Part shown: positions 1 to 64,000 of the stretch, piece after piece
Layout of the letters: every line of letters starts with the position of its first letter
Numbering within the stretch: position 1 is the stretch's first letter
Assembly (NCBI RefSeq): GCF_001543325.1
Contig: NZ_CP013355.1
Span: 124,001-188,000, forward strand
Direction of reading: 5' to 3'
DNA length: 64,000 bases
Source: Lutibacter profundi
Lineage (GTDB): Bacteria; Bacteroidota; Bacteroidia; Flavobacteriales; Flavobacteriaceae
Made by a program: the position numbers and the translations under genes
The notes under the pieces: model-generated
Seen by the model: only the letters and a program-made list of their open reading frames with translations
Databases searched by the model: none
Told to the model about the DNA's origin: nothing

Positions 1-1
1 A

Positions 2-331
2 TATACAAGTACAGGAATTCATAAGGATGATTTAACTTTTGAAATTGATGGACATCCTATTAAAAAATTCGGATCTCAAGGGCAGCAAAAGTCTTATTTA
101 ATAGCGTTAAAATTAGCTCAGTTTGATTTTATCAAGGCTCAATCTAATGTAAAACCAATTTTGTTGTTAGATGATATTTTTGATAAACTGGATGATTTAA
201 GAGTAGCTCAAATAATAAGTTTAGTAAATAAAGATGAGTTTGGGCAGTTATTTATAAGTGATACACATAAAGAACGTACTGAAGCTGCTGTAAAAGTAAC
301 AAAGCAACCATATAAAATATTTCAATTGTAA
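2..331 (+). CDS. recF: RecF, DNA replication/repair ATPase (C-terminal fragment)
   Basis: The 5' part lies outside the window; about 109 C-terminal residues are readable. RecF is an SMC-like ATPase that helps load RecA at single-stranded gaps. The fragment holds the ABC signature GSQGQQKS (fragment residues 24-31), the Walker B stretch [13 protein letters not shown] (52-64) and the following FISDTH segment, which together are diagnostic of the RecF C-terminus. The stop codon TAA shares its last A with the ATG of the next gene, so the two are translationally coupled. The identification is secure despite truncation; only the upstream extent is unknown. Confidence 0.95.
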
Positions 332-627
332 TGGCAAAACGGCAAAATGAATTTCATTCAATAAAAGATTTAATGAAAGATGTTATTAAAGAAAATAAGT
401 TAACTAAAGGAATGCTTCAACTTTCAGTTAAGGAAGCTTGGACAAAGTTAATGGGTGTTGGAGTTGTTTCGTACACAAATAATATAGAACTGCATGGCAA
501 AACGCTAATTGTAAATTTAAAATCCTCAGTTTTAAGGGAGGAATTAAGCTATGGTAAAGAAAAAATAATTAGAATGATGAATGAAGAATTAGGAACTAAT
601 TTAATTTCAAAACTTATTTTGAGCTAA
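331..627 (+). CDS. DUF721/DciA-like protein
   Basis: A 98-residue protein starting at an ATG that overlaps the recF stop by one base. The pattern of a central WxxLMG segment, a beta strand (ELHGKTLIVNLKSS) and a final helix LREELSYGKEKIIRMMNEEL fits the DUF721 family, whose studied bacterial members (DciA) load the replicative helicase. No domain search was run, so the family call rests on pattern and on the recF-DUF721 order common in Bacteroidota. A role in replication or repair is inferred from that coupling. A bidirectional terminator follows immediately. Confidence 0.75.
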   Translation: MAKRQNEFHSIKDLMKDVIKENKLTKGMLQLSVKEAWTKLMGVGVVSYTNNIELHGKTLIVNLKSSVLREELSYGKEKIIRMMNEELGTNLISKLILS

Positions 628-630
628 ATA

Positions 631-660
631 AAAAAATCATTGCAAACACAACGATTTTTT
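631..660. terminator. Bidirectional terminator between the recF operon and ndk
   Basis: A 12-base arm (631-642) pairs with 649-660 around a six-base loop, with one A/C mismatch that becomes G-T on the other strand. A-runs on the left and T-runs on the right give a U-tract in both directions, as expected between convergent genes. Confidence 0.75.
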
Positions 661-686
661 TATTTTTTTGAAGATATAGAAAACCT

Positions 687-1106
687 TTAGAATTGTTCTC
701 TTCCTGAAAAATGATAAGCAGCTTCAATTGCAGCATTTTCATCACTATCTGAACCATGAACTGCGTTTTCTCCCATAGAAGCAGCATATAATTTACGAAT
801 AGTTCCTTCTGCTGCATCAGCAGGATTGGTAGCACCAATCAGTGCTCTAAAATCTTCAACTGCATTTTCTTTTTCTAATATAGCAGCTATAATTGGACCA
901 CGAGTCATATACTCAACTAATTCACCAAAGAAAGGACGTTCATTATGAACGGCATAAAATTCTTCTGCGTTAGCTACTGTCATTTGCGTCATTTTCATTG
1001 CTACAATTCTAAAACCCGCAGCATTTATTTTTTCTAATATTGCTCCAATATATCCCTTTTCAACTGAATCAGGTTTAAGCATTGTAAATGTTCTGTTTGT
1101 TGCCAT
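687..1106 (-). CDS. ndk: Nucleoside diphosphate kinase
   Basis: This 139-residue protein is a full-length nucleoside diphosphate kinase, which moves the gamma phosphate from ATP to other nucleoside diphosphates through a phosphohistidine. Family landmarks are the N-terminal [16 protein letters not shown] segment, the nucleotide-binding [11 protein letters not shown] stretch (57-67), TRGPIIA, and the active site NAVHGSD with His117. It stands alone on the minus strand, facing the recF operon across a shared terminator. A TATATTTG -7 box lies about 32 bases upstream of the ATG, giving a short leader. Confidence 0.97.
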
Positions 1107-1137
1107 TATTTTTATAATTAATTTTTTAAAATTGGGG

Positions 1138-1145
1138 CAAATATA
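1138..1145 (-). promoter_or_regulatory. -7 promoter element of ndk
   Basis: Read on the minus strand this is TATATTTG, a perfect match to the Bacteroidota -7 consensus TAnnTTTG. No clear -33 TTG is visible at 17-23 bases upstream. Confidence 0.6.
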
Positions 1146-1174
1146 CTATTTTAAACTAAAAGTTGTATTTGCTA

Positions 1175-2212
1175 CTAGTAATTTTGAGTTAAGGTTTCGT
1201 GAAGTTTATTGTTTTCACCTCTAATTTCCATAATTACGGTATTGGTTTTAAAATTAAACTTTAAAATTCCAAAGTTCTTTTTTGAAACTACATTGCCAAC
1301 TCTATACTTATTTGGCTCACCACTATAATTTGTATATGAATGCGTTAACCCACTAGAAGTAAAATCTATTAAAGGGTAGTTTAAACCTGCAATGTTTTTT
1401 TTAGAAAACTCAGCAATATGTCTATCTCCAGAAAGGATAATTACATTTTTTGATTTTGTTGTTTTTATTAAATTTTCTAGTTTGTCTACTTCATGTGGCA
1501 TATTTCCCCAGCTTTCGTAACCGTGTTCTGAAGATAAAAATTGAATACTGCTAACAATTATGGTATAAGAAGCTTTAGAGTTTTCTAACTGATTTTTAAG
1601 CCAATTCCATTGTACTTTTCCTAACATAGTTCCCTCTCCATATTTATTGGGTTTATATCTTTTTTTGGTGTCGGTATCAGGAGTTAAAGCGCTTCTAAAA
1701 TAACGAGTATCTAATAAAATAATTTTTATAGTTTTGTTCATTGTGGTGAAATCTTTCGAGAAATAAACACCTTCTTGTTTCCTTCTTTCATCGTTGTTAG
1801 GGACATTGAAAAAGTCTAAAAATAATTGTTGTGATGCCGCTTTTTTAGGATACTCGGCACCACCATCATTTATTCCATAATCGTGATCATCCCAAGTAGC
1901 AAGAATATCCATGTTTCTACTAAAATTAGAATAACTTTCATTGTTTTTCAGCATTAAGTAATTTTGCTTTAAATATTCCATATCCTCAGTGTCAGAATAA
2001 ATAACGTCACCTCCCCATATCCAAATATTAGGATTGTTTTTAACAATTTCATCCCATAAAGTATTTGGTGCATGTTGATTGTTACAAGATCCAAATGCAA
2101 TTACAAAATCGGTTGTAGTGTTTTTTGAATCTGTAATTTTTTTTGACTTTTCTTCAGTTTTACAAGAAATTAGTGTTACAAATAAGAAGAAAAATAATTT
2201 AAAATAATTCAT
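1175..2212 (-). CDS. PhoD-like metallophosphatase lipoprotein
   Basis: The 345-residue product starts with a hydrophobic signal and a lipobox ending LISC (Cys17), so it is probably lipid-anchored in the envelope. Metal-binding motifs of the alkaline phosphatase D/PhoD family are visible: GSCNNQ (41-46), WGGDVIY (66-72), WDDHDYG (107-113) and SGDRHIAEF near residue 262. PhoD enzymes hydrolyse phosphate mono- or diesters; the substrate here cannot be read. It is somewhat short for the family, lacking the N-terminal beta domain of Bacillus PhoD. It forms a single-gene unit divergent from the nrnA operon. Confidence 0.85.
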   Translation of the reverse strand: MNYFKLFFFLFVTLISCKTEEKSKKITDSKNTTTDFVIAFGSCNNQHAPNTLWDEIVKNNPNIWIWGGDVIYSDTEDMEYLKQNYLMLKNNESYSNFSRNMDILATWDDHDYGINDGGAEYPKKAASQQLFLDFFNVPNNDERRKQEGVYFSKDFTTMNKTIKIILLDTRYFRSALTPDTDTKKRYKPNKYGEGTMLGKVQWNWLKNQLENSKASYTIIVSSIQFLSSEHGYESWGNMPHEVDKLENLIKTTKSKNVIILSGDRHIAEFSKKNIAGLNYPLIDFTSSGLTHSYTNYSGEPNKYRVGNVVSKKNFGILKFNFKTNTVIMEIRGENNKLHETLTQNY

Positions 2213-2280
2213 TTTTTAAATTTTAATAATGATTTAACAAGTATACAAAGATTCATAAAATAAAATATGGTATTAAATTG

Positions 2281-2288
2281 TATATTTG
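2281..2288 (+). promoter_or_regulatory. -7 promoter element of the nrnA-gldI-PPIase operon
   Basis: TATATTTG matches TAnnTTTG exactly and ends seven bases before the ATG at 2296, so the transcript would be leaderless or nearly so. It overlaps the earlier in-frame ATG at 2278, which argues that the earlier codon is not the start. Confidence 0.65.
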
Positions 2289-2295
2289 CAAACTT

Positions 2296-3327
2296 ATGAA
2301 TGTAGATGAAATAAAGGAAATAAAAGAACTACTTTCTACACCCAAAAAAGTAGTTATTGTACCACATAAAAACCCTGATGGAGACGCTGTAGGAGCAAGT
2401 TTAGCAGTATACCTTTATCTATTAAAAAAAGGACACCAAGTTACTGTTGTAAGCCCCAATGACTATCCAGATTTTTTGAAGTGGTTACCAAAATCAAAAG
2501 AGGTATATAAATTTGATATGCAAAATAGGCAGTCAAAAAGAGCTATTGATGAGGCATCAATAATTTTTTTATTAGATTTTAATGCCTTACACAGAATTGG
2601 CAGTGATATGCAGCATTATTTAGAACAATTTTCAGGAGATTTTATAATGATTGATCATCATCAACAACCAGATGACGTTGCAAAGTATTTGTATTCAGAT
2701 ACTTCAATCTGTTCAACTTGTCAAATGGTGTACCATTTTTTAGAGAAATTAGATGATTTAGATAAAATTGACACTGATATTTCAACGTGTTTATATACGG
2801 GTATTATGACTGATACAGGCTCTTTCAGGTTTCCATCTACAACAAGTACTACTCATAAAATTATAGCAAATTTAATTGATAAAGGAGCAGATAATGCAAA
2901 AATTCACAACAATGTTTACGATACAAATTCCTATGGTAGATTACAGCTTTTAGGGAGGGCTTTAAGTAATTTGGTAGTTATTGATAAACTAAAAACGGCT
3001 TATATTACGTTAACTCAACAAGATTTAGATGAATTTAATTATCAAAAAGGAGATACCGAAGGAGTTGTAAATTATGCACTTTCACTTAAAGAAATTATTT
3101 TTGCAGTTATTTTTATTGAAGATATAGACCAGAAAATTATTAAAATTTCATTGCGGTCAAAAGGTAAGTTTTCTGTTAATAAATTTGCAAGAGAACATTT
3201 TGATGGAGGAGGACATGATAATGCAGCAGGAGGGAAATCACTCATTTCTTTAGATGCAACGGTCTCAAAATTTTTGAGTATACTTCCTAATTATAAAAAT
3301 GAATTATTAAGCTCTTATGAAGAATAA
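2296..3327 (+). CDS. nrnA: DHH/DHHA1 phosphoesterase, NrnA-type (nanoRNase / pAp phosphatase)
   Basis: The protein (343 residues from the chosen ATG) has the DHH-family layout: an N-terminal HKNPDGDAVGAS metal motif, the IDHHQQPD signature at about residue 120, and a C-terminal DHHA1 domain with GGGHDNAAGG. NrnA enzymes degrade oligoribonucleotides of two to five bases and dephosphorylate 3'-phosphoadenosine 5'-phosphate. An earlier in-frame ATG at 2278 would add six residues but sits within the promoter -7 box, so 2296 is preferred. The 3' end overlaps gldI by 11 bases, placing an RNA-turnover enzyme at the head of a lipoprotein isomerase operon, an arrangement whose reason is unclear. Confidence 0.88.
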   Translation: MNVDEIKEIKELLSTPKKVVIVPHKNPDGDAVGASLAVYLYLLKKGHQVTVVSPNDYPDFLKWLPKSKEVYKFDMQNRQSKRAIDEASIIFLLDFNALHRIGSDMQHYLEQFSGDFIMIDHHQQPDDVAKYLYSDTSICSTCQMVYHFLEKLDDLDKIDTDISTCLYTGIMTDTGSFRFPSTTSTTHKIIANLIDKGADNAKIHNNVYDTNSYGRLQLLGRALSNLVVIDKLKTAYITLTQQDLDEFNYQKGDTEGVVNYALSLKEIIFAVIFIEDIDQKIIKISLRSKGKFSVNKFAREHFDGGGHDNAAGGKSLISLDATVSKFLSILPNYKNELLSSYEE

Positions 3328-3862
3328 AGTTGTAATTTATATTCTTGTTTTCACCTTGTTTTCTTGTGCGAATTCAATACCTAGAAAACCCATAGTAAGA
3401 AAAACTACTTCACTAATGAAGGAGTCAGTTTCATTCAATAAATCTTTAAATAAACTTGAAGAAAATAAGTTTAAAGAGATAATTAAAAATGATTCATTAA
3501 ATAGTTACAATGCTTCATCAAGTGGTTTTTGGTATAAATTTAACAATAAGAATTCAGCAAGTTATTTACCTCAGAGAGGTGATAATTTGGTTTATACCTA
3601 TGAAGTTTATGATATAAATAATAACATTATTTACTCTAAAGATGAAATAGGAGAACAAACATATGTTGTAGATAAGCAAGAAATAATAGAAGGTCTTAGA
3701 AATGGATTGAAATTGATGAGAGAAGGTGATAATGTAACTTTTTTATTTCCATCTCATAAAGTTTTTGGATATTTGGGAGATCAAAAAAAAATAGGCATAA
3801 ATCAGCCTTTAATATATAAAGTTCAATTAAATAAAATAAATAAGCAAAATGAAAGTAATTAA
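3317..3862 (+). CDS. gldI: GldI, gliding-motility FKBP-type prolyl isomerase lipoprotein
   Basis: A 181-residue lipoprotein with lipobox LFSC (Cys17) and a single FKBP-like domain. The segment TYVVDKQEIIEGLRNGLKLM, followed by NVTFLFPSHKVFGYLGDQKKIG, closely resembles Flavobacterium johnsoniae GldI as I recall its sequence. GldI is required for gliding in F. johnsoniae and probably helps fold periplasmic or outer-membrane proteins of the type 9 secretion/gliding machinery. The gene overlaps nrnA by 11 bases and the next FKBP gene by 14, so all are likely co-translated. Other gld genes are not in the window. Confidence 0.88.
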   Translation: MKNKVVIYILVFTLFSCANSIPRKPIVRKTTSLMKESVSFNKSLNKLEENKFKEIIKNDSLNSYNASSSGFWYKFNNKNSASYLPQRGDNLVYTYEVYDINNNIIYSKDEIGEQTYVVDKQEIIEGLRNGLKLMREGDNVTFLFPSHKVFGYLGDQKKIGINQPLIYKVQLNKINKQNESN

Positions 3863-4577
3863 GTTTTTAGTAATTATTACGCTAGTTTCAACAGTTTTAT
3901 CGTGTAATAGTAAAGGAGTTACAAAAAAATCGTTAAAAAATGATATCGATACCGTGAGTTATGCCTTAGGAATGGATATAGCTAAAAAGCTAAAAGTAAA
4001 TTTCTCAGAAGTAGATAAAGACCTATTTATGCAAGGAGTTATAAGTGGTATTGATTCTACAGATATTTTAATAAACCCAGAGAAGATAGAAGTGATTATA
4101 AGATCATTTTTTCAAAAAAAACAAGCTGAAGTTAGAAAGAAAAAACAAGAAGAAGCATTGAAAAAAGTGGAAGCTGAGTTTGGTGATGCAAAAAAAGCAG
4201 GTGAAAAGTTTTTAGAAGAAAATAAATCGAAAAAAGGAGTTAATGTTACAGAAAGTGGGCTGCAATATATTATTTTAAAAGAAGGAAAAGGAGATAAACC
4301 AAGCGCAACTTCAAGTGTGAAAGTACACTATAAAGGAATGCTTGTAGATGGAACCGTGTTTGATAGTTCGTTAGATAAAGGGATGCCTGCTACATTTGCG
4401 GTAAACAGAGTAATTAAAGGGTGGACAGAAGGACTTCAATTAATGAGTGTTGGTTCTAAGTATAAATTTTTTATTCCTCAGGAATTGGCTTATGGTGCTT
4501 TTCCGCGCAACGGCGGTAAAATACCACCATTTGCGCCGCTAGTTTTTGAAGTAGAATTATTGGAAATTGTAAAATAG
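3849..4577 (+). CDS. FKBP-type peptidyl-prolyl isomerase lipoprotein (Mip/FkpA-like)
   Basis: The 242-residue protein has a signal with lipobox VLSC (Cys19), an alpha-helical FKBP_N-type dimerisation region (roughly 25-110, with DTVSYALGMDIAKKL) and a lysine/glutamate-rich connecting helix. The FKBP catalytic domain is at about 135-242, including VKVHYKGMLVDGTVFDSS and ELAYGAFPRNGGKIPPFAPL. This is the Mip/FkpA arrangement of dimeric periplasmic chaperone-isomerases. It overlaps gldI and abuts the next gene with no spacer, so it belongs to one operon of envelope folding factors. Confidence 0.9.
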   Translation: MKVIKFLVIITLVSTVLSCNSKGVTKKSLKNDIDTVSYALGMDIAKKLKVNFSEVDKDLFMQGVISGIDSTDILINPEKIEVIIRSFFQKKQAEVRKKKQEEALKKVEAEFGDAKKAGEKFLEENKSKKGVNVTESGLQYIILKEGKGDKPSATSSVKVHYKGMLVDGTVFDSSLDKGMPATFAVNRVIKGWTEGLQLMSVGSKYKFFIPQELAYGAFPRNGGKIPPFAPLVFEVELLEIVK

Positions 4578-5693
4578 ATGAAAACAGTTAAATTTTTTAT
4601 TCCTATTTTTTTAGTACTTATTGCATCTTGTAAACCAACTAAGTATGCTGATTTAGCTGATGGTTTGTATGCGAATATGGAAACAAATAAAGGCGATATT
4701 TTATTAAAACTAGAATTTGAAAAAACACCAATAACAGTTGCTAATTTTGTTTCCTTAGCAGAAGGAACTAATAAACAGTTACCAGATTCATTAAAAGGGA
4801 AACCATATTATAATGGTATTACTTTTCATAGAGTTATAAAAGACTTTATGATTCAAGGTGGTGACCCAACAGGTACAGGTGAAGGAGATCCAGGCTATAA
4901 GTTTAAAGATGAATTCCCTAAAAACAATAAAGGGGAATTATTGTTGAAACACGATAAATCAGGCGTTTTATCAATGGCTAACTCAGGTTCAGATACAAAT
5001 GGAAGTCAATTTTTCATCACACATAAAGCAACTCCTTGGTTAGATGGCAAGCATACTGTTTTTGGCAGTGTTATCAAAGGGCAAAATGTAGTAGATTCAA
5101 TTGTTCAAAATGATACTATAATAAATGTAGATATTATAAAAATAGGAAAAGCTGCACGAAAGTTTAATGCAAAAAAAGTATTTTCAAGTTTTTATAAAAA
5201 TTATGCTGAGGAGCAAATTAAAAAACAGCAAAAAATTAAAAATGCGATAGATAATACCTTAGCATTAATTGATGAAAATATAGCAAAAGCAACTGAACTT
5301 CCTTCAGGGTTGAAAATGACCATTATTGAAACTAAAAATGGAGAAAAACCTAAAAAAGGTGTTGATGTAAAAGTAAATTATGCGGGTTATTTTACGGATG
5401 GTAGATTGTTTGACACTAGTTATAAAGAGGTAGCAAAAGCATATCAAGTATATGATCATATACGTGATGATAAAGGTGGTTACGCCTCGTTTAGAACAAT
5501 TTATAATTCTGAAGCTAGATTGATTCCCGGATTTAGAGAAGGATTATTAAAAATGAGAATAGGAGATAAAGCTATGTTATTTATCCCTTCACATTTGGCT
5601 TATGGAACACAAGGAGCAGGAGATGTTATACCTCCAAATACCGATTTAGTTTTTGTAATAGAATTGGTAAAGGTAGTTTCCAATAAACAATAA
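4578..5693 (+). CDS. Dual cyclophilin-FKBP prolyl isomerase lipoprotein
   Basis: This 371-residue lipoprotein (lipobox IASC, Cys18) joins two unrelated prolyl-isomerase folds. The cyclophilin domain (about 30-190) shows [19 protein letters not shown], the GSQFFITH strand and the active-site Trp in [12 protein letters not shown] lysine-rich linker leads to an FKBP domain (about 245-371) with [17 protein letters not shown] and [19 protein letters not shown]. It starts on the base after the preceding FKBP stop. A role in outer-membrane or secreted protein folding is inferred from lipidation and context. Confidence 0.9.
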
Positions 5694-5713
5694 TTAAATA
5701 TAAGTTAGGGCTT

Positions 5714-6283
5714 ATGTTAGAAACACTTTTGAATAAAGACATAGAGCTACTAATCTATTTAAATAATTTAGGTTCAGTACAATGGGATGGGTTTTGGTTA
5801 TTTGTTACAAATAAATTTAGCGCCATTCCATTGTATTTATTGTTACTTTATCTTGGGTACAAACAATACGGTATCAAAAAAATAGTGATAGCAGTACTTT
5901 TTATTGTTTTGCTAATTACTTTTTCTGATCAAACAAGTAATCTTTTTAAATATGGTTTCAAAAGGTTACGTCCGTGCCACAATGAAAATATTTCTAATTT
6001 AATAAGATTTGTTGGAAATAGATGTGGAGGTTTATATTCTTACTTTTCAGGACATGCAACAAACTCAATGGCAATTGCAGTGTTTTTTGGTTTCCTATTA
6101 AAAAATAAATACAACTATTTATTTTCTATATTAATTTTTTGGGCTTTACTGGTTGCTTATAGTAGAATTTATGTTGGTGTTCATTTCCCATTAGATGTTT
6201 TTACAGGAATTCTTTTTGGTCTTCTATATGGTCTTCTATTTTACAAACTCTTTAATTTATTTTTAAAAAAGTTTATGAAGTAA
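5714..6283 (+). CDS. PAP2-family membrane phosphatase
   Basis: A 189-residue membrane protein with the three phosphatase motifs of the PAP2 superfamily: KYGFKRLRPC (motif 1, near residue 80), YFSGHATNS (motif 2, near 112) and SRIYVGVHFPLDV (motif 3, near 147), embedded among five or six hydrophobic segments. Family members dephosphorylate undecaprenyl diphosphate, phosphatidic acid or lipid A. The adjacent lipid/glycan cassette makes undecaprenyl diphosphate or lipid A plausible, but the substrate is not encoded in any motif I can read. It follows the PPIase operon after 20 bases and overlaps the convergent neighbour by 11. Confidence 0.85.
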   Translation: MLETLLNKDIELLIYLNNLGSVQWDGFWLFVTNKFSAIPLYLLLLYLGYKQYGIKKIVIAVLFIVLLITFSDQTSNLFKYGFKRLRPCHNENISNLIRFVGNRCGGLYSYFSGHATNSMAIAVFFGFLLKNKYNYLFSILIFWALLVAYSRIYVGVHFPLDVFTGILFGLLYGLLFYKLFNLFLKKFMK

Positions 6284-6950
6284 CATTATAAATTTGTTTA
6301 TTGAGTGGATTTAAAAATATTAAAAAGAAAATTACACCAAAGGCTAATTCATACAGCTCCCATTTTCTATCTGAATTCACAAAAAATATCAATCCGGTTG
6401 AAGCTAAAAAAGCTATAGTATGATGCCATTTTACAATTGGGATTGCAAATAAATTTATAAGCTTCTGAATAGATTTAAATTTTCTATAGAGCACAGGAAG
6501 AATTAAAATGTAAATTATTAAAATAATAGTTAAAAGCTGACTGAATATAATTTTATTTATTTTTTTACCTTCAACAACCATATTGTGTAAATTAGTTTCA
6601 CCTTGGGCATTATTTTCTATAAAATACTCTGATGATTGAATATTAAAAATACGCTGACCCCAAGAAATTTCTTCACCAGCACCAAATAAAAACACCAATG
6701 CCATACCTAGAACACCTATTTTCCAATAAATATTTTTGTGTTTAAAAAGTTTAAAAAATCTGTAAAATAATAATACACTTGAAAAGAAAATAAATATAAA
6801 CTGGCTGTTTTCTATAAAGCCATCTTCTTTACTGTAAACAGTATCAAAATATGTAATATTTGTTGAAGCATAATAAATACCAATTGCAAATGCAATAATT
6901 AGAAATGCATAACCAAGATAGTCTGTTTTTGTAAGTGTTTTTATATTCAT
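6273..6950 (-). CDS. Uncharacterised polytopic membrane protein with EEISWGQR motif
   Basis: The 225-residue product has about six hydrophobic segments. After the third comes an acidic/aromatic motif, EEISWGQR (93-100), followed about 20 residues later by GETNLHNMVV; the cluster of Glu, Trp, Gln, Arg and His at a membrane boundary looks like a conserved functional site. I do not recognise an experimentally named family. It is the last gene of the minus-strand glycosyltransferase cassette, 12 bases after an ArnT-like gene, which suggests work on the same lipid-linked substrates. Its 3' end overlaps the PAP2 gene by 11 bases. Confidence 0.7.
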   Translation of the reverse strand: MNIKTLTKTDYLGYAFLIIAFAIGIYYASTNITYFDTVYSKEDGFIENSQFIFIFFSSVLLFYRFFKLFKHKNIYWKIGVLGMALVFLFGAGEEISWGQRIFNIQSSEYFIENNAQGETNLHNMVVEGKKINKIIFSQLLTIILIIYILILPVLYRKFKSIQKLINLFAIPIVKWHHTIAFLASTGLIFFVNSDRKWELYELAFGVIFFLIFLNPLNKQIYNVTS

Positions 6951-6962
6951 AAGTCAAAAGTA

Positions 6963-8588
6963 CTATTTTTTTGAGATTAAATAAAACTGTCGAATTAAAC
7001 GTTCTTTGCTTTTGCTTCCTACGTTCAAATTATATGTTTCAATAAGTTTAGTGTTGTAATCATTTTCTAATTGAGCTAAAATTAGTTTAATGTCCTTATT
7101 CATTAAAAGTAATCCAAATTGATTTTCATTAGGGATTTTCAACTTTTCATTTTTATAAACATTTTTTAAAATACCATTATAATCCCATAATAATTCAGGA
7201 GTAATTTCACCTATTACATACGCTTTAATGTTGTAGCTCCTTTCAAGTTTATGAAGTTTATGAATTGAATTAAAGGCTTTATTTTTAGTTAAACTTTTTG
7301 AAATAGGTAATCCAAAGGTAAAAATGGTAACCATAAATAAAATGGTTAAATAAAATACAGACTTTATCTTTTGTTGAAATAATTTTTTAATAATTAGAAG
7401 CCCTATTAAAAAGATAGATATTGATGTTAAGACATAACTTACCCAGTGTTGTTGAATAGCTTCATTAAGAAAAAAATAAAGTGCAAATGGTAAAATTAGA
7501 CCTAATAATGCGATGAGTAAGAAATTAAAATAAACCGGGTAAATTTCAATTTTACGCTTCATTTTAGAAAAATTAGTAATTAAATATTGTATGTAAAAAC
7601 CAGTATTTAAGGCTAATGGAATTAATACAGGAACTAAATAGCGAGGTTTTTTTTCTGGAATTAGTGAAAGTAAAATTACAGCAATTATAGTCCACCAAAA
7701 TGTGAATTTATATACTTTGTTATTTTCAACACGATTCCTTAAATAAGGATATAACAAACTTATAAAAGCTGGAATTGCCCATAAACCAGATTGAATAAAA
7801 AAGCTCCAGTAGTAATAAAAAGGTTTTACATTGTAACTACTCCAATTTGCGGTTTCTTTACCTGCAATTTCTAAAAACGCCTTAGAATCTGCTAAGCGAA
7901 CGTATATAAACCACCAACCACCAATAATTATAAATAAAATTACAAAGCTAATTAGCGGAGCAATTTTGGTTTTCAATTTTTTAAATTTATAGGTTATACC
8001 ATAAGAGATTAAAAAAGGTAATAAAATTGCATAAATTGAAACAGGCCCTTTACTTAAAAATGATAAGCCAACAAAAATAGCAGCAATTAAAGCTTTTTCC
8101 CAGCTTACTTTTTCTTCTTCAAAAAATTGAAATATATAATATACGCCAGCTAACATAAATCCGTGTGTAAAAATATCCCAAGGAGCCTCGTTAATAATAG
8201 CAATAATATAAAATGAAGTAACTAAAATAAAACCATTTTGAAGACTCTGTTTTTTTGATAGCTCAAGTTTTAACGATAAAAAATAACCAAAAACACCTAA
8301 AAATAACACCATAATTGCTGCAGGTAATCGTAAAGCGAATAGATTATCCATTCCAAAAATCAAACCTGAAATTGCTGTAATCCAGGTTGGTAATGGGGGT
8401 TTTTGGTAACGTGCTTCACCATTCATTGTAGTTAAAATCCAGTTGTTATCATGTACCATTTCACGTGCAGTGATAAAATTGCGAGCTTCCATAATGGTTA
8501 CGTTTGGAACATTTAAATGCACTAATAGCATCAATAAAACAACAATTGATAAAGATGCTATTGGATATTTTTCAATGGTTTTTATCAT
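6963..8588 (-). CDS. ArnT/PMT-like glycosyltransferase (GT39/GT83 type)
   Basis: This 541-residue protein has roughly ten to twelve membrane segments. Its first periplasmic loop carries the features of lipid-linked sugar transferases: an acidic residue after TM1 (MEARNFITAREMV), then a tract ending YQKPPLPTWI. Relatives use undecaprenyl-phosphate sugars to glycosylate lipid A (ArnT) or proteins on the periplasmic face. The C-terminal quarter is soluble. It is the second of two adjacent paralogues (33 bases apart), too different in sequence to be a fresh duplication. The acceptor is unknown. Confidence 0.82.
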   Translation of the reverse strand: MIKTIEKYPIASLSIVVLLMLLVHLNVPNVTIMEARNFITAREMVHDNNWILTTMNGEARYQKPPLPTWITAISGLIFGMDNLFALRLPAAIMVLFLGVFGYFLSLKLELSKKQSLQNGFILVTSFYIIAIINEAPWDIFTHGFMLAGVYYIFQFFEEEKVSWEKALIAAIFVGLSFLSKGPVSIYAILLPFLISYGITYKFKKLKTKIAPLISFVILFIIIGGWWFIYVRLADSKAFLEIAGKETANWSSYNVKPFYYYWSFFIQSGLWAIPAFISLLYPYLRNRVENNKVYKFTFWWTIIAVILLSLIPEKKPRYLVPVLIPLALNTGFYIQYLITNFSKMKRKIEIYPVYFNFLLIALLGLILPFALYFFLNEAIQQHWVSYVLTSISIFLIGLLIIKKLFQQKIKSVFYLTILFMVTIFTFGLPISKSLTKNKAFNSIHKLHKLERSYNIKAYVIGEITPELLWDYNGILKNVYKNEKLKIPNENQFGLLLMNKDIKLILAQLENDYNTKLIETYNLNVGSKSKERLIRQFYLISKK

Positions 8589-8621
8589 TTAGAAAGAGCT
8601 ATAATTTTAAATATAAGTTAT

Positions 8622-10022
8622 TTATTTTTTGAAGATATAAATACCTTTTTTGTAATTAGAGTCTATTTTTTTTAATAAACTCATTTCTTGGTTATCAATA
8701 TTTTTAATTTTTTTAGTTGGAATAATAATTAAAAATGGGTTTTTGGTTTTAAAAGCTTCTTTTAATTTATGAGTATTCTCAATAGTTTTCATGTTACCTT
8801 TTGTATAAAACTGTCCAGAATAACTTTTATTTTGCCAATGATAAATAGGAATATTATTATCTGCGGTATTTTCAATTAGGTATTTATCAGTGTTTATGTA
8901 AAACTCTTTTTTGTCACTAATAGTTAATCCAATATAAAATAACAAGGCAATAAATGGAAAAAACAAACTCCCAATAATAATTTTTTTTCTATGTAAAATA
9001 GTTTTCCACCAATGTGTTATTAGCAAAGCAATAGGCACCATTACAGGTAAAATATAAGGGTGAATTAAACTTTTTGAAACTGTAAAAAATAGAGGAGTCC
9101 ATAGTAGCCAAAAAAGTAAAAATGTAACCCATTTATTTTTAAATATAACGGTTTTATTTTTCCATAATTTACGAATTGTTATTTGAATCCAAGGAAGTGC
9201 AAACAATACTAAAAATATCCAAATCATTCCAAGTGGTTGAGATTTAGGGAAACCATATTTATCACCTTTCCAACTAGAGTCTAAAAACCTTTTAAAATGT
9301 TCTCCAACAATAAAGTAATCTATAAAACCAGGTGTTTTTTGTTCTGCCAAATAATACCAAGGAATCGCAATTATTGCTGTTATTAGTATTCCTAAAATCC
9401 ATGGAAAGAATTTCCATAAGTTTTTAAATTCTTTAAAAACAACAAGCCAAATAAAAATAGGAGGCCCTGTTAAAATAATTATAATAGGACCTTTTGCAAG
9501 TAAACCTAAACCTATACCTACAAAAAACAAATATTTCCAAATTTTTTGTTTGTTGTTGATTCCTTCCCAAAAAGAAATCATAACTAGCGTAACACAAAAT
9601 GCTAAGGCAGTATCTGTTGAAACAACACCAGCATGAATTAAAAACTCAGGAATTGTTAAGAGTATTACCCCTGGAATAAAGAAATCTAACCCTTTTCGTT
9701 TAGCGTATTTACCTATAAGAAGCACCATTAAAATGCTTAAAAGTAGATAAGGTAATCTAGCAGCAAACTCATTAACACCAAATAGTTCAAAGCTTATTGC
9801 AGATAACCAAGTTGAAAGAGGAGGCTTTGCCCAAAAGGGAACACCATAATCTATTTGTGGTGTAATCCAATTGTTAGTTTCAGCCATAATTCTAGCAATA
9901 TTAGCGTAACGAGCTTCTGTTTTGTCCATTAAAGGGATAGCATAATTTAAGAAAGCTCTAAATAGAATGAGACCGATTACTATACTCAAATAGGGTGATA
10001 TTTTTTTTGAAAACAATTTCAT
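8622..10022 (-). CDS. ArnT/PMT-like glycosyltransferase, paralogue
   Basis: The product has 466 residues and many membrane segments. The first loop holds DKTEARYANIARIMAETNNW and then FWAKPPLSTWL, the typical ArnT-family pattern of an acidic residue followed by KPPL. It probably transfers a sugar from a polyprenyl phosphate carrier to a lipid or protein in the periplasm. It lies 21 bases after a GT2 gene of the kind that makes such polyprenyl-phosphate donors. Compared with its downstream paralogue it is about 75 residues shorter at the C-terminus. Confidence 0.82.
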   Translation of the reverse strand: MKLFSKKISPYLSIVIGLILFRAFLNYAIPLMDKTEARYANIARIMAETNNWITPQIDYGVPFWAKPPLSTWLSAISFELFGVNEFAARLPYLLLSILMVLLIGKYAKRKGLDFFIPGVILLTIPEFLIHAGVVSTDTALAFCVTLVMISFWEGINNKQKIWKYLFFVGIGLGLLAKGPIIIILTGPPIFIWLVVFKEFKNLWKFFPWILGILITAIIAIPWYYLAEQKTPGFIDYFIVGEHFKRFLDSSWKGDKYGFPKSQPLGMIWIFLVLFALPWIQITIRKLWKNKTVIFKNKWVTFLLFWLLWTPLFFTVSKSLIHPYILPVMVPIALLITHWWKTILHRKKIIIGSLFFPFIALLFYIGLTISDKKEFYINTDKYLIENTADNNIPIYHWQNKSYSGQFYTKGNMKTIENTHKLKEAFKTKNPFLIIIPTKKIKNIDNQEMSLLKKIDSNYKKGIYIFKK

Positions 10023-10043
10023 TTTTAGTTTAATTGGTTTTAC

Positions 10044-10781
10044 CTATTTGTAATGTTTTTGGATACGATATAAATCTAACCAAAGTTTAAAGAAGTAAGT
10101 CATTTTAACTTTAGAATCATCGTAATCTATCCAAGATTTTAAAGGTACTTCCTTGCATATTTTATGCATTTTTTCTTCTCCATAAATTTTAATAATTCTG
10201 TGAAAGAGTTCTACATCAAATAACCATTTTGAGATAAATTTTTCGTTAAAAATATTTTTAGAAAGTTTACTATCAAATATTTTACAGCCACATTGCGTAT
10301 CGTAAACCCCTAATTTTAGCTGTTTTGATATAAACGTAGCAATAACTCTTCCTATTAAAAAACGAGATGTTTTTCGCTGAATATTCGTATCAATTTTTTT
10401 TATTCTTGATCCAAATGCAAATACCACTTTATTAGTAACTAATTTACTAATCTCATAGCACTCCTCCAAAGTAGTAGCTAAATCTGCATCTAAATAAGCA
10501 ATTTTGTTGAATTTTAGATTTTTATTACAGTATGTTATTCCCGTTCTAACGGCTTCAGCCTTTCCTACATTTTTTGGCGTAGAAATAGCTTCAACATTGT
10601 TAGGATAAGCAATTTTTATGGAATTTAAGACTTCTAAAGTATTGTCACTAGAGCCATCATTTACAAAGCATAATAAAACATTTTTTTGTGCTTCAAGAAA
10701 ATTAAGCATCCGTTTTTTGTCTAATCTTTTTTCTTCATTATAGCAGGGTATAACAATACATAGCTCAAATTGTTTAATCAT
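10044..10781 (-). CDS. GT2 glycosyltransferase, polyprenyl-phosphate sugar synthase-like
   Basis: A 245-residue GT-A fold enzyme: CIVIPCYNEEKRL at the N-terminus, FVNDGSSDNT (about 39-48), and the metal/nucleotide motif AYLDADLATT near residue 95. The CGCKIFDSKLS segment and the absence of C-terminal membrane helices resemble soluble dolichyl-phosphate glucosyl/mannosyl transferases (DPM/ALG5 type). It probably makes the lipid-linked sugar used by the ArnT-like enzymes encoded directly downstream. The sugar cannot be deduced. Confidence 0.83.
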   Translation of the reverse strand: MIKQFELCIVIPCYNEEKRLDKKRMLNFLEAQKNVLLCFVNDGSSDNTLEVLNSIKIAYPNNVEAISTPKNVGKAEAVRTGITYCNKNLKFNKIAYLDADLATTLEECYEISKLVTNKVVFAFGSRIKKIDTNIQRKTSRFLIGRVIATFISKQLKLGVYDTQCGCKIFDSKLSKNIFNEKFISKWLFDVELFHRIIKIYGEEKMHKICKEVPLKSWIDYDDSKVKMTYFFKLWLDLYRIQKHYK

Positions 10782-10860
10782 TCTTGTTTTTTTAAAATAC
10801 TTTCAACTTTTACAAATGTATGGATAATTAGGAAAGTACAATAAGCACTTAATTTAATTT

Positions 10861-11478
10861 TTATTGTTTTCTTAAAATAAAAATATTTCTTATATATATG
10901 ATAGACCCCATTAAATGCCCAACTAAAAGTACAGGGTCTTCTCTAAAGATGGCATAAATCAATATCATAATTGAACCAATTAAGCTTAACAACCAAAATC
11001 CAAAAGGTAAAGATGATTCTTTTTTCTTTTCAGAGTAAATCCATTGATACACAAATCGAAGTGTAAAAATAACTTGTGCTACACTTCCCCAAATTAACAA
11101 CCAAAAAGGAATGGCTTCATTTTTAAGAAGTTTATTTAAATCGTAGATATTATTATTAAAAGAATAAATAACTATTAATAAGGGGAAAATCCATAAAAAC
11201 CACCGTAAAATCTTAGGTGCTTTTTGCCATTCTCCTTGTAATTGTAAGTTTCTAATGTATATAAAATAGGTAAGAGTTTGCCCTAACATAATGGCAAAAT
11301 CATCACGTAAATATCCATAAACAAATAATAGGAAAGAGGCAAATAGGCTTAGTTTCCAAAAAATGGAAGGGGTTAAAACTTTCTTATTCTTTTCTGATAA
11401 AATCCATTGTAAAATTAATCTTCCTGAAAATAAAAGTTGTGCTAAAAAGCCTATGCTATAAATTATCCAACTACTCAT
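10861..11478 (-). CDS. Membrane protein with two LAB_N (lipid A biosynthesis N-terminal) domains
   Basis: The 205-residue protein is an internal duplication. Each half reads: hydrophobic helix, F/L-R-L/F-x-x-QW-I-x-SEKxK, then FWxLSL, a helix, RxD/EDxxxxxGxxxxxxIYIRN. The halves cover about residues 1-82 and 119-205. This is the LAB_N domain otherwise found N-terminal to some LpxB enzymes; the LpxB catalytic part is absent. Stand-alone LAB_N proteins recur beside ArnC/ArnT-like genes, so a role in moving or modifying a polyprenyl-linked sugar or lipid A is inferred. It overlaps the upstream GT2 gene by one base. Confidence 0.8.
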   Translation of the reverse strand: MSSWIIYSIGFLAQLLFSGRLILQWILSEKNKKVLTPSIFWKLSLFASFLLFVYGYLRDDFAIMLGQTLTYFIYIRNLQLQGEWQKAPKILRWFLWIFPLLIVIYSFNNNIYDLNKLLKNEAIPFWLLIWGSVAQVIFTLRFVYQWIYSEKKKESSLPFGFWLLSLIGSIMILIYAIFREDPVLLVGHLMGSIIYIRNIFILRKQ

Positions 11479-12191
11479 TAATTTATTTTAGCAATTTTGT
11501 AATTGATATATTTTTTCTTCATCCATAAATAGGCAAAACAATCTATGAGTGGACCTATAAGTCTATTCCATAAACCGTATTTTGCTTCACCGGCAATTCT
11601 AGGGAAATGTTGCACAGGTATTTGTTTAATTTTTCCATTTTGCAATAAAATCATAGCTGGTAAAAAACGATGTAAGCCTTTAAACATAGGTATTTTTTTT
11701 GCATACTCAGTTTTAATTACTTTTAAAGGGCAGCCAGTATCATCCATTCCGTCATGTGTAAAAGCACGCCTAATTCCATTTGCTATAGTTGATGACATAT
11801 TTTTCACAAAAGTATCTTTTCTATTTGCTCTTACTCCTGTAACTAAATCATATTCTCCAATTTGAGCCAATAATAAATTAAAATCTTCAGGAGCAGTTTG
11901 TAAATCAGAATCTATATAACCAACCAATTCAGTATCAGTATTCTTAAATCCAGCAGTTATTGCAGCACTTAACCCACAGTTTTGTTGAAACTGAATAAAA
12001 TTAAAATCTGAATTGTTCATACAAATTTCTTCAATTAATTGTTGGCTTTTATCTTTGCTTCCATCATTTACAAAGAGGATTTTTGTTTTTTTTGCAGCTA
12101 TTTTTAGATAGTTAGAAAGTTCTTGTTCAACTCGTTGTAAATTAGCTTCTTCATTGTAAACAGGAACAATGATAGTAAATTCGTAGTTCAT
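11478..12191 (-). CDS. GT2 glycosyltransferase, DPM1/ArnC-like
   Basis: This 237-residue GT-A enzyme has TIIVPVYNEEANL, FVNDGSKDKS (about 40-49) and the DxD-type motif GYIDSDLQTAPEDF near residue 93, followed by RANRKD and DDTGCPLKV. The pattern fits ArnC/dolichyl-phosphate-mannose-synthase-like enzymes that attach a sugar to a polyprenyl phosphate. No C-terminal membrane pair is present. It overlaps meaB and the LAB_N gene by one base at either end, so the three are tightly coupled. With the second GT2 enzyme it could supply two different donors to two ArnT-like transferases. Confidence 0.85.
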   Translation of the reverse strand: MNYEFTIIVPVYNEEANLQRVEQELSNYLKIAAKKTKILFVNDGSKDKSQQLIEEICMNNSDFNFIQFQQNCGLSAAITAGFKNTDTELVGYIDSDLQTAPEDFNLLLAQIGEYDLVTGVRANRKDTFVKNMSSTIANGIRRAFTHDGMDDTGCPLKVIKTEYAKKIPMFKGLHRFLPAMILLQNGKIKQIPVQHFPRIAGEAKYGLWNRLIGPLIDCFAYLWMKKKYINYKIAKIN

Positions 12192-13276
12192 TATTTTTTT
12201 GATAGTTTTAGGATTTCTTGAGCAGCTTTAAAAGGTGTTGTTTTGAGGTTTTTTATGTCCTCTTTATATTTTTTTAATCCTTCTTTTACCCTTTTTTTGT
12301 TGTAAAAATTGGTAATTAGCTGGTAATTAATAGTTTCTAGAAACCAATAATTATTTTGTTCATTTCTATGCTTTTCAAAATAGCCATTTGACTTTGTTAA
12401 GTTAAAATAATCATTAATAATTTTGTAAACGGTGTCAATGCCTTCATTATAAATGGCACTACAAGTTGTTACTTGTGGTTGCCAGCCACTTTCTTTTGGC
12501 GGATACAAATGCAATGCGCGTGTAAATTCATTTTTTGCAAGTTCAGCATATTTTTTATTGTCATTGTCAGCTTTGTTAATTACAATTGCATCAGCCATTT
12601 CAATTATACCACGTTTAATTCCTTGTAATTCGTCACCAGCACCAGCTAATTTTAATAATAAAAAGAAATCAACCATTGAATGCACTGCTGTTTCACTTTG
12701 ACCAACACCTACAGTTTCAATAAAAATAACATCAAAACTAGCAGCTTCACATAAAATAATAGTTTCACGTGTTTTTTGTGCAACACCTCCCAAAGAAGAA
12801 CCACTTGGAGAAGGACGTATATATACATTTTGATCCTTTACCAATTCTTCCATACGAGTTTTATCACCTAAAATACTTCCTTTATTAATAGAACTACTTG
12901 GATCAATAGCTAATACAGCAACTTTTTTATTTTGTTTAGTGAAATATTTTCCAAAAGCTTCAATAAAAGTACTTTTCCCTACGCCTGGAACACCAGTTAT
13001 GCCAATTCTAACAGATTTATTTGCAAAAGGTAAACATTGTTCTAAAATTGCAGTTGCTTTTTTTTGATGATTTGAATTGGTACTTTCAATTAACGTTATT
13101 GCACGGCTTAAATAAGAAATATCTCCTTCAATAATTTTCTCAACAAACTCTTCTTCAGTAGGTTGTTTCCTTCGTTGTCGTTTTATTTTTTTTATTGAAC
13201 TATCATTAGTTGTTGCAGGTTGTTGAATTCCTTCAACCTCATGTAAAGCAGATTTCAATGATTTTTTGTTGGTCAT
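12191..13276 (-). CDS. meaB: MeaB, methylmalonyl-CoA mutase-associated G protein
   Basis: MeaB (361 residues here) is the GTPase chaperone that protects and reloads B12-dependent methylmalonyl-CoA mutase. Visible motifs are the P-loop GVPGVGKST (near residue 94), the AIDPSSSINKGSILGDKTRM switch region, ETVGVGQSE (Walker B/G3) and NKAD (G4). The N-terminal arm and C-terminal dimerisation helix are present. The mutase genes are not in the window. Its coupling to envelope glycosyltransferases by one-base overlap looks like positional linkage rather than shared function. Confidence 0.95.
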   Translation of the reverse strand: MTNKKSLKSALHEVEGIQQPATTNDSSIKKIKRQRRKQPTEEEFVEKIIEGDISYLSRAITLIESTNSNHQKKATAILEQCLPFANKSVRIGITGVPGVGKSTFIEAFGKYFTKQNKKVAVLAIDPSSSINKGSILGDKTRMEELVKDQNVYIRPSPSGSSLGGVAQKTRETIILCEAASFDVIFIETVGVGQSETAVHSMVDFFLLLKLAGAGDELQGIKRGIIEMADAIVINKADNDNKKYAELAKNEFTRALHLYPPKESGWQPQVTTCSAIYNEGIDTVYKIINDYFNLTKSNGYFEKHRNEQNNYWFLETINYQLITNFYNKKRVKEGLKKYKEDIKNLKTTPFKAAQEILKLSKK

Positions 13277-13485
13277 ATTTCAAACTCAATAATTGATGTA
13301 AATTTAAAATATTTTTTTTGATATAAAATACAAGGTATAAAATAAAGATGTATGAAATTTTATTTAACCGTTTATGCATTCTGTGTAATAGTTTATATTT
13401 CTAAGTTACTAAATCCATTGCAGTATTAATTTCTCCATTAGAGATTTGTTTTTATCTTTACATTCTCAAAAATAAGTAACAATTA

Positions 13486-14958
13486 ATGGAATTATACAAA
13501 ACAAACCAACTTAAAATATACAATTCTTTAAGTAAATCAAAAGAAGTTTTTAAACCAATTGTTGAAGGTAATGTTGGTATGTATGTTTGTGGCCCTACAG
13601 TTTATAGTAATGTACACTTAGGAAATGTTAGAACGTTTATGTCGTTTGATATGATTTTTCGTTACTTAAAACACTTGGGGTATAAAGTACGCTATGTACG
13701 TAATATTACTGATGCAGGACATTTAACAGATGATGATGCAGAAGATAAAATTGCTACCAAAGCTCGATTGGAAAAAATAGAGCCTATGGAAGTTGTACAA
13801 CGTTATACAATAGATTTTCACAATACGCTACAAAATATTAATAATTTACCTCCAAGTATTGAGCCAACAGCTACAGGGCATATAGTTGAACAAATTGAAA
13901 TAATTAAAGATATTTTAGCTAAAGGAATGGCTTATGAAGTTAATGGCTCTGTATATTTTGATGTTTTAAAATACAATGAAACTGAAAACTACGGCATACT
14001 TTCAGGTAGAAAAATTGAAGATTCTATACAAAATACACGAGAGTTAGAGGGGCAGTCTGAAAAGAAGAATCCACAAGATTTTGCACTTTGGAAAAAAGCT
14101 GATGAACGGCACATTATGCGTTGGCCTTCACCTTGGAGTGATGGTTTTCCAGGTTGGCATTTAGAATGTAGTGCAATGAGTACTAAATATTTAGGGAGTG
14201 AATTTGACATTCATGGAGGCGGAATGGATTTAAAGTTTCCACACCATGAATGTGAAATTGCACAGTCTAAGGTTAAAAATGGTGTAAACCCTGTACATTA
14301 TTGGATGCATGCAAATATGTTGATTTTAAATGGAGAAAAAATGTCTAAATCAACAGGAAATTATATTTTGCCTAATGAGATATTTTCAGGTAAAAATAAC
14401 ATTTTAAGTAAACCATTTTCCCCAAGTGTAACACGATTTTTTATGTTACAAGCAAATTATAGAAGTATATTAGATTTTACAAATGCAGGAATTGAAGCAT
14501 CTGAAAAAGGCTATATTAAATTAGAAGAAGCCGTAAATAATTTAGATAATATAATAGTATCAAAAGAATCTTCAATAGATATTAAAGGTTGGAAACAAAA
14601 ATGTTATGATGCTATGAATGATGATTTTAATACACCTATTTTAATTGCAAATTTATTTGAAGCAGTTAAATTTGTGAATTTATTACTCGTTAAAAAAGAA
14701 ACCATAACAGAAGTAGATTTAAAAGAATTTAAGTTTACGTTAAAAGCATTTTTTTACGACGTGTTAGGTTTAAAAAATGAGATTCAACAAAACAGTTCAG
14801 ATAAATTAACGGGTGTGGTAGAATTGTTAATTCAAATGAGAAAAGAAGCTAGAGATAATAAAAATTGGGCATTATCTGATCAAATTAGAGATGAACTTTT
14901 AGCTTTGGGTATTCAATTAAAAGATGGTAAAGATGGAACTACTTTTTCAATAAATTAA
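13486..14958 (+). CDS. cysS: Cysteinyl-tRNA synthetase
   Basis: CysS charges tRNA-Cys. At 490 residues it is full length. The class I signatures are present: the HIGH-equivalent segment [17 protein letters not shown] (near 35-51) with a zinc-binding Cys, the second zinc site WHLECSAMS and HHECEIAQS, and KMSKSTGN (near 286). A 210-base spacer separates it from the divergent meaB operon. It is followed after two bases by yidD, and lgt lies 69 bases further on, so cysS-yidD at least are one unit. Confidence 0.97.
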
Positions 14959-14960
14959 TT

Positions 14961-15218
14961 TTGAAAAGTTTTACTAAAATATTGGCAATTCCATTTATAT
15001 GGTTAGTTCGTTTTTATCAAGCAGCAATATCTCCTTATACACCATCAAGCTGCAGGTATACACCAACTTGTTCTAGTTATACGTTAGAAGCACTTCAAAA
15101 ACATGGAATATTTAGAGGTGGTAAATTGGCAATTAAAAGAATCTTTAGTTGTCATCCTTGGGGAGGAAGCGGTTATGATCCGGTACCCGATACAGAAGAT
15201 AAAAAAAGTAAAAAATAA
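14961..15218 (+). CDS. yidD: YidD, membrane protein insertion efficiency factor (TTG start)
   Basis: The small YidD protein (85 residues) assists YidC-mediated membrane protein insertion. Its family signature is clear: [29 protein letters not shown], with three conserved cysteines, then [19 protein letters not shown] (quoted with the family hallmark [12 protein letters not shown]). There is no internal Met, so translation must begin at a non-ATG codon; TTG at 14961, two bases after the cysS stop, gives the expected length. Termination-coupled re-initiation from cysS would explain tolerance of the weak start. Confidence 0.93.
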
Positions 15219-15287
15219 GTTTAATTATATTAAAAGTTACTACAACTAAACATTTATTATATATTTACAACACTAAAAATAAAATTA

Positions 15288-16103
15288 ATGATACTACTTC
15301 AAATTGATTGGAATCCTTCACCAATATTATTCAAATTAGGTCCAGTTGCAATACGATATTATAGTTTAATGTTTGTTTTTGCATTTACATTAGGCTTGTA
15401 TATAATGAAAAAAATATTTATAAATGATAAAATTCCTTTAGAAAAATTAGATTCATTATTTATGTACGCTGTTATAGCAACATTGATAGGAGCAAGGATA
15501 GGGCATTTTTTATTTTATCAGCCAGAATTTCTATTTAAACACCCTCTTGAAGTTTTGTTACCAGTTAAATTTTCTCCAAAATTTGAGTTTATTGGCTATA
15601 GAGGCTTGGCAAGTCATGGTGCTGCAATAGGAATAATTTTGGCTATGTATTGGTTTAGTAAAAAAATATTAAAAAAACCATTACTTTATATTTTAGATAG
15701 AATTGTAGTTCCAGTTGCGTTAGGTGCAATGTTTGTTAGAATAGGAAATTTAATGAATTCAGAAATTATTGGAAAACCTACAAATTCTAATTATGGATTT
15801 GTTTTTAGAAGATTAGGAGAAGATTTTCCTAGGCATCCTGCACAATTATATGAAGCCATTAGTTATTTGGTAATATTTATTATTCTTTGGTACATTTACT
15901 GGAAAACAGATAAAAAACAAAAACTAGGTTATATTTTTGGACTCTTTTTTGTGTTACTCTGGTCAGTTAGATTTGTAATTGAGTTTTTCAAAGAAGCACA
16001 GGTTGATGATCGTTCTCAATGGGCACTCAATACGGGACAATGGTTGAGTATTCCTCTAATTTTTGTTGGATTTTATTTTATGTTTCGAAAAACAAAATCT
16101 TAA
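15288..16103 (+). CDS. lgt: Prolipoprotein diacylglyceryl transferase
   Basis: Lgt transfers a diacylglyceryl group from phosphatidylglycerol to the lipobox cysteine of prolipoproteins. The 271-residue protein has about seven membrane segments, the YRGLASHGAAIGI segment containing the essential His, and the Lgt signature RIGNLMNSEIIGKPTNSNYG (near 143-162). Its importance here is plain from the many lipoproteins encoded nearby. A TATATTTA -7-like element sits at 15260-15267, suggesting its own promoter in addition to read-through from cysS-yidD. Confidence 0.95.
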   Translation: MILLQIDWNPSPILFKLGPVAIRYYSLMFVFAFTLGLYIMKKIFINDKIPLEKLDSLFMYAVIATLIGARIGHFLFYQPEFLFKHPLEVLLPVKFSPKFEFIGYRGLASHGAAIGIILAMYWFSKKILKKPLLYILDRIVVPVALGAMFVRIGNLMNSEIIGKPTNSNYGFVFRRLGEDFPRHPAQLYEAISYLVIFIILWYIYWKTDKKQKLGYIFGLFFVLLWSVRFVIEFFKEAQVDDRSQWALNTGQWLSIPLIFVGFYFMFRKTKS

Positions 16104-16188
16104 ATTAAACACCTAAAATAGTATAACTTGTTTTTACGAATAAAGTATCATATAATTATGAGATTTTATTCTTATAATTAGGTAAATC

Positions 16189-16218
16189 TTTTGCTGTTAA
16201 AGTTTTTTTATATCTTTA
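16189..16218 (+). promoter_or_regulatory. Putative promoter of the M20 hydrolase gene
   Basis: TTTTG (16189-16193) and TATCTTTA (16211-16218) are separated by 17 bases. The last base of the -7 box is A instead of G, so the match to the Bacteroidota consensus is good but imperfect. Confidence 0.45.
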
Positions 16219-16242
16219 GAAGATAAATTTAAACTCTTTTCA

Positions 16243-17679
16243 ATGAAAACAAAACTATTATTAATTGTAGCACTGTGTTTTACAATTACAACTTCATTTT
16301 CTCAAAAAAAAATAGGCAAAACAAAAAAAGCGATTATAAGTTCTGTGGAAAACCATAAAAAAGATCTTATAAATATTAGTGATGAAATTTGGTCATTGGC
16401 AGAAACTGCTTTTGAGGAAAATAAATCTTCAAAATTATTGGCAGATTATGCAGAAAAACAAGGATTTAAGGTTGAGCGTGGTGTAGCTGGTATTCCAACC
16501 GCTTTTGTAGCCACTTATGGTTCTGGTAGGCCAGTAATAAGTGTTTTAGGTGAATTTGATGCACTCCCAGGTATTTCACAAAAGGCAAAACCAACAAAAG
16601 ATCCTATTAATGAAGGAGAGCCTGGTCATGGTTGTGGTCATAACTTATTTGGGTCTGCAAGTTTAGGCGCAGCAATAGCTATTAAAGAATTAATAGAGAG
16701 CGGTAAAATTAAAGGAACTGTTAAGTTTTTTGGAACACCAAGTGAAGAAAAATATTTCGGAAAAATTTGGATGGTACGCGCAGGACTTTGGAATGATGTT
16801 GATGTTAACATAAGTTGGCATCCTTCTGCTGAAATTAAAGCAGATGTGCAAAGTTCATTAGCATTGGTAGATTTTAAAATTGAATTTTATGGGCAATCAG
16901 CTCATGCTTCCGCTGACCCTTGGAATGGTAGAAGTGCATCTGATGCATTAGAATTATATACTACAGGCATTAATTACTATAGAGAACATGTAAAACCTAC
17001 AGTAAGAATGCACTATCATATACAGGATGCAGGTAAAGTGGTTAATGTAGTTCCTGATTATGCAAGACTTTGGATGCGAGTTAGAGATACAAAAAGATCT
17101 GGGTTAATGCCTGTATATGAACAGGCTATGAAAATGGCTGAAGGAGCAGCAATTTTAGCGAATGTAGACTATAAGGTTTCACTAATTTCAGGAATATACG
17201 AAGTGTTGGTGAATAGAGAAGGAGGTAAAATAATGCAAAATAATCTTGAATTATTAGGGCCTATTAGTTATACGGATGAAGAAATCTCATTTGGAAAAAA
17301 AATACAAGAAGCTACAGGTAAAAAACAAATAGGAATGGATAGTACTATAAAGCCCTTAAAAGAAACAAGAGAAAATCCAGGAGGTGGCTCAACAGATGTA
17401 GGAGATGTAAGTTGGAATGTTGCAAACATAAATTTAGGTGTTACTACAGCACCAAAAGATACACCTTGGCATTCGTGGGCAGTAGTGGCTTGTGGAGGTA
17501 TGAGTATTGGCCATAAAGGAATGCTGTATGCATCAAAAGCAATGGCAATGACTATGCTTGATTTATTTGAAAACCCTGAATTGCTTAAAAAAGTTAAGGA
17601 TGAATATGTTAAAAGAAAAGGGAGTGAAGTTTATAAGGCAATTATCCCTGATGGGCCTCCTCCAATTCCTGTAAATTAA
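16243..17679 (+). CDS. Exported M20-family amidohydrolase (AbgB/p-aminobenzoyl-glutamate hydrolase-like)
   Basis: The 478-residue protein begins with a cleavable signal (ending SFSQ) and belongs to the M20 dinuclear zinc hydrolases. Motifs include GEFDALPG (near 104), GHGCGHNLFG (near 128, metal ligands), PSEEKYFGK with the catalytic and ligand glutamates (near 167), and the dimerisation domain SAHASADPWNGRSA. These are closest to AbgB-type aminobenzoyl-glutamate or aminoacyl amidohydrolases, though the true substrate is open. It is a monocistronic gene with its own promoter and a strong terminator shared with the convergent M1 peptidase genes. Confidence 0.85.
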   Translation: MKTKLLLIVALCFTITTSFSQKKIGKTKKAIISSVENHKKDLINISDEIWSLAETAFEENKSSKLLADYAEKQGFKVERGVAGIPTAFVATYGSGRPVISVLGEFDALPGISQKAKPTKDPINEGEPGHGCGHNLFGSASLGAAIAIKELIESGKIKGTVKFFGTPSEEKYFGKIWMVRAGLWNDVDVNISWHPSAEIKADVQSSLALVDFKIEFYGQSAHASADPWNGRSASDALELYTTGINYYREHVKPTVRMHYHIQDAGKVVNVVPDYARLWMRVRDTKRSGLMPVYEQAMKMAEGAAILANVDYKVSLISGIYEVLVNREGGKIMQNNLELLGPISYTDEEISFGKKIQEATGKKQIGMDSTIKPLKETRENPGGGSTDVGDVSWNVANINLGVTTAPKDTPWHSWAVVACGGMSIGHKGMLYASKAMAMTMLDLFENPELLKKVKDEYVKRKGSEVYKAIIPDGPPPIPVN

Positions 17680-17699
17680 GGATAATTATATAAAATAAT

Positions 17700-17724
17700 A
17701 AAGCCACTCTTTTGAAGTGGCTTT
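17700..17724. terminator. Bidirectional terminator between M20 and M1 genes
   Basis: A nine-base perfect stem (17700-17708 with 17716-17724) around a seven-base loop, flanked by A/T-rich tails, lies between two convergent stop codons. Confidence 0.8.
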
Positions 17725-17725
17725 A

Positions 17726-18368
17726 TTTTAACTTTTAATTTGAGTTTTTTTAAATTTTTCAAATTTAGTTTCTTTGTTTTTTGGCCAGCTATTGTTACTT
17801 AAATTTACATCAGCGGTTTGTTCATCTGGATCAATAGTAATTTTTTTAATTGCTTTACTAGAAGGAAAAACTTTGGTAACTTCTTTATCATTGTGTCTCC
17901 AAATTTGAGCTGGATATTGTTTGCGTTCTTTGGTACCATCTTCATATTCAAATTCAACAATAATAGGCATTACTAAATCTCCTGGTTTTTCAAACACTAG
18001 TTCATAAAAATATTTTGGTGCTTTTAGGGATGCTTTTTCTTGTTCATCAAAGTTAGCAGAAATATACTCACTTAATAAATTATAATCTTCGGGTTTTTTA
18101 TTTTTTAAATCGTTTGTAAATTCATCACTATCTTCAGAAACTAAATAAAGAGCAGGAGGCAGTTGATCAATAGTAATACCGTACCGTTTTGCCATGTTTT
18201 TAGCTCTTTCAGTAGGTTTATCGGTTACATAATATTTTTTTACTTCTTTAATACCAATATCGTTATTTCCTGTAGTATAAAACCAACCTCTCCAAAACCA
18301 ATCTAAATCCATAGCAGAAGCATCTTCCATAGTTCTAAAGAAATCGGCAGGAGTAGGGTGTTTAAATG
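17726..18368 (-). repeat. Direct repeat, copy A (3' third of M1 gene)
   Basis: This ~643-base tract matches 20107-20749 with about eight differences by hand alignment (roughly 99%), four of them clustered in two codons. Outside the tract the two genes diverge abruptly. The pattern points to gene conversion or a recent partial duplication. Confidence 0.9.
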
Positions 18369-19992
18369 CCCAACGTTTGGCATAAGTTTTAAATGCTTTG
18401 TCAAATAATTTAGGTCCCATAATTGTATTTCTAAGTATGTACAAGCCAGTTGCAGGTTTTGCATAAGCATTGGCTCCAAAACTATAGACGTGGTCACCTT
18501 GTGTCATAATTGGAGCTATTTTACTTTGATCTCCTTTCATATATCCAACAATATTCTTTGGTAACCCTCTATTTAAAGGGTAGTTATCTTCATACTCTCT
18601 TTGAGCCAACATTTGAACAAAAGAATTTAAACCTTCGTCCATCCAAGTCCATTGACGTTCATCAGAATTAATAATCATTGGAAAAAAATTATGTCCAACT
18701 TCATGTATAATTACTCCTAACATTCTATATTTAATTCTGTCATTATAACTTCCATCGGGGTTAGGTCTTCCTCTATTGAAACAAATTTGAGGATATTCCA
18801 TCCCTATATTTTTTGCATGAACCGAAATAGCCTTATGGTAAGGGTAATCTACAGTATATTTTGAATATGTTTTTAGAGTTTGAGCTACTGCTCTTGTAGA
18901 ATGTTTTTCCCATAGTGGGTTCCCTTCTTTTGGATAGTATGAATATGCCATAACCGTATTGCCATTAATATCAACAGCCATTCCATCCCAAATATATTTT
19001 CGAGAAGAAGCAAATGCATAATCACGTACATTTTTAGCCGAAAACTTCCAAGTTTTAGTTTTTTTAGTATTGTTTTGCTCAGCTTTTATGGCTTCATCTT
19101 GTGTGACAATAATTACAGGGTTATCAAAAGATTTTTTAGCCAATTCAAATCTTTTATATTGATTTTTTGAAAGGACTTCTTTAGGGTTTAATAATACACC
19201 TGTTGCACCCAAAATATGGTCTTTAGGTGTAGTAATATTCACATCAAAATCACCAAATTCTAGTGCAAATTCACTACGACCCCAAAATTGTAAATTTTGC
19301 CAACCATCAACATTGTCGTAAACTGCTAATCTTGGATAAAATTGAGCAATAATATAATCATTATTTCCATCTGGAAAGTGTTCAAAACCTGAACGACCAC
19401 CATCTTTAACATGATTATTGATGTTATACCACCACTTTATTTTAAATGAATATGTACCACCTGAAGTCAATGGTTTATCTAAATCTAGGCGCATCATTGT
19501 GTGGTTTATTTGATAGGGAATATTACTACCATCAATATTTTTAACATATTCAATTTTAAATCCGCCGTCAAAAGGATTTTTAATAAATGTTTTTGAAAAT
19601 TGAGAAGGAGAATACAATGTATTTGCATCACTCCCTTGTATATCAGGTGTTTCAGAATTAGCAGCACGCATATTTTGATCTAACTGAATCCATAAATATT
19701 CTAAATTATCTTTAGAATTATTGTGATATGTTATAGTTTCTTCACCATAAATACGTTGATTTTCATCATCTAAAATAATATCCATTTTATAATCAACTTG
19801 TTGTTGGGTATATTCATAACCTGGAGCTCCAGAAGCAGTATGTTGAGTATTTGGTGTTGGTAATTCTTGATGTAATTGTTTAAACTTACTTGTATTGTAA
19901 TGCCCTTTTTGTTGCTGAGTTTTTTGAGCAGAAGTGACGGTAGTATAAAAAAGTAATAGGATAAGAGAAGTAAAAGTGAATAATTTTTTCAT
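17728..19992 (-). CDS. Exported M1-family zinc metallopeptidase, copy A
   Basis: This 754-residue protein has a signal peptide (ending TSAQ), an aminopeptidase-N-like beta domain and a thermolysin-like catalytic domain. HEVGH is at about 430-434, followed 18 residues later by the third zinc ligand Glu in WMDEGLNSF; the GMEYP motif before it corresponds to the GxMEN exopeptidase loop. It is therefore probably a periplasmic or surface aminopeptidase. No T9SS C-terminal domain is evident. Its last ~213 residues are almost identical to those of the upstream copy B, while the rest has diverged. Confidence 0.9.
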   Translation of the reverse strand: MKKLFTFTSLILLLFYTTVTSAQKTQQQKGHYNTSKFKQLHQELPTPNTQHTASGAPGYEYTQQQVDYKMDIILDDENQRIYGEETITYHNNSKDNLEYLWIQLDQNMRAANSETPDIQGSDANTLYSPSQFSKTFIKNPFDGGFKIEYVKNIDGSNIPYQINHTMMRLDLDKPLTSGGTYSFKIKWWYNINNHVKDGGRSGFEHFPDGNNDYIIAQFYPRLAVYDNVDGWQNLQFWGRSEFALEFGDFDVNITTPKDHILGATGVLLNPKEVLSKNQYKRFELAKKSFDNPVIIVTQDEAIKAEQNNTKKTKTWKFSAKNVRDYAFASSRKYIWDGMAVDINGNTVMAYSYYPKEGNPLWEKHSTRAVAQTLKTYSKYTVDYPYHKAISVHAKNIGMEYPQICFNRGRPNPDGSYNDRIKYRMLGVIIHEVGHNFFPMIINSDERQWTWMDEGLNSFVQMLAQREYEDNYPLNRGLPKNIVGYMKGDQSKIAPIMTQGDHVYSFGANAYAKPATGLYILRNTIMGPKLFDKAFKTYAKRWAFKHPTPADFFRTMEDASAMDLDWFWRGWFYTTGNNDIGIKEVKKYYVTDKPTERAKNMAKRYGITIDQLPPALYLVSEDSDEFTNDLKNKKPEDYNLLSEYISANFDEQEKASLKAPKYFYELVFEKPGDLVMPIIVEFEYEDGTKERKQYPAQIWRHNDKEVTKVFPSSKAIKKITIDPDEQTADVNLSNNSWPKNKETKFEKFKKTQIKS

Positions 19993-20106
19993 TGAGTAGT
20001 TAGATTAGAGTTTAAGAATAGAAATTATAAAATAAATAAAAATAAACTGACTAAAAAGTAGGTTTTCATTATTTGAATTTCAACACTTTTAGTCAGCTTT
20101 AGTTAT

Positions 20107-20749
20107 TTTTAACTTTTAATTTGAGTTTTTTTAAATTTTTCAAATTTAGTTTCTTTGTTTTTTGGCCAGCTATTGTTACTTAAATTTACATCAGCGGTTT
20201 GTTCATCTGGATCAATAGTAATTTTTTTAATAGCTTTACTAGAAGGAAAAACTTTAGTAACTTCTTTATCATTGTGTCTCCAAATTTGAGCCGGATATTG
20301 TTTGCGTTCTTTAGTACCATCTTCATATTCAAATTCAACAATAATAGGCATTACTAAATCTCCTGGTTTTTCAAACACTAGTTCATAAAAATATTTTGGT
20401 GCTTTTAGGGATGCTTTTTCTTGTTCATCAAAGTTAGCAGAAATATACTCACTTAATAGGGCATAATCTTCGGGTTTTTTATTTTTTAAATCGTTTGTAA
20501 ATTCATCACTATCTTCAGAAACTAAATAAAGAGCAGGAGGCAGTTGATCAATAGTAATACCGTACCGTTTTGCCATGTTTTTAGCTCTTTCAGTAGGTTT
20601 ATCGGTTACATAATATTTTTTTACTTCTTTAATACCAATATCGTTATTTCCTGTAGTATAAAACCAACCTCTCCAAAACCAATCTAAATCCATAGCAGAA
20701 GCATCTTCCATAGTTCTAAAGAAATCGGCAGGAGTAGGGTGTTTAAATT
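20107..20749 (-). repeat. Direct repeat, copy B (3' third of M1 gene)
   Basis: Partner of 17726-18368, offset 2,381 bases. Identity begins just outside the stop codon and fades at the codons after the KHPTPADFF-encoding segment. Confidence 0.9.
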
Positions 20750-22379
20750 TCCATCGTTTGGCATAAGTTTTAAATGCTTTATCAAATAACTCAGGTCCCA
20801 TAATAGTTTGGCGTAAAATAAATAAACCTGCAGCTGGTTTGGCATAAGCATTTGCTCCAAAGTTAAAAACATTATCGCCTTGCGACATAATTGGTGCTAT
20901 TTTACTTTGGTCACCTTTCATATAACCAATAACATTTTTTGGATATTTACTAAAAGGAAATAGGTTAGAATCATACTTATTTTCTGCTAAAATTTCAACA
21001 AAAGAATTAATACCTTCATCCATCCAAGTCCACTGTCTTTCATCTGAATTTACGATCATTGGGAAAAAGTTATGTCCAACTTCGTGAGTCACCACACCAA
21101 TCATACCTTTTTTTGTTCTTTCTGTATATTTCCCATCAGGGTTCGGTCTTCCAAAATTCCAACAAATCATAGGGTATTCCATACCTTGACGTTTTGCATT
21201 AACAGATGTTGCTTGTGGATAAGGATAATCAAAAGTGTGTTCAGAATAAACTTTTAATGTATTGGCTACTACTTTTGTTGAATGTTCTTCCCATAGAGGA
21301 TTTCCTTCATTAGGGTATAAAGAATAAGCCATTACTGTTCTTTCATTAAGTTTAACAGCCATAGCATCCCAAATTAATTTACGAGATGAAGCAAAAGCAA
21401 AATCACGTACATTTTCAGCTTTCAATTTCCAAGTCTTAGAATCTTTTGCTCTTCCTTTTTCGGCTTCAAGAGCCTCTTCAGGAGTTACAATAAATACAGG
21501 GTTATCATAAGAATTTTGAGCTGCTTGATATCTTTTAAATTGTTTTTTATTAAATACTTCTTTAGGGTTTTGTATTACTCCAGTTCCATTTAAAATATGG
21601 TCTTTAGGTGTTGTTATAGATACTTCATAATTACCAAATTCCAGTGCAAACTCACTACTTCCCCAAAATTGCATATTTTGCCATCCTTCAACATTGTTGT
21701 ATACTGCTAAACGAGGAAAAAATTGCGCAATTACATATAATTTATTTCCATCAGGAAAAGGCTCATAACCTGAACGTCCTCTTTCAGAAGTATAGTCATT
21801 AATATTATACCACCATTTAATATTAAACACAAATTTTGCTCCCGAAACTATTGGTTTTGGCAAATCAATTCGCATCATTGTTTGGTTTATAGTATAGTTT
21901 ATTGAATTTCCATTAGTATCAGTTATAGATTGAATGTTGAAACCACCTTGGAATGGTTTTCCCATAAACATTTTTGTGAATTTAGATGGCGAATATAAAG
22001 CATCAGGGCCACCACCACTAATGTCAGGTTTTTTCGAATTTGGGGCTCTTATATTTTGATCAAGTTGAATCCATAAATACTCTAAATTATCTTTTGAATT
22101 ATTGTGATATGTGATAGTTTCTTCACCAAACAATTTTTGATTATAATCGTCTAAAATAATATTCATTTTATAATCTACCTGTTGTTGAGTGTATTCATAT
22201 CCAGGAGCTCCAGAAGCGGTGTGTTGTTTATTTGGAGTGGGCAACTCTTCCTTTAACTGTTTAAATTTACTTGTATTATAATGCCCTTGTTGTCTCTCTT
22301 TTTTCTGTTCAACTTCTTGGCTGTATAATGTTGTTGAAACACAAATAATAGACAATACTAAAATTAATAATTTTTTCAT
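20109..22379 (-). CDS. Exported M1-family zinc metallopeptidase, copy B
   Basis: A 756-residue paralogue of copy A in direct tandem, 116 bases upstream of it. It has a signal peptide (ending LYSQ), the HEVGH site at about 432-436, the downstream Glu in WMDEGINSF, and a GMEYP exopeptidase-like loop. The central region differs from copy A at many residues, including around the substrate-binding side, whereas the C-terminal ~213 residues differ at only one or two. The two enzymes probably cleave different peptides with a shared C-terminal domain. It follows a DUF6702-like gene by 66 bases and is likely in the same transcript. Confidence 0.9.
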   Translation of the reverse strand: MKKLLILVLSIICVSTTLYSQEVEQKKERQQGHYNTSKFKQLKEELPTPNKQHTASGAPGYEYTQQQVDYKMNIILDDYNQKLFGEETITYHNNSKDNLEYLWIQLDQNIRAPNSKKPDISGGGPDALYSPSKFTKMFMGKPFQGGFNIQSITDTNGNSINYTINQTMMRIDLPKPIVSGAKFVFNIKWWYNINDYTSERGRSGYEPFPDGNKLYVIAQFFPRLAVYNNVEGWQNMQFWGSSEFALEFGNYEVSITTPKDHILNGTGVIQNPKEVFNKKQFKRYQAAQNSYDNPVFIVTPEEALEAEKGRAKDSKTWKLKAENVRDFAFASSRKLIWDAMAVKLNERTVMAYSLYPNEGNPLWEEHSTKVVANTLKVYSEHTFDYPYPQATSVNAKRQGMEYPMICWNFGRPNPDGKYTERTKKGMIGVVTHEVGHNFFPMIVNSDERQWTWMDEGINSFVEILAENKYDSNLFPFSKYPKNVIGYMKGDQSKIAPIMSQGDNVFNFGANAYAKPAAGLFILRQTIMGPELFDKAFKTYAKRWKFKHPTPADFFRTMEDASAMDLDWFWRGWFYTTGNNDIGIKEVKKYYVTDKPTERAKNMAKRYGITIDQLPPALYLVSEDSDEFTNDLKNKKPEDYALLSEYISANFDEQEKASLKAPKYFYELVFEKPGDLVMPIIVEFEYEDGTKERKQYPAQIWRHNDKEVTKVFPSSKAIKKITIDPDEQTADVNLSNNSWPKNKETKFEKFKKTQIKS

Positions 22380-22445
22380 AGATAGTTAGCTTAAAAAAAA
22401 TGATAATTAAAATTAATTATTTTTATTAAGAAAAAAGTTTAAGTA

Positions 22446-22943
22446 TTAAAACTTTAACAAACCTTTATCATTTTTTCTGTTTAAATAAAATGTTTTGTTA
22501 ATGTTGTTAGCCTTTATTTTAATAATATTTTCTTGATCTTCAAATGTTTCAAACAAACAATTATTTATCACTTCTATAGAGTTAATACTTTTAATGTTAG
22601 TTATTTCTAAGTAAAACCGAACAAGATCACCATCGTATTCTTTTCCAATGTAGTTATATATTTGTAGTTTGTTATTTACAATAATTTTAAAATGTTTATT
22701 TAAATAACTTTTGTAGTATTTATCAATATTTTTAACTTCATCAGTTGTAGCTAAATTTAATATTGTATCATTACTCTTGTTCAGTGTAACTTCAAGGTCA
22801 TCAATAAACATCCCCAATGTTATTTGTATCGATTTTTGTTCTTCAACATATTCAATTTCACATAAACTTATATAGTATTTATGCACAGAAAATGCAAGTA
22901 GAGGAATAACTATAAGGAGTGTGAAATATTTTAAATGTTTCAT
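22446..22943 (-). CDS. DUF6702-like exported protein
   Basis: The 165-residue product has an N-terminal signal/anchor, then the segment HKYYISLCEIEYVEEQKSIQ leading into a beta-rich domain with FIDDLEVTLN and a C-terminal strand pair. This fits, from memory, the DUF6702 family of Bacteroidota, found repeatedly beside M1 peptidase genes. Function is unknown. Conserved company with the peptidases suggests an accessory envelope protein. No catalytic motif can be seen. Confidence 0.65.
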   Translation of the reverse strand: MKHLKYFTLLIVIPLLAFSVHKYYISLCEIEYVEEQKSIQITLGMFIDDLEVTLNKSNDTILNLATTDEVKNIDKYYKSYLNKHFKIIVNNKLQIYNYIGKEYDGDLVRFYLEITNIKSINSIEVINNCLFETFEDQENIIKIKANNINKTFYLNRKNDKGLLKF

Positions 22944-23008
22944 TGTTTTATTTTTTTGCTAATAAACAAAAAGCATTCCAAAAAACAATACGAGGCTATC
23001 TTAAAAAA

Positions 23009-23773
23009 TTAATATTTAAGTGAATTAAATTCTCTTGCTTGTTTTATTAAAAAATTTTTGATTGTAATTTCATTACTATTGTAAAAATTTTTGAGACCAT
23101 TTCCTTCGCAATAGTCTAAAAATAAATTTATTTTATTTTTTGGTATGTGAAGCCATTCAGTAAAGAAATCTTCTTCGTATTGATTTTTGAGTGTTGTAGA
23201 AAGATTATCTTTTAATTGTAGAATTCTTTCTTGTTCATCTTTTCTTTTTTTACTTTTTAAGCGTAATTTTTTAGTAAGCATGCCTAATATAGTTATAAAG
23301 TCAGCACCTTTAAATTTAGCATTTGGATCTGTAAGTCTTCTTGCATTAGGAGGTTTGCTTCTAGCTATTTTGTCATTGTTTAAAACAGTCCCTTTGATAA
23401 TAGATAGGTTTCCCCAATTAGTGTTTATTTTTTTTGTTAGCATAACTTCATTTAATAAATTGTAATTTGGTTCTAAATACACTACAATTTCTTTTGTGTT
23501 TAAATGTGTATCTGAAATTACAATAATTCGTTTTTTATAAACAATTGATGAAATTAATATAGAATCTCCTTTAGCTGCATAAATTATAAAGAGTCCGTTT
23601 TTATCACTAGAAGCGCCATTTTTTGTAGCTTTATTAATAATATTTACGTCTTGAAGGGCTATGGAATCGTACTTTACTGTTCCTAAAAGTTTGGTGCGCT
23701 TTTCTTGTGCCTTCAATAGTATTTGAGACAATAAAAATAGGACTAGTATGTAATTTTTAATTTTTAATTGCAT
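23009..23773 (-). CDS. CarboxypepD_reg-like exported protein, paralogue 1
   Basis: A 254-residue protein with a signal peptide (ending LKAQ) and a beta-sandwich of the carboxypeptidase-regulatory-like type (about 28-110): GTVKYDSIALQDVNI, GLFIIYAAKGDSILIS, then VYLEPNYNLLNEVML. Such domains usually head TonB-dependent receptors, but no barrel follows; instead there is a PNARRLTDP motif (near 140) and an alpha-helical C-terminus. Its start overlaps the upstream paralogue by 17 bases. Function unknown; envelope location is inferred from the signal. Confidence 0.75.
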   Translation of the reverse strand: MQLKIKNYILVLFLLSQILLKAQEKRTKLLGTVKYDSIALQDVNIINKATKNGASSDKNGLFIIYAAKGDSILISSIVYKKRIIVISDTHLNTKEIVVYLEPNYNLLNEVMLTKKINTNWGNLSIIKGTVLNNDKIARSKPPNARRLTDPNAKFKGADFITILGMLTKKLRLKSKKRKDEQERILQLKDNLSTTLKNQYEEDFFTEWLHIPKNKINLFLDYCEGNGLKNFYNSNEITIKNFLIKQAREFNSLKY

Positions 23774-24548
23774 TGTAAATTTTGCTTTCTTGCTGTAAAA
23801 TTTCTATTACCTCTAATAATCTATGGTTATAATATTTATGAATAATAGCTCTATACTCACAATAAGCTATAAAATTATTAATTCTTTCTTTTGGAATTTT
23901 TAAATTTATTGTAAAAAAATCTAAACCTAATTCTTTTTTTATTTTGCTGGGGAATTCTTTCTTTTTTAGAAGGTCACTTTTTAATTTTCGTAATTTTATC
24001 ATACGAAAATCTGGAAGTGTAGCTCCACCATTACTTCTCATTTTAATGGGGTCAGTCATGTTTTGGGCGTTAGGAGCTTTCAAAAAACCATGTATGTCTG
24101 GCCCTAATTTTTTACTTAAATCACTTAATTTAAATACAAAGTTATGTTTTGGGAATGTGTCTTTTGGGACACTTTTAATATCAATATCTAAATTACCAGA
24201 TAAACTTTCCAAAAAAACTTCATTCAAAATATTTACCAATGGGGTTAAATGAACCTTTAATTTTTTAGTTTCAATAATATTTTTTGTTATCAAAATTTTT
24301 AATGTTTGATATTGAATGGACGAAAATAATATGGTATCATTTACTGCTACTTTTAGTTCAAATTCTCCAAAATTATTACTAACAGAGCCTAATTTTGTAT
24401 TTAAATTAAGGATATTAATATTACTTACAACTTTATGAACGCTAATTATTTCTCCCGTAATAGAGGTGCGTTTTTCTTGAGTAAAACAGTTTATGGTACT
24501 GAAAATAGCCAAAAATAAAGTGGTTAGTTTAAAATTCATTAACAACAA
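23757..24548 (-). CDS. CarboxypepD_reg-like exported protein, paralogue 2
   Basis: The first gene of this minus-strand run encodes 263 residues with the same plan as its downstream paralogue: signal peptide (ending CFTQ), a CarboxypepD_reg-like beta-sandwich with GEFELKVAVNDTILFSSIQY and HLTPLVNILNEVFLE, a PNAQNMTDP motif, and a helical C-terminus containing LDFFTINLKIPKERINNFIAYCE (matching the partner's DFFTEWLHIPKNKINLFLDYCE in pattern). Sequence identity is low overall, so the duplication is old. The pair precedes DUF6702 and M1 peptidase genes in one probable operon. Confidence 0.75.
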   Translation of the reverse strand: MLLMNFKLTTLFLAIFSTINCFTQEKRTSITGEIISVHKVVSNINILNLNTKLGSVSNNFGEFELKVAVNDTILFSSIQYQTLKILITKNIIETKKLKVHLTPLVNILNEVFLESLSGNLDIDIKSVPKDTFPKHNFVFKLSDLSKKLGPDIHGFLKAPNAQNMTDPIKMRSNGGATLPDFRMIKLRKLKSDLLKKKEFPSKIKKELGLDFFTINLKIPKERINNFIAYCEYRAIIHKYYNHRLLEVIEILQQESKIYNAIKN

Positions 24549-24593
24549 AGAAAGTTATTGAAATCTTAAAATAGTATTAATACTATGGTAAAC

Positions 24594-24624
24594 TTTTGTT
24601 AAAGCGCCTAAATTAGTACATTTG
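24594..24624 (+). promoter_or_regulatory. Promoter of pepE
   Basis: TTTTG (24594-24598) and a perfect TACATTTG -7 box (24617-24624) are separated by 18 bases, matching the Bacteroidota housekeeping promoter. The -7 box overlaps a potential TTG start at 24622, which excludes that codon as the real start. Confidence 0.75.
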
Positions 24625-24639
24625 ATAAAATGTTTTACA

Positions 24640-25347
24640 ATGAAAAAATTAGTTGTTGCAAGTACCTCAACAGTGCATGGAAAAGGTTATTTAGAATACA
24701 TTTTACCTTCGCTGTCTGACTTTTTTAAAGGAGTGCACGAAATACTATTTATTCCATACGCTCGCCCAAGTGGACTTACTTATGAAGCTTATACAGAGAT
24801 TGCAAAAAATGCTTTTGAAAAAATACATATTAAAATAATAGGTATTCATGAATATTTAAATCCTATAGATGCCATAAATAACGCTAAAGGTATATTTATT
24901 GGTGGAGGAAATACATTTTTATTAGTTGAGCAGTTGTATAGCCATAAATTAATTTCTGCCATTAAAAATGTAGTTGAAAATGGTGTTCCTTATTTTGGAA
25001 CCAGTGCAGGAAGTGTTGTTACAGGTATAACAATGCAAAACACCAATGATATGCCCATAATTTACCCGCCAAGTTTTGACACATTTAAACTTTTAAAGTT
25101 TAATTTAAATTGCCATTATTTAGATCCAGACGTTAATTCTACTCATATGGGAGAAACAAGAGAAACACGTATTCATGAATTTCATACACTTAATAAAATT
25201 CCTGTTTTAGGATTAAGAGAGGGGAGTTGGCTGCAAGTTGAAGGAAGTAAAATAATTTTAAAAGGCAAGCTGAATTCACGATTGTTTCAACAAAATAAAC
25301 CAACAGTTGAGTTACCTCCTGAAACGGATTTTAGTTTTTTAATGTAA
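24640..25347 (+). CDS. pepE: Dipeptidase E (S51 family)
   Basis: PepE hydrolyses Asp-X dipeptides in the cytoplasm using a serine nucleophile. From the ATG at 24640 the protein is 235 residues, close to the 229 of the Salmonella enzyme. The nucleophile elbow FGTSAGSVV (Ser near 118), the preceding IFIGGGNTFLLV loop and the NCHYLDP and THMGETRETRI segments that supply catalytic and binding residues are present. An upstream TTG at 24622 is ruled out because it lies in the promoter. The 3' end overlaps the convergent DUF4369 gene by nine bases. Confidence 0.92.
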   Translation: MKKLVVASTSTVHGKGYLEYILPSLSDFFKGVHEILFIPYARPSGLTYEAYTEIAKNAFEKIHIKIIGIHEYLNPIDAINNAKGIFIGGGNTFLLVEQLYSHKLISAIKNVVENGVPYFGTSAGSVVTGITMQNTNDMPIIYPPSFDTFKLLKFNLNCHYLDPDVNSTHMGETRETRIHEFHTLNKIPVLGLREGSWLQVEGSKIILKGKLNSRLFQQNKPTVELPPETDFSFLM

Positions 25348-26058
25348 GGCTAAAAATGATGCAATTATTTGAGCATCAGGTGAATTTTTTATTTCGTTTG
25401 ATAAATTTTGATAAGTTCTTTTTATTCTAAGCGTATCAATGGTAGTAGATTTCAACTGATCTCTTAAAATTATTGGTGCTATGTATGAGTTTTTGTTTTG
25501 AAGAATATAATCAAAACTGAAATTTATAAATTCTTTTTCAATTGATTTCATTTTAATTCTTATTTCGTGCAATTCTTTTGCATCATTTTCTAATCGAGCT
25601 TTTTGAAATTGGGGAAATAAATAATCTATTTTTTTAAATAGCTGTTTTGATTTTGTTTTGTACTCACTAAGTTTATCATTTAACTTTGATCCTTTAATCA
25701 AAGGCTCATTTAGCTGGTTTGAATTTAAAAATATCTCAAAGTTAGTATTTTCAATAATAAGTAATACAACGGTAGAAAAATCTTGAAAAGTTAACGCAAA
25801 GCGTTCAGGAAATTCTACCATTCCCTTAAAAGTAAATGTATTGTTGGTTACTTTTGATGAATCTATTGGGTAAAGTGAGTTTTCAATTATCTTATTTAGA
25901 TAAACTTTTTGGGGATAAAAATTTTCTAAAATCCCTTTTAATTCAAATCCTTTAGTATCAGTTGGTATTGAAACAGTTGGTTGCTTTTCTTGTGAATCAT
26001 ATTCTTTACATGAAAGTAATATCAAACTAAAAATAACAAGTAAAAAAAAGTGTTTCAT
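25339..26058 (-). CDS. DUF4369-domain lipoprotein
   Basis: The protein (239 residues) has a lipobox LLSC (Cys17) and a beta-rich N-terminal domain with FELKGILENFYPQKVYL, NTFTFKGMVEFPERFAL and NFEIFLNSNQLNEPLIKGS, the hallmarks of DUF4369. In many Bacteroidota this domain sits in front of a thioredoxin fold; here the C-terminal half is helical and no CxxC motif exists, so it is not a redox protein. It is the last gene of the ftsK-lolA-lptF-ribB run, 15 bases after ribB. Confidence 0.75.
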   Translation of the reverse strand: MKHFFLLVIFSLILLSCKEYDSQEKQPTVSIPTDTKGFELKGILENFYPQKVYLNKIIENSLYPIDSSKVTNNTFTFKGMVEFPERFALTFQDFSTVVLLIIENTNFEIFLNSNQLNEPLIKGSKLNDKLSEYKTKSKQLFKKIDYLFPQFQKARLENDAKELHEIRIKMKSIEKEFINFSFDYILQNKNSYIAPIILRDQLKSTTIDTLRIKRTYQNLSNEIKNSPDAQIIASFLALH

Positions 26059-26073
26059 ACCATAAATTTTACA

Positions 26074-27216
26074 TTAATAATTTACATATTCAATTATTTC
26101 TAAACCATAACCTGTCATACCAACTCTTTTTCTAAATGTATCAGCATTTGATAAAACGCGTAGTTTTGTAATTCCAATATCATGTAAAATTTGAGCTCCA
26201 ATCCCAAAATCTTTTTCATCCATTTGAATATTTGGAGTATATGTTTTTTTCTTTAATTGATTTTCTTTTAAAACGGCTAATCTATTCAATAAATTAAATG
26301 ATTGATTTTCCTGATTAATAAAAACAACAGCACCTTTCCCTTTTGTGTTAATAATATCAAATACACGTTTTAATTTATCGTCAGGGTTATTTGTTAATGT
26401 TCCTAATATATCATTATTAACTAATGTTGAATTCACTTTAACTAATATTTTTTCATCTTTTTTAAATTCACCTTTGGTTAATACAATGTGTACTTGATTG
26501 TTGGTTGTTTGTTTATAGGCACGTAACCTATATTCACCAAAACGTGTGTTTATTGTAAAATCTTCAGACAATTCTATTAAAGAATCGTGTTGCATACGGT
26601 ATTCAACCAAATTTTCAATTGAAATTATTTTTAATTGATGTTCTTTAGCAATTTTCATTAATTGAGGAAGCCTAGCCATAGTGCCATCTTCATTCATAAT
26701 TTCAACAATTACTCCAGCGGGGTTTAAACCAGCAAGTTTTGCTAAATCAATAGCTGCTTCTGTATGCCCTGTTCTACGAAGTACACCACCTTCACGTGCT
26801 TTTAATGGGAAAATATGTCCGGGTCTGCTTAAATCATGAGGTTTAATGGTTGCATCTGTCAAAGATTTTACTGTTGTAGCTCTGTCTTTAGCTGAAATTC
26901 CAGTAGTTACGCCTTTTCCGTGGTAGTCTATAGATACAGTAAAAGCGGTTCCTAACGGATCTGTATTTAACCCTACCATTAAATCTAAATTTAACTCTTT
27001 ACACCTACTTTCAGTTAAAGGAGCACAAATAAGCCCTCTACCTTTGGTAGCCATAAAATTTATCATTTCAGGAGTAACTTTATCTGCCGCTGCAACAAAA
27101 TCACCTTCATTTTCTCTATTTTCATCATCAACAACAATAACAATTTTACCTTTTTTAATATCATCTAAAGCCTCTTCAATAGTATTTAGTTGGATGTTAT
27201 TTCTATAAGCCCCCAT
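26074..27216 (-). CDS. ribB: 3,4-dihydroxy-2-butanone 4-phosphate synthase with degenerate GTP cyclohydrolase II domain
   Basis: The N-terminal ~205 residues are a complete RibB: VDDENRENEGDF (substrate/metal loop), KGRGLICAPLT, RPGHIFPLKAREGGVLRRTGHTEAA (ending in the metal ligand His). It makes the four-carbon unit of riboflavin from ribulose 5-phosphate. The remaining ~170 residues have the length and beta pattern of RibA, but the zinc-binding cysteines (CxxGDxxGSxxCDCG in active RibA) are replaced: the region reads VNSTLVNNDILGTLTNNPDD. The second domain is therefore unlikely to be a GTP cyclohydrolase. It follows lptF by five bases. Confidence 0.9.
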   Translation of the reverse strand: MGAYRNNIQLNTIEEALDDIKKGKIVIVVDDENRENEGDFVAAADKVTPEMINFMATKGRGLICAPLTESRCKELNLDLMVGLNTDPLGTAFTVSIDYHGKGVTTGISAKDRATTVKSLTDATIKPHDLSRPGHIFPLKAREGGVLRRTGHTEAAIDLAKLAGLNPAGVIVEIMNEDGTMARLPQLMKIAKEHQLKIISIENLVEYRMQHDSLIELSEDFTINTRFGEYRLRAYKQTTNNQVHIVLTKGEFKKDEKILVKVNSTLVNNDILGTLTNNPDDKLKRVFDIINTKGKGAVVFINQENQSFNLLNRLAVLKENQLKKKTYTPNIQMDEKDFGIGAQILHDIGITKLRVLSNADTFRKRVGMTGYGLEIIEYVNY

Positions 27217-27221
27217 ATTTT

Positions 27222-28664
27222 TTAATTACGTTTTATAATTTTTTTATAAATATTTTGAATTTTATCAAAAACAGCATCAATATTGTAAATGCCCATTCCT
27301 TTTGTAGCTCTTCTTGTTAATAGAATTCCAAAGGGTAATAATATTATTGTAGATAACCAACTTCCCAATAGCGTACTAATGGCGCTTTCTTCTGATAAGT
27401 TTCCTCCAAGTTTAGAGATAAAGAAGTAAATCACAAAAATTACGATAGCCATAATCATAGGTAATCCAAACCCTCCTTTTCGTATGATTGAACCCAATGG
27501 AGCCCCAATAAAAAACAAAACTAAACAAGCCAAAGAAAATGAAATTCTGTAGTAAAACTCATGGTCATATAGGTTTAATAATTTTCTTTTATTTTTAAAA
27601 CTAGTTTTCTGATTTGAGCTGTGGTCTATTGTACGTTTTAATAATTGCAATGATTCACTAAGTACAATGGTTTTATTATTTAAGTTAAAATTATTAAGTA
27701 TTTCAGGATCTAATTTTTTATCAATAAGTGAATCAGGGTATTTAATTAATTTATGACCTTCAATCATATCGTAAAAATACTTAGCTCTACTACTAATAAA
27801 CTTATCGTATTTAATTTTATTTACTTTTGAAATAGAGTCTAATTGAGTTATGCTAAGCATACTATGGTGTTGCTTTATATCTTCCTTATTTAAATTGTCT
27901 TCATCATTAAAAGAAGAAATATCAATGTTTATAACATAGGTATCAAATGTAGCATTTGAGAAAGGCATTTTTGCTTTGTCATTTCGTTGAGCAGTTCGTT
28001 TTATATAATCTTCATAATAATTACCATCTAACAGGGTCAATGTCATATATTTACTGCCTTCTTCTGTAGAAATTATTCCTTTTTTTGCTGTTATTACTTT
28101 TATTTTCCCATTAGCAGCACTTAAATCTGCTATTTGAACATTTTTTAATAAGTTTTTTTCTTCACCATACTTTTCATCAAACTTTATGCTATAACCTGGT
28201 ATTTCAGTATTAAAAGCACCTGGAACCAACGCTAAAGCAGGTTTTTTCTTTTTAATATTTAAGTATAAATTTTTTTGTTTAAGAGTTGCCCATGGATAAA
28301 TATTATTTAAGAAAATAAAGTTGAAGACACTTATAAATAAGATAAAAATAATTAAAGGTCTCATAATTCTTTTTAGCGAAATACCGGCAGATTTAAGTGC
28401 TGCAAACTCATAGTTTTCAGATAAATTTCCCAGTGCCATAATTGAAGATAGTAGTATTCCAATTGGCAAAGCCATGGGGGTGAGGGTAAGCGCTAAATAG
28501 CCAAGAAATTTTAGTATAAAAAAAACGTCTATTCCTTTACCTGCAATTTCATCAAATGCCAACCAAAGAGATTGCATAACCAAAACAAAAAGAACTACAA
28601 AAAATGTAGCTAAAAAGGGTTCTAAAAAACTTTTTAAAATATATTTATCTAATATTTTCAACAC
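27222..28664 (-). CDS. LptF/LptG-family LPS export permease
   Basis: This 480-residue protein has the YjgP/YjgQ layout: two N-terminal membrane segments, the PMALPIGILLSSIMALGNLS coupling helix region (near 60-80), further helices ending near residue 115, a large periplasmic beta-jellyroll, and three C-terminal membrane segments. LptF/G form the inner-membrane part of the ABC exporter that lifts lipopolysaccharide toward the outer membrane. Bacteroidota often have several such genes, so I do not choose between F and G. It lies two bases after a LolA-like gene, and the periplasmic domain is larger than in E. coli. Confidence 0.88.
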   Translation of the reverse strand: MLKILDKYILKSFLEPFLATFFVVLFVLVMQSLWLAFDEIAGKGIDVFFILKFLGYLALTLTPMALPIGILLSSIMALGNLSENYEFAALKSAGISLKRIMRPLIIFILFISVFNFIFLNNIYPWATLKQKNLYLNIKKKKPALALVPGAFNTEIPGYSIKFDEKYGEEKNLLKNVQIADLSAANGKIKVITAKKGIISTEEGSKYMTLTLLDGNYYEDYIKRTAQRNDKAKMPFSNATFDTYVINIDISSFNDEDNLNKEDIKQHHSMLSITQLDSISKVNKIKYDKFISSRAKYFYDMIEGHKLIKYPDSLIDKKLDPEILNNFNLNNKTIVLSESLQLLKRTIDHSSNQKTSFKNKRKLLNLYDHEFYYRISFSLACLVLFFIGAPLGSIIRKGGFGLPMIMAIVIFVIYFFISKLGGNLSEESAISTLLGSWLSTIILLPFGILLTRRATKGMGIYNIDAVFDKIQNIYKKIIKRN

Positions 28665-28666
28665 TA

Positions 28667-29320
28667 TTATTTTGGTTCAGAAATCGTATATCTTTTTTGA
28701 TCTCTGTATTTTGCTGTGTCAAAGATAAAAAGCTTTTCTGAAATAGGTTGATTTGTTTTGAAAGTTCTTATTTGAAGTGTGGTAACAGTATCATTTTTAC
28801 CAACTTCAATAATGTTGTAAATATGTTTTGTTTTAACATCAATTCCAATCAATACACTTTTAATTTCTGAATTACTATCAATAGGCGTTAGCTTTACATA
28901 TTGTATTTTAATACCTTTTGTAGATTTTAATTCACCCATTTTATACGTATAACCATTTTTATAGAATGAAAACATTATGGAAGGTGTTAGTGTTTCACCT
29001 TCATCATCTGATGGTTTTTGAATAATTACCTCTTCATCTTCATGAATTATAAGATATACTTTTTTCCCATCAAAAATTTGTTCAGTACCCATATAATTTA
29101 AATGGTATAAATCCCCTTTTAGGGTAACATTGCCTCTTGTTTCTTGGTGTACGTCAGCTTCTGTATTGTCAAATTTATGATTAAATTCTATATAGATATT
29201 TTTATAGGCTTCAATTTTTTGAGCCACTTCATCTAACAACGTTTTAGCCTTGTTAGTGTTTTGACTGAACCCAGAAAAACTGAGTACAATTATTGCTAGT
29301 ATTAATGTTGTTTTCCTCAT
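28667..29320 (-). CDS. lolA: LolA-like outer-membrane lipoprotein carrier
   Basis: A 217-residue secreted protein (signal ending GFSQ) with the LolA beta-half-barrel pattern: IYIEFNHKFDNT, a strand with TRGNVTLKGDLYHLNYMG, EQIFDGKKVYLI, and a late IGIDVKTKHIYNIIEVGKN. LolA ferries lipoproteins across the periplasm to the outer membrane. Its place between ftsK and lptF, with tight spacing (23 and 2 bases), is a standard Bacteroidota arrangement. Confidence 0.88.
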   Translation of the reverse strand: MRKTTLILAIIVLSFSGFSQNTNKAKTLLDEVAQKIEAYKNIYIEFNHKFDNTEADVHQETRGNVTLKGDLYHLNYMGTEQIFDGKKVYLIIHEDEEVIIQKPSDDEGETLTPSIMFSFYKNGYTYKMGELKSTKGIKIQYVKLTPIDSNSEIKSVLIGIDVKTKHIYNIIEVGKNDTVTTLQIRTFKTNQPISEKLFIFDTAKYRDQKRYTISEPK

Positions 29321-29343
29321 TTTATTTGGTTGTTCTTTATTGC

Positions 29344-31707
29344 TTAATTTGTTTCGTTATCTAATAATTGATTCAATGCCATTTCATCTGGAATGAGTAC
29401 TTGCCTTGCTTTACTACCTTCAAACTGCCCTACAATACCAGCAGCTTCTAATTGGTCAATTAGCCTTCCAGCTCTATTGTATCCTAATTTTAATTTTCGT
29501 TGTAATAAAGAGGCTGAACCTTGTTGTGCATGTACAATTACTAAGGCGGCATCTCTAAACAAAGCGTCTCTTTCACTAATGTTAATATCAATACTTGTGC
29601 CAACTTCTTCACCACTATATTCAGGTAATAAATAAGCTTGAGGGTAAGCTCGTTGTAAGCCAATAAAGTCTGTAATTTTTTCAATTTCAGGTGTGTCAAC
29701 AAATGCACATTGTAGTCTAATGATATCATTCCCTCCAGAGAAAAGCATATCACCTCTACCAATTAATTGATCGGCACCTTGACCGTCAAGAATTGTTCTA
29801 GAATCTATTTTTGAAGTAACTCTAAAAGCGGCTCTTGCAGGGAAGTTTGCTTTTATAATACCAGTTATTACGTTAACAGATGGACGTTGTGTAGCTACAA
29901 TTAAATGAATACCAATGGCACGTGCTAATTGTGCTAAACGGGCTATTGGAGTTTCAATTTCTTTTCCTGCAGTCATTATTAAATCTGCAAATTCATCAAT
30001 AACTAAAACTATATAGGGTAAAAACTTATGTCCATCATTTGGGTTTAATTTTCGAGCTTTAAATTTTACATTATACTCTTTTATGTTTCTAACCATTGCA
30101 ATTTTTAGTAAGTCATAACGCGCATCCATTTCAATACATAGTGAGTTTAGCGTATTAACAACTTTGGTAGTATCTGTTATAATTGCTTCTTCTGTATCTG
30201 GTAATTTAGCCAAATAATGTCGTTCAATTTTATTGAATAGTGTAAGCTCTACTTTTTTAGGGTCAACCAATACAAATTTAACTTCGGCAGGATGTTTTTT
30301 GTATAATAATGAAGTTAAAACAGCATTTAAACCAACAGATTTACCTTGGCCTGTTGCACCAGCCATTAAAAGGTGAGGCATTTTAGCAAGATCAATTACA
30401 AAAGTTTCATTTGAAATTGTTTTCCCCAATGCTATTGGTAATTCCATTTCTGAATTTTGAAACTTTGTTGAAGAGATTACCGATTTCATTGAAACCATAG
30501 TTGGGTTTTTATTTGGAACTTCTATACCAATGGTTCCTTTACCAGGAATTGGTGCAATAATACGAATTCCCATTGCTGAAAGAGATAATGCAATATCATC
30601 TTCTAGATTTTTAATTTTTGAAATTCTTATACCAGCTACAGGAACTATTTCGTACAAAGTTACCGTTGGTCCAACGGTTGCTTTAATACGATCAATACCA
30701 ATATTGTAATTATTAAGTGTTGAAACAATTCGATTTTTGTTTGCTTCTAATTCTGCTTGATCTACAGAAATACTTTCATTATAATCTCGTAATAGATTTA
30801 ATGTTGGAAATTTATAACTACTCAATTCAAGTGTAGGATCAAATTCACCAAAATCTTTCACCAATTTATCAGACAAGTTTTCATTCACGTGATTTTCTTC
30901 TACAATTTGATCTACTGCAATTTCAACATTGTTAGTCTCAACATTTTCATCAATTGTATTCTCTAAATTTAGGGTTGATTTTTCTTCTTCAAGAGGGGTG
31001 TTGGAATTGGTTGAATAATTTTCTTGAGTAGATTGATTATTATTTAAAGGTAATTCAATAGATTGATTGTCATCTTCTAAGGAGCTTTCGGTTACTTCAT
31101 TACTGTTCTTTTTTGAGCTTTTAAAGTTGTTTTTTAAGGCTTCAGGTGTTAATTTAAAACGAATTACTAAATAAGAAATACCTAAAAATAATAGTAGTAA
31201 AATTAATCCTGTTTTCCCTAAAAATTGTTGTAAATACAAATTAATTTCATACCCTAATACACCAGCTAATAAAGAGTTTTTATAGGCCAAAAATCCAAAG
31301 GTGATTGACACCCAAAGAATTCCTAAAACTCCCCAGCCCCAACTTTTTTTAATTTTTTTTAATTTTCCTTTTAAAAAAATAGATATGCCAGAAAAAAATA
31401 AAAGGAAAGGTATATAAAGTGCTGCAACTCCAAAACTTTTATAAATAAAAAAATGACTAATGCTTGCTCCAATTTTTCCTAATAAATTTTTTACGGTAAT
31501 ATTTTTATCTGTAAAATTTGAAAGTTGACTTTGATCTTCTTGCCAGTTAAAAAAATAAGATATAAATGAAATTAATAAAAATATAGCAAACAATATTACA
31601 AACACACCAATAATAGTTTGTGTTTGCTGGTTTCCAAAAAAAGATTTGGTCTTTTGAAAACGAGGCTTGATTATTTTTTTTGTTGAAGTTTTTTTCTTTT
31701 TAGCCAT
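29344..31707 (-). CDS. ftsK: FtsK, septal DNA translocase
   Basis: FtsK pumps chromosomal DNA at the division septum and promotes dimer resolution. The 787-residue protein has four membrane segments in its first 185 residues, an acidic, low-complexity linker (about 200-310), then the motor with LYEIVPVAGIRISKIKNLEDD (alpha domain), Walker A GATGQGKS near residue 450, Walker B YIVLVIDEFADLIM, and GRGDMLF. The C-terminal gamma winged helix (ASLLQRKLKLGYNRAGRLID) recognises orienting DNA sequences. The linker is short compared with E. coli FtsK. A minus-strand -7 box (TATTTTTG) lies at 31724-31731. Confidence 0.96.
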   Translation of the reverse strand: MAKKKKTSTKKIIKPRFQKTKSFFGNQQTQTIIGVFVILFAIFLLISFISYFFNWQEDQSQLSNFTDKNITVKNLLGKIGASISHFFIYKSFGVAALYIPFLLFFSGISIFLKGKLKKIKKSWGWGVLGILWVSITFGFLAYKNSLLAGVLGYEINLYLQQFLGKTGLILLLLFLGISYLVIRFKLTPEALKNNFKSSKKNSNEVTESSLEDDNQSIELPLNNNQSTQENYSTNSNTPLEEEKSTLNLENTIDENVETNNVEIAVDQIVEENHVNENLSDKLVKDFGEFDPTLELSSYKFPTLNLLRDYNESISVDQAELEANKNRIVSTLNNYNIGIDRIKATVGPTVTLYEIVPVAGIRISKIKNLEDDIALSLSAMGIRIIAPIPGKGTIGIEVPNKNPTMVSMKSVISSTKFQNSEMELPIALGKTISNETFVIDLAKMPHLLMAGATGQGKSVGLNAVLTSLLYKKHPAEVKFVLVDPKKVELTLFNKIERHYLAKLPDTEEAIITDTTKVVNTLNSLCIEMDARYDLLKIAMVRNIKEYNVKFKARKLNPNDGHKFLPYIVLVIDEFADLIMTAGKEIETPIARLAQLARAIGIHLIVATQRPSVNVITGIIKANFPARAAFRVTSKIDSRTILDGQGADQLIGRGDMLFSGGNDIIRLQCAFVDTPEIEKITDFIGLQRAYPQAYLLPEYSGEEVGTSIDINISERDALFRDAALVIVHAQQGSASLLQRKLKLGYNRAGRLIDQLEAAGIVGQFEGSKARQVLIPDEMALNQLLDNETN

Positions 31708-31759
31708 TTACCGTATTATCTCACAAAAATATAAAATTAATATGATTGTGGTTAAATTC

Positions 31760-32128
31760 CTAGATAAATTTAGGTATATAAATAATTAAACCAATAATAA
31801 TAGCAAATATTGCAGCAAAAAACGCTGCACCGGCAGAAATATCTTTAACTCTACCAATTTGTTTGTGATATTCAGGGTGAATAAAGTCGGCAATTTTTTC
31901 AATAGCAGTATTTAATGCTTCTGCTACCAAAACAAGTCCAATTACAACTAATTGAAACATCCATTCGGTAGCAGAAATATGCATTATAAAGCCCATAATT
32001 GTCATGAAAATTACAATTATAACTTGTGCTATGATACTATTTTCAGAAGTAATTAAAATCCAAAAACCCTTAGCAGCATATTTTACTGATTTTAGACGAT
32101 TTAGAAAAAAATTATTTCTTGAACTCAT
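31760..32128 (-). CDS. dgkA: Diacylglycerol kinase family membrane protein
   Basis: The 122-residue integral membrane protein has three or four helices and the DgkA/undecaprenol kinase signature VLVAEALNTAIEKIADFI near residues 61-78, with the catalytic glutamates, followed by VKDISAGAAFFAAIFA. These enzymes phosphorylate diacylglycerol or undecaprenol. In Bacteroidota the lipid preference is not established from sequence alone. It sits seven bases after tpx and so is probably co-transcribed with it. Confidence 0.88.
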   Translation of the reverse strand: MSSRNNFFLNRLKSVKYAAKGFWILITSENSIIAQVIIVIFMTIMGFIMHISATEWMFQLVVIGLVLVAEALNTAIEKIADFIHPEYHKQIGRVKDISAGAAFFAAIFAIIIGLIIYIPKFI

Positions 32129-32135
32129 ATTTAAT

Positions 32136-32633
32136 TTATAATGCTTTTAGCGCATCTTCATAATTTGGTTCATCAACAATTTCAGGAACTTGTTGTGTAT
32201 ATGTTACTTCTCCTTCTTCATTAATAATTACAATTGCTCTTGAATGTAAATTGGCAAGAGGACCATCTTTAATTGTTACGCCGTATGCTTTTCCAAATTT
32301 TCCTTTTGCAAAGTCAGATAATGTAATAACATTATCCAATCCTTCAGCACCACAAAAGCGTGCCTGAGCAAATGGTAAATCTCTAGAAATACATAGTACT
32401 TTTGTATTTTCAAGATTTCCAGCCTCTTTGTTGAACCTTCTAACTGAAGCTGCGCAAGTACCTGTATCTAAACTTGGAAAAATATTTAAAATTAGTTTAG
32501 ATCCTTTAAAATCTTTTAGTTTTGCTTTGGATAAATCAGATTTTATTAAATTAAATTTTGGTGCTTTCTTACCAACCTTAGGTAATTTTCCTACCGTGTT
32601 AATTGGATTACCTTTTAGTGTTATTTTAGTCAT
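32136..32633 (-). CDS. tpx: Thiol peroxidase
   Basis: Tpx is an atypical 2-Cys peroxiredoxin that reduces lipid and other hydroperoxides. At 165 residues it is full length, with the peroxidatic site SLDTGTCAASVRRF (Cys60) and the resolving Cys94 in FAQARFCGAEGL. The spacing equals that of the E. coli enzyme (61 and 95). Cys81 is an extra cysteine. It is followed by dgkA on the same strand and preceded by the separate peroxiredoxin gene whose transcript is stopped by a strong palindromic terminator. Confidence 0.95.
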   Translation of the reverse strand: MTKITLKGNPINTVGKLPKVGKKAPKFNLIKSDLSKAKLKDFKGSKLILNIFPSLDTGTCAASVRRFNKEAGNLENTKVLCISRDLPFAQARFCGAEGLDNVITLSDFAKGKFGKAYGVTIKDGPLANLHSRAIVIINEEGEVTYTQQVPEIVDEPNYEDALKAL

Positions 32634-32672
32634 AATAATTATATTTTAAACATCAAAGTTAGTTTAAAAAGT

Positions 32673-32702
32673 AAAAACTCCCGAATTAATTCGGGAGTTT
32701 TT
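32673..32702. terminator. Perfect palindromic terminator after the peroxiredoxin gene
   Basis: A perfect 15-base inverted repeat (32673-32687 with 32688-32702) begins and ends with A5/T5 and has CTCCCG/CGGGAG in the stem. It would end the minus-strand peroxiredoxin transcript and insulate tpx. Confidence 0.85.
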
Positions 32703-32721
32703 AAAATATATTTGATTTTTG

Positions 32722-33354
32722 TTAGTGTTTAGATAAGTAATCGGCCACACCTTCATGCGTAGCTTTTAATCCTTCTTTTTCTGAACTCCAATTTGCAGGG
32801 CAGGCTTCACCGTGTTCTTCTGTAAATTGTAATGCATCAACCATTCTTAAAGCTTCATCAACATTTCTCCCTAAAGGAAGATCATTTACAACTTGGTGAC
32901 GTACAATTCCATCTTTATCAATTAAAAATAAACCACGATAAGCAATTAATTCTCCGCTAGCCTGTAATTGATCGTTATCATCGTAATAATAATCACCCGC
33001 TAATACATCGTAATTTTTTGAAATTGTTTTATTGGTATCAGCAACAATTGGATACGTTACACCTTGAATTCCTCCTTGAGATTTTGGCATTTGTAACCAT
33101 CCCCAGTGAGATTGTTCAGTATCTGTAGATACAGCAACTAATTGAACATTTCTTTTTTCAAATTCTGCTAATTTCTCTTGAAAAGCAAACAATTCAGTAG
33201 GGCAAACAAATGTAAAATCTTTAGGGTAAAAGAATAAAATAACATATTTATTTCCTTCAAATTGTTCTAAAGAGTAATTTTCAACAAATTCCACTCCGTT
33301 TACTACCGCTTGTGCGCTAAATTTTGGTGCTTTTTTTCCAACTAATACAGCCAT
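32722..33354 (-). CDS. Typical 2-Cys peroxiredoxin (AhpC/Prx1 type)
   Basis: This 210-residue peroxiredoxin has the peroxidatic motif FYPKDFTFVCPTEL (Cys51) and a resolving cysteine in EACPANW (Cys185), with the GGIQGVTYPIVAD segment common to Prx1/AhpC members. It reduces hydrogen peroxide and organic peroxides at the expense of thioredoxin or a similar donor. No AhpF gene is adjacent. It has its own TAGCTTTG -7 box and its own terminator, so it is regulated apart from tpx. Confidence 0.93.
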   Translation of the reverse strand: MAVLVGKKAPKFSAQAVVNGVEFVENYSLEQFEGNKYVILFFYPKDFTFVCPTELFAFQEKLAEFEKRNVQLVAVSTDTEQSHWGWLQMPKSQGGIQGVTYPIVADTNKTISKNYDVLAGDYYYDDNDQLQASGELIAYRGLFLIDKDGIVRHQVVNDLPLGRNVDEALRMVDALQFTEEHGEACPANWSSEKEGLKATHEGVADYLSKH

Positions 33355-33392
33355 TATTATATTTTTAATTTATGGTTAATAATTTTGTTTTG

Positions 33393-33400
33393 CAAAGCTA
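33393..33400 (-). promoter_or_regulatory. -7 promoter element of the peroxiredoxin gene
   Basis: On the minus strand the sequence is TAGCTTTG, matching TAnnTTTG, 39 bases upstream of the ATG. A matching -33 TTG is not obvious. Confidence 0.55.
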
Positions 33401-33536
33401 CAAATTTATATACAGATTTAAAATGATGTTAATTTTAATATTTTATTACGAAATAGATTTTCTCTATAATAAATAACTTTCTAACATTTCAATACGTATA
33501 AAATCTTGTATATTCGCAATCTAAAATTTAAACCTT

Positions 33537-34895
33537 TTGAAGCTTAAAAATTACACTTCTGAATTTAAAAATAATTTAAAGTTAGCAACTCCAATTATGA
33601 TGGGTTCATTAGGCCATTTATTAGTTGGTTTAATTGATGATATTATGGTGGGTAGGCTTGGCCCAGTTGAGTTAGCCGCTACTTCACTTGGAAATAGTTT
33701 GGTTTTTATTGCACTTTCTATTGGTATTGGATTTTCGTTTGCAATAACACCTTTAATTGCAGAGTCTGATGGAGAAGGAGATGAAGAAAAAGGAAGAAAT
33801 ATTTTTCAGCATGGATTAATTTTGATGACTATTTTAGGCATTGCCGTTTTTGGAATGTTATTGTTTATTAAACCCATTTTGTACCATTTAGACCAACCAG
33901 AAGAAGTGGTAGCATTAGCAATTCCTTATTATGAAATTGTTGCAATGTCTATGATTCCACTAATGATTTTTCAAGGTTTTAAACAATTTGCAGATGGCTT
34001 GTCCCAAACAAAATATGCTATGTATGCCACAATACTTACCAATGTTGTGAACATTATTTTAAATTTTGCGCTAATTTATGGTATATGGATTTTTCCAAGG
34101 TTAGAGTTAGTAGGAGCTGCAATAGGTACCTTAATTTCTAGGATTGTGATGGTGGTTTTTTTATATATTGTATTAATGAAAAAACAAAAATTTGTAGTTT
34201 ATATGAAAAGATTACAATTTCATGAGATTAAAATTAAAACTTTCAAAAAAATAATAAGTATAGGATTTCCAACAGCACTACAAATGTTATTTGAAGTTGG
34301 GTTATTCACAGCTTCAGTTTTATTAGCTGGCACTTTAGGAGCCTTGCCTCAGGCTGCAAACCAAATAGCGCTAAAATTAGCTTCAACTACATTTATGATA
34401 GCAGTAGGTATTGGCGTTGCCGCAACAATTAGGGTGAGTAATCAAAAAGGACTGAATAATTTTATTGAGTTAAGGCGTATTGCGTTCTCAAACTTTTTGT
34501 TAATATTAATAATTATGTTTACCTTTTCAATTGCATTTATGCTATTTAGAAATGTACTACCTTGGATGTTTACAGATAATTTAGAAGTTATTGAAATAGC
34601 GTCAAGCTTATTAATAATTGCAGGTTTTTTTCAACTGTCAGATGGGTTGCAGGCCGTTATTTTAGGAGGGCTAAGAGGGTTGCAAGATGTAAATATCCCT
34701 TCAGGAATAACATTTATAGCTTATTGGATAATTGGTTTTCCTGTCTGTTATTACTTAGGAAGAGTTGCAGGCCTTGGTACTTTGGGAATTTGGATAGGCT
34801 TACTTACTGCATTAACCAGTTCAGCAATTATGCTGTTTTTTAGATTTAACTATTTATCAAAGAAATTAATAAAAGAAAAAAATGGACTTACCTAA
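33537..34895 (+). CDS. MATE-family efflux transporter (TTG start)
   Basis: The 452-residue protein has twelve predicted membrane segments in two related halves, with ATPIMMGSLGHLLVGLIDDI at the start of TM1 and TFMIAVGIGVAATIRVSN in the second half, as in MATE multidrug/sodium antiporters. Starting at the first ATG (residue 20) would remove the conserved amphipathic lead-in KLKNYTSEFKNNLKLATPI, so the TTG at 33537 is the better start. A TATATTCG -7-like box lies at 33509-33516. The small acidic gene that follows overlaps it by 14 bases. Confidence 0.9.
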   Translation: MKLKNYTSEFKNNLKLATPIMMGSLGHLLVGLIDDIMVGRLGPVELAATSLGNSLVFIALSIGIGFSFAITPLIAESDGEGDEEKGRNIFQHGLILMTILGIAVFGMLLFIKPILYHLDQPEEVVALAIPYYEIVAMSMIPLMIFQGFKQFADGLSQTKYAMYATILTNVVNIILNFALIYGIWIFPRLELVGAAIGTLISRIVMVVFLYIVLMKKQKFVVYMKRLQFHEIKIKTFKKIISIGFPTALQMLFEVGLFTASVLLAGTLGALPQAANQIALKLASTTFMIAVGIGVAATIRVSNQKGLNNFIELRRIAFSNFLLILIIMFTFSIAFMLFRNVLPWMFTDNLEVIEIASSLLIIAGFFQLSDGLQAVILGGLRGLQDVNIPSGITFIAYWIIGFPVCYYLGRVAGLGTLGIWIGLLTALTSSAIMLFFRFNYLSKKLIKEKNGLT

Positions 34896-35112
34896 ATTTT
34901 TACTAGGAGATAATACCGATTACTCAGATAATATCTTTATCATTCATACAGAATTCCCACGATTTATTATCAATTTAATTGATGATGAAATAGAGTGGTT
35001 AGAAGATTTTCAAGGTGAAGATCAGAAACAATTGGAAAGTGAAGTGGTAACACTTATAGACTTGGCTAGTAAATTTTATGATCGTGAAATGGAGCGGTAT
35101 AAAGAAGAATAA
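34882..35112 (+). CDS. Small acidic conserved-looking protein
   Basis: A 76-residue, strongly acidic protein (LIDDEIEWLEDFQGEDQKQL in the middle) with no signal or membrane segment. Its start lies inside the end of the MATE gene (14-base overlap), which implies translational coupling. I do not recognise a characterised family. Coupling to an exporter could mean a cytoplasmic partner, but position alone is weak evidence. Confidence 0.65.
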   Translation: MDLPKFLLGDNTDYSDNIFIIHTEFPRFIINLIDDEIEWLEDFQGEDQKQLESEVVTLIDLASKFYDREMERYKEE

Positions 35113-35115
35113 AAA

Positions 35116-35625
35116 TTAGTTTTTAGATTCATTTATTAATTTAAATGCTTGTCCAACCCAGTCATCTCGTTCAATTCTACCTGCAAAAAATTTAATTAGT
35201 TCGGTAATTTTAGCAATATCTCTGCTATTAAAATTACTTATTTGTTCAAAGGTGAAAATTCCAATGGCATTTAGTTTCTTCTCAATTGAAGGTCCAATGC
35301 CTTTTATTTTTTTTAAATTGTCTTTATTTTCAATAGATGCAAATCCTATACGATTAAAATTTAAACCTCTGTCATAGGTGTCTATAGGAATTGTTTTTAT
35401 CATTTTTTTACCACCGCGCTCAAATGTTTTGGTAGCTCTAATTTTGGATAGATCATCTTTTATATTTAAATCAACATACTTATCTGAGTTATGAGGTTTA
35501 CTATTCTTTTTTCTATATGCTTTAATTTTTCCAAAAAACAAACCAATTAAAAAGGCTCCTAGCATCCAAAAAAAAATTTCTAATAGGTGTATGATACTTG
35601 GGTTTGAAAAAATGGATAAGGACAT
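35116..35625 (-). CDS. Membrane-anchored helix-hairpin-helix protein
   Basis: The 169-residue product has one N-terminal membrane helix (about 12-33), a lysine-rich cytoplasmic linker, and a C-terminal helix-hairpin-helix region, LKKIKGIGPSIEKKLNAIG (near 108-126), followed by TFEQISNFNSRDIAKITELI and RDDWVGQA. Similar C-terminal modules occur as appendages on ribosomal L21 and NADH dehydrogenase subunits in other bacteria, so DNA binding is not certain. It lies 15 bases after an OmpA-like gene on the same strand and ends three bases from the convergent small acidic gene. Confidence 0.72.
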   Translation of the reverse strand: MSLSIFSNPSIIHLLEIFFWMLGAFLIGLFFGKIKAYRKKNSKPHNSDKYVDLNIKDDLSKIRATKTFERGGKKMIKTIPIDTYDRGLNFNRIGFASIENKDNLKKIKGIGPSIEKKLNAIGIFTFEQISNFNSRDIAKITELIKFFAGRIERDDWVGQAFKLINESKN

Positions 35626-35640
35626 AGTAAATTATAAATG

Positions 35641-36519
35641 TTAGTTAATTTTAATTTCAATTCTTCTATTTTTTGCTCTTCCTTTTTCAGTCGTTTTTTC
35701 GGCAATTGGTTCAGACTCACCTTTAGATTGCGTTAATATCTTATTAGCGTTAATACCGTTATTAATAAAGTATTTTTTAATTATTTTAGCTCTATGGAGT
35801 CCAATAATTAAATTGTTGTTAAAATAACCTAAGTTATCGGTATGCCCTGTAACCAGCACTTTTTTAGTAGGGTATTTTTGTAAATATTGTTTTAAAATTT
35901 GAGTGTATTCTTTTAAATTTTTAGCAGGTATTAGAACATCATTCTGAAAGTTAGGATAAAGAGTTTTATTGTGAATAATAGCCTCAATACTATCTAAATA
36001 ATTTTGCGCTATTTTGTCAAAACTCAGCTGAATACCATTGTTGAAAATTTCTTTGTTATTGAATGAGAAATTTTCAACTTTTCCCGAAATTTTAATTCTA
36101 TTTGTTTTTATACCTAAATGTAGTAGCATATTTTTTACAGTCTCTGCACGTTGAATTCCTATATTTTTGTTGGGGGCAACTTGAATTTCAGTTTTTAAAT
36201 ATTTTCCAATTATATGAAGTTCTTTTGCATAATTGTTTGTTAAAATAAATTTAATACTATCAGCTAAATATGGGATATTAGTTATGTTTGAAACAGATGG
36301 TTCATTTTGTTTTATGGTAAATCCAGTTGAGAAATTGTAAATAGTACCATTAGTTTTATCAATAACCGATAACTGGAATTTTTGAGGTGAGGTAACAGTT
36401 GTGTTTTTTGATGAAATATTACAATTGTTGAAAAATTTATAGCTAATAAAATAATGAGACGTAAGTGCAATTAAAACCCAAACAAAAAAAACAGTGATGG
36501 CTTTAAAATAGTGTAGCAT
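35641..36519 (-). CDS. OmpA-family protein with two OmpA-like domains
   Basis: A 292-residue protein with an N-terminal membrane anchor or signal (9-27). The C-terminal OmpA-like peptidoglycan-binding domain (about 175-292) shows VLVTGHTDNLGYFNNNLIIG, RAKIIKKYFINNGI and GRAKNRRIEIKIN. An earlier segment with the pattern GIQRAETVKNMLLHLGIKTNRI (near 122-143) looks like a second, degenerate OmpA module. The protein probably ties the envelope to the cell wall. It is transcribed together with the membrane HhH protein downstream. Confidence 0.85.
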   Translation of the reverse strand: MLHYFKAITVFFVWVLIALTSHYFISYKFFNNCNISSKNTTVTSPQKFQLSVIDKTNGTIYNFSTGFTIKQNEPSVSNITNIPYLADSIKFILTNNYAKELHIIGKYLKTEIQVAPNKNIGIQRAETVKNMLLHLGIKTNRIKISGKVENFSFNNKEIFNNGIQLSFDKIAQNYLDSIEAIIHNKTLYPNFQNDVLIPAKNLKEYTQILKQYLQKYPTKKVLVTGHTDNLGYFNNNLIIGLHRAKIIKKYFINNGINANKILTQSKGESEPIAEKTTEKGRAKNRRIEIKIN

Positions 36520-36608
36520 GATTTATTTTTTAGCACGCTAAATTTAAGGATAATTTTTTTTGGTTGCAAATTTATCTTTCTGCAAATGAAAAGATTAGAA
36601 CTGTAAAA

Positions 36609-38816
36609 CTATTTGTTTTTAAAAGGTTCAACTAACTCAAGTTTGTTTAAAGTAGTTTTTGTTGTAAAAATGCCATAATTAATAAAGACGTTATTTTTTT
36701 CAATCTTATCAATAGTTCCACATGAGTTGCTACCAATAATACGAACTTTATCTTTTGCTTGAAAAACATAATTGGCTTTATGTTTTGCAATTTTAGTTGC
36801 TTCTATTTTTTTTATTTTTCTAACTTTAACTACTTCAGCTAACACTTCAATTTCAGTAGTTTTTAGTTTCTTTTCAATTTGCCATTTTTTAGCTTTTTCC
36901 TTATTTTTTTGAGGCTTAGTTTTAAGTTTAAGAGGGGTATTTTTTAAATGCTTTGTTTTTTCATTGGCTACCCATTTATTAAAATCTGTAATAAGTTGTT
37001 TTTTATTATTGGTTTGGAAATATTTATGTACAAATTCATGAACTTTTCTTCCTAAAGAAAGCATTTTTTGATTGTTATCATATAATTCTTGAAAATTTTC
37101 TAGTTTCTCTTGAACTTTTTGTTTCTTTTCAATTAAGCTATTGGTTTGTTCTGTAGCTTTAGATTTTATTTTTTCTAAAACTTCTGAAGTTTGCTGCAGT
37201 TTATTCCTTTCTTTTTGAAGTTTTGAGATTGTTTTATCTAATCTAATTTTTTCACCTTGAACTCTTTTTTTTGCTTTGTTAATTAAACTAAATGGAATTC
37301 CATTTTTTTGAGCAACTTCAAAAGTAAAAGAGCTACCCGCTTGCCCAATAAATAATTTATATAATGGTTCCAACGTTTTTTCGTTAAATTGCATATTAGC
37401 ATTGGCAACATTTTCCAATTCACTTGCTAATACTTTTAAATTTGCATAGTGTGTAGTAATTATTCCAAAAGCCCCTTTTGTGTAAAACTCTTCTAAAAAT
37501 ATTTCAGCTAAAGCACCTCCTAATTCAGGGTCGCTTCCCGTTCCAAATTCATCAATTAAAAATAGGGTATTACTATTGCATTTTTGTAAAAAATTACGCA
37601 TATTTTTTAAACGGTAGCTATATGTGCTTAGTTGATTTTCAATAGATTGATTATCTCCAATATCTGTTAATATTTTTTCAAAGAAAAAGGTTTTTGAACG
37701 TTCATGAACAGGTATTAATAAGCCACTTTGAAGCATTACTTGTAGTAATCCAATAGTTTTAAGCGCTATACTTTTACCTCCAGCATTTGGTCCAGAAATA
37801 ACAATAATTTGTTGATTTTTATCAAGTTCAAGTGTTTGTGAAACGGTTTTTTTATTTTGTTCATTATTTTTTACTAATAAAATAGGGTGATATGCATTTT
37901 TTAAAAAAATTCTTTTCTCGGAAGTAATTTTAGGCAAACATCCCTTTATTTTTACGGCATATATTGCCTTTGCAGCTGTAACATCAAGTTTTATTAAGTA
38001 GTTTTGATAGTCTTTTAAATCTGGGGTGTATTGTCTTAATAAATTTGTTAATTCCTTTAAAATTCTGACTATTTCTTGATGTTCTTCATAAATTAAATTT
38101 TGTAATTCTCTACTAAATTGTAAAGTAGTATCTGGTGCAATAAAAACAATACTTCCTGTTTTGGAACTTCCTACTAAGCTACCTTTTATTTTTCTTCGGT
38201 GCATTGCTTGAACCGCTAAAACACGTTGATTGTCAATAACTGATTCCCTAATTTCATCTAAGTAACCTGCATTGCTGTATTGGCTTAGAGCTTTGTTAAA
38301 ACTTCCGCCAATTTTAGAGCGAACCAAATTAATATCTTTTCTCAGTTGTTTTAATAAGGTTGAAGCATTTTCTTGAACTTCTCCAAAAGGAGTAATTATT
38401 TTTTCTATATTTAGTACTATTTGCTTTTGGTATGTTATTTTTTGAGAAGCTTCAAAAAGAAAAGGATGGTATTCTCTAAATTTTTTAAAAAATTGCAGTA
38501 GTTCAAAAATTGTAGTTGAATTATTTAGTATTTTTAAGAAAGAAGTAGGCTCTAGATAACTATTTTCAATAGATAATAAATGTAATTCTTTTTGAATATC
38601 ATCAAAATAATGATTGGGTATTTTAGTGTCGTTTTCAAAGGTTGATAAATATTCATTTACTTCTTCTAATTCTGGCTTTAGTTTTTCAAGAGTTTGAAAA
38701 GGTTTTATTTGTAAAGTTTCAGCTTTACCTAAATTTGAAATACAGAATTCACTTACAGATTGTAAAACGGTATTAAATTCTAAATCAATTAATGTTTTTT
38801 CTGAAATGTTACTCAT
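36609..38816 (-). CDS. mutS2: MutS2-family ATPase lacking an obvious Smr domain
   Basis: From the ATG at 38816 the protein has 735 residues: MutS-type core and clamp, ATPase with Walker A ISGPNAGGKSIALKTIG (near 347), LIDEFGTGSDPELGGAL (Walker B) and TTHYANLKVLA, then a long coiled coil (about 510-610) and a C-terminal KOW-like segment VFQAKDKVRIIGSNSCGTID. MutS2 acts against recombination intermediates and, in Bacillus, in ribosome rescue. The C-terminal Smr nuclease domain of the family is not visible. An upstream ATG at 38846 is rejected because it would overlap the promoter. It is divergent from ung. Confidence 0.92.
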   Translation of the reverse strand: MSNISEKTLIDLEFNTVLQSVSEFCISNLGKAETLQIKPFQTLEKLKPELEEVNEYLSTFENDTKIPNHYFDDIQKELHLLSIENSYLEPTSFLKILNNSTTIFELLQFFKKFREYHPFLFEASQKITYQKQIVLNIEKIITPFGEVQENASTLLKQLRKDINLVRSKIGGSFNKALSQYSNAGYLDEIRESVIDNQRVLAVQAMHRRKIKGSLVGSSKTGSIVFIAPDTTLQFSRELQNLIYEEHQEIVRILKELTNLLRQYTPDLKDYQNYLIKLDVTAAKAIYAVKIKGCLPKITSEKRIFLKNAYHPILLVKNNEQNKKTVSQTLELDKNQQIIVISGPNAGGKSIALKTIGLLQVMLQSGLLIPVHERSKTFFFEKILTDIGDNQSIENQLSTYSYRLKNMRNFLQKCNSNTLFLIDEFGTGSDPELGGALAEIFLEEFYTKGAFGIITTHYANLKVLASELENVANANMQFNEKTLEPLYKLFIGQAGSSFTFEVAQKNGIPFSLINKAKKRVQGEKIRLDKTISKLQKERNKLQQTSEVLEKIKSKATEQTNSLIEKKQKVQEKLENFQELYDNNQKMLSLGRKVHEFVHKYFQTNNKKQLITDFNKWVANEKTKHLKNTPLKLKTKPQKNKEKAKKWQIEKKLKTTEIEVLAEVVKVRKIKKIEATKIAKHKANYVFQAKDKVRIIGSNSCGTIDKIEKNNVFINYGIFTTKTTLNKLELVEPFKNK

Positions 38817-38825
38817 AAAAAATAG

Positions 38826-38833
38826 TACTTTTG
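38826..38833 (+). promoter_or_regulatory. -7 element directed toward ung
   Basis: TACTTTTG matches TAnnTTTG and lies 41 bases before the ung ATG. No good -33 TTG is present upstream. It forms an inverted repeat with the opposing -7 box at 38844-38851. Confidence 0.5.
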
Positions 38834-38843
38834 AAAAGTTAAG

Positions 38844-38872
38844 CAAAAGTATAAATTTAAGACGAATAGCAA
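38844..38872 (-). promoter_or_regulatory. Promoter of mutS2
   Basis: On the minus strand TTG (38872-38870) and TACTTTTG (38851-38844) are separated by 18 bases. The -33 element touches the start region of ung, and the -7 box faces the plus-strand -7 box across ten bases, so the two polymerase sites overlap. Confidence 0.65.
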
Positions 38873-38874
38873 CA

Positions 38875-39540
38875 ATGAAAGTTGAAATAGCTGAAAGTTG
38901 GGTAAAAGTATTACAACCTGAATTTGAAAAACCATATTTTAAACAACTTGCTCAGTTTGTTAAAGATGAATATATAACAAATAATTGCTTTCCTAAAGGA
39001 AATCAAATTTTTGAAGCCTTTAATTTATGCTCTTTTGAGGATTTAAAAGTGGTAATAATTGGTCAGGATCCGTATCACGGTATTGGACAGGCACACGGAC
39101 TTTGCTTTTCTGTTAATGAAGGTGTTGCTCATCCACCATCATTAATTAATATTTTTAAAGAAATTGAGACAGATTTAAATATTCCTTACCCAAAAAGCGG
39201 GAATTTAGAGCGTTGGGCAAAACAAGGGGTACTTTTATTAAATGCCACATTAACTGTGAGAGCTCATAATGCTGGTTCTCATCAAAAAAAAGGCTGGGAA
39301 GAATTTACAGATGCCGTTATTGAAAAAATTTCAGAAGAGAAAAAGAATGTAGTTTTTTTACTTTGGGGAGGTTTTGCTAAAAAGAAAGGATCGAAAATTG
39401 ATAAAAATAAACATCATATTTTAACTTGTGGGCACCCATCACCTTTAAGTGCTAATAGAGGTTATTGGTTTGGTAATAGGCACTTTAGTAAAGTGAATGA
39501 TTATTTAGAAAGAAAAAAAATAGAAAAAATAAAATGGTAG
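38875..39540 (+). CDS. ung: Uracil-DNA glycosylase
   Basis: Ung removes uracil from DNA in base-excision repair. The 221-residue protein from the ATG at 38875 contains the catalytic loop IGQDPYHGIGQAHG (Asp65), the LLNATLTV motif that includes the uracil-recognising Asn, and the HPSPLSANRGYWFG minor-groove loop with the catalytic His near 188. A longer open frame extends upstream to 38806 but would run through the mutS2/ung promoters and add residues foreign to the family. A terminator follows. Confidence 0.96.
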   Translation: MKVEIAESWVKVLQPEFEKPYFKQLAQFVKDEYITNNCFPKGNQIFEAFNLCSFEDLKVVIIGQDPYHGIGQAHGLCFSVNEGVAHPPSLINIFKEIETDLNIPYPKSGNLERWAKQGVLLLNATLTVRAHNAGSHQKKGWEEFTDAVIEKISEEKKNVVFLLWGGFAKKKGSKIDKNKHHILTCGHPSPLSANRGYWFGNRHFSKVNDYLERKKIEKIKW

Positions 39541-39566
39541 TTGTTACACAAGGTTGTACAAAAAAT

Positions 39567-39593
39567 AAAAAAGCACTACTAGAGTGCCTTTTT
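39567..39593. terminator. Terminator after ung
   Basis: GCACT (39573-39577) pairs with AGTGC (39583-39587) around a five-base loop, flanked by an A-run and a T5 tail with one mismatch (a G-T pair on the minus strand). It can serve ung and, in reverse, lipA. Confidence 0.6.
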
Positions 39594-39721
39594 ATCTAAT
39601 TAACTCAAAAAGTTATACAATGAAAACAAAGTTATGCAAGTACTTTGCTGACAGATATATTGCAATTCTTATGCCAAAATTAGGGAGGTGTTGTTAATTA
39701 AAAGTTAAAGTAAAAATAAAT

Positions 39722-40594
39722 CTATATTAAGTGTCTTTGTGCTTTGTAAGAAGAACGTACTAATGCACCACTCTCAACATATTTGAAGCCCATTTTTAAC
39801 CCTAGTTCTTTATATTTATCAAACTGTTCAGGTGTTATGTATTCAATAACTGGTAAATGTTTTTTACTTGGCTGTAAATATTGCCCAATGGTTAAAATAT
39901 CAACTTTAGCATTTGCTAAATCTTGCATAGTTTCAATAACTTCAGTTTCAGTTTCACCCAATCCAAGCATAATACCAGATTTTGTTCTAAGTTGGCCTTT
40001 ATCTTTCATATATTTTAAAACTTCTAAACTACGATCATATTTAGCTTGTATTCTAACTTCTCGTGTTAAGCGCCTAACAGTTTCAAGATTATGAGAAATT
40101 ACTTCGGGAGCAACAGTTAAAATTCTATCAATATTTACTTTATTCCCTTGAAAGTCGGGTATTAATGTTTCAATTGTTATTTTTGGGTTTGCTCTTCTTA
40201 TGGCGTTAATTGTTTCAGTCCAAATTATAGAGCCACCATCTTTTAAATCATCTCTATCTACAGATGTAATAACAGCGTGTTTAATTTTCATTAATTTAAT
40301 TGAACGTGCTACTTTTTCAGGTTCTTCCCAATCTACAGTTTCAGGTCTTCCAGTTTTTACACCGCAAAAACCGCATGAACGTGTGCAAATATTTCCTAAA
40401 ATCATAAAGGTGGCTGTACCTTCAGTCCAGCATTCACCCATATTAGGGCAACTTCCACTAGTACAAATGGTATTTAATTTGTACTTATCTACTAACCCTC
40501 TTAGTTCAGTATATTTTTTACCAACAGGTAATTTTACTCTTAACCATTGGGGCTTTTTAATTTTATTAGGTGATGAAATTATTTTTTCTGACAT
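39722..40594 (-). CDS. lipA: Lipoyl synthase
   Basis: LipA inserts sulfur atoms into octanoylated carrier domains to make lipoate. The 290-residue radical-SAM enzyme has both cluster motifs: CTSGSCPNMGEC (Cys44, 49, 55; auxiliary cluster that donates sulfur) and CTRSCGFC (Cys70, 74, 77; radical-SAM cluster). It also has the family C-terminal ESGALVRSSYKAQRH with the serine ligand of the auxiliary cluster. It is a single gene with its own -7 box; lipB is not in the window. Confidence 0.96.
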   Translation of the reverse strand: MSEKIISSPNKIKKPQWLRVKLPVGKKYTELRGLVDKYKLNTICTSGSCPNMGECWTEGTATFMILGNICTRSCGFCGVKTGRPETVDWEEPEKVARSIKLMKIKHAVITSVDRDDLKDGGSIIWTETINAIRRANPKITIETLIPDFQGNKVNIDRILTVAPEVISHNLETVRRLTREVRIQAKYDRSLEVLKYMKDKGQLRTKSGIMLGLGETETEVIETMQDLANAKVDILTIGQYLQPSKKHLPVIEYITPEQFDKYKELGLKMGFKYVESGALVRSSYKAQRHLI

Positions 40595-40613
40595 TTTTTA
40601 TGAAAATTGACTG

Positions 40614-40621
40614 CAAAAGTA
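40614..40621 (-). promoter_or_regulatory. -7 promoter element of lipA
   Basis: On the minus strand this reads TACTTTTG, 20 bases upstream of the lipA ATG, a perfect TAnnTTTG match; no -33 TTG is clear. Confidence 0.55.
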
Positions 40622-40629
40622 CGAAGAAT

Positions 40630-41859
40630 TTATAAACTAAAGAGGTACCAAATACTAAAGCTAATTAAAAATAGTATGCCAAACCAACTCATGATTTTTA
40701 AAAAAATGGAAGGTCTCCATTTTTTTGGAGTATGTTTTCCTGAAATTAAAATATAGTTTATAATAGCAAAGAAGGGGGCGGTTAAAAATGATAAGATAGT
40801 TGCAATTTTTATAAGCACTCCCATTTCAGACATAAAGAAAACCAATATTGATATGGTTCCAATTGCTAAAAAACTAATCCAAAACCAGTACATGTTTTTG
40901 TAATATTTTTTTGTTAGAAGTTCAAATGTTTTGGTCATTGCCCGTGGAGACGCATCTAAAGTAGTAATGGTAGTGCTAAACATAGTTGTAAATGCAGCTG
41001 CTGCTATAAAAATAGTTGTTTTACTTCCTAAATTTTCAGTATAAAGGCTAATTAGTTGCTTAGAAAATTGTGTTGCGCTTCCGCTAAAAATTTCACCTGA
41101 GTGATTCATTACAATTGCGCCTAAAGAAACAAAACAGATTCCTAAAATTAACGTTGCTACAAAGCCAATATTAAAATCGAAAATAGCCTGTTTTGTGGTA
41201 AATTCATTACTCTTATCTTTTTGTTTCTCTATGGCCCAAAGAGATTGCCAAATAGAAATGTCAAGTGGTGCAGGCATCCAACCTAAAAATGCAATTAAAA
41301 AACCAATTTCAACACTTCCTTTAGGCAAAACTTGCGTAAAATTATAAGTTGAGGGAGTATTATAAGCTGCAATTATTAAAGCAATTATGGTACTTAGTGT
41401 TAATGTTATAATTATAATTTTCATTAAATTATCTAGTAGTTTGTATTTCCCTACAATTAATAATGTAACGCAAATAAGTGTTATTAGAATACTCCAAATA
41501 ATGGGATTTGTAGTGATTCCAAATAAATTAGCAGCCAAACCAGCTGTAACAATAGTAACAGCAGCCTGTATGGTAAACATGGTTGCTATGTTTAGTATAA
41601 AGTAGGTAATAAGTACTCCTTTTCCCAGCCTTTTGTACCCGTCCAACAAGCTTTCACCTGTTGCTGTTGCATATCGAGGGCCAAATTGAAAAAATGGATA
41701 TTTAACAATATGAATTAATACTAAAGCCCAAATTAATCCAAAACCAAAATCAGCTCCAGCTCTTGTAGATTGTACTAAGTGTGAAACGCCAATTGCTGCA
41801 CCAGCAAAAAGTAATCCTGGGCCTAATTTTTTTAACCAGTTTATTCTTGCGATATTCAA
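40630..41859 (-). CDS. Nramp-related transporter lacking the canonical metal site
   Basis: The 409-residue protein has eleven predicted membrane helices and aligns in outline with Nramp metal transporters (KLGPGLLFAGAAIGVSHLVQ at TM1, RYATATGESLLDGYK, GWMPAPLDISIWQ at TM6). In Nramp proteins TM1 carries DPGN and TM6 carries MPH, which bind the metal. Here the TM1 position reads IGVSH and TM6 reads MPAPLD, so the usual ligands are missing and the substrate may not be Mn or Fe. The start overlaps the end of the sigma factor gene by four bases. Confidence 0.8.
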   Translation of the reverse strand: MNIARINWLKKLGPGLLFAGAAIGVSHLVQSTRAGADFGFGLIWALVLIHIVKYPFFQFGPRYATATGESLLDGYKRLGKGVLITYFILNIATMFTIQAAVTIVTAGLAANLFGITTNPIIWSILITLICVTLLIVGKYKLLDNLMKIIIITLTLSTIIALIIAAYNTPSTYNFTQVLPKGSVEIGFLIAFLGWMPAPLDISIWQSLWAIEKQKDKSNEFTTKQAIFDFNIGFVATLILGICFVSLGAIVMNHSGEIFSGSATQFSKQLISLYTENLGSKTTIFIAAAAFTTMFSTTITTLDASPRAMTKTFELLTKKYYKNMYWFWISFLAIGTISILVFFMSEMGVLIKIATILSFLTAPFFAIINYILISGKHTPKKWRPSIFLKIMSWFGILFLISFSIWYLFSL

Positions 41860-42419
41860 TTTTTAGAAGATTTTTTTATTATTTCAGCTAATAAGTTTTT
41901 AGCACGTAATAATTTAACTTTAATGGTATTCATAGGCTCATCTAATGAATTTGCCATTTCTTTATAACTCATTTCTCTAAAATATCGAAGATTTATAACT
42001 TCCTGGTAGTGAGGTTTTAGTAGTTTGATGAAATTTTTTAGTTGTATTAAATTTTGTTCAATAATAAGTTGGTCTTCTGGAGATGGAGTTTCGTCAAATA
42101 TTTTATATGCTTCTGATTCTTTTTTGTTTATTGAAATAGTATCGGTATGTTGCTTTCTTAAATGGTCTAAAAAAATATTTTTCGAAATTGAAATTAGCCA
42201 AGTTTTAAAATTATATTTATCATTATATAAATGAATTTTGTCAAATGCTTTTGAAAAAGTTTTTATAGTAATATCTTCTGCTTCATCTTCATTGTCAGTT
42301 TTAGAAAATTGAAAGCGGTAAACATCACTCCAATAAGTGTTTAGCAAGGTGTTAAAAGCCTTTCTGTCATTTTTCTTGGCTTTTTCAATTAAATTAAGAA
42401 TATCAATATTTTTTTTCAC
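41856..42419 (-). CDS. ECF-type RNA polymerase sigma factor
   Basis: A 187-residue sigma factor with region 2 (VYRFQFSKTDNEDEAEDITI, then FKTWLISISKNIFLDHLRKQ) and region 4 (LKPHYQEVINLRYFREMSYKEMANSLDEPMNTIKVKLLRA) and no region 1 or 3, the ECF plan. No anti-sigma gene follows; instead it overlaps the Nramp-like gene by four bases and the upstream GT2 gene by four. Its regulon cannot be read, though autoregulation of this operon would be a natural first guess. Confidence 0.9.
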   Translation of the reverse strand: MKKNIDILNLIEKAKKNDRKAFNTLLNTYWSDVYRFQFSKTDNEDEAEDITIKTFSKAFDKIHLYNDKYNFKTWLISISKNIFLDHLRKQHTDTISINKKESEAYKIFDETPSPEDQLIIEQNLIQLKNFIKLLKPHYQEVINLRYFREMSYKEMANSLDEPMNTIKVKLLRAKNLLAEIIKKSSKN

Positions 42420-43513
42420 CAGTGTGTGGGCTTTGAAATAAGATTTTTGATAAAGATAAACATTTGTACGAAGATTAAAAATATTTCATAAAACGGTATT
42501 AGTAATATTAAATCTGTTTCATTTAATTTCTTTGCTGAAAAACCTATAATAACGTACAGAAATAGAAATCTTATAAAAATTAAAAAAATAATTATTGGCC
42601 ATTTGTATAAATTCAATAAAAGAATAGTTCCTAAAATCCAGAATAGTATTTGTGAACTATAAAAAAAGGCTAATAAAAATTTGTGAAGTGGTTTGTAATA
42701 AGCGGCAGTTGAAATATGTCTTCTCTTTTGTTGAATCCAACTTTTAAATGTTGTTTTTGGAGATGATTCAGTATAACTGTCTTTTGAATAGCAAATGGTT
42801 GTATTTTTTTTTATAGCAGTTTGATTGATAAATAAATCATCATCACCAGATTTTATTTTTAGATGTTTAGCAAAACCATTAACACTATAAAATAAAGATT
42901 TAGTATAGGCTAAATTACGACCAACACCCATATAGGGAATCCCTATTTTGGAGTAAGAAAAATATTGGATGGCTGTTAAAAGAGTTTCAAACCTTATTAA
43001 TTTATTTAAAATGGATTTTTTAATTTTTTTGTAAGACCCAAATCCAAGTACAATTTTATGTTGGCTGTTAAAATTGCTTGCCATTTCAGTAATCCAATTT
43101 TTGGAAAGAGGTTTGCAATCAGAATCAGAGAATAATAAGTGCTCGTATGAAGCATCTTTAATTCCTTGTGCTAAAGCATTTTTTTTACTTTTCGGTGTAA
43201 TAATATTTATAATTTTAATTGAGACTGAAGCTTCCTCTTTAAATTGCCTCATTATTTTCAAGGTGTTATCACTAGAAGCGTCGTTAATTAAAACCAGCTC
43301 AAACAATGGGTAGTTTTGATTTGTAAAAAAAGGAATATTTTTTTTGAGGTTTTCAGCTTCATTTTTTGCACAAATAAGGACTGAGACGGGTTGGTTAAAA
43401 TAATTTTTGGGTGGTATATTTTTGAACCAAACAAATGAACCAAAAATAAAAATATAGTAAACAAATTGAATACAAATAATTACTATAAAAGCAATAAAAA
43501 TGTATATAATCAT
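42416..43513 (-). CDS. Membrane-bound GT2 glycosyltransferase
   Basis: This 365-residue enzyme has an N-terminal membrane helix, a GT-A domain with SVLICAKNEAENLK, INDASSDNTL (near 77-86), FSDSDCKPLS (DxD near 133) and SGDDDLFIN, then WIQQKRRH, corresponding to the (Q/R)xxRW motif of processive or lipid-acceptor enzymes, and three C-terminal membrane helices. It probably adds a sugar to a membrane lipid or growing polysaccharide; the product is unknown. It begins three bases after a small Cys-rich gene and overlaps the sigma factor gene. Confidence 0.85.
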   Translation of the reverse strand: MIIYIFIAFIVIICIQFVYYIFIFGSFVWFKNIPPKNYFNQPVSVLICAKNEAENLKKNIPFFTNQNYPLFELVLINDASSDNTLKIMRQFKEEASVSIKIINIITPKSKKNALAQGIKDASYEHLLFSDSDCKPLSKNWITEMASNFNSQHKIVLGFGSYKKIKKSILNKLIRFETLLTAIQYFSYSKIGIPYMGVGRNLAYTKSLFYSVNGFAKHLKIKSGDDDLFINQTAIKKNTTICYSKDSYTESSPKTTFKSWIQQKRRHISTAAYYKPLHKFLLAFFYSSQILFWILGTILLLNLYKWPIIIFLIFIRFLFLYVIIGFSAKKLNETDLILLIPFYEIFLIFVQMFIFIKNLISKPTHW

Positions 43514-43516
43514 TTT

Positions 43517-43702
43517 TTATTTATTTTCACATTGGTCAGGTAATTTACCACAATAACCGCATGCTTCACCATTTTTGTTTAAGTGAGGATTTTGACTTGC
43601 ACAAGTTCCAGCAAATTTACCATCTTTTTTTGCCCAAAGTTTAATTGATAGGCCTGCAATTCCGAGTCCTAGTAACGCTAATGTAATTAATAAAAGTTTC
43701 AT
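43517..43702 (-). CDS. Small membrane/secreted Cys-rich protein
   Basis: Sixty-one residues: an N-terminal hydrophobic helix (1-20) and a short tail with CASQNPHLNKNGEACGYCGK and a last Cys in PDQCENK. Four closely set cysteines outside the membrane suggest a disulfide knot or metal knuckle. Similar short proteins are common in Flavobacteriaceae, but I know no function. A TATATTTG -7 box on the minus strand (43722-43729) would drive this gene and the GT2-sigma-Nramp-like genes behind it. Confidence 0.7.
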   Translation of the reverse strand: MKLLLITLALLGLGIAGLSIKLWAKKDGKFAGTCASQNPHLNKNGEACGYCGKLPDQCENK

Positions 43703-44058
43703 AAGTAATAAATTTATAGTGCAAATATAATTAATTCTAACTGGAAGAATGTGTAAAATTTAGTACTAAATCACCAAAATTATTTAATTATTAAATACAT
43801 ATTGAATTGTTCTTAAAAATAGATTATTCACACTTAAAATGTTAATTGTTAATAAGTTTACTTATTATTTAAATAAAAAAATGATATATTGCCAATCAAT
43901 TAATATTTTAAACCTTTTCTTAAAATACCTTTGTTTTAAATACCAACTAAAGCTTTAAGAATTATAAATTGATTGAATTAATAAATATTAATTGATTATT
44001 ACTAACAAAAAAGACTCGTCATTTCGGCGAGTCTTTTACTGTTTTAAAAGTAGGTTCG
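43703..44058. other. 356-base intergenic region
   Basis: Very AT-rich. It holds a minus-strand -7 box for the small Cys-rich gene at its left edge and a terminator (44009-44037) at its right edge. Between them I see no RNA gene, repeat or convincing reading frame. Confidence 0.6.
44009..44037 (-). terminator. Terminator after the EF-G-like gene
   Basis: A ten-base stem (44009-44018 with 44028-44037, containing GACTCG/CGAGTC) encloses a nine-base loop and is followed on the minus strand by a T-run, 22 bases after the stop codon. Confidence 0.8.
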
Positions 44059-46170
44059 CTATTCTTTATTCTTTTTTATAAGTTCTTCTTGAACATTGTT
44101 AGGTACCAATTCAAAACTTGAAAATTTAGTGCTAAAACTTCCTCTACCTTGGGTTATAGATCTTAAAGTTGTTGAATATTTATACATTTCTGCCAATGGT
44201 GTTTTAGCTTTAATGGTTTGATATTTACCATCACTATCCATACCTAGTATAATTGATCTTCTAGACTGTAGGTCAGTCATAACATTCCCCATTAATTCTT
44301 CAGGAACTTTCACAGTAATTTCATGTATAGGTTCTAGTAATTTAGGTTTAGCATTTAAAAAAGCTTCTTTAAAAGCGTGTGCAGCTGCAATTTTAAATGA
44401 AATATCATTAGAATCAACAGCATGCATTTTACCATCAAAAAGCATAACCCTAATGTCTCTTGCGTAAGATTTTGTTAAAGGGCCTTCTTCCATAACCTCT
44501 AAAATTCCTTTTAAAACTGAAGGTAAGTAGCGTGTGTCAATAACACCTCCAACAATACAATTATAAAATACCAATTTACCTCCCCATTCTAAATCTACTA
44601 CTTCCTTACCTCTTATGTTAAACCCATCTGGTTCAGGCATTCCTTCAAAATAAGGTTCTATTTTGATATGAACTTCGCCAAATTGACCCGATCCTCCTGA
44701 TTGTTTTTTGTGTTTGTAACTAGTAGTTGCAGAGCGTTGAATTGTTTCTCTATATGTTATTCGTGGTTGCTCAAAATTGGCTTTTATACCATATATTTTT
44801 TGTAAAGTCCAATCTATAGTTGCTAAATGTAACTCACCTTGACAAGATAAAATTTGTTGTTTTAATTCTTTTGAATATTTGATAATAACTGTAGGGTCTT
44901 GATTGTGAATTTTTTTAAGAGCATCGTTTAATTTTTCTTCATCATTTTTATCAGCTGCAGTTATCGATTTATTTATTCTTGGTTCTGGAAAATGTATAGG
45001 TTTAATTGTAATGTTTGAACCTTTGGTTCTTAAAGTGTCATTTGTTTTAGTATACTTTAGTTTTAATGTAGCCCCAATATCTCCTGCGCATAATTTTTCA
45101 ACAGGTTCACGATTTTTACCATCCATAATGAACAATTGATTTACTATTTCAATTTCTTCATTTCTAGAGTTTTCCAATTTATCATTTTGTTTAATTTCTC
45201 CAGATTTTACTTTAAAGAAGCTAATTTGCCCTAGATTTGGTTCATATAAAGTTTTGAAAATAAATAATGATGTTGGTGCGTCAGACTTACATTCAATGGT
45301 TTCACCTTCAACACTTTGCTCTGGTTTTAAATCTGCTGATGATGGCGCAACGTTATCAATAAATCCCATTAATCTACCACTTCCCATATCATTTAGTGCA
45401 GAAATACAAAAAACAGGAAATAACTCATGATTTAACATTCCTTTTTTTATTCCTTCTCTCATTTCATCTTCATTTAAGGTACCCTTATCAAAATACAATT
45501 CCATTAAATCTTCATCATTTTCGGCAGCTTTTTCAATCAATTCATTTTGTAGTTTATTGGCTAATTCTTTTTGGTCTTCAGGAATTTCTAATTTTTCAGG
45601 TTTACCACCGTTAGGTCCAAACTTGTACATTTTCATTTTAAGAACATCAATAATACACTGTGCACCATCAACAATAATAGGGTATTGAATTTTAATTGCG
45701 TGTTTTCCTATTAAATTAACAATACTTTTAAAGCTTTCTTCAAAATCAGCATTTGGGCTATCTATTTGGTTTATGGCAAAAACTGTTGGTAAAGAAAATC
45801 TATCTACATAATTCCAAATTATTTCAGTACCAACTTCAACACCTTGTTGTGCGTTTACAACTACAATAACCGAATCTGCAACGCGCATTGTTGAAGCAAT
45901 TTCACCTATAAAATCGTCTAAACCAGGAGTGTCAATAAGATTTATTTTGTAGTTACGCCATTCAGTATGAAGTGGGGTGGCAAATATGGAAGTTTCTCTT
46001 TCTTGTTCAATTTCGTGATAGTCTGAAACAGTGTTTTTGTTCTCTACGCTACCACGACGTTTGACTAATCCAGCTTCAAAGAGCATTGTTTCTGCCAGTG
46101 TAGTTTTGCCACTTTTATTTGCGCCTACAATAGCAACATTTTTAATGTGTTTGTCATCATATATTTTCAT
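44059..46170 (-). CDS. EF-G-like translation-factor GTPase, non-canonical paralogue
   Basis: A 703-residue protein with EF-G domains I-V. It is not the canonical FusA: G1 reads VGANKSGKTT, the switch I segment EIEQERETSI, G3 DTPGLDDF (canonical DTPGHVDF) and G4 NQID (canonical NKMD). Loss of the G3 histidine needed for GTP hydrolysis on the ribosome suggests altered catalysis. Domain IV shows KKQSGGSGQFGEVHI and domain V RRSIILGMD. Such paralogues (EF-G2-like) have roles that differ between species. It is monocistronic, with a -7-like TATTTTTG at 46221-46228. Confidence 0.88.
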   Translation of the reverse strand: MKIYDDKHIKNVAIVGANKSGKTTLAETMLFEAGLVKRRGSVENKNTVSDYHEIEQERETSIFATPLHTEWRNYKINLIDTPGLDDFIGEIASTMRVADSVIVVVNAQQGVEVGTEIIWNYVDRFSLPTVFAINQIDSPNADFEESFKSIVNLIGKHAIKIQYPIIVDGAQCIIDVLKMKMYKFGPNGGKPEKLEIPEDQKELANKLQNELIEKAAENDEDLMELYFDKGTLNEDEMREGIKKGMLNHELFPVFCISALNDMGSGRLMGFIDNVAPSSADLKPEQSVEGETIECKSDAPTSLFIFKTLYEPNLGQISFFKVKSGEIKQNDKLENSRNEEIEIVNQLFIMDGKNREPVEKLCAGDIGATLKLKYTKTNDTLRTKGSNITIKPIHFPEPRINKSITAADKNDEEKLNDALKKIHNQDPTVIIKYSKELKQQILSCQGELHLATIDWTLQKIYGIKANFEQPRITYRETIQRSATTSYKHKKQSGGSGQFGEVHIKIEPYFEGMPEPDGFNIRGKEVVDLEWGGKLVFYNCIVGGVIDTRYLPSVLKGILEVMEEGPLTKSYARDIRVMLFDGKMHAVDSNDISFKIAAAHAFKEAFLNAKPKLLEPIHEITVKVPEELMGNVMTDLQSRRSIILGMDSDGKYQTIKAKTPLAEMYKYSTTLRSITQGRGSFSTKFSSFELVPNNVQEELIKKNKE

Positions 46171-46419
46171 AATATAATTGTTTTTGTGAAAAGTTGTATA
46201 AAGTTACAAACTTTTTAATACAAAAATATGACTAATGTTAGTGTTTTTTTGAAAGGGGATATTTTAGTAGTTGTATTGAATTTTCTTATGGTAGATTATA
46301 TAAAAATAACAACTCATCATTATAAAGTCACAATTCAGTTAATTAAAATTGTGGTTTGTACATTTTTAAAAGACTTTTGAAATGTAAAACAAAAATAATA
46401 TTAATTAAAAATAAGTAAT

Positions 46420-46851
46420 ATGCAACATTTAATTTTAACACTCGTATTAGTCTTTTCATCAATTGGGATGTCATTTGCTCAAGAAAATGATACAAACAAA
46501 AAAGGTACAATAGTTACTGCATTTGTGGTAAATGCTTTGAATGATAAAGGAACCATCAAATTTGCTTTTTATACCAAGGAAAATTTTAGAATGAAGCCTC
46601 TATTTGCAAAATCGGCAAATATTGAAAATGGAAAAAGCACTGTAACTTTTAACAATGTTCTAAAGGGAGAATATGCAATTATTTGTTATCATGATGAAAA
46701 TGATAATGGCAGAATGGATTTTCTTGAAAATGGGATGCCTCAAGAGAGTTATGGAACTTCAAACAACCCAATGAATTTTGGCCCTCCAAATTTTGAAAGC
46801 TCTAAATTTGAAGTGGCTAATGAAAATTTATTTTTAGAAATTAAGTTTTAA
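46420..46851 (+). CDS. DUF2141-domain exported protein
   Basis: The 143-residue protein has a signal peptide (ending SFAQ) and a beta-sandwich with GTIKFAFYTKENFRMKPLF, then VLKGEYAIICYHDENDNGRMD and GMPQESYGTSNN, the typical DUF2141 pattern (an acidic Ca-like DxNxNxxxD loop followed by P-E-YG). Function is unknown. It lies 32 bases before the sensor kinase gene and is probably in the same transcript, which would link an exported protein to the two-component system. Confidence 0.82.
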   Translation: MQHLILTLVLVFSSIGMSFAQENDTNKKGTIVTAFVVNALNDKGTIKFAFYTKENFRMKPLFAKSANIENGKSTVTFNNVLKGEYAIICYHDENDNGRMDFLENGMPQESYGTSNNPMNFGPPNFESSKFEVANENLFLEIKF

Positions 46852-46883
46852 ATTGCAATTAATAAAAAGTAAGCCATTATAAA

Positions 46884-48227
46884 ATGAAAACAGACATTAA
46901 ATATTTATTAAAAATTTCACTAATAATTGCAATCGCAATATTTGTAATAGAACGATTGTTTTTTACAGGAGGTTTTAATCAGCCAATAAATGAGTTGGTT
47001 AAAATATTTGGTATTCATTTTATGTATGCTTTTGTTTTAACAGTAATTAATATTTATTTCTTTTCCTTTATTGGGAAAAAAATTTCTTGGAAAGAGAATG
47101 CAACTAAGAGATTAATTATTGGAGCTTTAGGTTCTGTAATTTTAACTATGATTGCACTTGTTTTATTAAGATTTGTAACAATAGTTATTGTTTTAGGAAA
47201 TCCAATTGAGCAATTTTTAACAGACAAATATGCAAGCAGTTATTACACTTTTGGACTAGTTATTACATTGTTTGTATCACTAATTTTTCACGCTATATTT
47301 TTTTACAAAGCATTAACAGAAAAAAAAGTTGCTGAACAGCAAATAGTGGCAAAAACAGAAACTGCTAAATATGAATCTTTAAAAAGTCAGATAGATCCAC
47401 ATTTTTTGTTTAACAGTTTAAATGTTTTAACATCATTAATAAGTGAAAATCCAAAACAAGCAGAAAAGTTTACTACCAAACTATCAAAAGTGTATAGGTA
47501 TGTTTTAGAACAAAAAAATAAAGACTTAATTGAATTGGATGAAGAGCTACATTTTGCAAAAACATATATGGAATTGTTAAAAATGAGATTTGAAAATGCA
47601 GTAACATTTGAGATTCCTGAAAAAGCAAGCAATTCTGAATTTAAAATCTTACCATTATCGTTACAATTATTATTAGAGAACACTATTAAACATAATGTGG
47701 TTTCAGAAGAAAACCCATTAAAAGTTACTATTAAAGAAGAAAATGGGTATTTGGTAGTTTCTAACAATTTTAGCCCTAAAACTATTTTAGAGAAAGGTAC
47801 AAAAGTAGGATTGAAAAATATAATTGACAGGTATAATTTAATAACATTAAAGAAGGTAGTAGTTGAAAAAACAACTAATCAATTTATTGTAAAATTACCA
47901 TTATTAACACAAAAAATAAAAAACATGAGAACATCAGAACATATAGAAAGTAAAAAATATATGCGTGCCGTTGAACGTGTAGAAGAAATAAAAGGATTTT
48001 ATAGTAGCTTAATAGCTTACTGTATTGTAATTCCGTTTTTAATATTTATAAATATAAAGTACAGCCCGGCTTTTTATTGGTTTTGGTTTCCAATGGTAGG
48101 TTGGGGGATAGGGCTCTTATTTCAAGGGTTCAAAGCCTTTTCATATAACCCATTTTTAGGAAAGGATTGGGAAGATCGAAAAATACAGGAATACATGAAT
48201 GAAGATAAAAAGCAATACTGGGAGTAG
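46884..48227 (+). CDS. LytS-type sensor histidine kinase fused to a C-terminal 2TM domain
   Basis: This 447-residue protein has four N-terminal membrane helices (1-150), then a His_kinase (LytS-type) domain with SQIDPHFLFNSLN (His173) and an HATPase with QLLLENTIKHNV and GTKVGLKNIIDRY, ending near residue 340. After Met348 comes a complete 2TM domain: YMRAVERVEEIKGFYSSL, two membrane helices, GKDWEDRKIQEYMNED. The join lies in two A6 runs; a one-base change there would stop the kinase at TAA 47917-47919 and leave the 2TM part starting at ATG 47925. The LytTR regulator is encoded three genes on. Confidence 0.85.
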   Translation: MKTDIKYLLKISLIIAIAIFVIERLFFTGGFNQPINELVKIFGIHFMYAFVLTVINIYFFSFIGKKISWKENATKRLIIGALGSVILTMIALVLLRFVTIVIVLGNPIEQFLTDKYASSYYTFGLVITLFVSLIFHAIFFYKALTEKKVAEQQIVAKTETAKYESLKSQIDPHFLFNSLNVLTSLISENPKQAEKFTTKLSKVYRYVLEQKNKDLIELDEELHFAKTYMELLKMRFENAVTFEIPEKASNSEFKILPLSLQLLLENTIKHNVVSEENPLKVTIKEENGYLVVSNNFSPKTILEKGTKVGLKNIIDRYNLITLKKVVVEKTTNQFIVKLPLLTQKIKNMRTSEHIESKKYMRAVERVEEIKGFYSSLIAYCIVIPFLIFINIKYSPAFYWFWFPMVGWGIGLLFQGFKAFSYNPFLGKDWEDRKIQEYMNEDKKQYWE

Positions 48228-48295
48228 CGTTAATTAAAAGTAAAAGATAAAAGTTTAAAAAGGCAAAAAGTTATAAATACTAAAAAAACATTAAA

Positions 48296-48592
48296 ATGAA
48301 AACGCACTATACAGAAGAAAATAAATATATAAAAGCAAAGAAAAGAGTTGATAATTTAAAAGGATTTTATTCAAATTTGTTATCTTATTGCCTAGTAATA
48401 CCTTTTTTAATTTTTATAAATTTAATGACATCTCCAAATCACTTATGGTTTTGGTGGCCAATGTTTGGATGGGGAATAGGGATAGTTTTTCATGCATTTG
48501 GAGTATTCAATCATAAAATTGGATTGGGCAAAGAATGGGAAGATCGTAAAATTAGAGAATATATGAATGAAGATAATTATAGTGAATTTTAA
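48296..48592 (+). CDS. 2TM-domain protein 1
   Basis: A 98-residue protein almost entirely made of the 2TM domain: a charged helix (EENKYIKAKKRVDNLKGFYS), two membrane helices with LIFINLMTSPNHLWFWWPMFGWGIG, and the terminal signature GKEWEDRKIREYMNED. It closely matches the C-terminal domain of the preceding kinase. Both charged ends should face the cytoplasm. The domain's function is not established; association with a LytS/LytTR pair suggests a membrane signalling or adaptor role. Confidence 0.82.
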   Translation: MKTHYTEENKYIKAKKRVDNLKGFYSNLLSYCLVIPFLIFINLMTSPNHLWFWWPMFGWGIGIVFHAFGVFNHKIGLGKEWEDRKIREYMNEDNYSEF

Positions 48593-48596
48593 GAAG

Positions 48597-48911
48597 ATGG
48601 AAAATAACTTTACAGAAGAACAAAAATATATAAGAGCAAAAAAGAAAGTTAAATCAATAAAGGGTTTTTACGTACATTTAACTGTGTATCTTTTGGTAAA
48701 TGGATTTCTATTATTATCACAGGCATTATCTCATGGAGGATGGAAAATATTTTGGGAATGGCAATCGTATTCAACTATGATATTTTGGGGGATAGGAATT
48801 TTATTTCACGCTTTTAATGTGTTTGGAATGGGGATTTTATTAGGTAAAGATTGGGAAAATCGTAAAATAAAAGAACTAATGGATAGAGATAAACAAGATA
48901 CTTGGGAATAG
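48597..48911 (+). CDS. 2TM-domain protein 2
   Basis: From the ATG at 48597, four bases after the previous stop, the protein has 104 residues: FTEEQKYIRAKKKVKSIKGF, two membrane helices with YSTMIFWGIGILFHAFNVFG, and GKDWENRKIKELMDRD. The loop between the helices is longer than in its neighbour (HGGWKIFWEW). An in-frame ATG at 48567 lies inside the preceding gene and would add residues foreign to the family. It is the third 2TM copy in a row. Confidence 0.82.
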   Translation: MENNFTEEQKYIRAKKKVKSIKGFYVHLTVYLLVNGFLLLSQALSHGGWKIFWEWQSYSTMIFWGIGILFHAFNVFGMGILLGKDWENRKIKELMDRDKQDTWE

Positions 48912-48998
48912 GTAAATAGTTAAAAAAAGCTAGAAAGTTTGAATACATAAAGGTAGTGAAGCTACACAATTAAACAAATAAACAATTCAGCATTAATA

Positions 48999-49751
48999 AT
49001 GAAAGTAGTTATAATTGAAGATGAAAAACCAGCAGCACGAAGATTGAGTAGAATGTTAAATGAAATTGGGTTAGAACCAATTACAATGTTACATTCTGTT
49101 GAAGAGGCTGTAAATTGGTTTTATACAAATGAACATCCAGATTTGTTGTTTTTAGATATTCAACTCTCAGATGGTTTGTCCTTTGAAATTTTTGAAGAAG
49201 TTGAAGTAAAGAGTGCTATTATTTTCACCACTGCTTATGATGAGTATGCTTTGAAAGCCTTTAAATTAAATAGTATAGATTATTTATTGAAGCCCATTGA
49301 TACTGATGAGTTAGAAAATGCAGTAAACAAGTATAAAAAAATCCATGCTAATAAAATGAATCAAAGCATTAATTTTGAACAATTAAAAAATTTAATTTCT
49401 CCTTCGCAAAAGAATTATAAAAAGCGATTTACTGTAAAAATAGGACAACATTTAAAAATGATTTCAACAGAAGCAATAGCGTGTTTTTACAGTGAAAATA
49501 AAGCAACATATATTCATACAATAACCAATAGAACTTATTTGGTAGAAGATACGCTAGAACAGTTAGAAGAAAAATTACAACCAGAGATTTTTTTTAGAGT
49601 AAGTCGTAAATTTTTTGTAAATATAAATGCAATAAAAGATATTATTTCGTATACAAATAGTAGGTTGAAAATAGTACTTAATAACTTTAATAACAATGAA
49701 ATTATAGTAAGTAGAGAGCGAGTGAAAGATTTTAAAAATTGGATTAATTAA
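48999..49751 (+). CDS. LytTR-family response regulator
   Basis: The 250-residue regulator has a receiver domain (IIEDEKPAARR, phosphoacceptor Asp53 in LLFLDIQLSDG, TTAYDEYALKAF, LLKPID) and a C-terminal LytTR DNA-binding domain (about 145-248) with TVKIGQHLKMI, NRTYLVEDTLEQLEEKL and FFRVSRKFFVNINAI. LytTR proteins bind imperfect direct repeats upstream of target genes. It is the evident partner of the LytS-type kinase; kinase and regulator are separated by two 2TM genes rather than being adjacent. Confidence 0.92.
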   Translation: MKVVIIEDEKPAARRLSRMLNEIGLEPITMLHSVEEAVNWFYTNEHPDLLFLDIQLSDGLSFEIFEEVEVKSAIIFTTAYDEYALKAFKLNSIDYLLKPIDTDELENAVNKYKKIHANKMNQSINFEQLKNLISPSQKNYKKRFTVKIGQHLKMISTEAIACFYSENKATYIHTITNRTYLVEDTLEQLEEKLQPEIFFRVSRKFFVNINAIKDIISYTNSRLKIVLNNFNNNEIIVSRERVKDFKNWIN

Positions 49752-49832
49752 GGAGCAATTAACAGTTAAATATTTATAACTAATACTATTTGAATCACAA
49801 TATTTGAAACTGATACTAATCGCTTCATTTTC

Positions 49833-49865
49833 TTTTTGTTATACTAAAAAAAATCATTAAATTTG
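49833..49865 (+). promoter_or_regulatory. Promoter of rpsA
   Basis: TTTTTG (49833-49838) and TAAATTTG (49858-49865) are 19 bases apart, a textbook Bacteroidota promoter. Transcription would start near 49872 and leave a leader of about 115 bases, in which 49932-49937 can pair with 49954-49959. Confidence 0.75.
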
Positions 49866-49988
49866 CACTCCTTTTTACGAGAACAGATTTATAAAGGAAA
49901 TAAATAGGCAATTATATAAATAATCTCTTTGCGTTATTATCGTGTAGTAATCTGAATAACAATAAGATACAAAAATTAAATTGACAAT

Positions 49989-52277
49989 ATGTCAAAATTA
50001 CAAGAAAAAATAGAGCTTTATACAAGTGAAGCAGAAAAGTTAGGTTTAGGTTTAAATGCTGAATTATTAGCAGCTGTAACAAAAGGATTAGGTCCTTCAA
50101 TCTACAAAGAAGATGCTGAAAAGGTATCAAGTTCAGACAAAAAAGAATTAGAAACTGTTAAGAAAAACTTTTTAATTAAAAAATTAGGTTTAGAAGATGG
50201 TGAAAATTTAGACAAGGCTATTGAAGTAGCAATTGAAAAAATTGGTAAATCTAATCGGAATAAATACAGAGCGCTGTTTTATACAATTTTAGTTGAAGAA
50301 TTAGGAATGCAATCTGTTTATGATGCAAAGCCAGCTGAAGAAAAAGTTGTAGAAGCACCTAAGGAAGAAGTAAAAGAAGAAATAAAAGAAGAAGTGAAAG
50401 AAGTGAAAGAAGAAGTGAAAGAAGAAGTGAAAGAGGAAGTTGCAGTTTTAAAGTCAAAAACTAAAGTTGAAAAGGAAGCTAAAGAAGAGGCTAAAGTTGA
50501 AGAAGATGTTAAAGAAGAAACACCAGTTGCTGAAGCTGTAGACCCTGAAGAATTTTTAGAAAATTTTGATTGGCACAAATATGAAGAAGGAATTGAAGCA
50601 GTTGATGAAGAAAATATAAAAGCTTTTGAGGCAGCTTTAGAAGGTACACTAGGGTTAGTGAATGAGAGAGAAGTAATTGAAGGCTTGGTTGTTAGAAAAA
50701 CTGATAGAGAAGTAATTATTGATATCAATTCGAAATCTGAAGGGGTTATATCATTAAATGAATTTCGTTATAACCCAGATTTAAAGGTTGGAGATATTGT
50801 AGAGGTTTTAGTTGATAAAAGAGAAGATAGTACAGGTCAATTAGTATTATCTCATAAAAAAGCTAGAGTAATTAAAGCTTGGGAGCGTGTTAATAATGCA
50901 CATGAAACAGGTGAAGTAGTAAATGGTTTTGTTAAATGCAGAACTCGTGGAGGTATGATTGTAGATGTTTTTGGAATTGAAGCATTCTTACCTGGATCTC
51001 AAATTGATGTAAAACCAATTAGAGATTACGATCAATACGTAGAAAAAACAATGGAATTTAAAGTGGTGAAAATAAACCATGAGTTTAAAAACGTTGTAGT
51101 TTCACACAAAGCACTTATTGAAGCTGATATTGAAATTCAGAAAAAAGAAATTATAGGTAAATTAGAAAAAGGACAGGTATTAGAAGGTGTTGTTAAAAAT
51201 ATTACTTCTTATGGTGTATTTGTAGATTTAGGTGGTGTAGATGGTTTAGTGCATATTACTGATTTATCTTGGTCTAGAATTAATCATCCAAGTGAGGTGG
51301 TTGAATTAGATCAAACATTAAATGTTGTAATTCTTGATTTTGATGATGAGAAAACAAGAATTCAATTAGGATTAAAACAATTAAACGCTCATCCTTGGGA
51401 AGCTTTAGATGAAAATTTAAAAGTGGGAGACACCGTAAAAGGAAAAGTGGTTGTACTTGCAGATTATGGAGCATTTATTGAAGTAGCTCAAGGTGTTGAA
51501 GGTTTAATTCACGTTTCTGAAATGTCTTGGTCAACTCATTTACGTTCTGCTCAAGACTTTGTTAAAGTTGGAGATGAAATTGAAGCACAAATACTAACGC
51601 TAGATAGAGAAGATCGCAAGATGTCTTTAGGTATTAAGCAATTACACCCAGATCCTTGGAGTGATATAGCTAAAAAATACCCAATTGGTTCAACACATAC
51701 AGGTACTGTTCGTAACTATACTAATTTTGGTGTGTTTGTTGAATTAGAAGAAGGAATTGATGGTTTGGTATATATTTCTGATTTGTCTTGGACTAAGAAA
51801 ATTAAGCACCCATCTGATTTTACTTCTGTTGGAGATAAATTAGAAGTGAAAGTGTTAGAGTTAGATGTTGAAGGCCGTAAATTAAATTTAGGTCATAAGC
51901 AAACTACAGAAAATCCTTGGGATGCACACGAAGCTAAATTTACAATTAACTCAGTTCACGAAGGAACCGTTAAAGATAAGAGTGATAAAGGATTAATAGT
52001 TACCTTTGAAGATGGAGTTGAAGCATTTGTTCCAAGTCGATTTACGATAAAAGAAGATGGTACAAAATTAGCAAAAGGAGATACTGATAAATTTAAAGTT
52101 ATTGAGTTTAATAAAGAGTTTAGACGTGTTGTGGCATCACATACTTCAATATTTAAAGCTCAAGAAGAGAAGAATATAAAAGTGGCTCAGAAAAAAGCTG
52201 AATCAGCTGATAAAACTACATTGGGTGATTTAGGTGGTGATCTTGCCGCATTGAAGAGAAAAATGGAAGGGAAATAA
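49989..52277 (+). CDS. rpsA: 30S ribosomal protein S1 with acidic N-terminal extension
   Basis: S1 binds mRNA at the ribosome. Six S1/OB-fold repeats are visible at about 227-292, 305-377, 392-465, 479-551, 566-636 and 650-720, several with the strand GVFVDL/GAFIEV and GLVHITDLSW-type ends. Ahead of them is an extension of about 190 residues: a helical region (1-115) resembling no ribosomal part I know, and a low-complexity Glu/Lys/Val segment (about 118-180). The familiar Bacteroidota S1 N-terminus resumes at EEFLENFDWHKYEEG near residue 188. At 762 residues it is much longer than E. coli S1 (557). Confidence 0.95.
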   Translation: MSKLQEKIELYTSEAEKLGLGLNAELLAAVTKGLGPSIYKEDAEKVSSSDKKELETVKKNFLIKKLGLEDGENLDKAIEVAIEKIGKSNRNKYRALFYTILVEELGMQSVYDAKPAEEKVVEAPKEEVKEEIKEEVKEVKEEVKEEVKEEVAVLKSKTKVEKEAKEEAKVEEDVKEETPVAEAVDPEEFLENFDWHKYEEGIEAVDEENIKAFEAALEGTLGLVNEREVIEGLVVRKTDREVIIDINSKSEGVISLNEFRYNPDLKVGDIVEVLVDKREDSTGQLVLSHKKARVIKAWERVNNAHETGEVVNGFVKCRTRGGMIVDVFGIEAFLPGSQIDVKPIRDYDQYVEKTMEFKVVKINHEFKNVVVSHKALIEADIEIQKKEIIGKLEKGQVLEGVVKNITSYGVFVDLGGVDGLVHITDLSWSRINHPSEVVELDQTLNVVILDFDDEKTRIQLGLKQLNAHPWEALDENLKVGDTVKGKVVVLADYGAFIEVAQGVEGLIHVSEMSWSTHLRSAQDFVKVGDEIEAQILTLDREDRKMSLGIKQLHPDPWSDIAKKYPIGSTHTGTVRNYTNFGVFVELEEGIDGLVYISDLSWTKKIKHPSDFTSVGDKLEVKVLELDVEGRKLNLGHKQTTENPWDAHEAKFTINSVHEGTVKDKSDKGLIVTFEDGVEAFVPSRFTIKEDGTKLAKGDTDKFKVIEFNKEFRRVVASHTSIFKAQEEKNIKVAQKKAESADKTTLGDLGGDLAALKRKMEGK
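50363..50440 (+). repeat. Low-complexity tandem repeat inside rpsA
   Basis: Imperfect 12- to 15-base units (GAAGAAGTGAAA-like) encode repeated KEEVKEE residues. Unit number is likely to vary between strains by slippage; all units keep the reading frame. Confidence 0.75.
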
Positions 52278-52300
52278 ATTTCTATCCTAATTAAAATTTT

Positions 52301-52332
52301 AAAAGCTGTATCATTTGATACAGCTTTTTTTT
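52301..52332 (+). terminator. Terminator after rpsA
   Basis: A 12-base perfect stem (52301-52312 with 52317-52328) with a four-base loop is followed by a T-run, 24 bases after the rpsA stop. Confidence 0.88.
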
Positions 52333-52354
52333 TCATTATTAAATCAATAAGATT

Positions 52355-52362
52355 TACATTTG
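52355..52362 (+). promoter_or_regulatory. -7 promoter element of glmM
   Basis: TACATTTG, a perfect TAnnTTTG, lies 18 bases upstream of the glmM ATG and directly after the rpsA terminator. No -33 TTG is clear. Confidence 0.55.
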
Positions 52363-52379
52363 CAAACTAAATTAAATCC

Positions 52380-53762
52380 ATGTCATTAATAAAATCGATT
52401 TCAGGAATAAGAGGTACTATTGGAGGTAAAGTAGCTAATAATTTAACACCTATAGATGCTGTTAAATTTGCTGCAGCTTACGGAATGTGGCTTAAAAATC
52501 AAACAAAAAAAGAAAAACTTACTGTAATTATAGGAAGAGATGCCAGAATTTCAGGTAAAATGGTGAGTAGTTTGGTAGGGAATACGCTGGTTGGAATGGG
52601 AATAAACGTAACGGATATAGGTTTGTCTACAACACCAACAGTTGAAATTGCAGTACAATTAGACAATGCAGATGGCGGAATTATAATCACAGCAAGTCAT
52701 AATCCAAAACAATGGAACGCTCTTAAATTATTAAATAGTAAAGGCGAATTTTTGAATGCGAAAGACGGAGAAATTATTTTAAAAATTGCAGAGAATAATG
52801 CGTATATTTTTTCTGAAGTAGATGATTTAGGAACTTTTAGAAAAAAACAACACTATATTAATAAACATATAAAAGAAGTGTTAAATTTAGAATTGGTTGA
52901 TATTGAATCTATTAAAGAAGCGAAATTTAAAGTAGTAGTTGATGCGGTTAATTCTACAGGAGGTTTGGCAATTCCTGCATTGTTAGAAAAATTAGGTGTT
53001 GAATGTATTAAACTGTATTGTGAACCTAACGGAGAATTTCCACATAATCCAGAACCCTTAAAAGAGCATTTAACAGATATTTCAAACTTAGTTGTAAACA
53101 AAAATGCAGATTTAGGTATTGTTGTAGATCCTGATGTAGATAGATTGGCCTTAGTATGTGAAGATGGCTCTATGTTTGGTGAAGAATACACCTTAGTAGC
53201 TTGTGCAGATTATGTGTTAAGTAAAACTAAAGGGAACACCGTTTCCAATTTATCATCATCAAGAGCATTAAGAGATATTACTCTAAAACATGGAGGGGAA
53301 TACCAAGCAAGTGCTGTAGGTGAAGTGAATGTAGTTGAATTAATGAAAAAAACACAAGCTATAATAGGAGGAGAAGGTAATGGAGGAATTATTTACCCTG
53401 AATCACATTATGGAAGAGATTCATTGGTTGGTGTAGCACTTTTTTTATCACATTTAGCACAATCTAAAATGTCTTGTAAGGAATTGCGAAATAGTTACCC
53501 TAACTACTATATGAGTAAAAACAAAATACAATTAACACCACAAATAAATGTAGATGAAATTTTAGCTACAATTACTTCAAATTATAAAAATGAAGATGTA
53601 ATTACAATTGACGGTGTTAAAATAAATTTTAAAACAGGGTGGGTACATCTTCGAAAATCAAATACAGAGCCTATTATTAGAATTTATACTGAAAGTATTT
53701 CACAAAAAAGCGCAGATGAATTGGCAGCACGATTTATAGCAGAAATAAAGTCAATAATTTAA
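52380..53762 (+). CDS. glmM: Phosphoglucosamine mutase / phosphohexomutase
   Basis: A 460-residue alpha-D-phosphohexomutase. The phosphoserine loop TASHNPKQWNALK (Ser106), the metal loop VVDPDVDRLALV (three Asp), the sugar-binding GGEGNGGIIYPE and the phosphate-binding RKSNTEPIIRIYTES are all present. GlmM makes glucosamine 1-phosphate for UDP-GlcNAc, hence peptidoglycan and lipid A. GlmM and phosphomannomutase are hard to separate by eye; the loop GEGNGG favours GlmM-like annotation used in this phylum. The next gene follows after 16 bases. Confidence 0.85.
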   Translation: MSLIKSISGIRGTIGGKVANNLTPIDAVKFAAAYGMWLKNQTKKEKLTVIIGRDARISGKMVSSLVGNTLVGMGINVTDIGLSTTPTVEIAVQLDNADGGIIITASHNPKQWNALKLLNSKGEFLNAKDGEIILKIAENNAYIFSEVDDLGTFRKKQHYINKHIKEVLNLELVDIESIKEAKFKVVVDAVNSTGGLAIPALLEKLGVECIKLYCEPNGEFPHNPEPLKEHLTDISNLVVNKNADLGIVVDPDVDRLALVCEDGSMFGEEYTLVACADYVLSKTKGNTVSNLSSSRALRDITLKHGGEYQASAVGEVNVVELMKKTQAIIGGEGNGGIIYPESHYGRDSLVGVALFLSHLAQSKMSCKELRNSYPNYYMSKNKIQLTPQINVDEILATITSNYKNEDVITIDGVKINFKTGWVHLRKSNTEPIIRIYTESISQKSADELAARFIAEIKSII

Positions 53763-53778
53763 GAAATTATAGAGTACA

Positions 53779-54627
53779 TTGAAAAAATTAATTTTGGCAA
53801 TTTTCTTGCTAGCTACCGTAATGTCTTTCTCTCAAGGAGTTTTAGATACCAAAAAAGTAAATTTTAATGATAGTGGGAATAACAAAGGAAATATATTTGT
53901 TTATTGGGGGTGGAATAGAGGACATTATTCAACATCGGATATTACTTTTAAAGGAGACAATTACAACTTTACATTAAGCAATGTAAAAGCTGATGACAAA
54001 CCAAAGCCATTTGGAGTTTATTTTTTAAAATTAGATGAGCTAACTATTCCTCAAACCAATTTTAGGGTAGGTTATTTTTTTAAAGAAAATTACACAATTT
54101 CAATAGGGTTAGACCATATGAAATATGTAATGCGAAATAATACTACAGTAAAAATCAATGGTGATATAAACACAGGTGGAAATTTTGATGGAAATTATGT
54201 AAATGAAAATATTGTTTTGTCAGAAGATTTTTTACTATTTGAACATACCGATGGTTTAAATTACATAAATGCAGAAATTAGTAGATTTGACAACTTAGAT
54301 AACTGGTTAAAATTTCCAGTAAAAAATATTGATATTAACCTAACAGAAGGCGTTGGAGTAGGTGTGTTATATCCAAAAACAAACACTACATTATTAGGGA
54401 AAGAAAGATATGATGAATTTCATGTTTCGGGTTATGGTTTATCAGCTCACGTAGGGTTAAATATTATGTTTTTTAAACACTTTTTTATTCAATCAAATTT
54501 TAAAGTTGGTTATATAAACATGCAAAATATACGAACAACCTCTAGCACAACCGACTCGGCTTCTCAGCATTTCAGCTTTGTTGAAAACCTGTATGTATTT
54601 GGTGCAAAGTTTAATTTAACCAAGTAG
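53779..54627 (+). CDS. Outer-membrane beta-barrel-like protein of unknown function (TTG start)
   Basis: The 282-residue product begins at TTG (53779), giving a perfect signal peptide KKLILAIFLLATVMSFSQ; no ATG lies nearby that would preserve it. The mature part shows alternating beta strands with aromatic girdles (NIFVYWGWNRGHYSTSD, NFRVGYFFKENYTISIGLDH, HFFIQSNFKVGYINM, NLYVFGAKFNL as last strand), typical of an eight- to twelve-strand outer-membrane barrel. I cannot name the family. It is 16 bases from glmM and may share its transcript. Confidence 0.72.
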   Translation: MKKLILAIFLLATVMSFSQGVLDTKKVNFNDSGNNKGNIFVYWGWNRGHYSTSDITFKGDNYNFTLSNVKADDKPKPFGVYFLKLDELTIPQTNFRVGYFFKENYTISIGLDHMKYVMRNNTTVKINGDINTGGNFDGNYVNENIVLSEDFLLFEHTDGLNYINAEISRFDNLDNWLKFPVKNIDINLTEGVGVGVLYPKTNTTLLGKERYDEFHVSGYGLSAHVGLNIMFFKHFFIQSNFKVGYINMQNIRTTSSTTDSASQHFSFVENLYVFGAKFNLTK

Positions 54628-54671
54628 ATTAAAGAGTGTTTTTTAGAAAAGTTTGTTTTTAAACACAAATC

Positions 54672-54697
54672 ATTCTGAACTTAACTTGATTCAGAAT
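54672..54697. repeat. Palindromic intergenic element, REP-like
   Basis: An eight-base perfect stem (ATTCTGAA at 54672-54679 with TTCAGAAT at 54690-54697) encloses a ten-base loop between two convergent genes. The arm sequence resembles a dispersed palindrome I associate with flavobacterial intergenic regions, but only one copy is in the window. It may also act as a terminator. Confidence 0.4.
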
Positions 54698-54780
54698 CTT
54701 ACTTAGCACAATTCTTAATTAGATATTTGTTCAATTTAGGGATTTTGAATAAGGCGGTTTAACATACTCTCAATTATTCA

Positions 54781-55662
54781 TTATTCAGGTGCTTTATCTC
54801 TATGTTTAAAGCGTTTATGAGTCCAAAAGTAATATTCAGGTTGTTTACGGACTTGCTTTTCAACGTTGTCTATAAAAATATCAGTTAATTCATAATCTAA
54901 ATGTTTAGGAGCATCATTAGTAATTAAACTGAATGTAGTTTCATAATATCCTCGTTTTACTTTTTTTACATTCATATATACAACATTCATATTGTATTTT
55001 TTTGCAAGCATTTCTCCACCAGTATGAACAGGTACTTTAATCCCAAAAAAATTTCTCCAATAAAAGGCCTTTTTTAATTGAGGGGATTGATCGCTAAGCA
55101 ATCCATACATAGATTGAATATTATTTTTTTGATTGTAAATAATTTCAGGAATTAATTTTGAAGTTTGAATTAAATGAGTTCCAAACTTTTCTCTTGATTT
55201 TAAAATCTTATTATTAAAATAGGGGTTATTTATTTTAGTGAAAGCAGCATAACCTTTATAGTTAACAAAAGAGTCTACGCTCATTATCCATTCCCAATTT
55301 GCATAATGAGGACCAAGTAAAATAACACTTTTTCCATCTTTATATAATTCAGTAAAAAAATCAATATTAGGATATTTGTAGCGCTTATAAACTTCCTTTT
55401 TAGAGACGGTAAAGGACTTTATCATTTCTATAAAAACATCGACAAAATGGTGATAAAACTTTTTTTGAATTTCAATAATTTCTTTGGTGGTTTTTTTTGG
55501 GAGTACTAATGTTAAATTAGTAAAAACTACTTTTTTACGGTAACCTATTATGTAATAAACAAGTAAATAAAAGCAATCTGAAATAAAATATAAAATGCGA
55601 AAAGGGAGTATTGATAACAACCAAATTAAAGGGTAAACTAGTATGTAAACGATTAGATTCAT
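54781..55662 (-). CDS. LpxL/HtrB-type lipid A acyltransferase
   Basis: The 293-residue protein has an N-terminal membrane anchor (1-40) and the acyltransferase active site SVILLGPHYANWEW (His-x4-Glu, near residues 120-128), followed by an AFTKINNPYFNNKIL segment and LLSDQSPQ, as in late lipid A acyltransferases. These add secondary acyl chains to the lipid A precursor at the inner membrane. It stands alone between convergent and divergent neighbours. Confidence 0.87.
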   Translation of the reverse strand: MNLIVYILVYPLIWLLSILPFRILYFISDCFYLLVYYIIGYRKKVVFTNLTLVLPKKTTKEIIEIQKKFYHHFVDVFIEMIKSFTVSKKEVYKRYKYPNIDFFTELYKDGKSVILLGPHYANWEWIMSVDSFVNYKGYAAFTKINNPYFNNKILKSREKFGTHLIQTSKLIPEIIYNQKNNIQSMYGLLSDQSPQLKKAFYWRNFFGIKVPVHTGGEMLAKKYNMNVVYMNVKKVKRGYYETTFSLITNDAPKHLDYELTDIFIDNVEKQVRKQPEYYFWTHKRFKHRDKAPE

Positions 55663-55762
55663 AATTAAGAATGCAAATATCGTATTTAATTTTTAATACT
55701 TCATAAACCAGTAAATCAATATCAGTAAATTTTGTATTTTCGTCAAACATTAATTTTTTTAA

Positions 55763-56407
55763 ATGAATATAGATAAAATACTTCTTTTTATAATTTTAGC
55801 AAATGTTTTGGCTTCAATAAAAGGATTCAGTGACCGCTTATTTTTTGATAAATATAAATTCCAAATGGGAGCAATACAACGCGGTGAGAAAATTAGAATG
55901 TTAACATCTGCATTTTTACATGTAGATTATATGCATTTAATTTTAAATATGTACGTGCTGTATATATTTGCTCCTATAATTATTATAAAATTAGGCATTG
56001 TAAAATTTTTGATTCTTTATTTTGGAAGTTTATTAGCAGGAAGTTTATTTACACTATACTTTCATAAAAAAGAGTTGTATTATAGTGCAGTTGGTGCTTC
56101 AGGAGCTGTTGCAGGTATAATCTATGCAGCCATATTGTTGAATCCAAATATGCGATTAGTGATGTTTCCTTTACCAATTCCAATTCCTGGGTATATTTTT
56201 GGTTTAGGATATTTACTGTATTCAATTTATGGAATGAAAAAGCAATTAGGGAATGTTGGTCATTCTGCGCATTTAGGAGGTGCAATTGGTGGGTACGCTT
56301 TATTATTATTGGTGTATCCAGAAGTGTTTTCTAATAGTTTAAATACAGTACTATTATTGGGAGTTCCAATTGTTTTATTACTACTGTTTGGACATAAGCT
56401 AAAATAA
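55763..56407 (+). CDS. Rhomboid-family intramembrane serine protease
   Basis: Rhomboids cut membrane proteins within the bilayer. The 214-residue, six-helix core has the nucleophile GASGAVAG (Ser113), the His-Leu motif GHSAHLGGAIGG (His170) and the loop-1 HVDYMHLILNMYVLY with the oxyanion-region HxxxN residues. No extra domain is attached. It is read divergently from the acyltransferase gene across 100 bases and is followed by a terminator shared with tRNA-Gly. Confidence 0.92.
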   Translation: MNIDKILLFIILANVLASIKGFSDRLFFDKYKFQMGAIQRGEKIRMLTSAFLHVDYMHLILNMYVLYIFAPIIIIKLGIVKFLILYFGSLLAGSLFTLYFHKKELYYSAVGASGAVAGIIYAAILLNPNMRLVMFPLPIPIPGYIFGLGYLLYSIYGMKKQLGNVGHSAHLGGAIGGYALLLLVYPEVFSNSLNTVLLLGVPIVLLLLFGHKLK

Positions 56408-56437
56408 AAAAAGCCAAACAAAAGTTTAGCTTTTTTT
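56406..56437. terminator. Bidirectional terminator between rhomboid gene and tRNA-Gly
   Basis: 56406-56419 pairs with 56424-56437 around an AAAA loop with one internal mismatch; A7 and T7 tails serve both directions. Confidence 0.7.
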
Positions 56438-56438
56438 G

Positions 56439-56511
56439 AGCGAGAGACCGGGCTCGAACCGGCGACAGTCAGCTTGGAAGGCTGAAGCTCTACCAACTGA
56501 GCTACTCTCGC
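56439..56511 (-). tRNA. tRNA-Gly(UCC)
   Basis: Read on the minus strand, a 73-base cloverleaf with a seven-pair acceptor stem (GCGAGAG/CTCTCGC), D stem GCTC/GAGC, anticodon loop CTTCCAA (anticodon TCC) and T stem with TTCGAGC loop. Discriminator base U fits tRNA-Gly. CCA is not encoded. Confidence 0.95.
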
Positions 56512-56860
56512 ATTAACGTTGGCAAATATACAATCCTTTTGCATTAAAGCAAACATTATAATTATAAATTTAAAATATTTAAATTAGTGATAAGCTAATT
56601 TTTTAATCTTTTTATTAGCCTTAAAATAATGTGATTTATAACTGTTTAATTTAGTAGCTTTATATCCAATACCTTACAGGTATTCACAAGAGCAATTGAA
56701 TAATTTTACCAAACCTCTGTTTTGTGATTTAGCTTTTATAACCACGTAGAAATGTTTAATTATTGGTATGAATGCTAATTTAAATCTACTTTTAGACGGA
56801 ATCAATTTAATTTCAATATGTTGCATATTAATAGTAATTTAGCATAGCCTTTTTAATAGT
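56512..56860. other. 349-base intergenic region
   Basis: It contains the tRNA-Gly promoter at its left end. The rest is AT-rich with no recognisable gene, RNA or repeat; the GNAT gene at its right end has no clear consensus promoter. Confidence 0.55.
56523..56553 (-). promoter_or_regulatory. Promoter of tRNA-Gly
   Basis: On the minus strand TTTGC (56553-56549) and TATATTTG (56530-56523) stand about 19 bases apart, placing the start of transcription a few bases before the mature tRNA. Confidence 0.75.
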
Positions 56861-57364
56861 ATGAATATTATTTTAGAAACACAACGGTTGTATTTAAGAG
56901 AATTTACAGATTCTGATGGCTTTCATTTCTATCAGTTAAACAATAATCCAGAAGTTATAAAACACACTGGAAATAAGGCCTTTCAATCATTGAATGAAGC
57001 AACCAATTTTATTAAAAATTATTCAGACTATAACCAAAATGGTTTTGGTAGGTGGGCAGTTTGTTTAAAAGAAACAAACGAATTTTTAGGATGGTGTGGT
57101 TTAAAAAAAGAAAAAGGAGAGATTGATTTAGGTTTTAGATTTTATAAAAAACATTGGAATAAAGGTTTTGCTACAGAAGCAGCCAAAGCATGTGTAAATT
57201 ACGGGTTTTTAAAGTTAAAACGCCATAAAATTAGAGGAAGAGTATACGCTGAAAATAGGGCCTCTATACAGGTGTTAAAAAAATGTAATTTAAAATTTGA
57301 AAAACAATTTATGTATGATAAAAAACCAGCAGTTTTATATACCATAAAAAATGATACAAATTAA
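56861..57364 (+). CDS. GNAT N-acetyltransferase, RimJ/RimL-like
   Basis: A 167-residue GNAT protein: LETQRLYLREFTDSDG at the N-terminus, WAVCLKETNEFLGWCGL, then KHWNKGFATEAAKACVNYGF (acetyl-CoA loop near 98-117) and AENRASIQVLKKCNL. This is the Acetyltransf_3 (RimJ/RimL-type) pattern. The substrate cannot be deduced; many such proteins acetylate protein N-termini, amines or antibiotics. It overlaps the next GNAT gene by 14 bases. Confidence 0.85.
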   Translation: MNIILETQRLYLREFTDSDGFHFYQLNNNPEVIKHTGNKAFQSLNEATNFIKNYSDYNQNGFGRWAVCLKETNEFLGWCGLKKEKGEIDLGFRFYKKHWNKGFATEAAKACVNYGFLKLKRHKIRGRVYAENRASIQVLKKCNLKFEKQFMYDKKPAVLYTIKNDTN

Positions 57365-57791
57365 AAAAATAGAAGCTTTTGAAACATATCCTATTCGTTT
57401 AGAAATATTGCGTAAAAATATTCCTTTACCATATAAGTTTGAAGGAGATTTAGATAATGAAACGTTTCATTTAGGAGTTTTTAAAAATGAGGTATTAATT
57501 GCTGTTTCTAGTTATATGAAAGTAAAAAATAAAAGATTTACAGGAAATCAGTATCAATTACGTGGAATGGCAACCTTAAGTGAATACAGAGGGTTTGGTG
57601 CGGGAAAATTTATGTTGCAAGAGGCATTTTCTATATTAAAAGATTTTGAGATTGATTATTTATGGTGTAATGCACGTATTGTTGCTGTAGATTTTTATAA
57701 AAAACAGGGATTTCAAATATATGGAGATGAATTTGAAGTTCCAATTGTTGGAAAACACTATGTAATGTTTAAAAAAATATCAAATGATTAA
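57351..57791 (+). CDS. GNAT N-acetyltransferase
   Basis: The 146-residue protein is a second GNAT of a different subfamily: IKKIEAFETYPIRLEILRKN at the N-terminus, QLRGMATLSEYRGFGAGKFM with the acetyl-CoA-binding RGFGAGK loop (near 84-90), LWCNARIVAVDFYKKQGF and a last strand ending KHYVMFK. Overlaps on both sides (14 bases with the upstream GNAT, 8 with the downstream peptidase) indicate a coupled three-gene operon. No target is known. Confidence 0.83.
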   Translation: MIQIKKIEAFETYPIRLEILRKNIPLPYKFEGDLDNETFHLGVFKNEVLIAVSSYMKVKNKRFTGNQYQLRGMATLSEYRGFGAGKFMLQEAFSILKDFEIDYLWCNARIVAVDFYKKQGFQIYGDEFEVPIVGKHYVMFKKISND

Positions 57792-58503
57792 ATTTTCCTT
57801 ATCTTATTTTTTAATTTTTTTACTGTTATTGAGTAGAATTAATACTTTTTCACAGACTAATTATTCTGAACGAGCTTTAACAGGAAGAGGTGATTTGGAA
57901 CTGGTAGGAATACAAGATAAATTGCAAAAAGAAGTATTTGAAGCCTTTAAAAGGATGCAACAAGATGCGTTAAAAGACAGTATTTCAATTAAAATAGCTT
58001 CAGCCTATAGAAGTTTTGATAGGCAAATGGAAATATGGAACAGAAAATATGACACCTATATTTCAGAAGGATTAACACCTCAAGAAGCTATTGAGAAAAT
58101 AATAGCATATTCTACCATACCAGGCACGTCAAGGCATCACTGGGGAACAGATATAGATTTATTTGAAGAAGTTGTAAAACTTCCTGAAAGTTTACTTACA
58201 GAAGAAAATTACATACGTAATGGGGTTTTCTCAAATTTAAAAATTTGGATGGATAAAAATTCAGAAGAATATGGGTTTTATTTGGTGTACGATAACAATA
58301 TTGTTAGAAAAGGATTTAAATATGAACCATGGCATTATAGTTACAAAAAATTGTCACATCCCATGCTAAAAGAGTTTTTAAAGGTAGATTTGATAAAACT
58401 ACTTCAATCTATTAATTTAAAAGGAAACAAGTTTATTACGCCAGTGTTTCTTCAAAAATACACCAATGAAAATATACTAGACATTAACCCTAAATTAAAA
58501 TAA
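57784..58503 (+). CDS. M15-family D-alanyl-D-alanine carboxypeptidase (VanY-like)
   Basis: This exported 239-residue protein (signal ending TFSQ) has the zinc-site motifs of peptidase family M15B: IASAYRSFDRQMEIW (near 72-86), GTSRHHWGTDIDLF (His and Asp ligands near 118-126) and EPWHYSY (catalytic Glu and third ligand His near 180). It would trim D-Ala from peptidoglycan stem peptides. It overlaps the second GNAT gene by eight bases. A wall-recycling role for the GNATs is possible but unproven. Confidence 0.88.
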   Translation: MIKFSLSYFLIFLLLLSRINTFSQTNYSERALTGRGDLELVGIQDKLQKEVFEAFKRMQQDALKDSISIKIASAYRSFDRQMEIWNRKYDTYISEGLTPQEAIEKIIAYSTIPGTSRHHWGTDIDLFEEVVKLPESLLTEENYIRNGVFSNLKIWMDKNSEEYGFYLVYDNNIVRKGFKYEPWHYSYKKLSHPMLKEFLKVDLIKLLQSINLKGNKFITPVFLQKYTNENILDINPKLK

Positions 58504-58621
58504 GAGCATTCTATTTTAATTATTGTAAAAATAATGGTAGATTTGTTACTATAAATCATTTAAAATCAATTGATAAATCTAATATTTTAATATGTTTTTA
58601 GAACCCCAATAATTTTAATTA

Positions 58622-60667
58622 ATGAGAAAAAGGTTTTTTATTTTATTTTGCATTGGATTTTCTTTTTTTGTCAGCGGACAAGAAATTTCAGATTTAAAAG
58701 AAAAACTTCAACTTGAATTGTCGGATACTACTAGAGTATCTCTAAATTTAAAAATTGCAAACTTACATTCAAATAATAGTAGTGACTCCGCTTCATTTTA
58801 CTACAATAAAGCTTTAGATATCGCTGTTAAAATAGATTCAAAACCACAGGTTTCAGAAATTTATTATACAATAGGTAGATATAATCAAAATAGAAGTAAC
58901 TATAATGTTGCCATTGAAAATTATTTAGCCGCTGCTCAAATTTTTAAAAATATAGAAAACATTAAAAAAGAAGCAAGAATGTATAATAATATTGCTTCGT
59001 GTTATTTACGCCTTTATGCTGAAGATAAATCAATTGAAAATTATTTAAAATCTCTTAGTTTAAATAGAAGTATTGAATATAAGGAAGGTATAGCAAAGAA
59101 TTATTTGGGAATAGGAGATTTATTTTATAATCAAGAAAATTATCAACATGCAAAACGGTATTTTCAAGACGCATTAGAAATTTATAAAAAACTAGAAGAT
59201 AAAAATGGTATATCAACAAGTTATACCAATTTAGGAAATGCAACTGCTGATGCTGGAGATAATATTGCTGGACTTACGCTTTATAAGAAATCTATTGAAA
59301 TTAAAAAAGAAATTGGCGATCAACTAGGTGTTGCTATAAATTATAATAATATTGGTGATTGTTATATTCAATTAAAACAATACCCTGAAGCATTGAATTA
59401 TTTTTTTAAAGCTCTGAAAATTTCAAAAAATTTAAAAAGAAATGATTTGGCTTCTGTTTTATTAATGAATATTTCTAATGTTCAAATTAAAACTAAAAAT
59501 TATCATGAAGGAATTGTTAACGCTAATAAAAGCTTAATAATAGCAAAGAAAATGGGTAATTTAGGCTACCAAGCAGAAAACTTTGAACTACTTTCAAATG
59601 CTTATGAAAGTTTAGGAAATATGCGTAGAGCCTTTAGTTATAATAAAAAATATATTACAATTAAAGATAGTTTATTGAAAATAGATAAAACGAATAAGGT
59701 AAAATTATTTCAAGCACTTAATGAGTTAGATGAAACACAAGATACTATAAATGAGTTATCAATTAAAAATGAAATAGCAGAATTAAGATATGAAACAGGA
59801 AGAAAGTTTGTTTATTTTTTAACAGGATCTATGGTATTATTTGGTCTTTTTGTTATAATACTAATTCAACAACAAACATCAAAGAAAAAGGCTTATAATT
59901 TATTAGAGTACAAAAATTATCAAATAAATAAGATGAATAATGAGATTCAAACTCAACGTGATAATTTAAAATTGATAAATAAAACTAAGGATAAATTTTT
60001 CTCAATTATAGCGCATGATTTAAAAAATCCATTCAACTCTATAAAAGGATTTACGGAGCTTTTAATAGAAAACTCGAAAGATTATGATGAAGAGAAAAAA
60101 TTAAAATTTTTAAAAATAATTAAGGGTTCAACGTTAAAAGCTGCAAGTTTGCTTAACAATCTATTAATTTGGGCTAATTCTCAATCGGGGAATTTAAAGT
60201 TCAATCCACAGAAAGTTGAACTAAATCAAATAGTTTCTAATGTAATTTCATTATTAGAAATTCAAGCTATTAATAAAGATATTAAAATTATTAATAACAT
60301 TGATAAACACCTTTTTGTATTGGCAGACAAGAATATGTTAGCAACAATACTTCGTAATTTAATTTCAAATGCAATAAAATTTACCCATCAAAACGGTAAA
60401 ATTGAAATTTTAGCAACAAAAAAAGGAAGTTTTGTTGAAATTACAGTAAAAGATAATGGAGTTGGAATTTCAAAATCAGAAATAAAAAATCTATTTAGTA
60501 TTGAAGTTAAAAATTCGAATGTTGGTACAGCAAATGAACAAGGCTCAGGATTAGGATTGATTTTATGTAAAGATTTTGTTGAAAAGCACGGTGGGAAAAT
60601 TTGGGTAGAAAGTGAAGTGAATAAAGGAACTGAATTTAAGTTTACAATTCCGTTTATTACCAATTAA
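58622..60667 (+). CDS. TPR-containing sensor histidine kinase
   Basis: The 681-residue protein has a signal peptide (ending VSGQ), about seven tetratricopeptide repeats (60-380; e.g. AKNYLGIGDLFYNQENYQHA), one membrane helix (397-416) and a short coiled coil. The kinase core follows: SIIAHDLKNPFNSIKGFTEL (His465), LRNLISNAIKFTHQNG (N box), VKDNGVGIS and GSGLGLILCKDF (G boxes). The TPRs are periplasmic and probably sense a protein partner. No response regulator is adjacent, so it is an orphan kinase here. Confidence 0.92.
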   Translation: MRKRFFILFCIGFSFFVSGQEISDLKEKLQLELSDTTRVSLNLKIANLHSNNSSDSASFYYNKALDIAVKIDSKPQVSEIYYTIGRYNQNRSNYNVAIENYLAAAQIFKNIENIKKEARMYNNIASCYLRLYAEDKSIENYLKSLSLNRSIEYKEGIAKNYLGIGDLFYNQENYQHAKRYFQDALEIYKKLEDKNGISTSYTNLGNATADAGDNIAGLTLYKKSIEIKKEIGDQLGVAINYNNIGDCYIQLKQYPEALNYFFKALKISKNLKRNDLASVLLMNISNVQIKTKNYHEGIVNANKSLIIAKKMGNLGYQAENFELLSNAYESLGNMRRAFSYNKKYITIKDSLLKIDKTNKVKLFQALNELDETQDTINELSIKNEIAELRYETGRKFVYFLTGSMVLFGLFVIILIQQQTSKKKAYNLLEYKNYQINKMNNEIQTQRDNLKLINKTKDKFFSIIAHDLKNPFNSIKGFTELLIENSKDYDEEKKLKFLKIIKGSTLKAASLLNNLLIWANSQSGNLKFNPQKVELNQIVSNVISLLEIQAINKDIKIINNIDKHLFVLADKNMLATILRNLISNAIKFTHQNGKIEILATKKGSFVEITVKDNGVGISKSEIKNLFSIEVKNSNVGTANEQGSGLGLILCKDFVEKHGGKIWVESEVNKGTEFKFTIPFITN

Positions 60668-60716
60668 CTTGATACAAAATGAAAACAAAAAAACTAAGAA
60701 AACCTTGGTTTTTTTT

Positions 60717-60768
60717 TAGCGTAATGTAGAATTGAACTGCAAATCTCCGAGTTATGAAACTCAACACT
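60717..60768 (-). pseudogene. Decayed tRNA-Met copy (3' part)
   Basis: The first 42 bases of this segment match the 3' part of the intact tRNA-Met (60934-60975) at 37 positions, and all five differences are transitions toward A or T. The anticodon CAT and T-arm can be recognised on the minus strand; beyond the anticodon stem similarity fades, and the D-arm and 5' acceptor strand are lost. It cannot fold as a tRNA. It lies 217 bases from the intact copy, beyond that copy's terminator. Confidence 0.8.
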
Positions 60769-60880
60769 GATTAAAATTTCAAGTATTTTACGGGGGTCAC
60801 ACGCTATATATACAACATTGTATTCCAAAATGTGTTCATTTTTGGTATTCAAAGATAAGCAATTCAATTAATTTAGACAT

Positions 60881-60911
60881 AAAAAAACGGTTTAGCGAAC
60901 ACTAAACCGTT
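60881..60911 (-). terminator. Terminator after tRNA-Met
   Basis: A ten-base perfect stem (60886-60895 with 60902-60911) and six-base loop, followed on the minus strand by a T7 tract (A-run 60881-60887), 22 bases beyond the tRNA 3' end. Confidence 0.85.
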
Positions 60912-60933
60912 AATTTCTAATCCTATAAATTTG

Positions 60934-61007
60934 TAGCGTGATGCAGAATTGAACTGCAGACCTCCGGGTTATGAATCCGACGCTCTAACCAACTGAGCTA
61001 CCACGCC
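60934..61007 (-). tRNA. tRNA-Met(CAU)
   Basis: On the minus strand a 74-base cloverleaf: acceptor GGCGTGG paired with TCACGCT (first and last pairs G-U), D stem GCTC/GAGC, anticodon loop TTCATAA (anticodon CAT), T stem TGCAG/CTGCA with TTCAATT loop, discriminator A, no encoded CCA. The paired 1-72 position argues against an initiator. The lysidine-modified tRNA-Ile2 also carries CAU and cannot be excluded by eye. Confidence 0.9.
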
Positions 61008-61022
61008 ATTTATTAATGGCTG

Positions 61023-61055
61023 CAAATATAAAAAATAAAATAGTTATTGCTACAA
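61023..61055 (-). promoter_or_regulatory. Promoter of tRNA-Met
   Basis: On the minus strand TATATTTG (61030-61023) lies 16 bases before the tRNA; a TTG-type -33 (61055-61053) is 22 bases upstream, at the long end of the accepted spacing. Confidence 0.6.
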
Positions 61056-61134
61056 ATTTATTCCCATATTTTTAATAATTTAAATTTTTTTTAAAAAGAA
61101 TATTTATATATATTGTGCATTTAAAAAGAGAAAG

Positions 61135-61518
61135 ATGTCGAAAAAAATAAAATTTGAAATTGAATTTCCCATACATGCTTCACCTCACATGTTATATCAA
61201 TACTTTGGAACACCTTCAGGTCTGTCAGAATGGTTTGCAGATAACGTAAATTCACGAGGTGAAATATTTACTTTTATTTGGGATGGTTCTGAAGAACAGG
61301 CTAAAGTTCTTCAAGAGCGCCCTGATGAAAAAATAAAATTCAGGTGGTTAGAAGGAGAAGATGATAAATCATATTTTGAATTTAGAATTCAGGTAGATGA
61401 AATAACAAAAGATGTTTCTTTAATTATCACTGATTTTGCAGAAGAAGATGAGGTAGAAGAATCTAAAATGTTTTGGGAAAATCAAATAGATGAATTAAAA
61501 CACACTATTGGAGCATAA
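61135..61518 (+). CDS. START-like (SRPBCC/AHSA1-type) domain protein
   Basis: The 127-residue cytoplasmic protein has the helix-grip pattern: an opening strand KFEIEFPIHASPHMLYQYFG, WFADNVNSRGEIFTFIWDG, a strand with KIKFRWLE and a long C-terminal helix MFWENQIDELKHTIG. Such domains bind hydrophobic ligands or act as Hsp90 co-chaperones, but no ligand can be inferred. It is monocistronic, between tRNA-Met (divergent) and a strong terminator. Confidence 0.82.
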   Translation: MSKKIKFEIEFPIHASPHMLYQYFGTPSGLSEWFADNVNSRGEIFTFIWDGSEEQAKVLQERPDEKIKFRWLEGEDDKSYFEFRIQVDEITKDVSLIITDFAEEDEVEESKMFWENQIDELKHTIGA

Positions 61519-61537
61519 TTTAACATATAAATTTTAT

Positions 61538-61570
61538 AAAAAAACCTTGAAATTTTTTCAAGGTTTTTTT
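61538..61570 (+). terminator. Terminator after the START-like gene
   Basis: A 15-base perfect stem (61538-61552 with 61556-61570) around TTT, with CCTTG/CAAGG in the centre and T7 at the end. The next gene's -7 box follows within a few bases. Confidence 0.88.
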
Positions 61571-61573
61571 ATG

Positions 61574-61581
61574 TAGTTTTG
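61574..61581 (+). promoter_or_regulatory. -7 promoter element of the class IV aminotransferase gene
   Basis: TAGTTTTG matches TAnnTTTG, 17 bases upstream of the ATG and four bases after the preceding terminator, so the -33 region must fall inside the terminator stem. Confidence 0.5.
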
Positions 61582-61598
61582 TGAATCAAATTTAAAAG

Positions 61599-62417
61599 AT
61601 GATAAATTTAAATGGTATAATTAACAAGAAGTCTAAGTTACTCTTTGATTATAACAATAGAGCATTTAAATATGGAGATGCCTTATTTGAGACGTTAAAA
61701 GTTAAAAACTTACAAGTTTATTTTTTAGAAGATCATTATTTTAGGTTAATGGCTTCAATGAGAATGCTTAGGATGAAGATACCTATGCGTTTTACATTAG
61801 AATATTTTGAAAATGAAATTATCAACCTTGTTAAGCAAAATAATTTAGATAGTGCAAGAGTACGATTTACTATTTTTAGAAAATCGGGTGGTTTTTATGA
61901 GCCAAAAACCAACGAAATTAATTATTTAATTGAAGCTACTCAACTTATTTCGGTGCAACAACTAAATTATAAGGTTGATTTGTTTAAAGATTATTTTGTG
62001 TACTCAGGATTGTTATCAACTATAAAAACTACGAATAAAATAACCAATGTATTGGCAAGTATCTTTGCTTCTGAAAACGAATTAGATAATTGCATTTTAC
62101 TCAATGAAAAAAAGCACATTGTTGAAGTAATAAATGGGAATATTTTTTTAGTTAAAGGAAATGTAATTAAAACACCCCCAATTTCAGAGGGCTGTATTAA
62201 AGGTGTTTGCAGAAAAAAAATTATTGAAATTATAGCAACAACGCATAAATATAAATTGGAAGAAACAGCAATTTCTCCTTTTGAACTTTTAAAAGCTGAT
62301 GAAGTTTTTATTACAAATGCAATTATTGGAATACAGCCTGTAACAGTTTACAAAAAATGTAATTTTACAACGCAAGTTTCAAAAGAATTGGCAATTGAGT
62401 TCGCTAAATTAATTTAG
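61599..62417 (+). CDS. Class IV PLP aminotransferase (PabC/IlvE/D-AAT-like)
   Basis: The 272-residue protein has fold-type IV features: NNRAFKYGDALFETLKV near the start, FLEDHYFRLMASMRML, the catalytic Lys within TIKTTNKITNVLASIF (near 149), LLNEKKHIVEVINGNIFLV (conserved Glu/Asn) and TPPISEGCIKGVCR for the cofactor phosphate. Aminodeoxychorismate lyase (PabC) is a common assignment for such short members in Flavobacteriaceae, but branched-chain or D-amino-acid specificity cannot be ruled out. It overlaps the convergent yqgE-type gene by nine bases. Confidence 0.83.
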   Translation: MINLNGIINKKSKLLFDYNNRAFKYGDALFETLKVKNLQVYFLEDHYFRLMASMRMLRMKIPMRFTLEYFENEIINLVKQNNLDSARVRFTIFRKSGGFYEPKTNEINYLIEATQLISVQQLNYKVDLFKDYFVYSGLLSTIKTTNKITNVLASIFASENELDNCILLNEKKHIVEVINGNIFLVKGNVIKTPPISEGCIKGVCRKKIIEIIATTHKYKLEETAISPFELLKADEVFITNAIIGIQPVTVYKKCNFTTQVSKELAIEFAKLI

Positions 62418-62966
62418 TTCAGGATTTTTAGGCGCATTCGCCCAAATTTGGTATTCGCCTCCAAACTTTAATAATTGATTTTTCCACAAATCATTACTTT
62501 TCACAGTAAATAAATTGGGGTATTTATTATCAACAACAATCCATGTAGATTCCTTAAGTTCATCGTTTAATTGAGAAACGGACCAGCCTGAGTAACCTAA
62601 GAAAAACCGTATATCAGTAGATTTTATAGTTTTATCATTTAATAATTTAGAGAGTATGTCAAAGTCACCACCCCAGTAAATATCTTTGTCTATTTTTATA
62701 CTGTTTGGAATTAGATGTGGTAGTTTATGAATAAAATATAAATTTTCCTGTTCAACAGGACCACCACTATAAATAGTAAAATCACACTTAATTGTTGGAA
62801 TTAAATCACTTAAAACAAATTCAGTAACTTTATTTAAAATAAACCCAACGTATCCATCTTCATTGTGTTCAGTTAAATAAACAACCGACCTATTAAACGC
62901 TCTATCGTTTAATATTGATGGTTCTGACACTAGTAATCTTCCTTTTGAGGGATTCAATTCTATCAT
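62409..62966 (-). CDS. YqgE/AlgH-family protein
   Basis: A 185-residue protein with the UPF0301 landmarks: GRLLVSEPSILNDRAFNRSV at the N-terminus, YLTEHNEDGYVGFILNK, YSGGPVEQENLYFIHKLP, WGGDFDIL and RFFLGYSGWSVSQLNDEL. The biochemical role is not settled; the family is very widely conserved, and AlgH affects alginate genes in Pseudomonas. It is followed on the chromosome by the HU gene upstream, but a terminator separates the transcripts. Confidence 0.92.
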   Translation of the reverse strand: MIELNPSKGRLLVSEPSILNDRAFNRSVVYLTEHNEDGYVGFILNKVTEFVLSDLIPTIKCDFTIYSGGPVEQENLYFIHKLPHLIPNSIKIDKDIYWGGDFDILSKLLNDKTIKSTDIRFFLGYSGWSVSQLNDELKESTWIVVDNKYPNLFTVKSNDLWKNQLLKFGGEYQIWANAPKNPELN

Positions 62967-63006
62967 AAATTTTCACTTATTTATCTAAATATAGTAGAAA
63001 TATATC

Positions 63007-63041
63007 AAAAAAAAAAACTCTCTAAAATTTTAGAGAGTTTT
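63007..63041 (-). terminator. Terminator after the HU gene
   Basis: A perfect 14-base inverted repeat (63014-63027 with 63028-63041) with an A-run on its left gives a long U-tract on the minus strand, 29 bases after the HU stop. Confidence 0.85.
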
Positions 63042-63069
63042 AAGGTAATAAGAAGTTATTCTTATATGG

Positions 63070-63342
63070 TTAATTTACAGCGTTGCTGAATCCAGCACCA
63101 GCTTTAAATTTAACAACATTTTTTGCTGCAATTTCAATACTTTTTCCAGTTTGAGGGTTTCTTCCAGTTCTAGCTGCTCTTTTAGAGATAGACCAAGTTC
63201 CCCATCCTACTAATGCAACTTTACCACCTTTTTTAAGAGTTTCAGTTACATTTTCTGTTAATGATTCTAGAGCTGCTTTTGCTGCTGCTTTTGTGATACC
63301 AGCATCAGCTGCCATTGCATCAATTAAATCTGATTTGTTCAT
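63070..63342 (-). CDS. HU-family DNA-binding protein
   Basis: HU is a small dimeric nucleoid protein. The 90-residue product has the helix pair [20 protein letters not shown] and the DNA-embracing arm with [20 protein letters not shown] (the family's GRNPxT tip, near 60-66), ending [20 protein letters not shown]. It is the standard length and is expressed from a strong promoter, as expected for an abundant protein. Confidence 0.96.
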
Positions 63343-63395
63343 AATCTAAATTTTTAAATTAATTGGTTAAACATATTTTGCTATTAAAAGCTTAA

Positions 63396-63425
63396 CAAAG
63401 TTATACGGAATAAGGGCTTATGCAA
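63396..63425 (-). promoter_or_regulatory. Promoter of the HU gene
   Basis: On the minus strand TTG (63425-63423) and TAACTTTG (63403-63396) are 19 bases apart, with a leader of about 45 bases before the ATG. Confidence 0.72.
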
Positions 63426-63530
63426 GTTTTAACAAGGAAAAATGACTTTTTTGTTGATAAATGATACTAAATGTTAATAACCTCGTGTGTTTTTATTAAA
63501 AAAAGCTTGAAGCCCTTTAAAATATTGGCT

Positions 63531-64000
63531 TTATTGTAATATTGCATTTTTATGAAATGTAAAACCGTTTAGTAGGCTTTTAGTATCCATTTTCCGTTTG
63601 CCAGATAGTTGTAAACTTTTAATAATAATAAATCCTTTTTCTACGGCAACCTTAATTTCACTCTTTGTACTTAGTATTGTTCCAAATTTGTAATCATGTG
63701 TGGCAACTTCTTTTTCTATATCATAAATTTTTACTTTAATTTTTTCGTTGTTATTTATAAGCATTGTCCAAGCTGTTGGGTATGGGTTTAAACCTCTTAT
63801 CAAGTTGTAAATTGTAGTTAATGGTTCAGCCCAATTAATTTTACAAGTTTCCGTATATATTTTTGGTGCTAATTTGCTTTCAATTTTTAATTGTTTTTGT
63901 GTATTCACTTTATTTTGTTGAATTTGAGAAACTGTTTCAACTACCAATTTACTTCCAATGTGCATTAATTTATTGTGTAGTTGCCCAACTGTTTCATCAT
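63531..64000 (-). CDS. fmt: Methionyl-tRNA formyltransferase (C-terminal fragment)
   Basis: The 5' part lies beyond the window. The readable C-terminus begins DETVGQLHNKLMHIGSKLVV, followed by INWAEPLTTIYNLIRGLNPYPTAW, the conserved linker and OB-like C-terminal domain of Fmt, which formylates initiator Met-tRNA. The frame stays open to the edge, so the Met at 63965 is internal and not the start. Finding it close to a CAU tRNA is probably coincidence. Confidence 0.92.
   Translation of the reverse strand, partial: DETVGQLHNKLMHIGSKLVVETVSQIQQNKVNTQKQLKIESKLAPKIYTETCKINWAEPLTTIYNLIRGLNPYPTAWTMLINNNEKIKVKIYDIEKEVATHDYKFGTILSTKSEIKVAVEKGFIIIKSLQLSGKRKMDTKSLLNGFTFHKNAILQ

Follow-up and report, generated by a model that had tools for sequence, protein, structure and literature searches.

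Two tandem M1 peptidase genes of the genus Lutibacter have kept separate histories over their 5' two thirds, and our phylogenetic and silent-site comparisons show that their last third has been homogenised recurrently, lineage by lineage, and long ago in some species. The mechanism in which we place high confidence is that these are old paralogues whose last third was overwritten again and again by homologous recombination between the directly repeated tails, with the 5' parts remaining separate. The pair was recognised in a window of 64,000 nucleotides (the whole stretch of DNA analysed) from Lutibacter profundi, whose genome comprises 2,966,978 bases in one contig.

Twin M1 peptidase genes and their genomic context

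Both genes are intact M1 peptidase open reading frames (ORFs), arranged head to tail on the minus strand, and they score 52.5 and 52.8 bits against the Pfam Peptidase_M1 profile, for which the cut-off is 27.7. The features of the locus, in window coordinates, are as follows.

17728..19992, minus strand: gene D, M1 family peptidase; ORF of 754 aa, second in the tandem pair (Pfam Peptidase_M1, E 6.5e-14; D clade in the codon 1-520 tree)
20109..22379, minus strand: gene U, M1 family peptidase; ORF of 756 aa, transcribed first of the pair (Pfam Peptidase_M1, E 5.2e-14; U side in the codon 1-520 tree)
18367..19992, minus strand: diverged part of D, comprising the N-terminal beta domain and the greater part of the catalytic domain, 26.4% different from U; carries the motifs GMEYP (397-401), HEVGH (430-434), E453 and Y510, all invariant columns in 39 sequences
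20748..22379, minus strand: diverged part of U, with the same layout as in D
17728..18366, minus strand: homogenised tail of D, codons 543-754 and the stop; 8 differences in 636 bases from the U tail
20109..20747, minus strand: homogenised tail of U, codons 545-756 and the stop
18343..18438, minus strand: 5' boundary zone, codons 519-550 in D numbering; range of high-to-low change points in the 12 genus pairs whose tails are more than 90% identical
19993..20108, minus strand: intergenic stretch between U and D, unrelated to the D 3' flank; 3' limit of the exchanged tract
22446..24548, minus strand: neighbours upstream of U, a DUF6702 protein and two small CarboxypepD_reg-like proteins, assigned by Pfam, with both CarbopepD_reg_2 matches of the small proteins just below the curated cut-off

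In the 39-sequence alignment, the M1 zinc site HEXXH-X18-E is present and invariant (H430, E431, H434 and E453 in D numbering), as is Y510, which we take to be the catalytic tyrosine from its position in the motif. Judged by eye, the start of gene D resembles a signal peptide. A terminator-like hairpin (17697-17727) lies between D and the convergent gene for an M20 peptidase (16243-17679), and promoter-like sites occur near the level of shuffled sequence (45 versus 40.4, sd 6.6). The DUF6702-cluster gene lies beside U, preceded by one to three small genes, in 18 of the 19 other genus genomes compared. The small CarboxypepD_reg-like genes vary in copy number between genus genomes (loci L158-L176); G025 and G026 have an extra gene inserted between the DUF6702-cluster gene and the region of the small genes, and G033 reaches a contig end.

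Near-identity of the two tails in L. profundi

The initial annotation had described a final stretch of about 643 bases with about eight differences between the genes, and this is borne out: codons 543-754 differ at 8 of 636 bases, as opposed to 427 of 1617 upstream of codon 543 (Fisher p = 3e-57), a figure that likewise confirms the strong upstream divergence it had reported. The divergence that it placed around the active site is found as fixed U/D differences at residue 402, after GMEYP, and residue 429, before HEVGH. Its observation that silent sites agree in the tail also holds, since only 4 of 65 fourfold sites in codons 541-754 differ, whereas codons 1-540 have 74 differing sites out of 138 (p about 4e-12). 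The longest identical run between D and U is 286 bases, compared with a maximum of 64 in 2000 shuffles. On the 3' side, identity extends over 5 bases including the stop, beyond which the two sequences are unrelated, and no third match to the tail occurs anywhere in the L. profundi genome. At the level of sequence, DNA exchange rather than selection on the protein is supported as the source of the D/U identity in this species. The recent exchange originally proposed thus explains the identity seen here, but not as one event, as exchange recurs over the genus.

Misassembly, in which the assembler would have copied the tail of one gene into the other, is unlikely, and we give it very little weight, because the published L. 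profundi genome is a PacBio assembly (described in the available text of PMC5219744 as a 10 kb library at 76x, closed into one self-overlapping contig) and because the pattern recurs in other species. Draft contigs do end within the tail, as near-identical repeats can cause, at query codons 715, 557, 571 and 710 (L057, L059, L069 and L075, the codon 710 case being a U gene), but other draft contigs end upstream of it (G005, G016). Moreover, eight differences persist between the L. profundi tails, and graded tail identities of 80-100% are seen over many assemblies, including the single-contig ones of G025 and G026.

Tail homogenisation across the genus

A relative above threshold was found in 36 of 38 genus genomes, and the pair was recovered in 29. 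U alone was found in five (G002, G003, G013, G015 and G033, with G013 cut by a contig end), a fragment in G035, and D plus a broken U on two contigs in G017; G011 and G024 yielded nothing at the threshold. The U gene of G017 (L056) is broken near codon 605, within the tail, into two frames that overlap, and a D-start fragment following it contains one TAG, for which a real change and a repeat-related assembly fault are both possible. The 26 pairs with enough of both parts were used for the trees, leaving out G005, G020 and G031.

Identity is higher in the tail than in the 5' part in every one of the 26 (80-100% versus 68-74%). This excess is by itself no proof of exchange, because codons 541-570 encode a very conserved stretch of protein (amino acid distance between genomes 0.04-0.05), and, judging from these distances, conservation of that block at the protein level accounts for some of the tail identity in old pairs. 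Codons 601-660 have amino acid distances of 0.27-0.35 between species and 0.10-0.12 within a genome. The grading of tail identity from 80 to 100% indicates exchanges of different age; at its upper end, 642 bases counted back from the stop are identical in G028, after which the flanks are unrelated.

Phylogenetic and silent-site evidence for recurrent exchange

The tree of codons 1-520 recovers D as monophyletic with support 100 and places none of the 26 pairs as within-genome sisters, whereas the tree of codons 545-754 does so for 16 of the 26, with support of at least 95 in 14. A repeat with FastTree returned 0 of 26 sister pairs for the 5' part and 15 of 26 for the tail. A tail tree constrained to the U|D split is 1862 log units worse (p-AU 2e-6), and a 5' tree constrained to 15 within-genome pairs is 5365 log units worse (p-AU 0.0014), both tests having used fast searches and 2000 resamplings, a number that the program flags as too few. 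Separate 5' clades together with sister tails therefore show that the tail was exchanged many times, independently in different species, and each tail-sister pair needs at least one exchange after its split from the nearest sampled relative.

Independent tandem duplications, arising recently in one species after another, would also be expected to leave identity within genomes. Here, however, the 5' two thirds are ancient and match as orthologues from species to species, with no sister pair among the 26, and the upstream gene order is kept in 18 of 19 genomes; we regard this scenario as extremely improbable, and as the origin of the pair recent duplication is refuted by the 5' trees. It does explain the third copy in G012.

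The check that the initial annotation had put forward, a comparison of orthologous pairs by synonymous divergence, was run over the genus and revealed the tail excess along with exchange on more than one occasion. Pooled fourfold distances in codons 541-750 are 0.26-0.39 within genomes versus 0.54-0.66 between U and D of different genomes, and the corresponding upstream values are 0.48-0.69 versus 0.52-0.66, the between-genome distances being taken from 200 sampled pairs. Pair by pair, the deficit of fourfold differences in the tail reaches p < 0.01 in 16 of 26 and p < 0.05 in 21; the five in which it is not significant are G004, G007, G009, G029 and G036, among which G004 and G009 are nonetheless sisters in the tail tree. 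Non-sister tails occur in 10 of 26 pairs, and in G007/G022 and G016/G036 the tails follow their orthologues. These non-sister and non-significant pairs imply that exchange was not continuous.

Strong purifying selection on the tail protein, acting without exchange, could be read from the nearly invariant protein of codons 541-570. Yet agreement at silent sites is seen within genomes only, and codons 601-660 belong to the faster-changing parts between species; we hold this explanation highly improbable. As the only cause, purifying selection is refuted by the fourfold sites of 16 of the 26 pairs at p < 0.01, though on the silent-site data it may be the main cause in the five pairs lacking a significant fourfold excess. 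Across the genus, the pair displays the hallmarks of concerted evolution: paralogous tails are closer within a genome, silent sites agree, and the duplication predates the species compared.

Borders of the exchanged tract and layout of the protein

The boundary initially annotated as sharp and as lying at the same codon in both genes is fitted in L. profundi as a drop in divergence at codon 542-543 (support interval 522-545). Over the genus, the border is not one codon and spans some 30: among the 12 pairs whose tails exceed 90% identity, the fitted drop in divergence lies between codons 519 and 550 (in G028 and G034, the border is the second of two fitted points). Because fits to older pairs are unstable, with the first fitted point anywhere in codons 434-544, the fixed border rests on these 12 recent pairs. 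The newest tract ends before the stop in several genomes (at 621 in G006, 637 in G021 and 724 in G026, among others), and identity reaches the stop in G000, G008 and G028. Counted onward with the stop itself, identity covers no more than 6 bases in 19 of the 20 pairs read and 19 bases in G012; G018, where the contig ends, was set aside.

The structure model of D has a mean pLDDT of 84 and aligns with the M1 enzyme 1z1w over 469 residues (Z 28.5, rmsd 4.1). The border region comprises two helices (505-525 and 527-540) and a loop (541-547) in this model, and the tract takes in the final two catalytic-domain helices (548-559 and 564-572) together with a short C-terminal part of about 175 residues after that domain. 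As modelled, the border cuts within the catalytic domain, two helices short of its end, and not between domains. The boundary zone starts nine codons past Tyr510, the last catalytic residue by motif. Different residues are fixed in U and D at 14 positions (at least 90% in each; 34 U and 30 D genus rows), all of which lie upstream of codon 521, leaving none in codons 521-754. With the catalytic residues and all 14 fixed differences upstream, the layout would fit the initial suggestion of two specificities on one scaffold.

The same layout lends some weight to a reading that we entertain tentatively, in which exchange may occur anywhere, with selection purging it upstream of codon about 540, where it would merge the specificities, and favouring it in the tail, which would serve one shared partner or site. 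The boundary zone opening just past Tyr510, the recognised catalytic residues and the confinement of fixed differences to the upstream part would suit such selection; the faster change of codons 601-660 between species than within a genome is what co-evolution with a partner predicts; and Kruithof et al. (PMC2077338, available text) argue likewise for TLR1/TLR6. On the other hand, the partner is putative, homology limits alone yield the same pattern, and the border falls within the catalytic domain rather than at a domain border. The rate difference at codons 601-660 suits neutral homogenisation and partner co-evolution alike. A more specific version strikes us as doubtful: the tail would be a common docking module matched to a fast-changing, species-specific partner, and conversion would be selected as it updates both enzymes while leaving their specificities untouched. 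A candidate partner would perhaps be encoded by the conserved genes upstream of U, either the DUF6702 gene or a CarboxypepD_reg-like one.

Homologs outside the genus and the origin of the shared tail

Among the best 80 loci, tandem pairs occur at at least 11 non-Lutibacter loci, from Tenacibaculum, Polaribacter and two further Flavobacteriaceae. In these 11, the tail is 65-73% identical and the 5' part 65-71%, with only codons 541-580 higher, at 81-88%. Across 20 stretches of other genera among the family matches listed, 16 hold a single gene and 4 a tandem pair. The outside set consisted of 15 tandem pairs, genomes with two matches at separate places being left out, and 14 of these 15 have no tail excess beyond the conserved block. 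A genome of another genus, G051 (L178), carries a younger pair, 84% alike upstream and 91% alike in codons 581-754, with fourfold differences of 0.15 in the tail versus 0.32 (p 0.0065, uncorrected); on these figures it is perhaps a weaker, independent case of the same process. The D-type gene comes first in 10 of the 11 outside pairs and second in L095.

The linker before the C-terminal part bears on when the tails became alike. D codons 588-663 correspond to 76 residues in both D and U of Lutibacter and to 28-35 residues in outside D-type proteins (12 sequences). D-type M1 genes of Tenacibaculum, Polaribacter and relatives (L090-L144) lack 41-48 linker residues at this point. In trees of 38 chosen sequences, built with fast searches, Lutibacter D falls together with the D-type genes of Tenacibaculum and Polaribacter over the 5' part (support 99.9); grouping the Lutibacter D tail with outside D-type tails loses 109 units of log-likelihood (p-AU 8e-7), and a tree that unites the tails of U, D and the outside D-type genes is compatible with the data (p 0.29). 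Because the 5' part of D, and not its tail, groups outside the genus, and because the 76-residue linker is common to D and U, unification of the tails probably dates from before the genus Lutibacter or from its early history, and has been maintained since.

A model of repeated tail exchange

The 5' two thirds have been separate since before the sampled Lutibacter species split, and the last third, about 215 codons, has been copied repeatedly from one gene to the other, presumably by homologous recombination between the tails, which form direct repeats about 1.7 kb apart. The machinery was presumably ordinary RecA-type recombination. Homology may set the limits of the tract: the 3' limit would lie where homology stops and the 5' limit where long exact matches stop, the upstream exact matches being too short and scattered for efficient pairing. 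The conserved protein block of codons 541-570 could keep an identity seed where exchange can restart. Every exchange would renew the identity of the tail, so that the tail stays exchangeable and the 5' parts drift out of reach.

Efficient recombination in bacteria requires some 25 or more identical bases. The longest exact run upstream has a median of 24 and a maximum of 41 bases over 28 pairs, and exact runs in the tail reach 50-642 bases in the 12 recent pairs. Upstream runs of 30-41 bases without visible exchange are present in 8 of the 28 pairs and therefore leave room for selection; selection for a shared tail is possible.

Two rearrangements are of interest here. G003 carries U only, followed by the D-side flank (score 60 versus 22, same next gene), and in the tree of 5' U sequences its sister is G037, a species with both genes. 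G012 (L053/L176) carries a U-D-D' triple, in which the third copy is 95% identical to D over 669 bases; this match lies in the 5' part, and the contig ends within D'. Both fit recombination between tails, with other routes possible, and a plain deletion of D would account for G003 equally well.

Comparison with known systems

The Lutibacter pair shares HEXXH-X18-E and the tyrosine with M1 aminopeptidases such as tricorn factor F3, ERAP1/2, PepN and LTA4H. Unlike these, U and D carry GMEYP where the usual M1 motif is GAMEN, and their C-terminal part is short in the model. We found no earlier report of the pair in the literature searched, which covered few subscription papers.

Recurrent gene conversion of prokaryotic paralogues over long times is documented in the survey of Wang and Chen (2018; PMC6053082), whose available text describes long-lasting concerted evolution in 26 prokaryotic genes. 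That survey concerns full-length exchange, unlike the case described here, leaves part-of-gene cases to later work, and nowhere uses the word peptidase in its main text. A closer parallel is mtrA-1/mtrA-2 of Methanococcales and Methanomicrobiales, in which long-lasting gene conversion has homogenised one domain (Wang et al. 2015; PMC4632066, available text). As in Lutibacter, these are paralogues of one operon that are distinct over the rest of their length, and a tree separating the paralogues is rejected for the shared domain. They differ in being archaeal and in that their non-shared part is a different transmembrane domain, acquired through shuffling and fusion, whereas both parts of the Lutibacter pair are homologous and the border lies within one catalytic domain.

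The mammalian receptors TLR1/TLR6 offer a second parallel, being tandem genes whose C-terminal part was exchanged independently in many species with nearly the same borders, and whose specificity part has diverged (Kruithof et al. 2007; PMC2077338, available text). Unlike the peptidases, they are animal immune receptors with a known shared partner, TLR2, and for their conserved borders the authors state that there is 'no clear explanation'. Part-of-gene concerted evolution is thus known but seldom documented, and the Lutibacter pair is a clear bacterial case. It supplies many natural replicates, with 26 comparable species pairs of different ages and a conserved conversion border in bacteria, which let one ask directly whether the limits of conversion come from homology or from selection. 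Used as whole genes, such pairs mislead trees, orthology calls and short-read assemblies.
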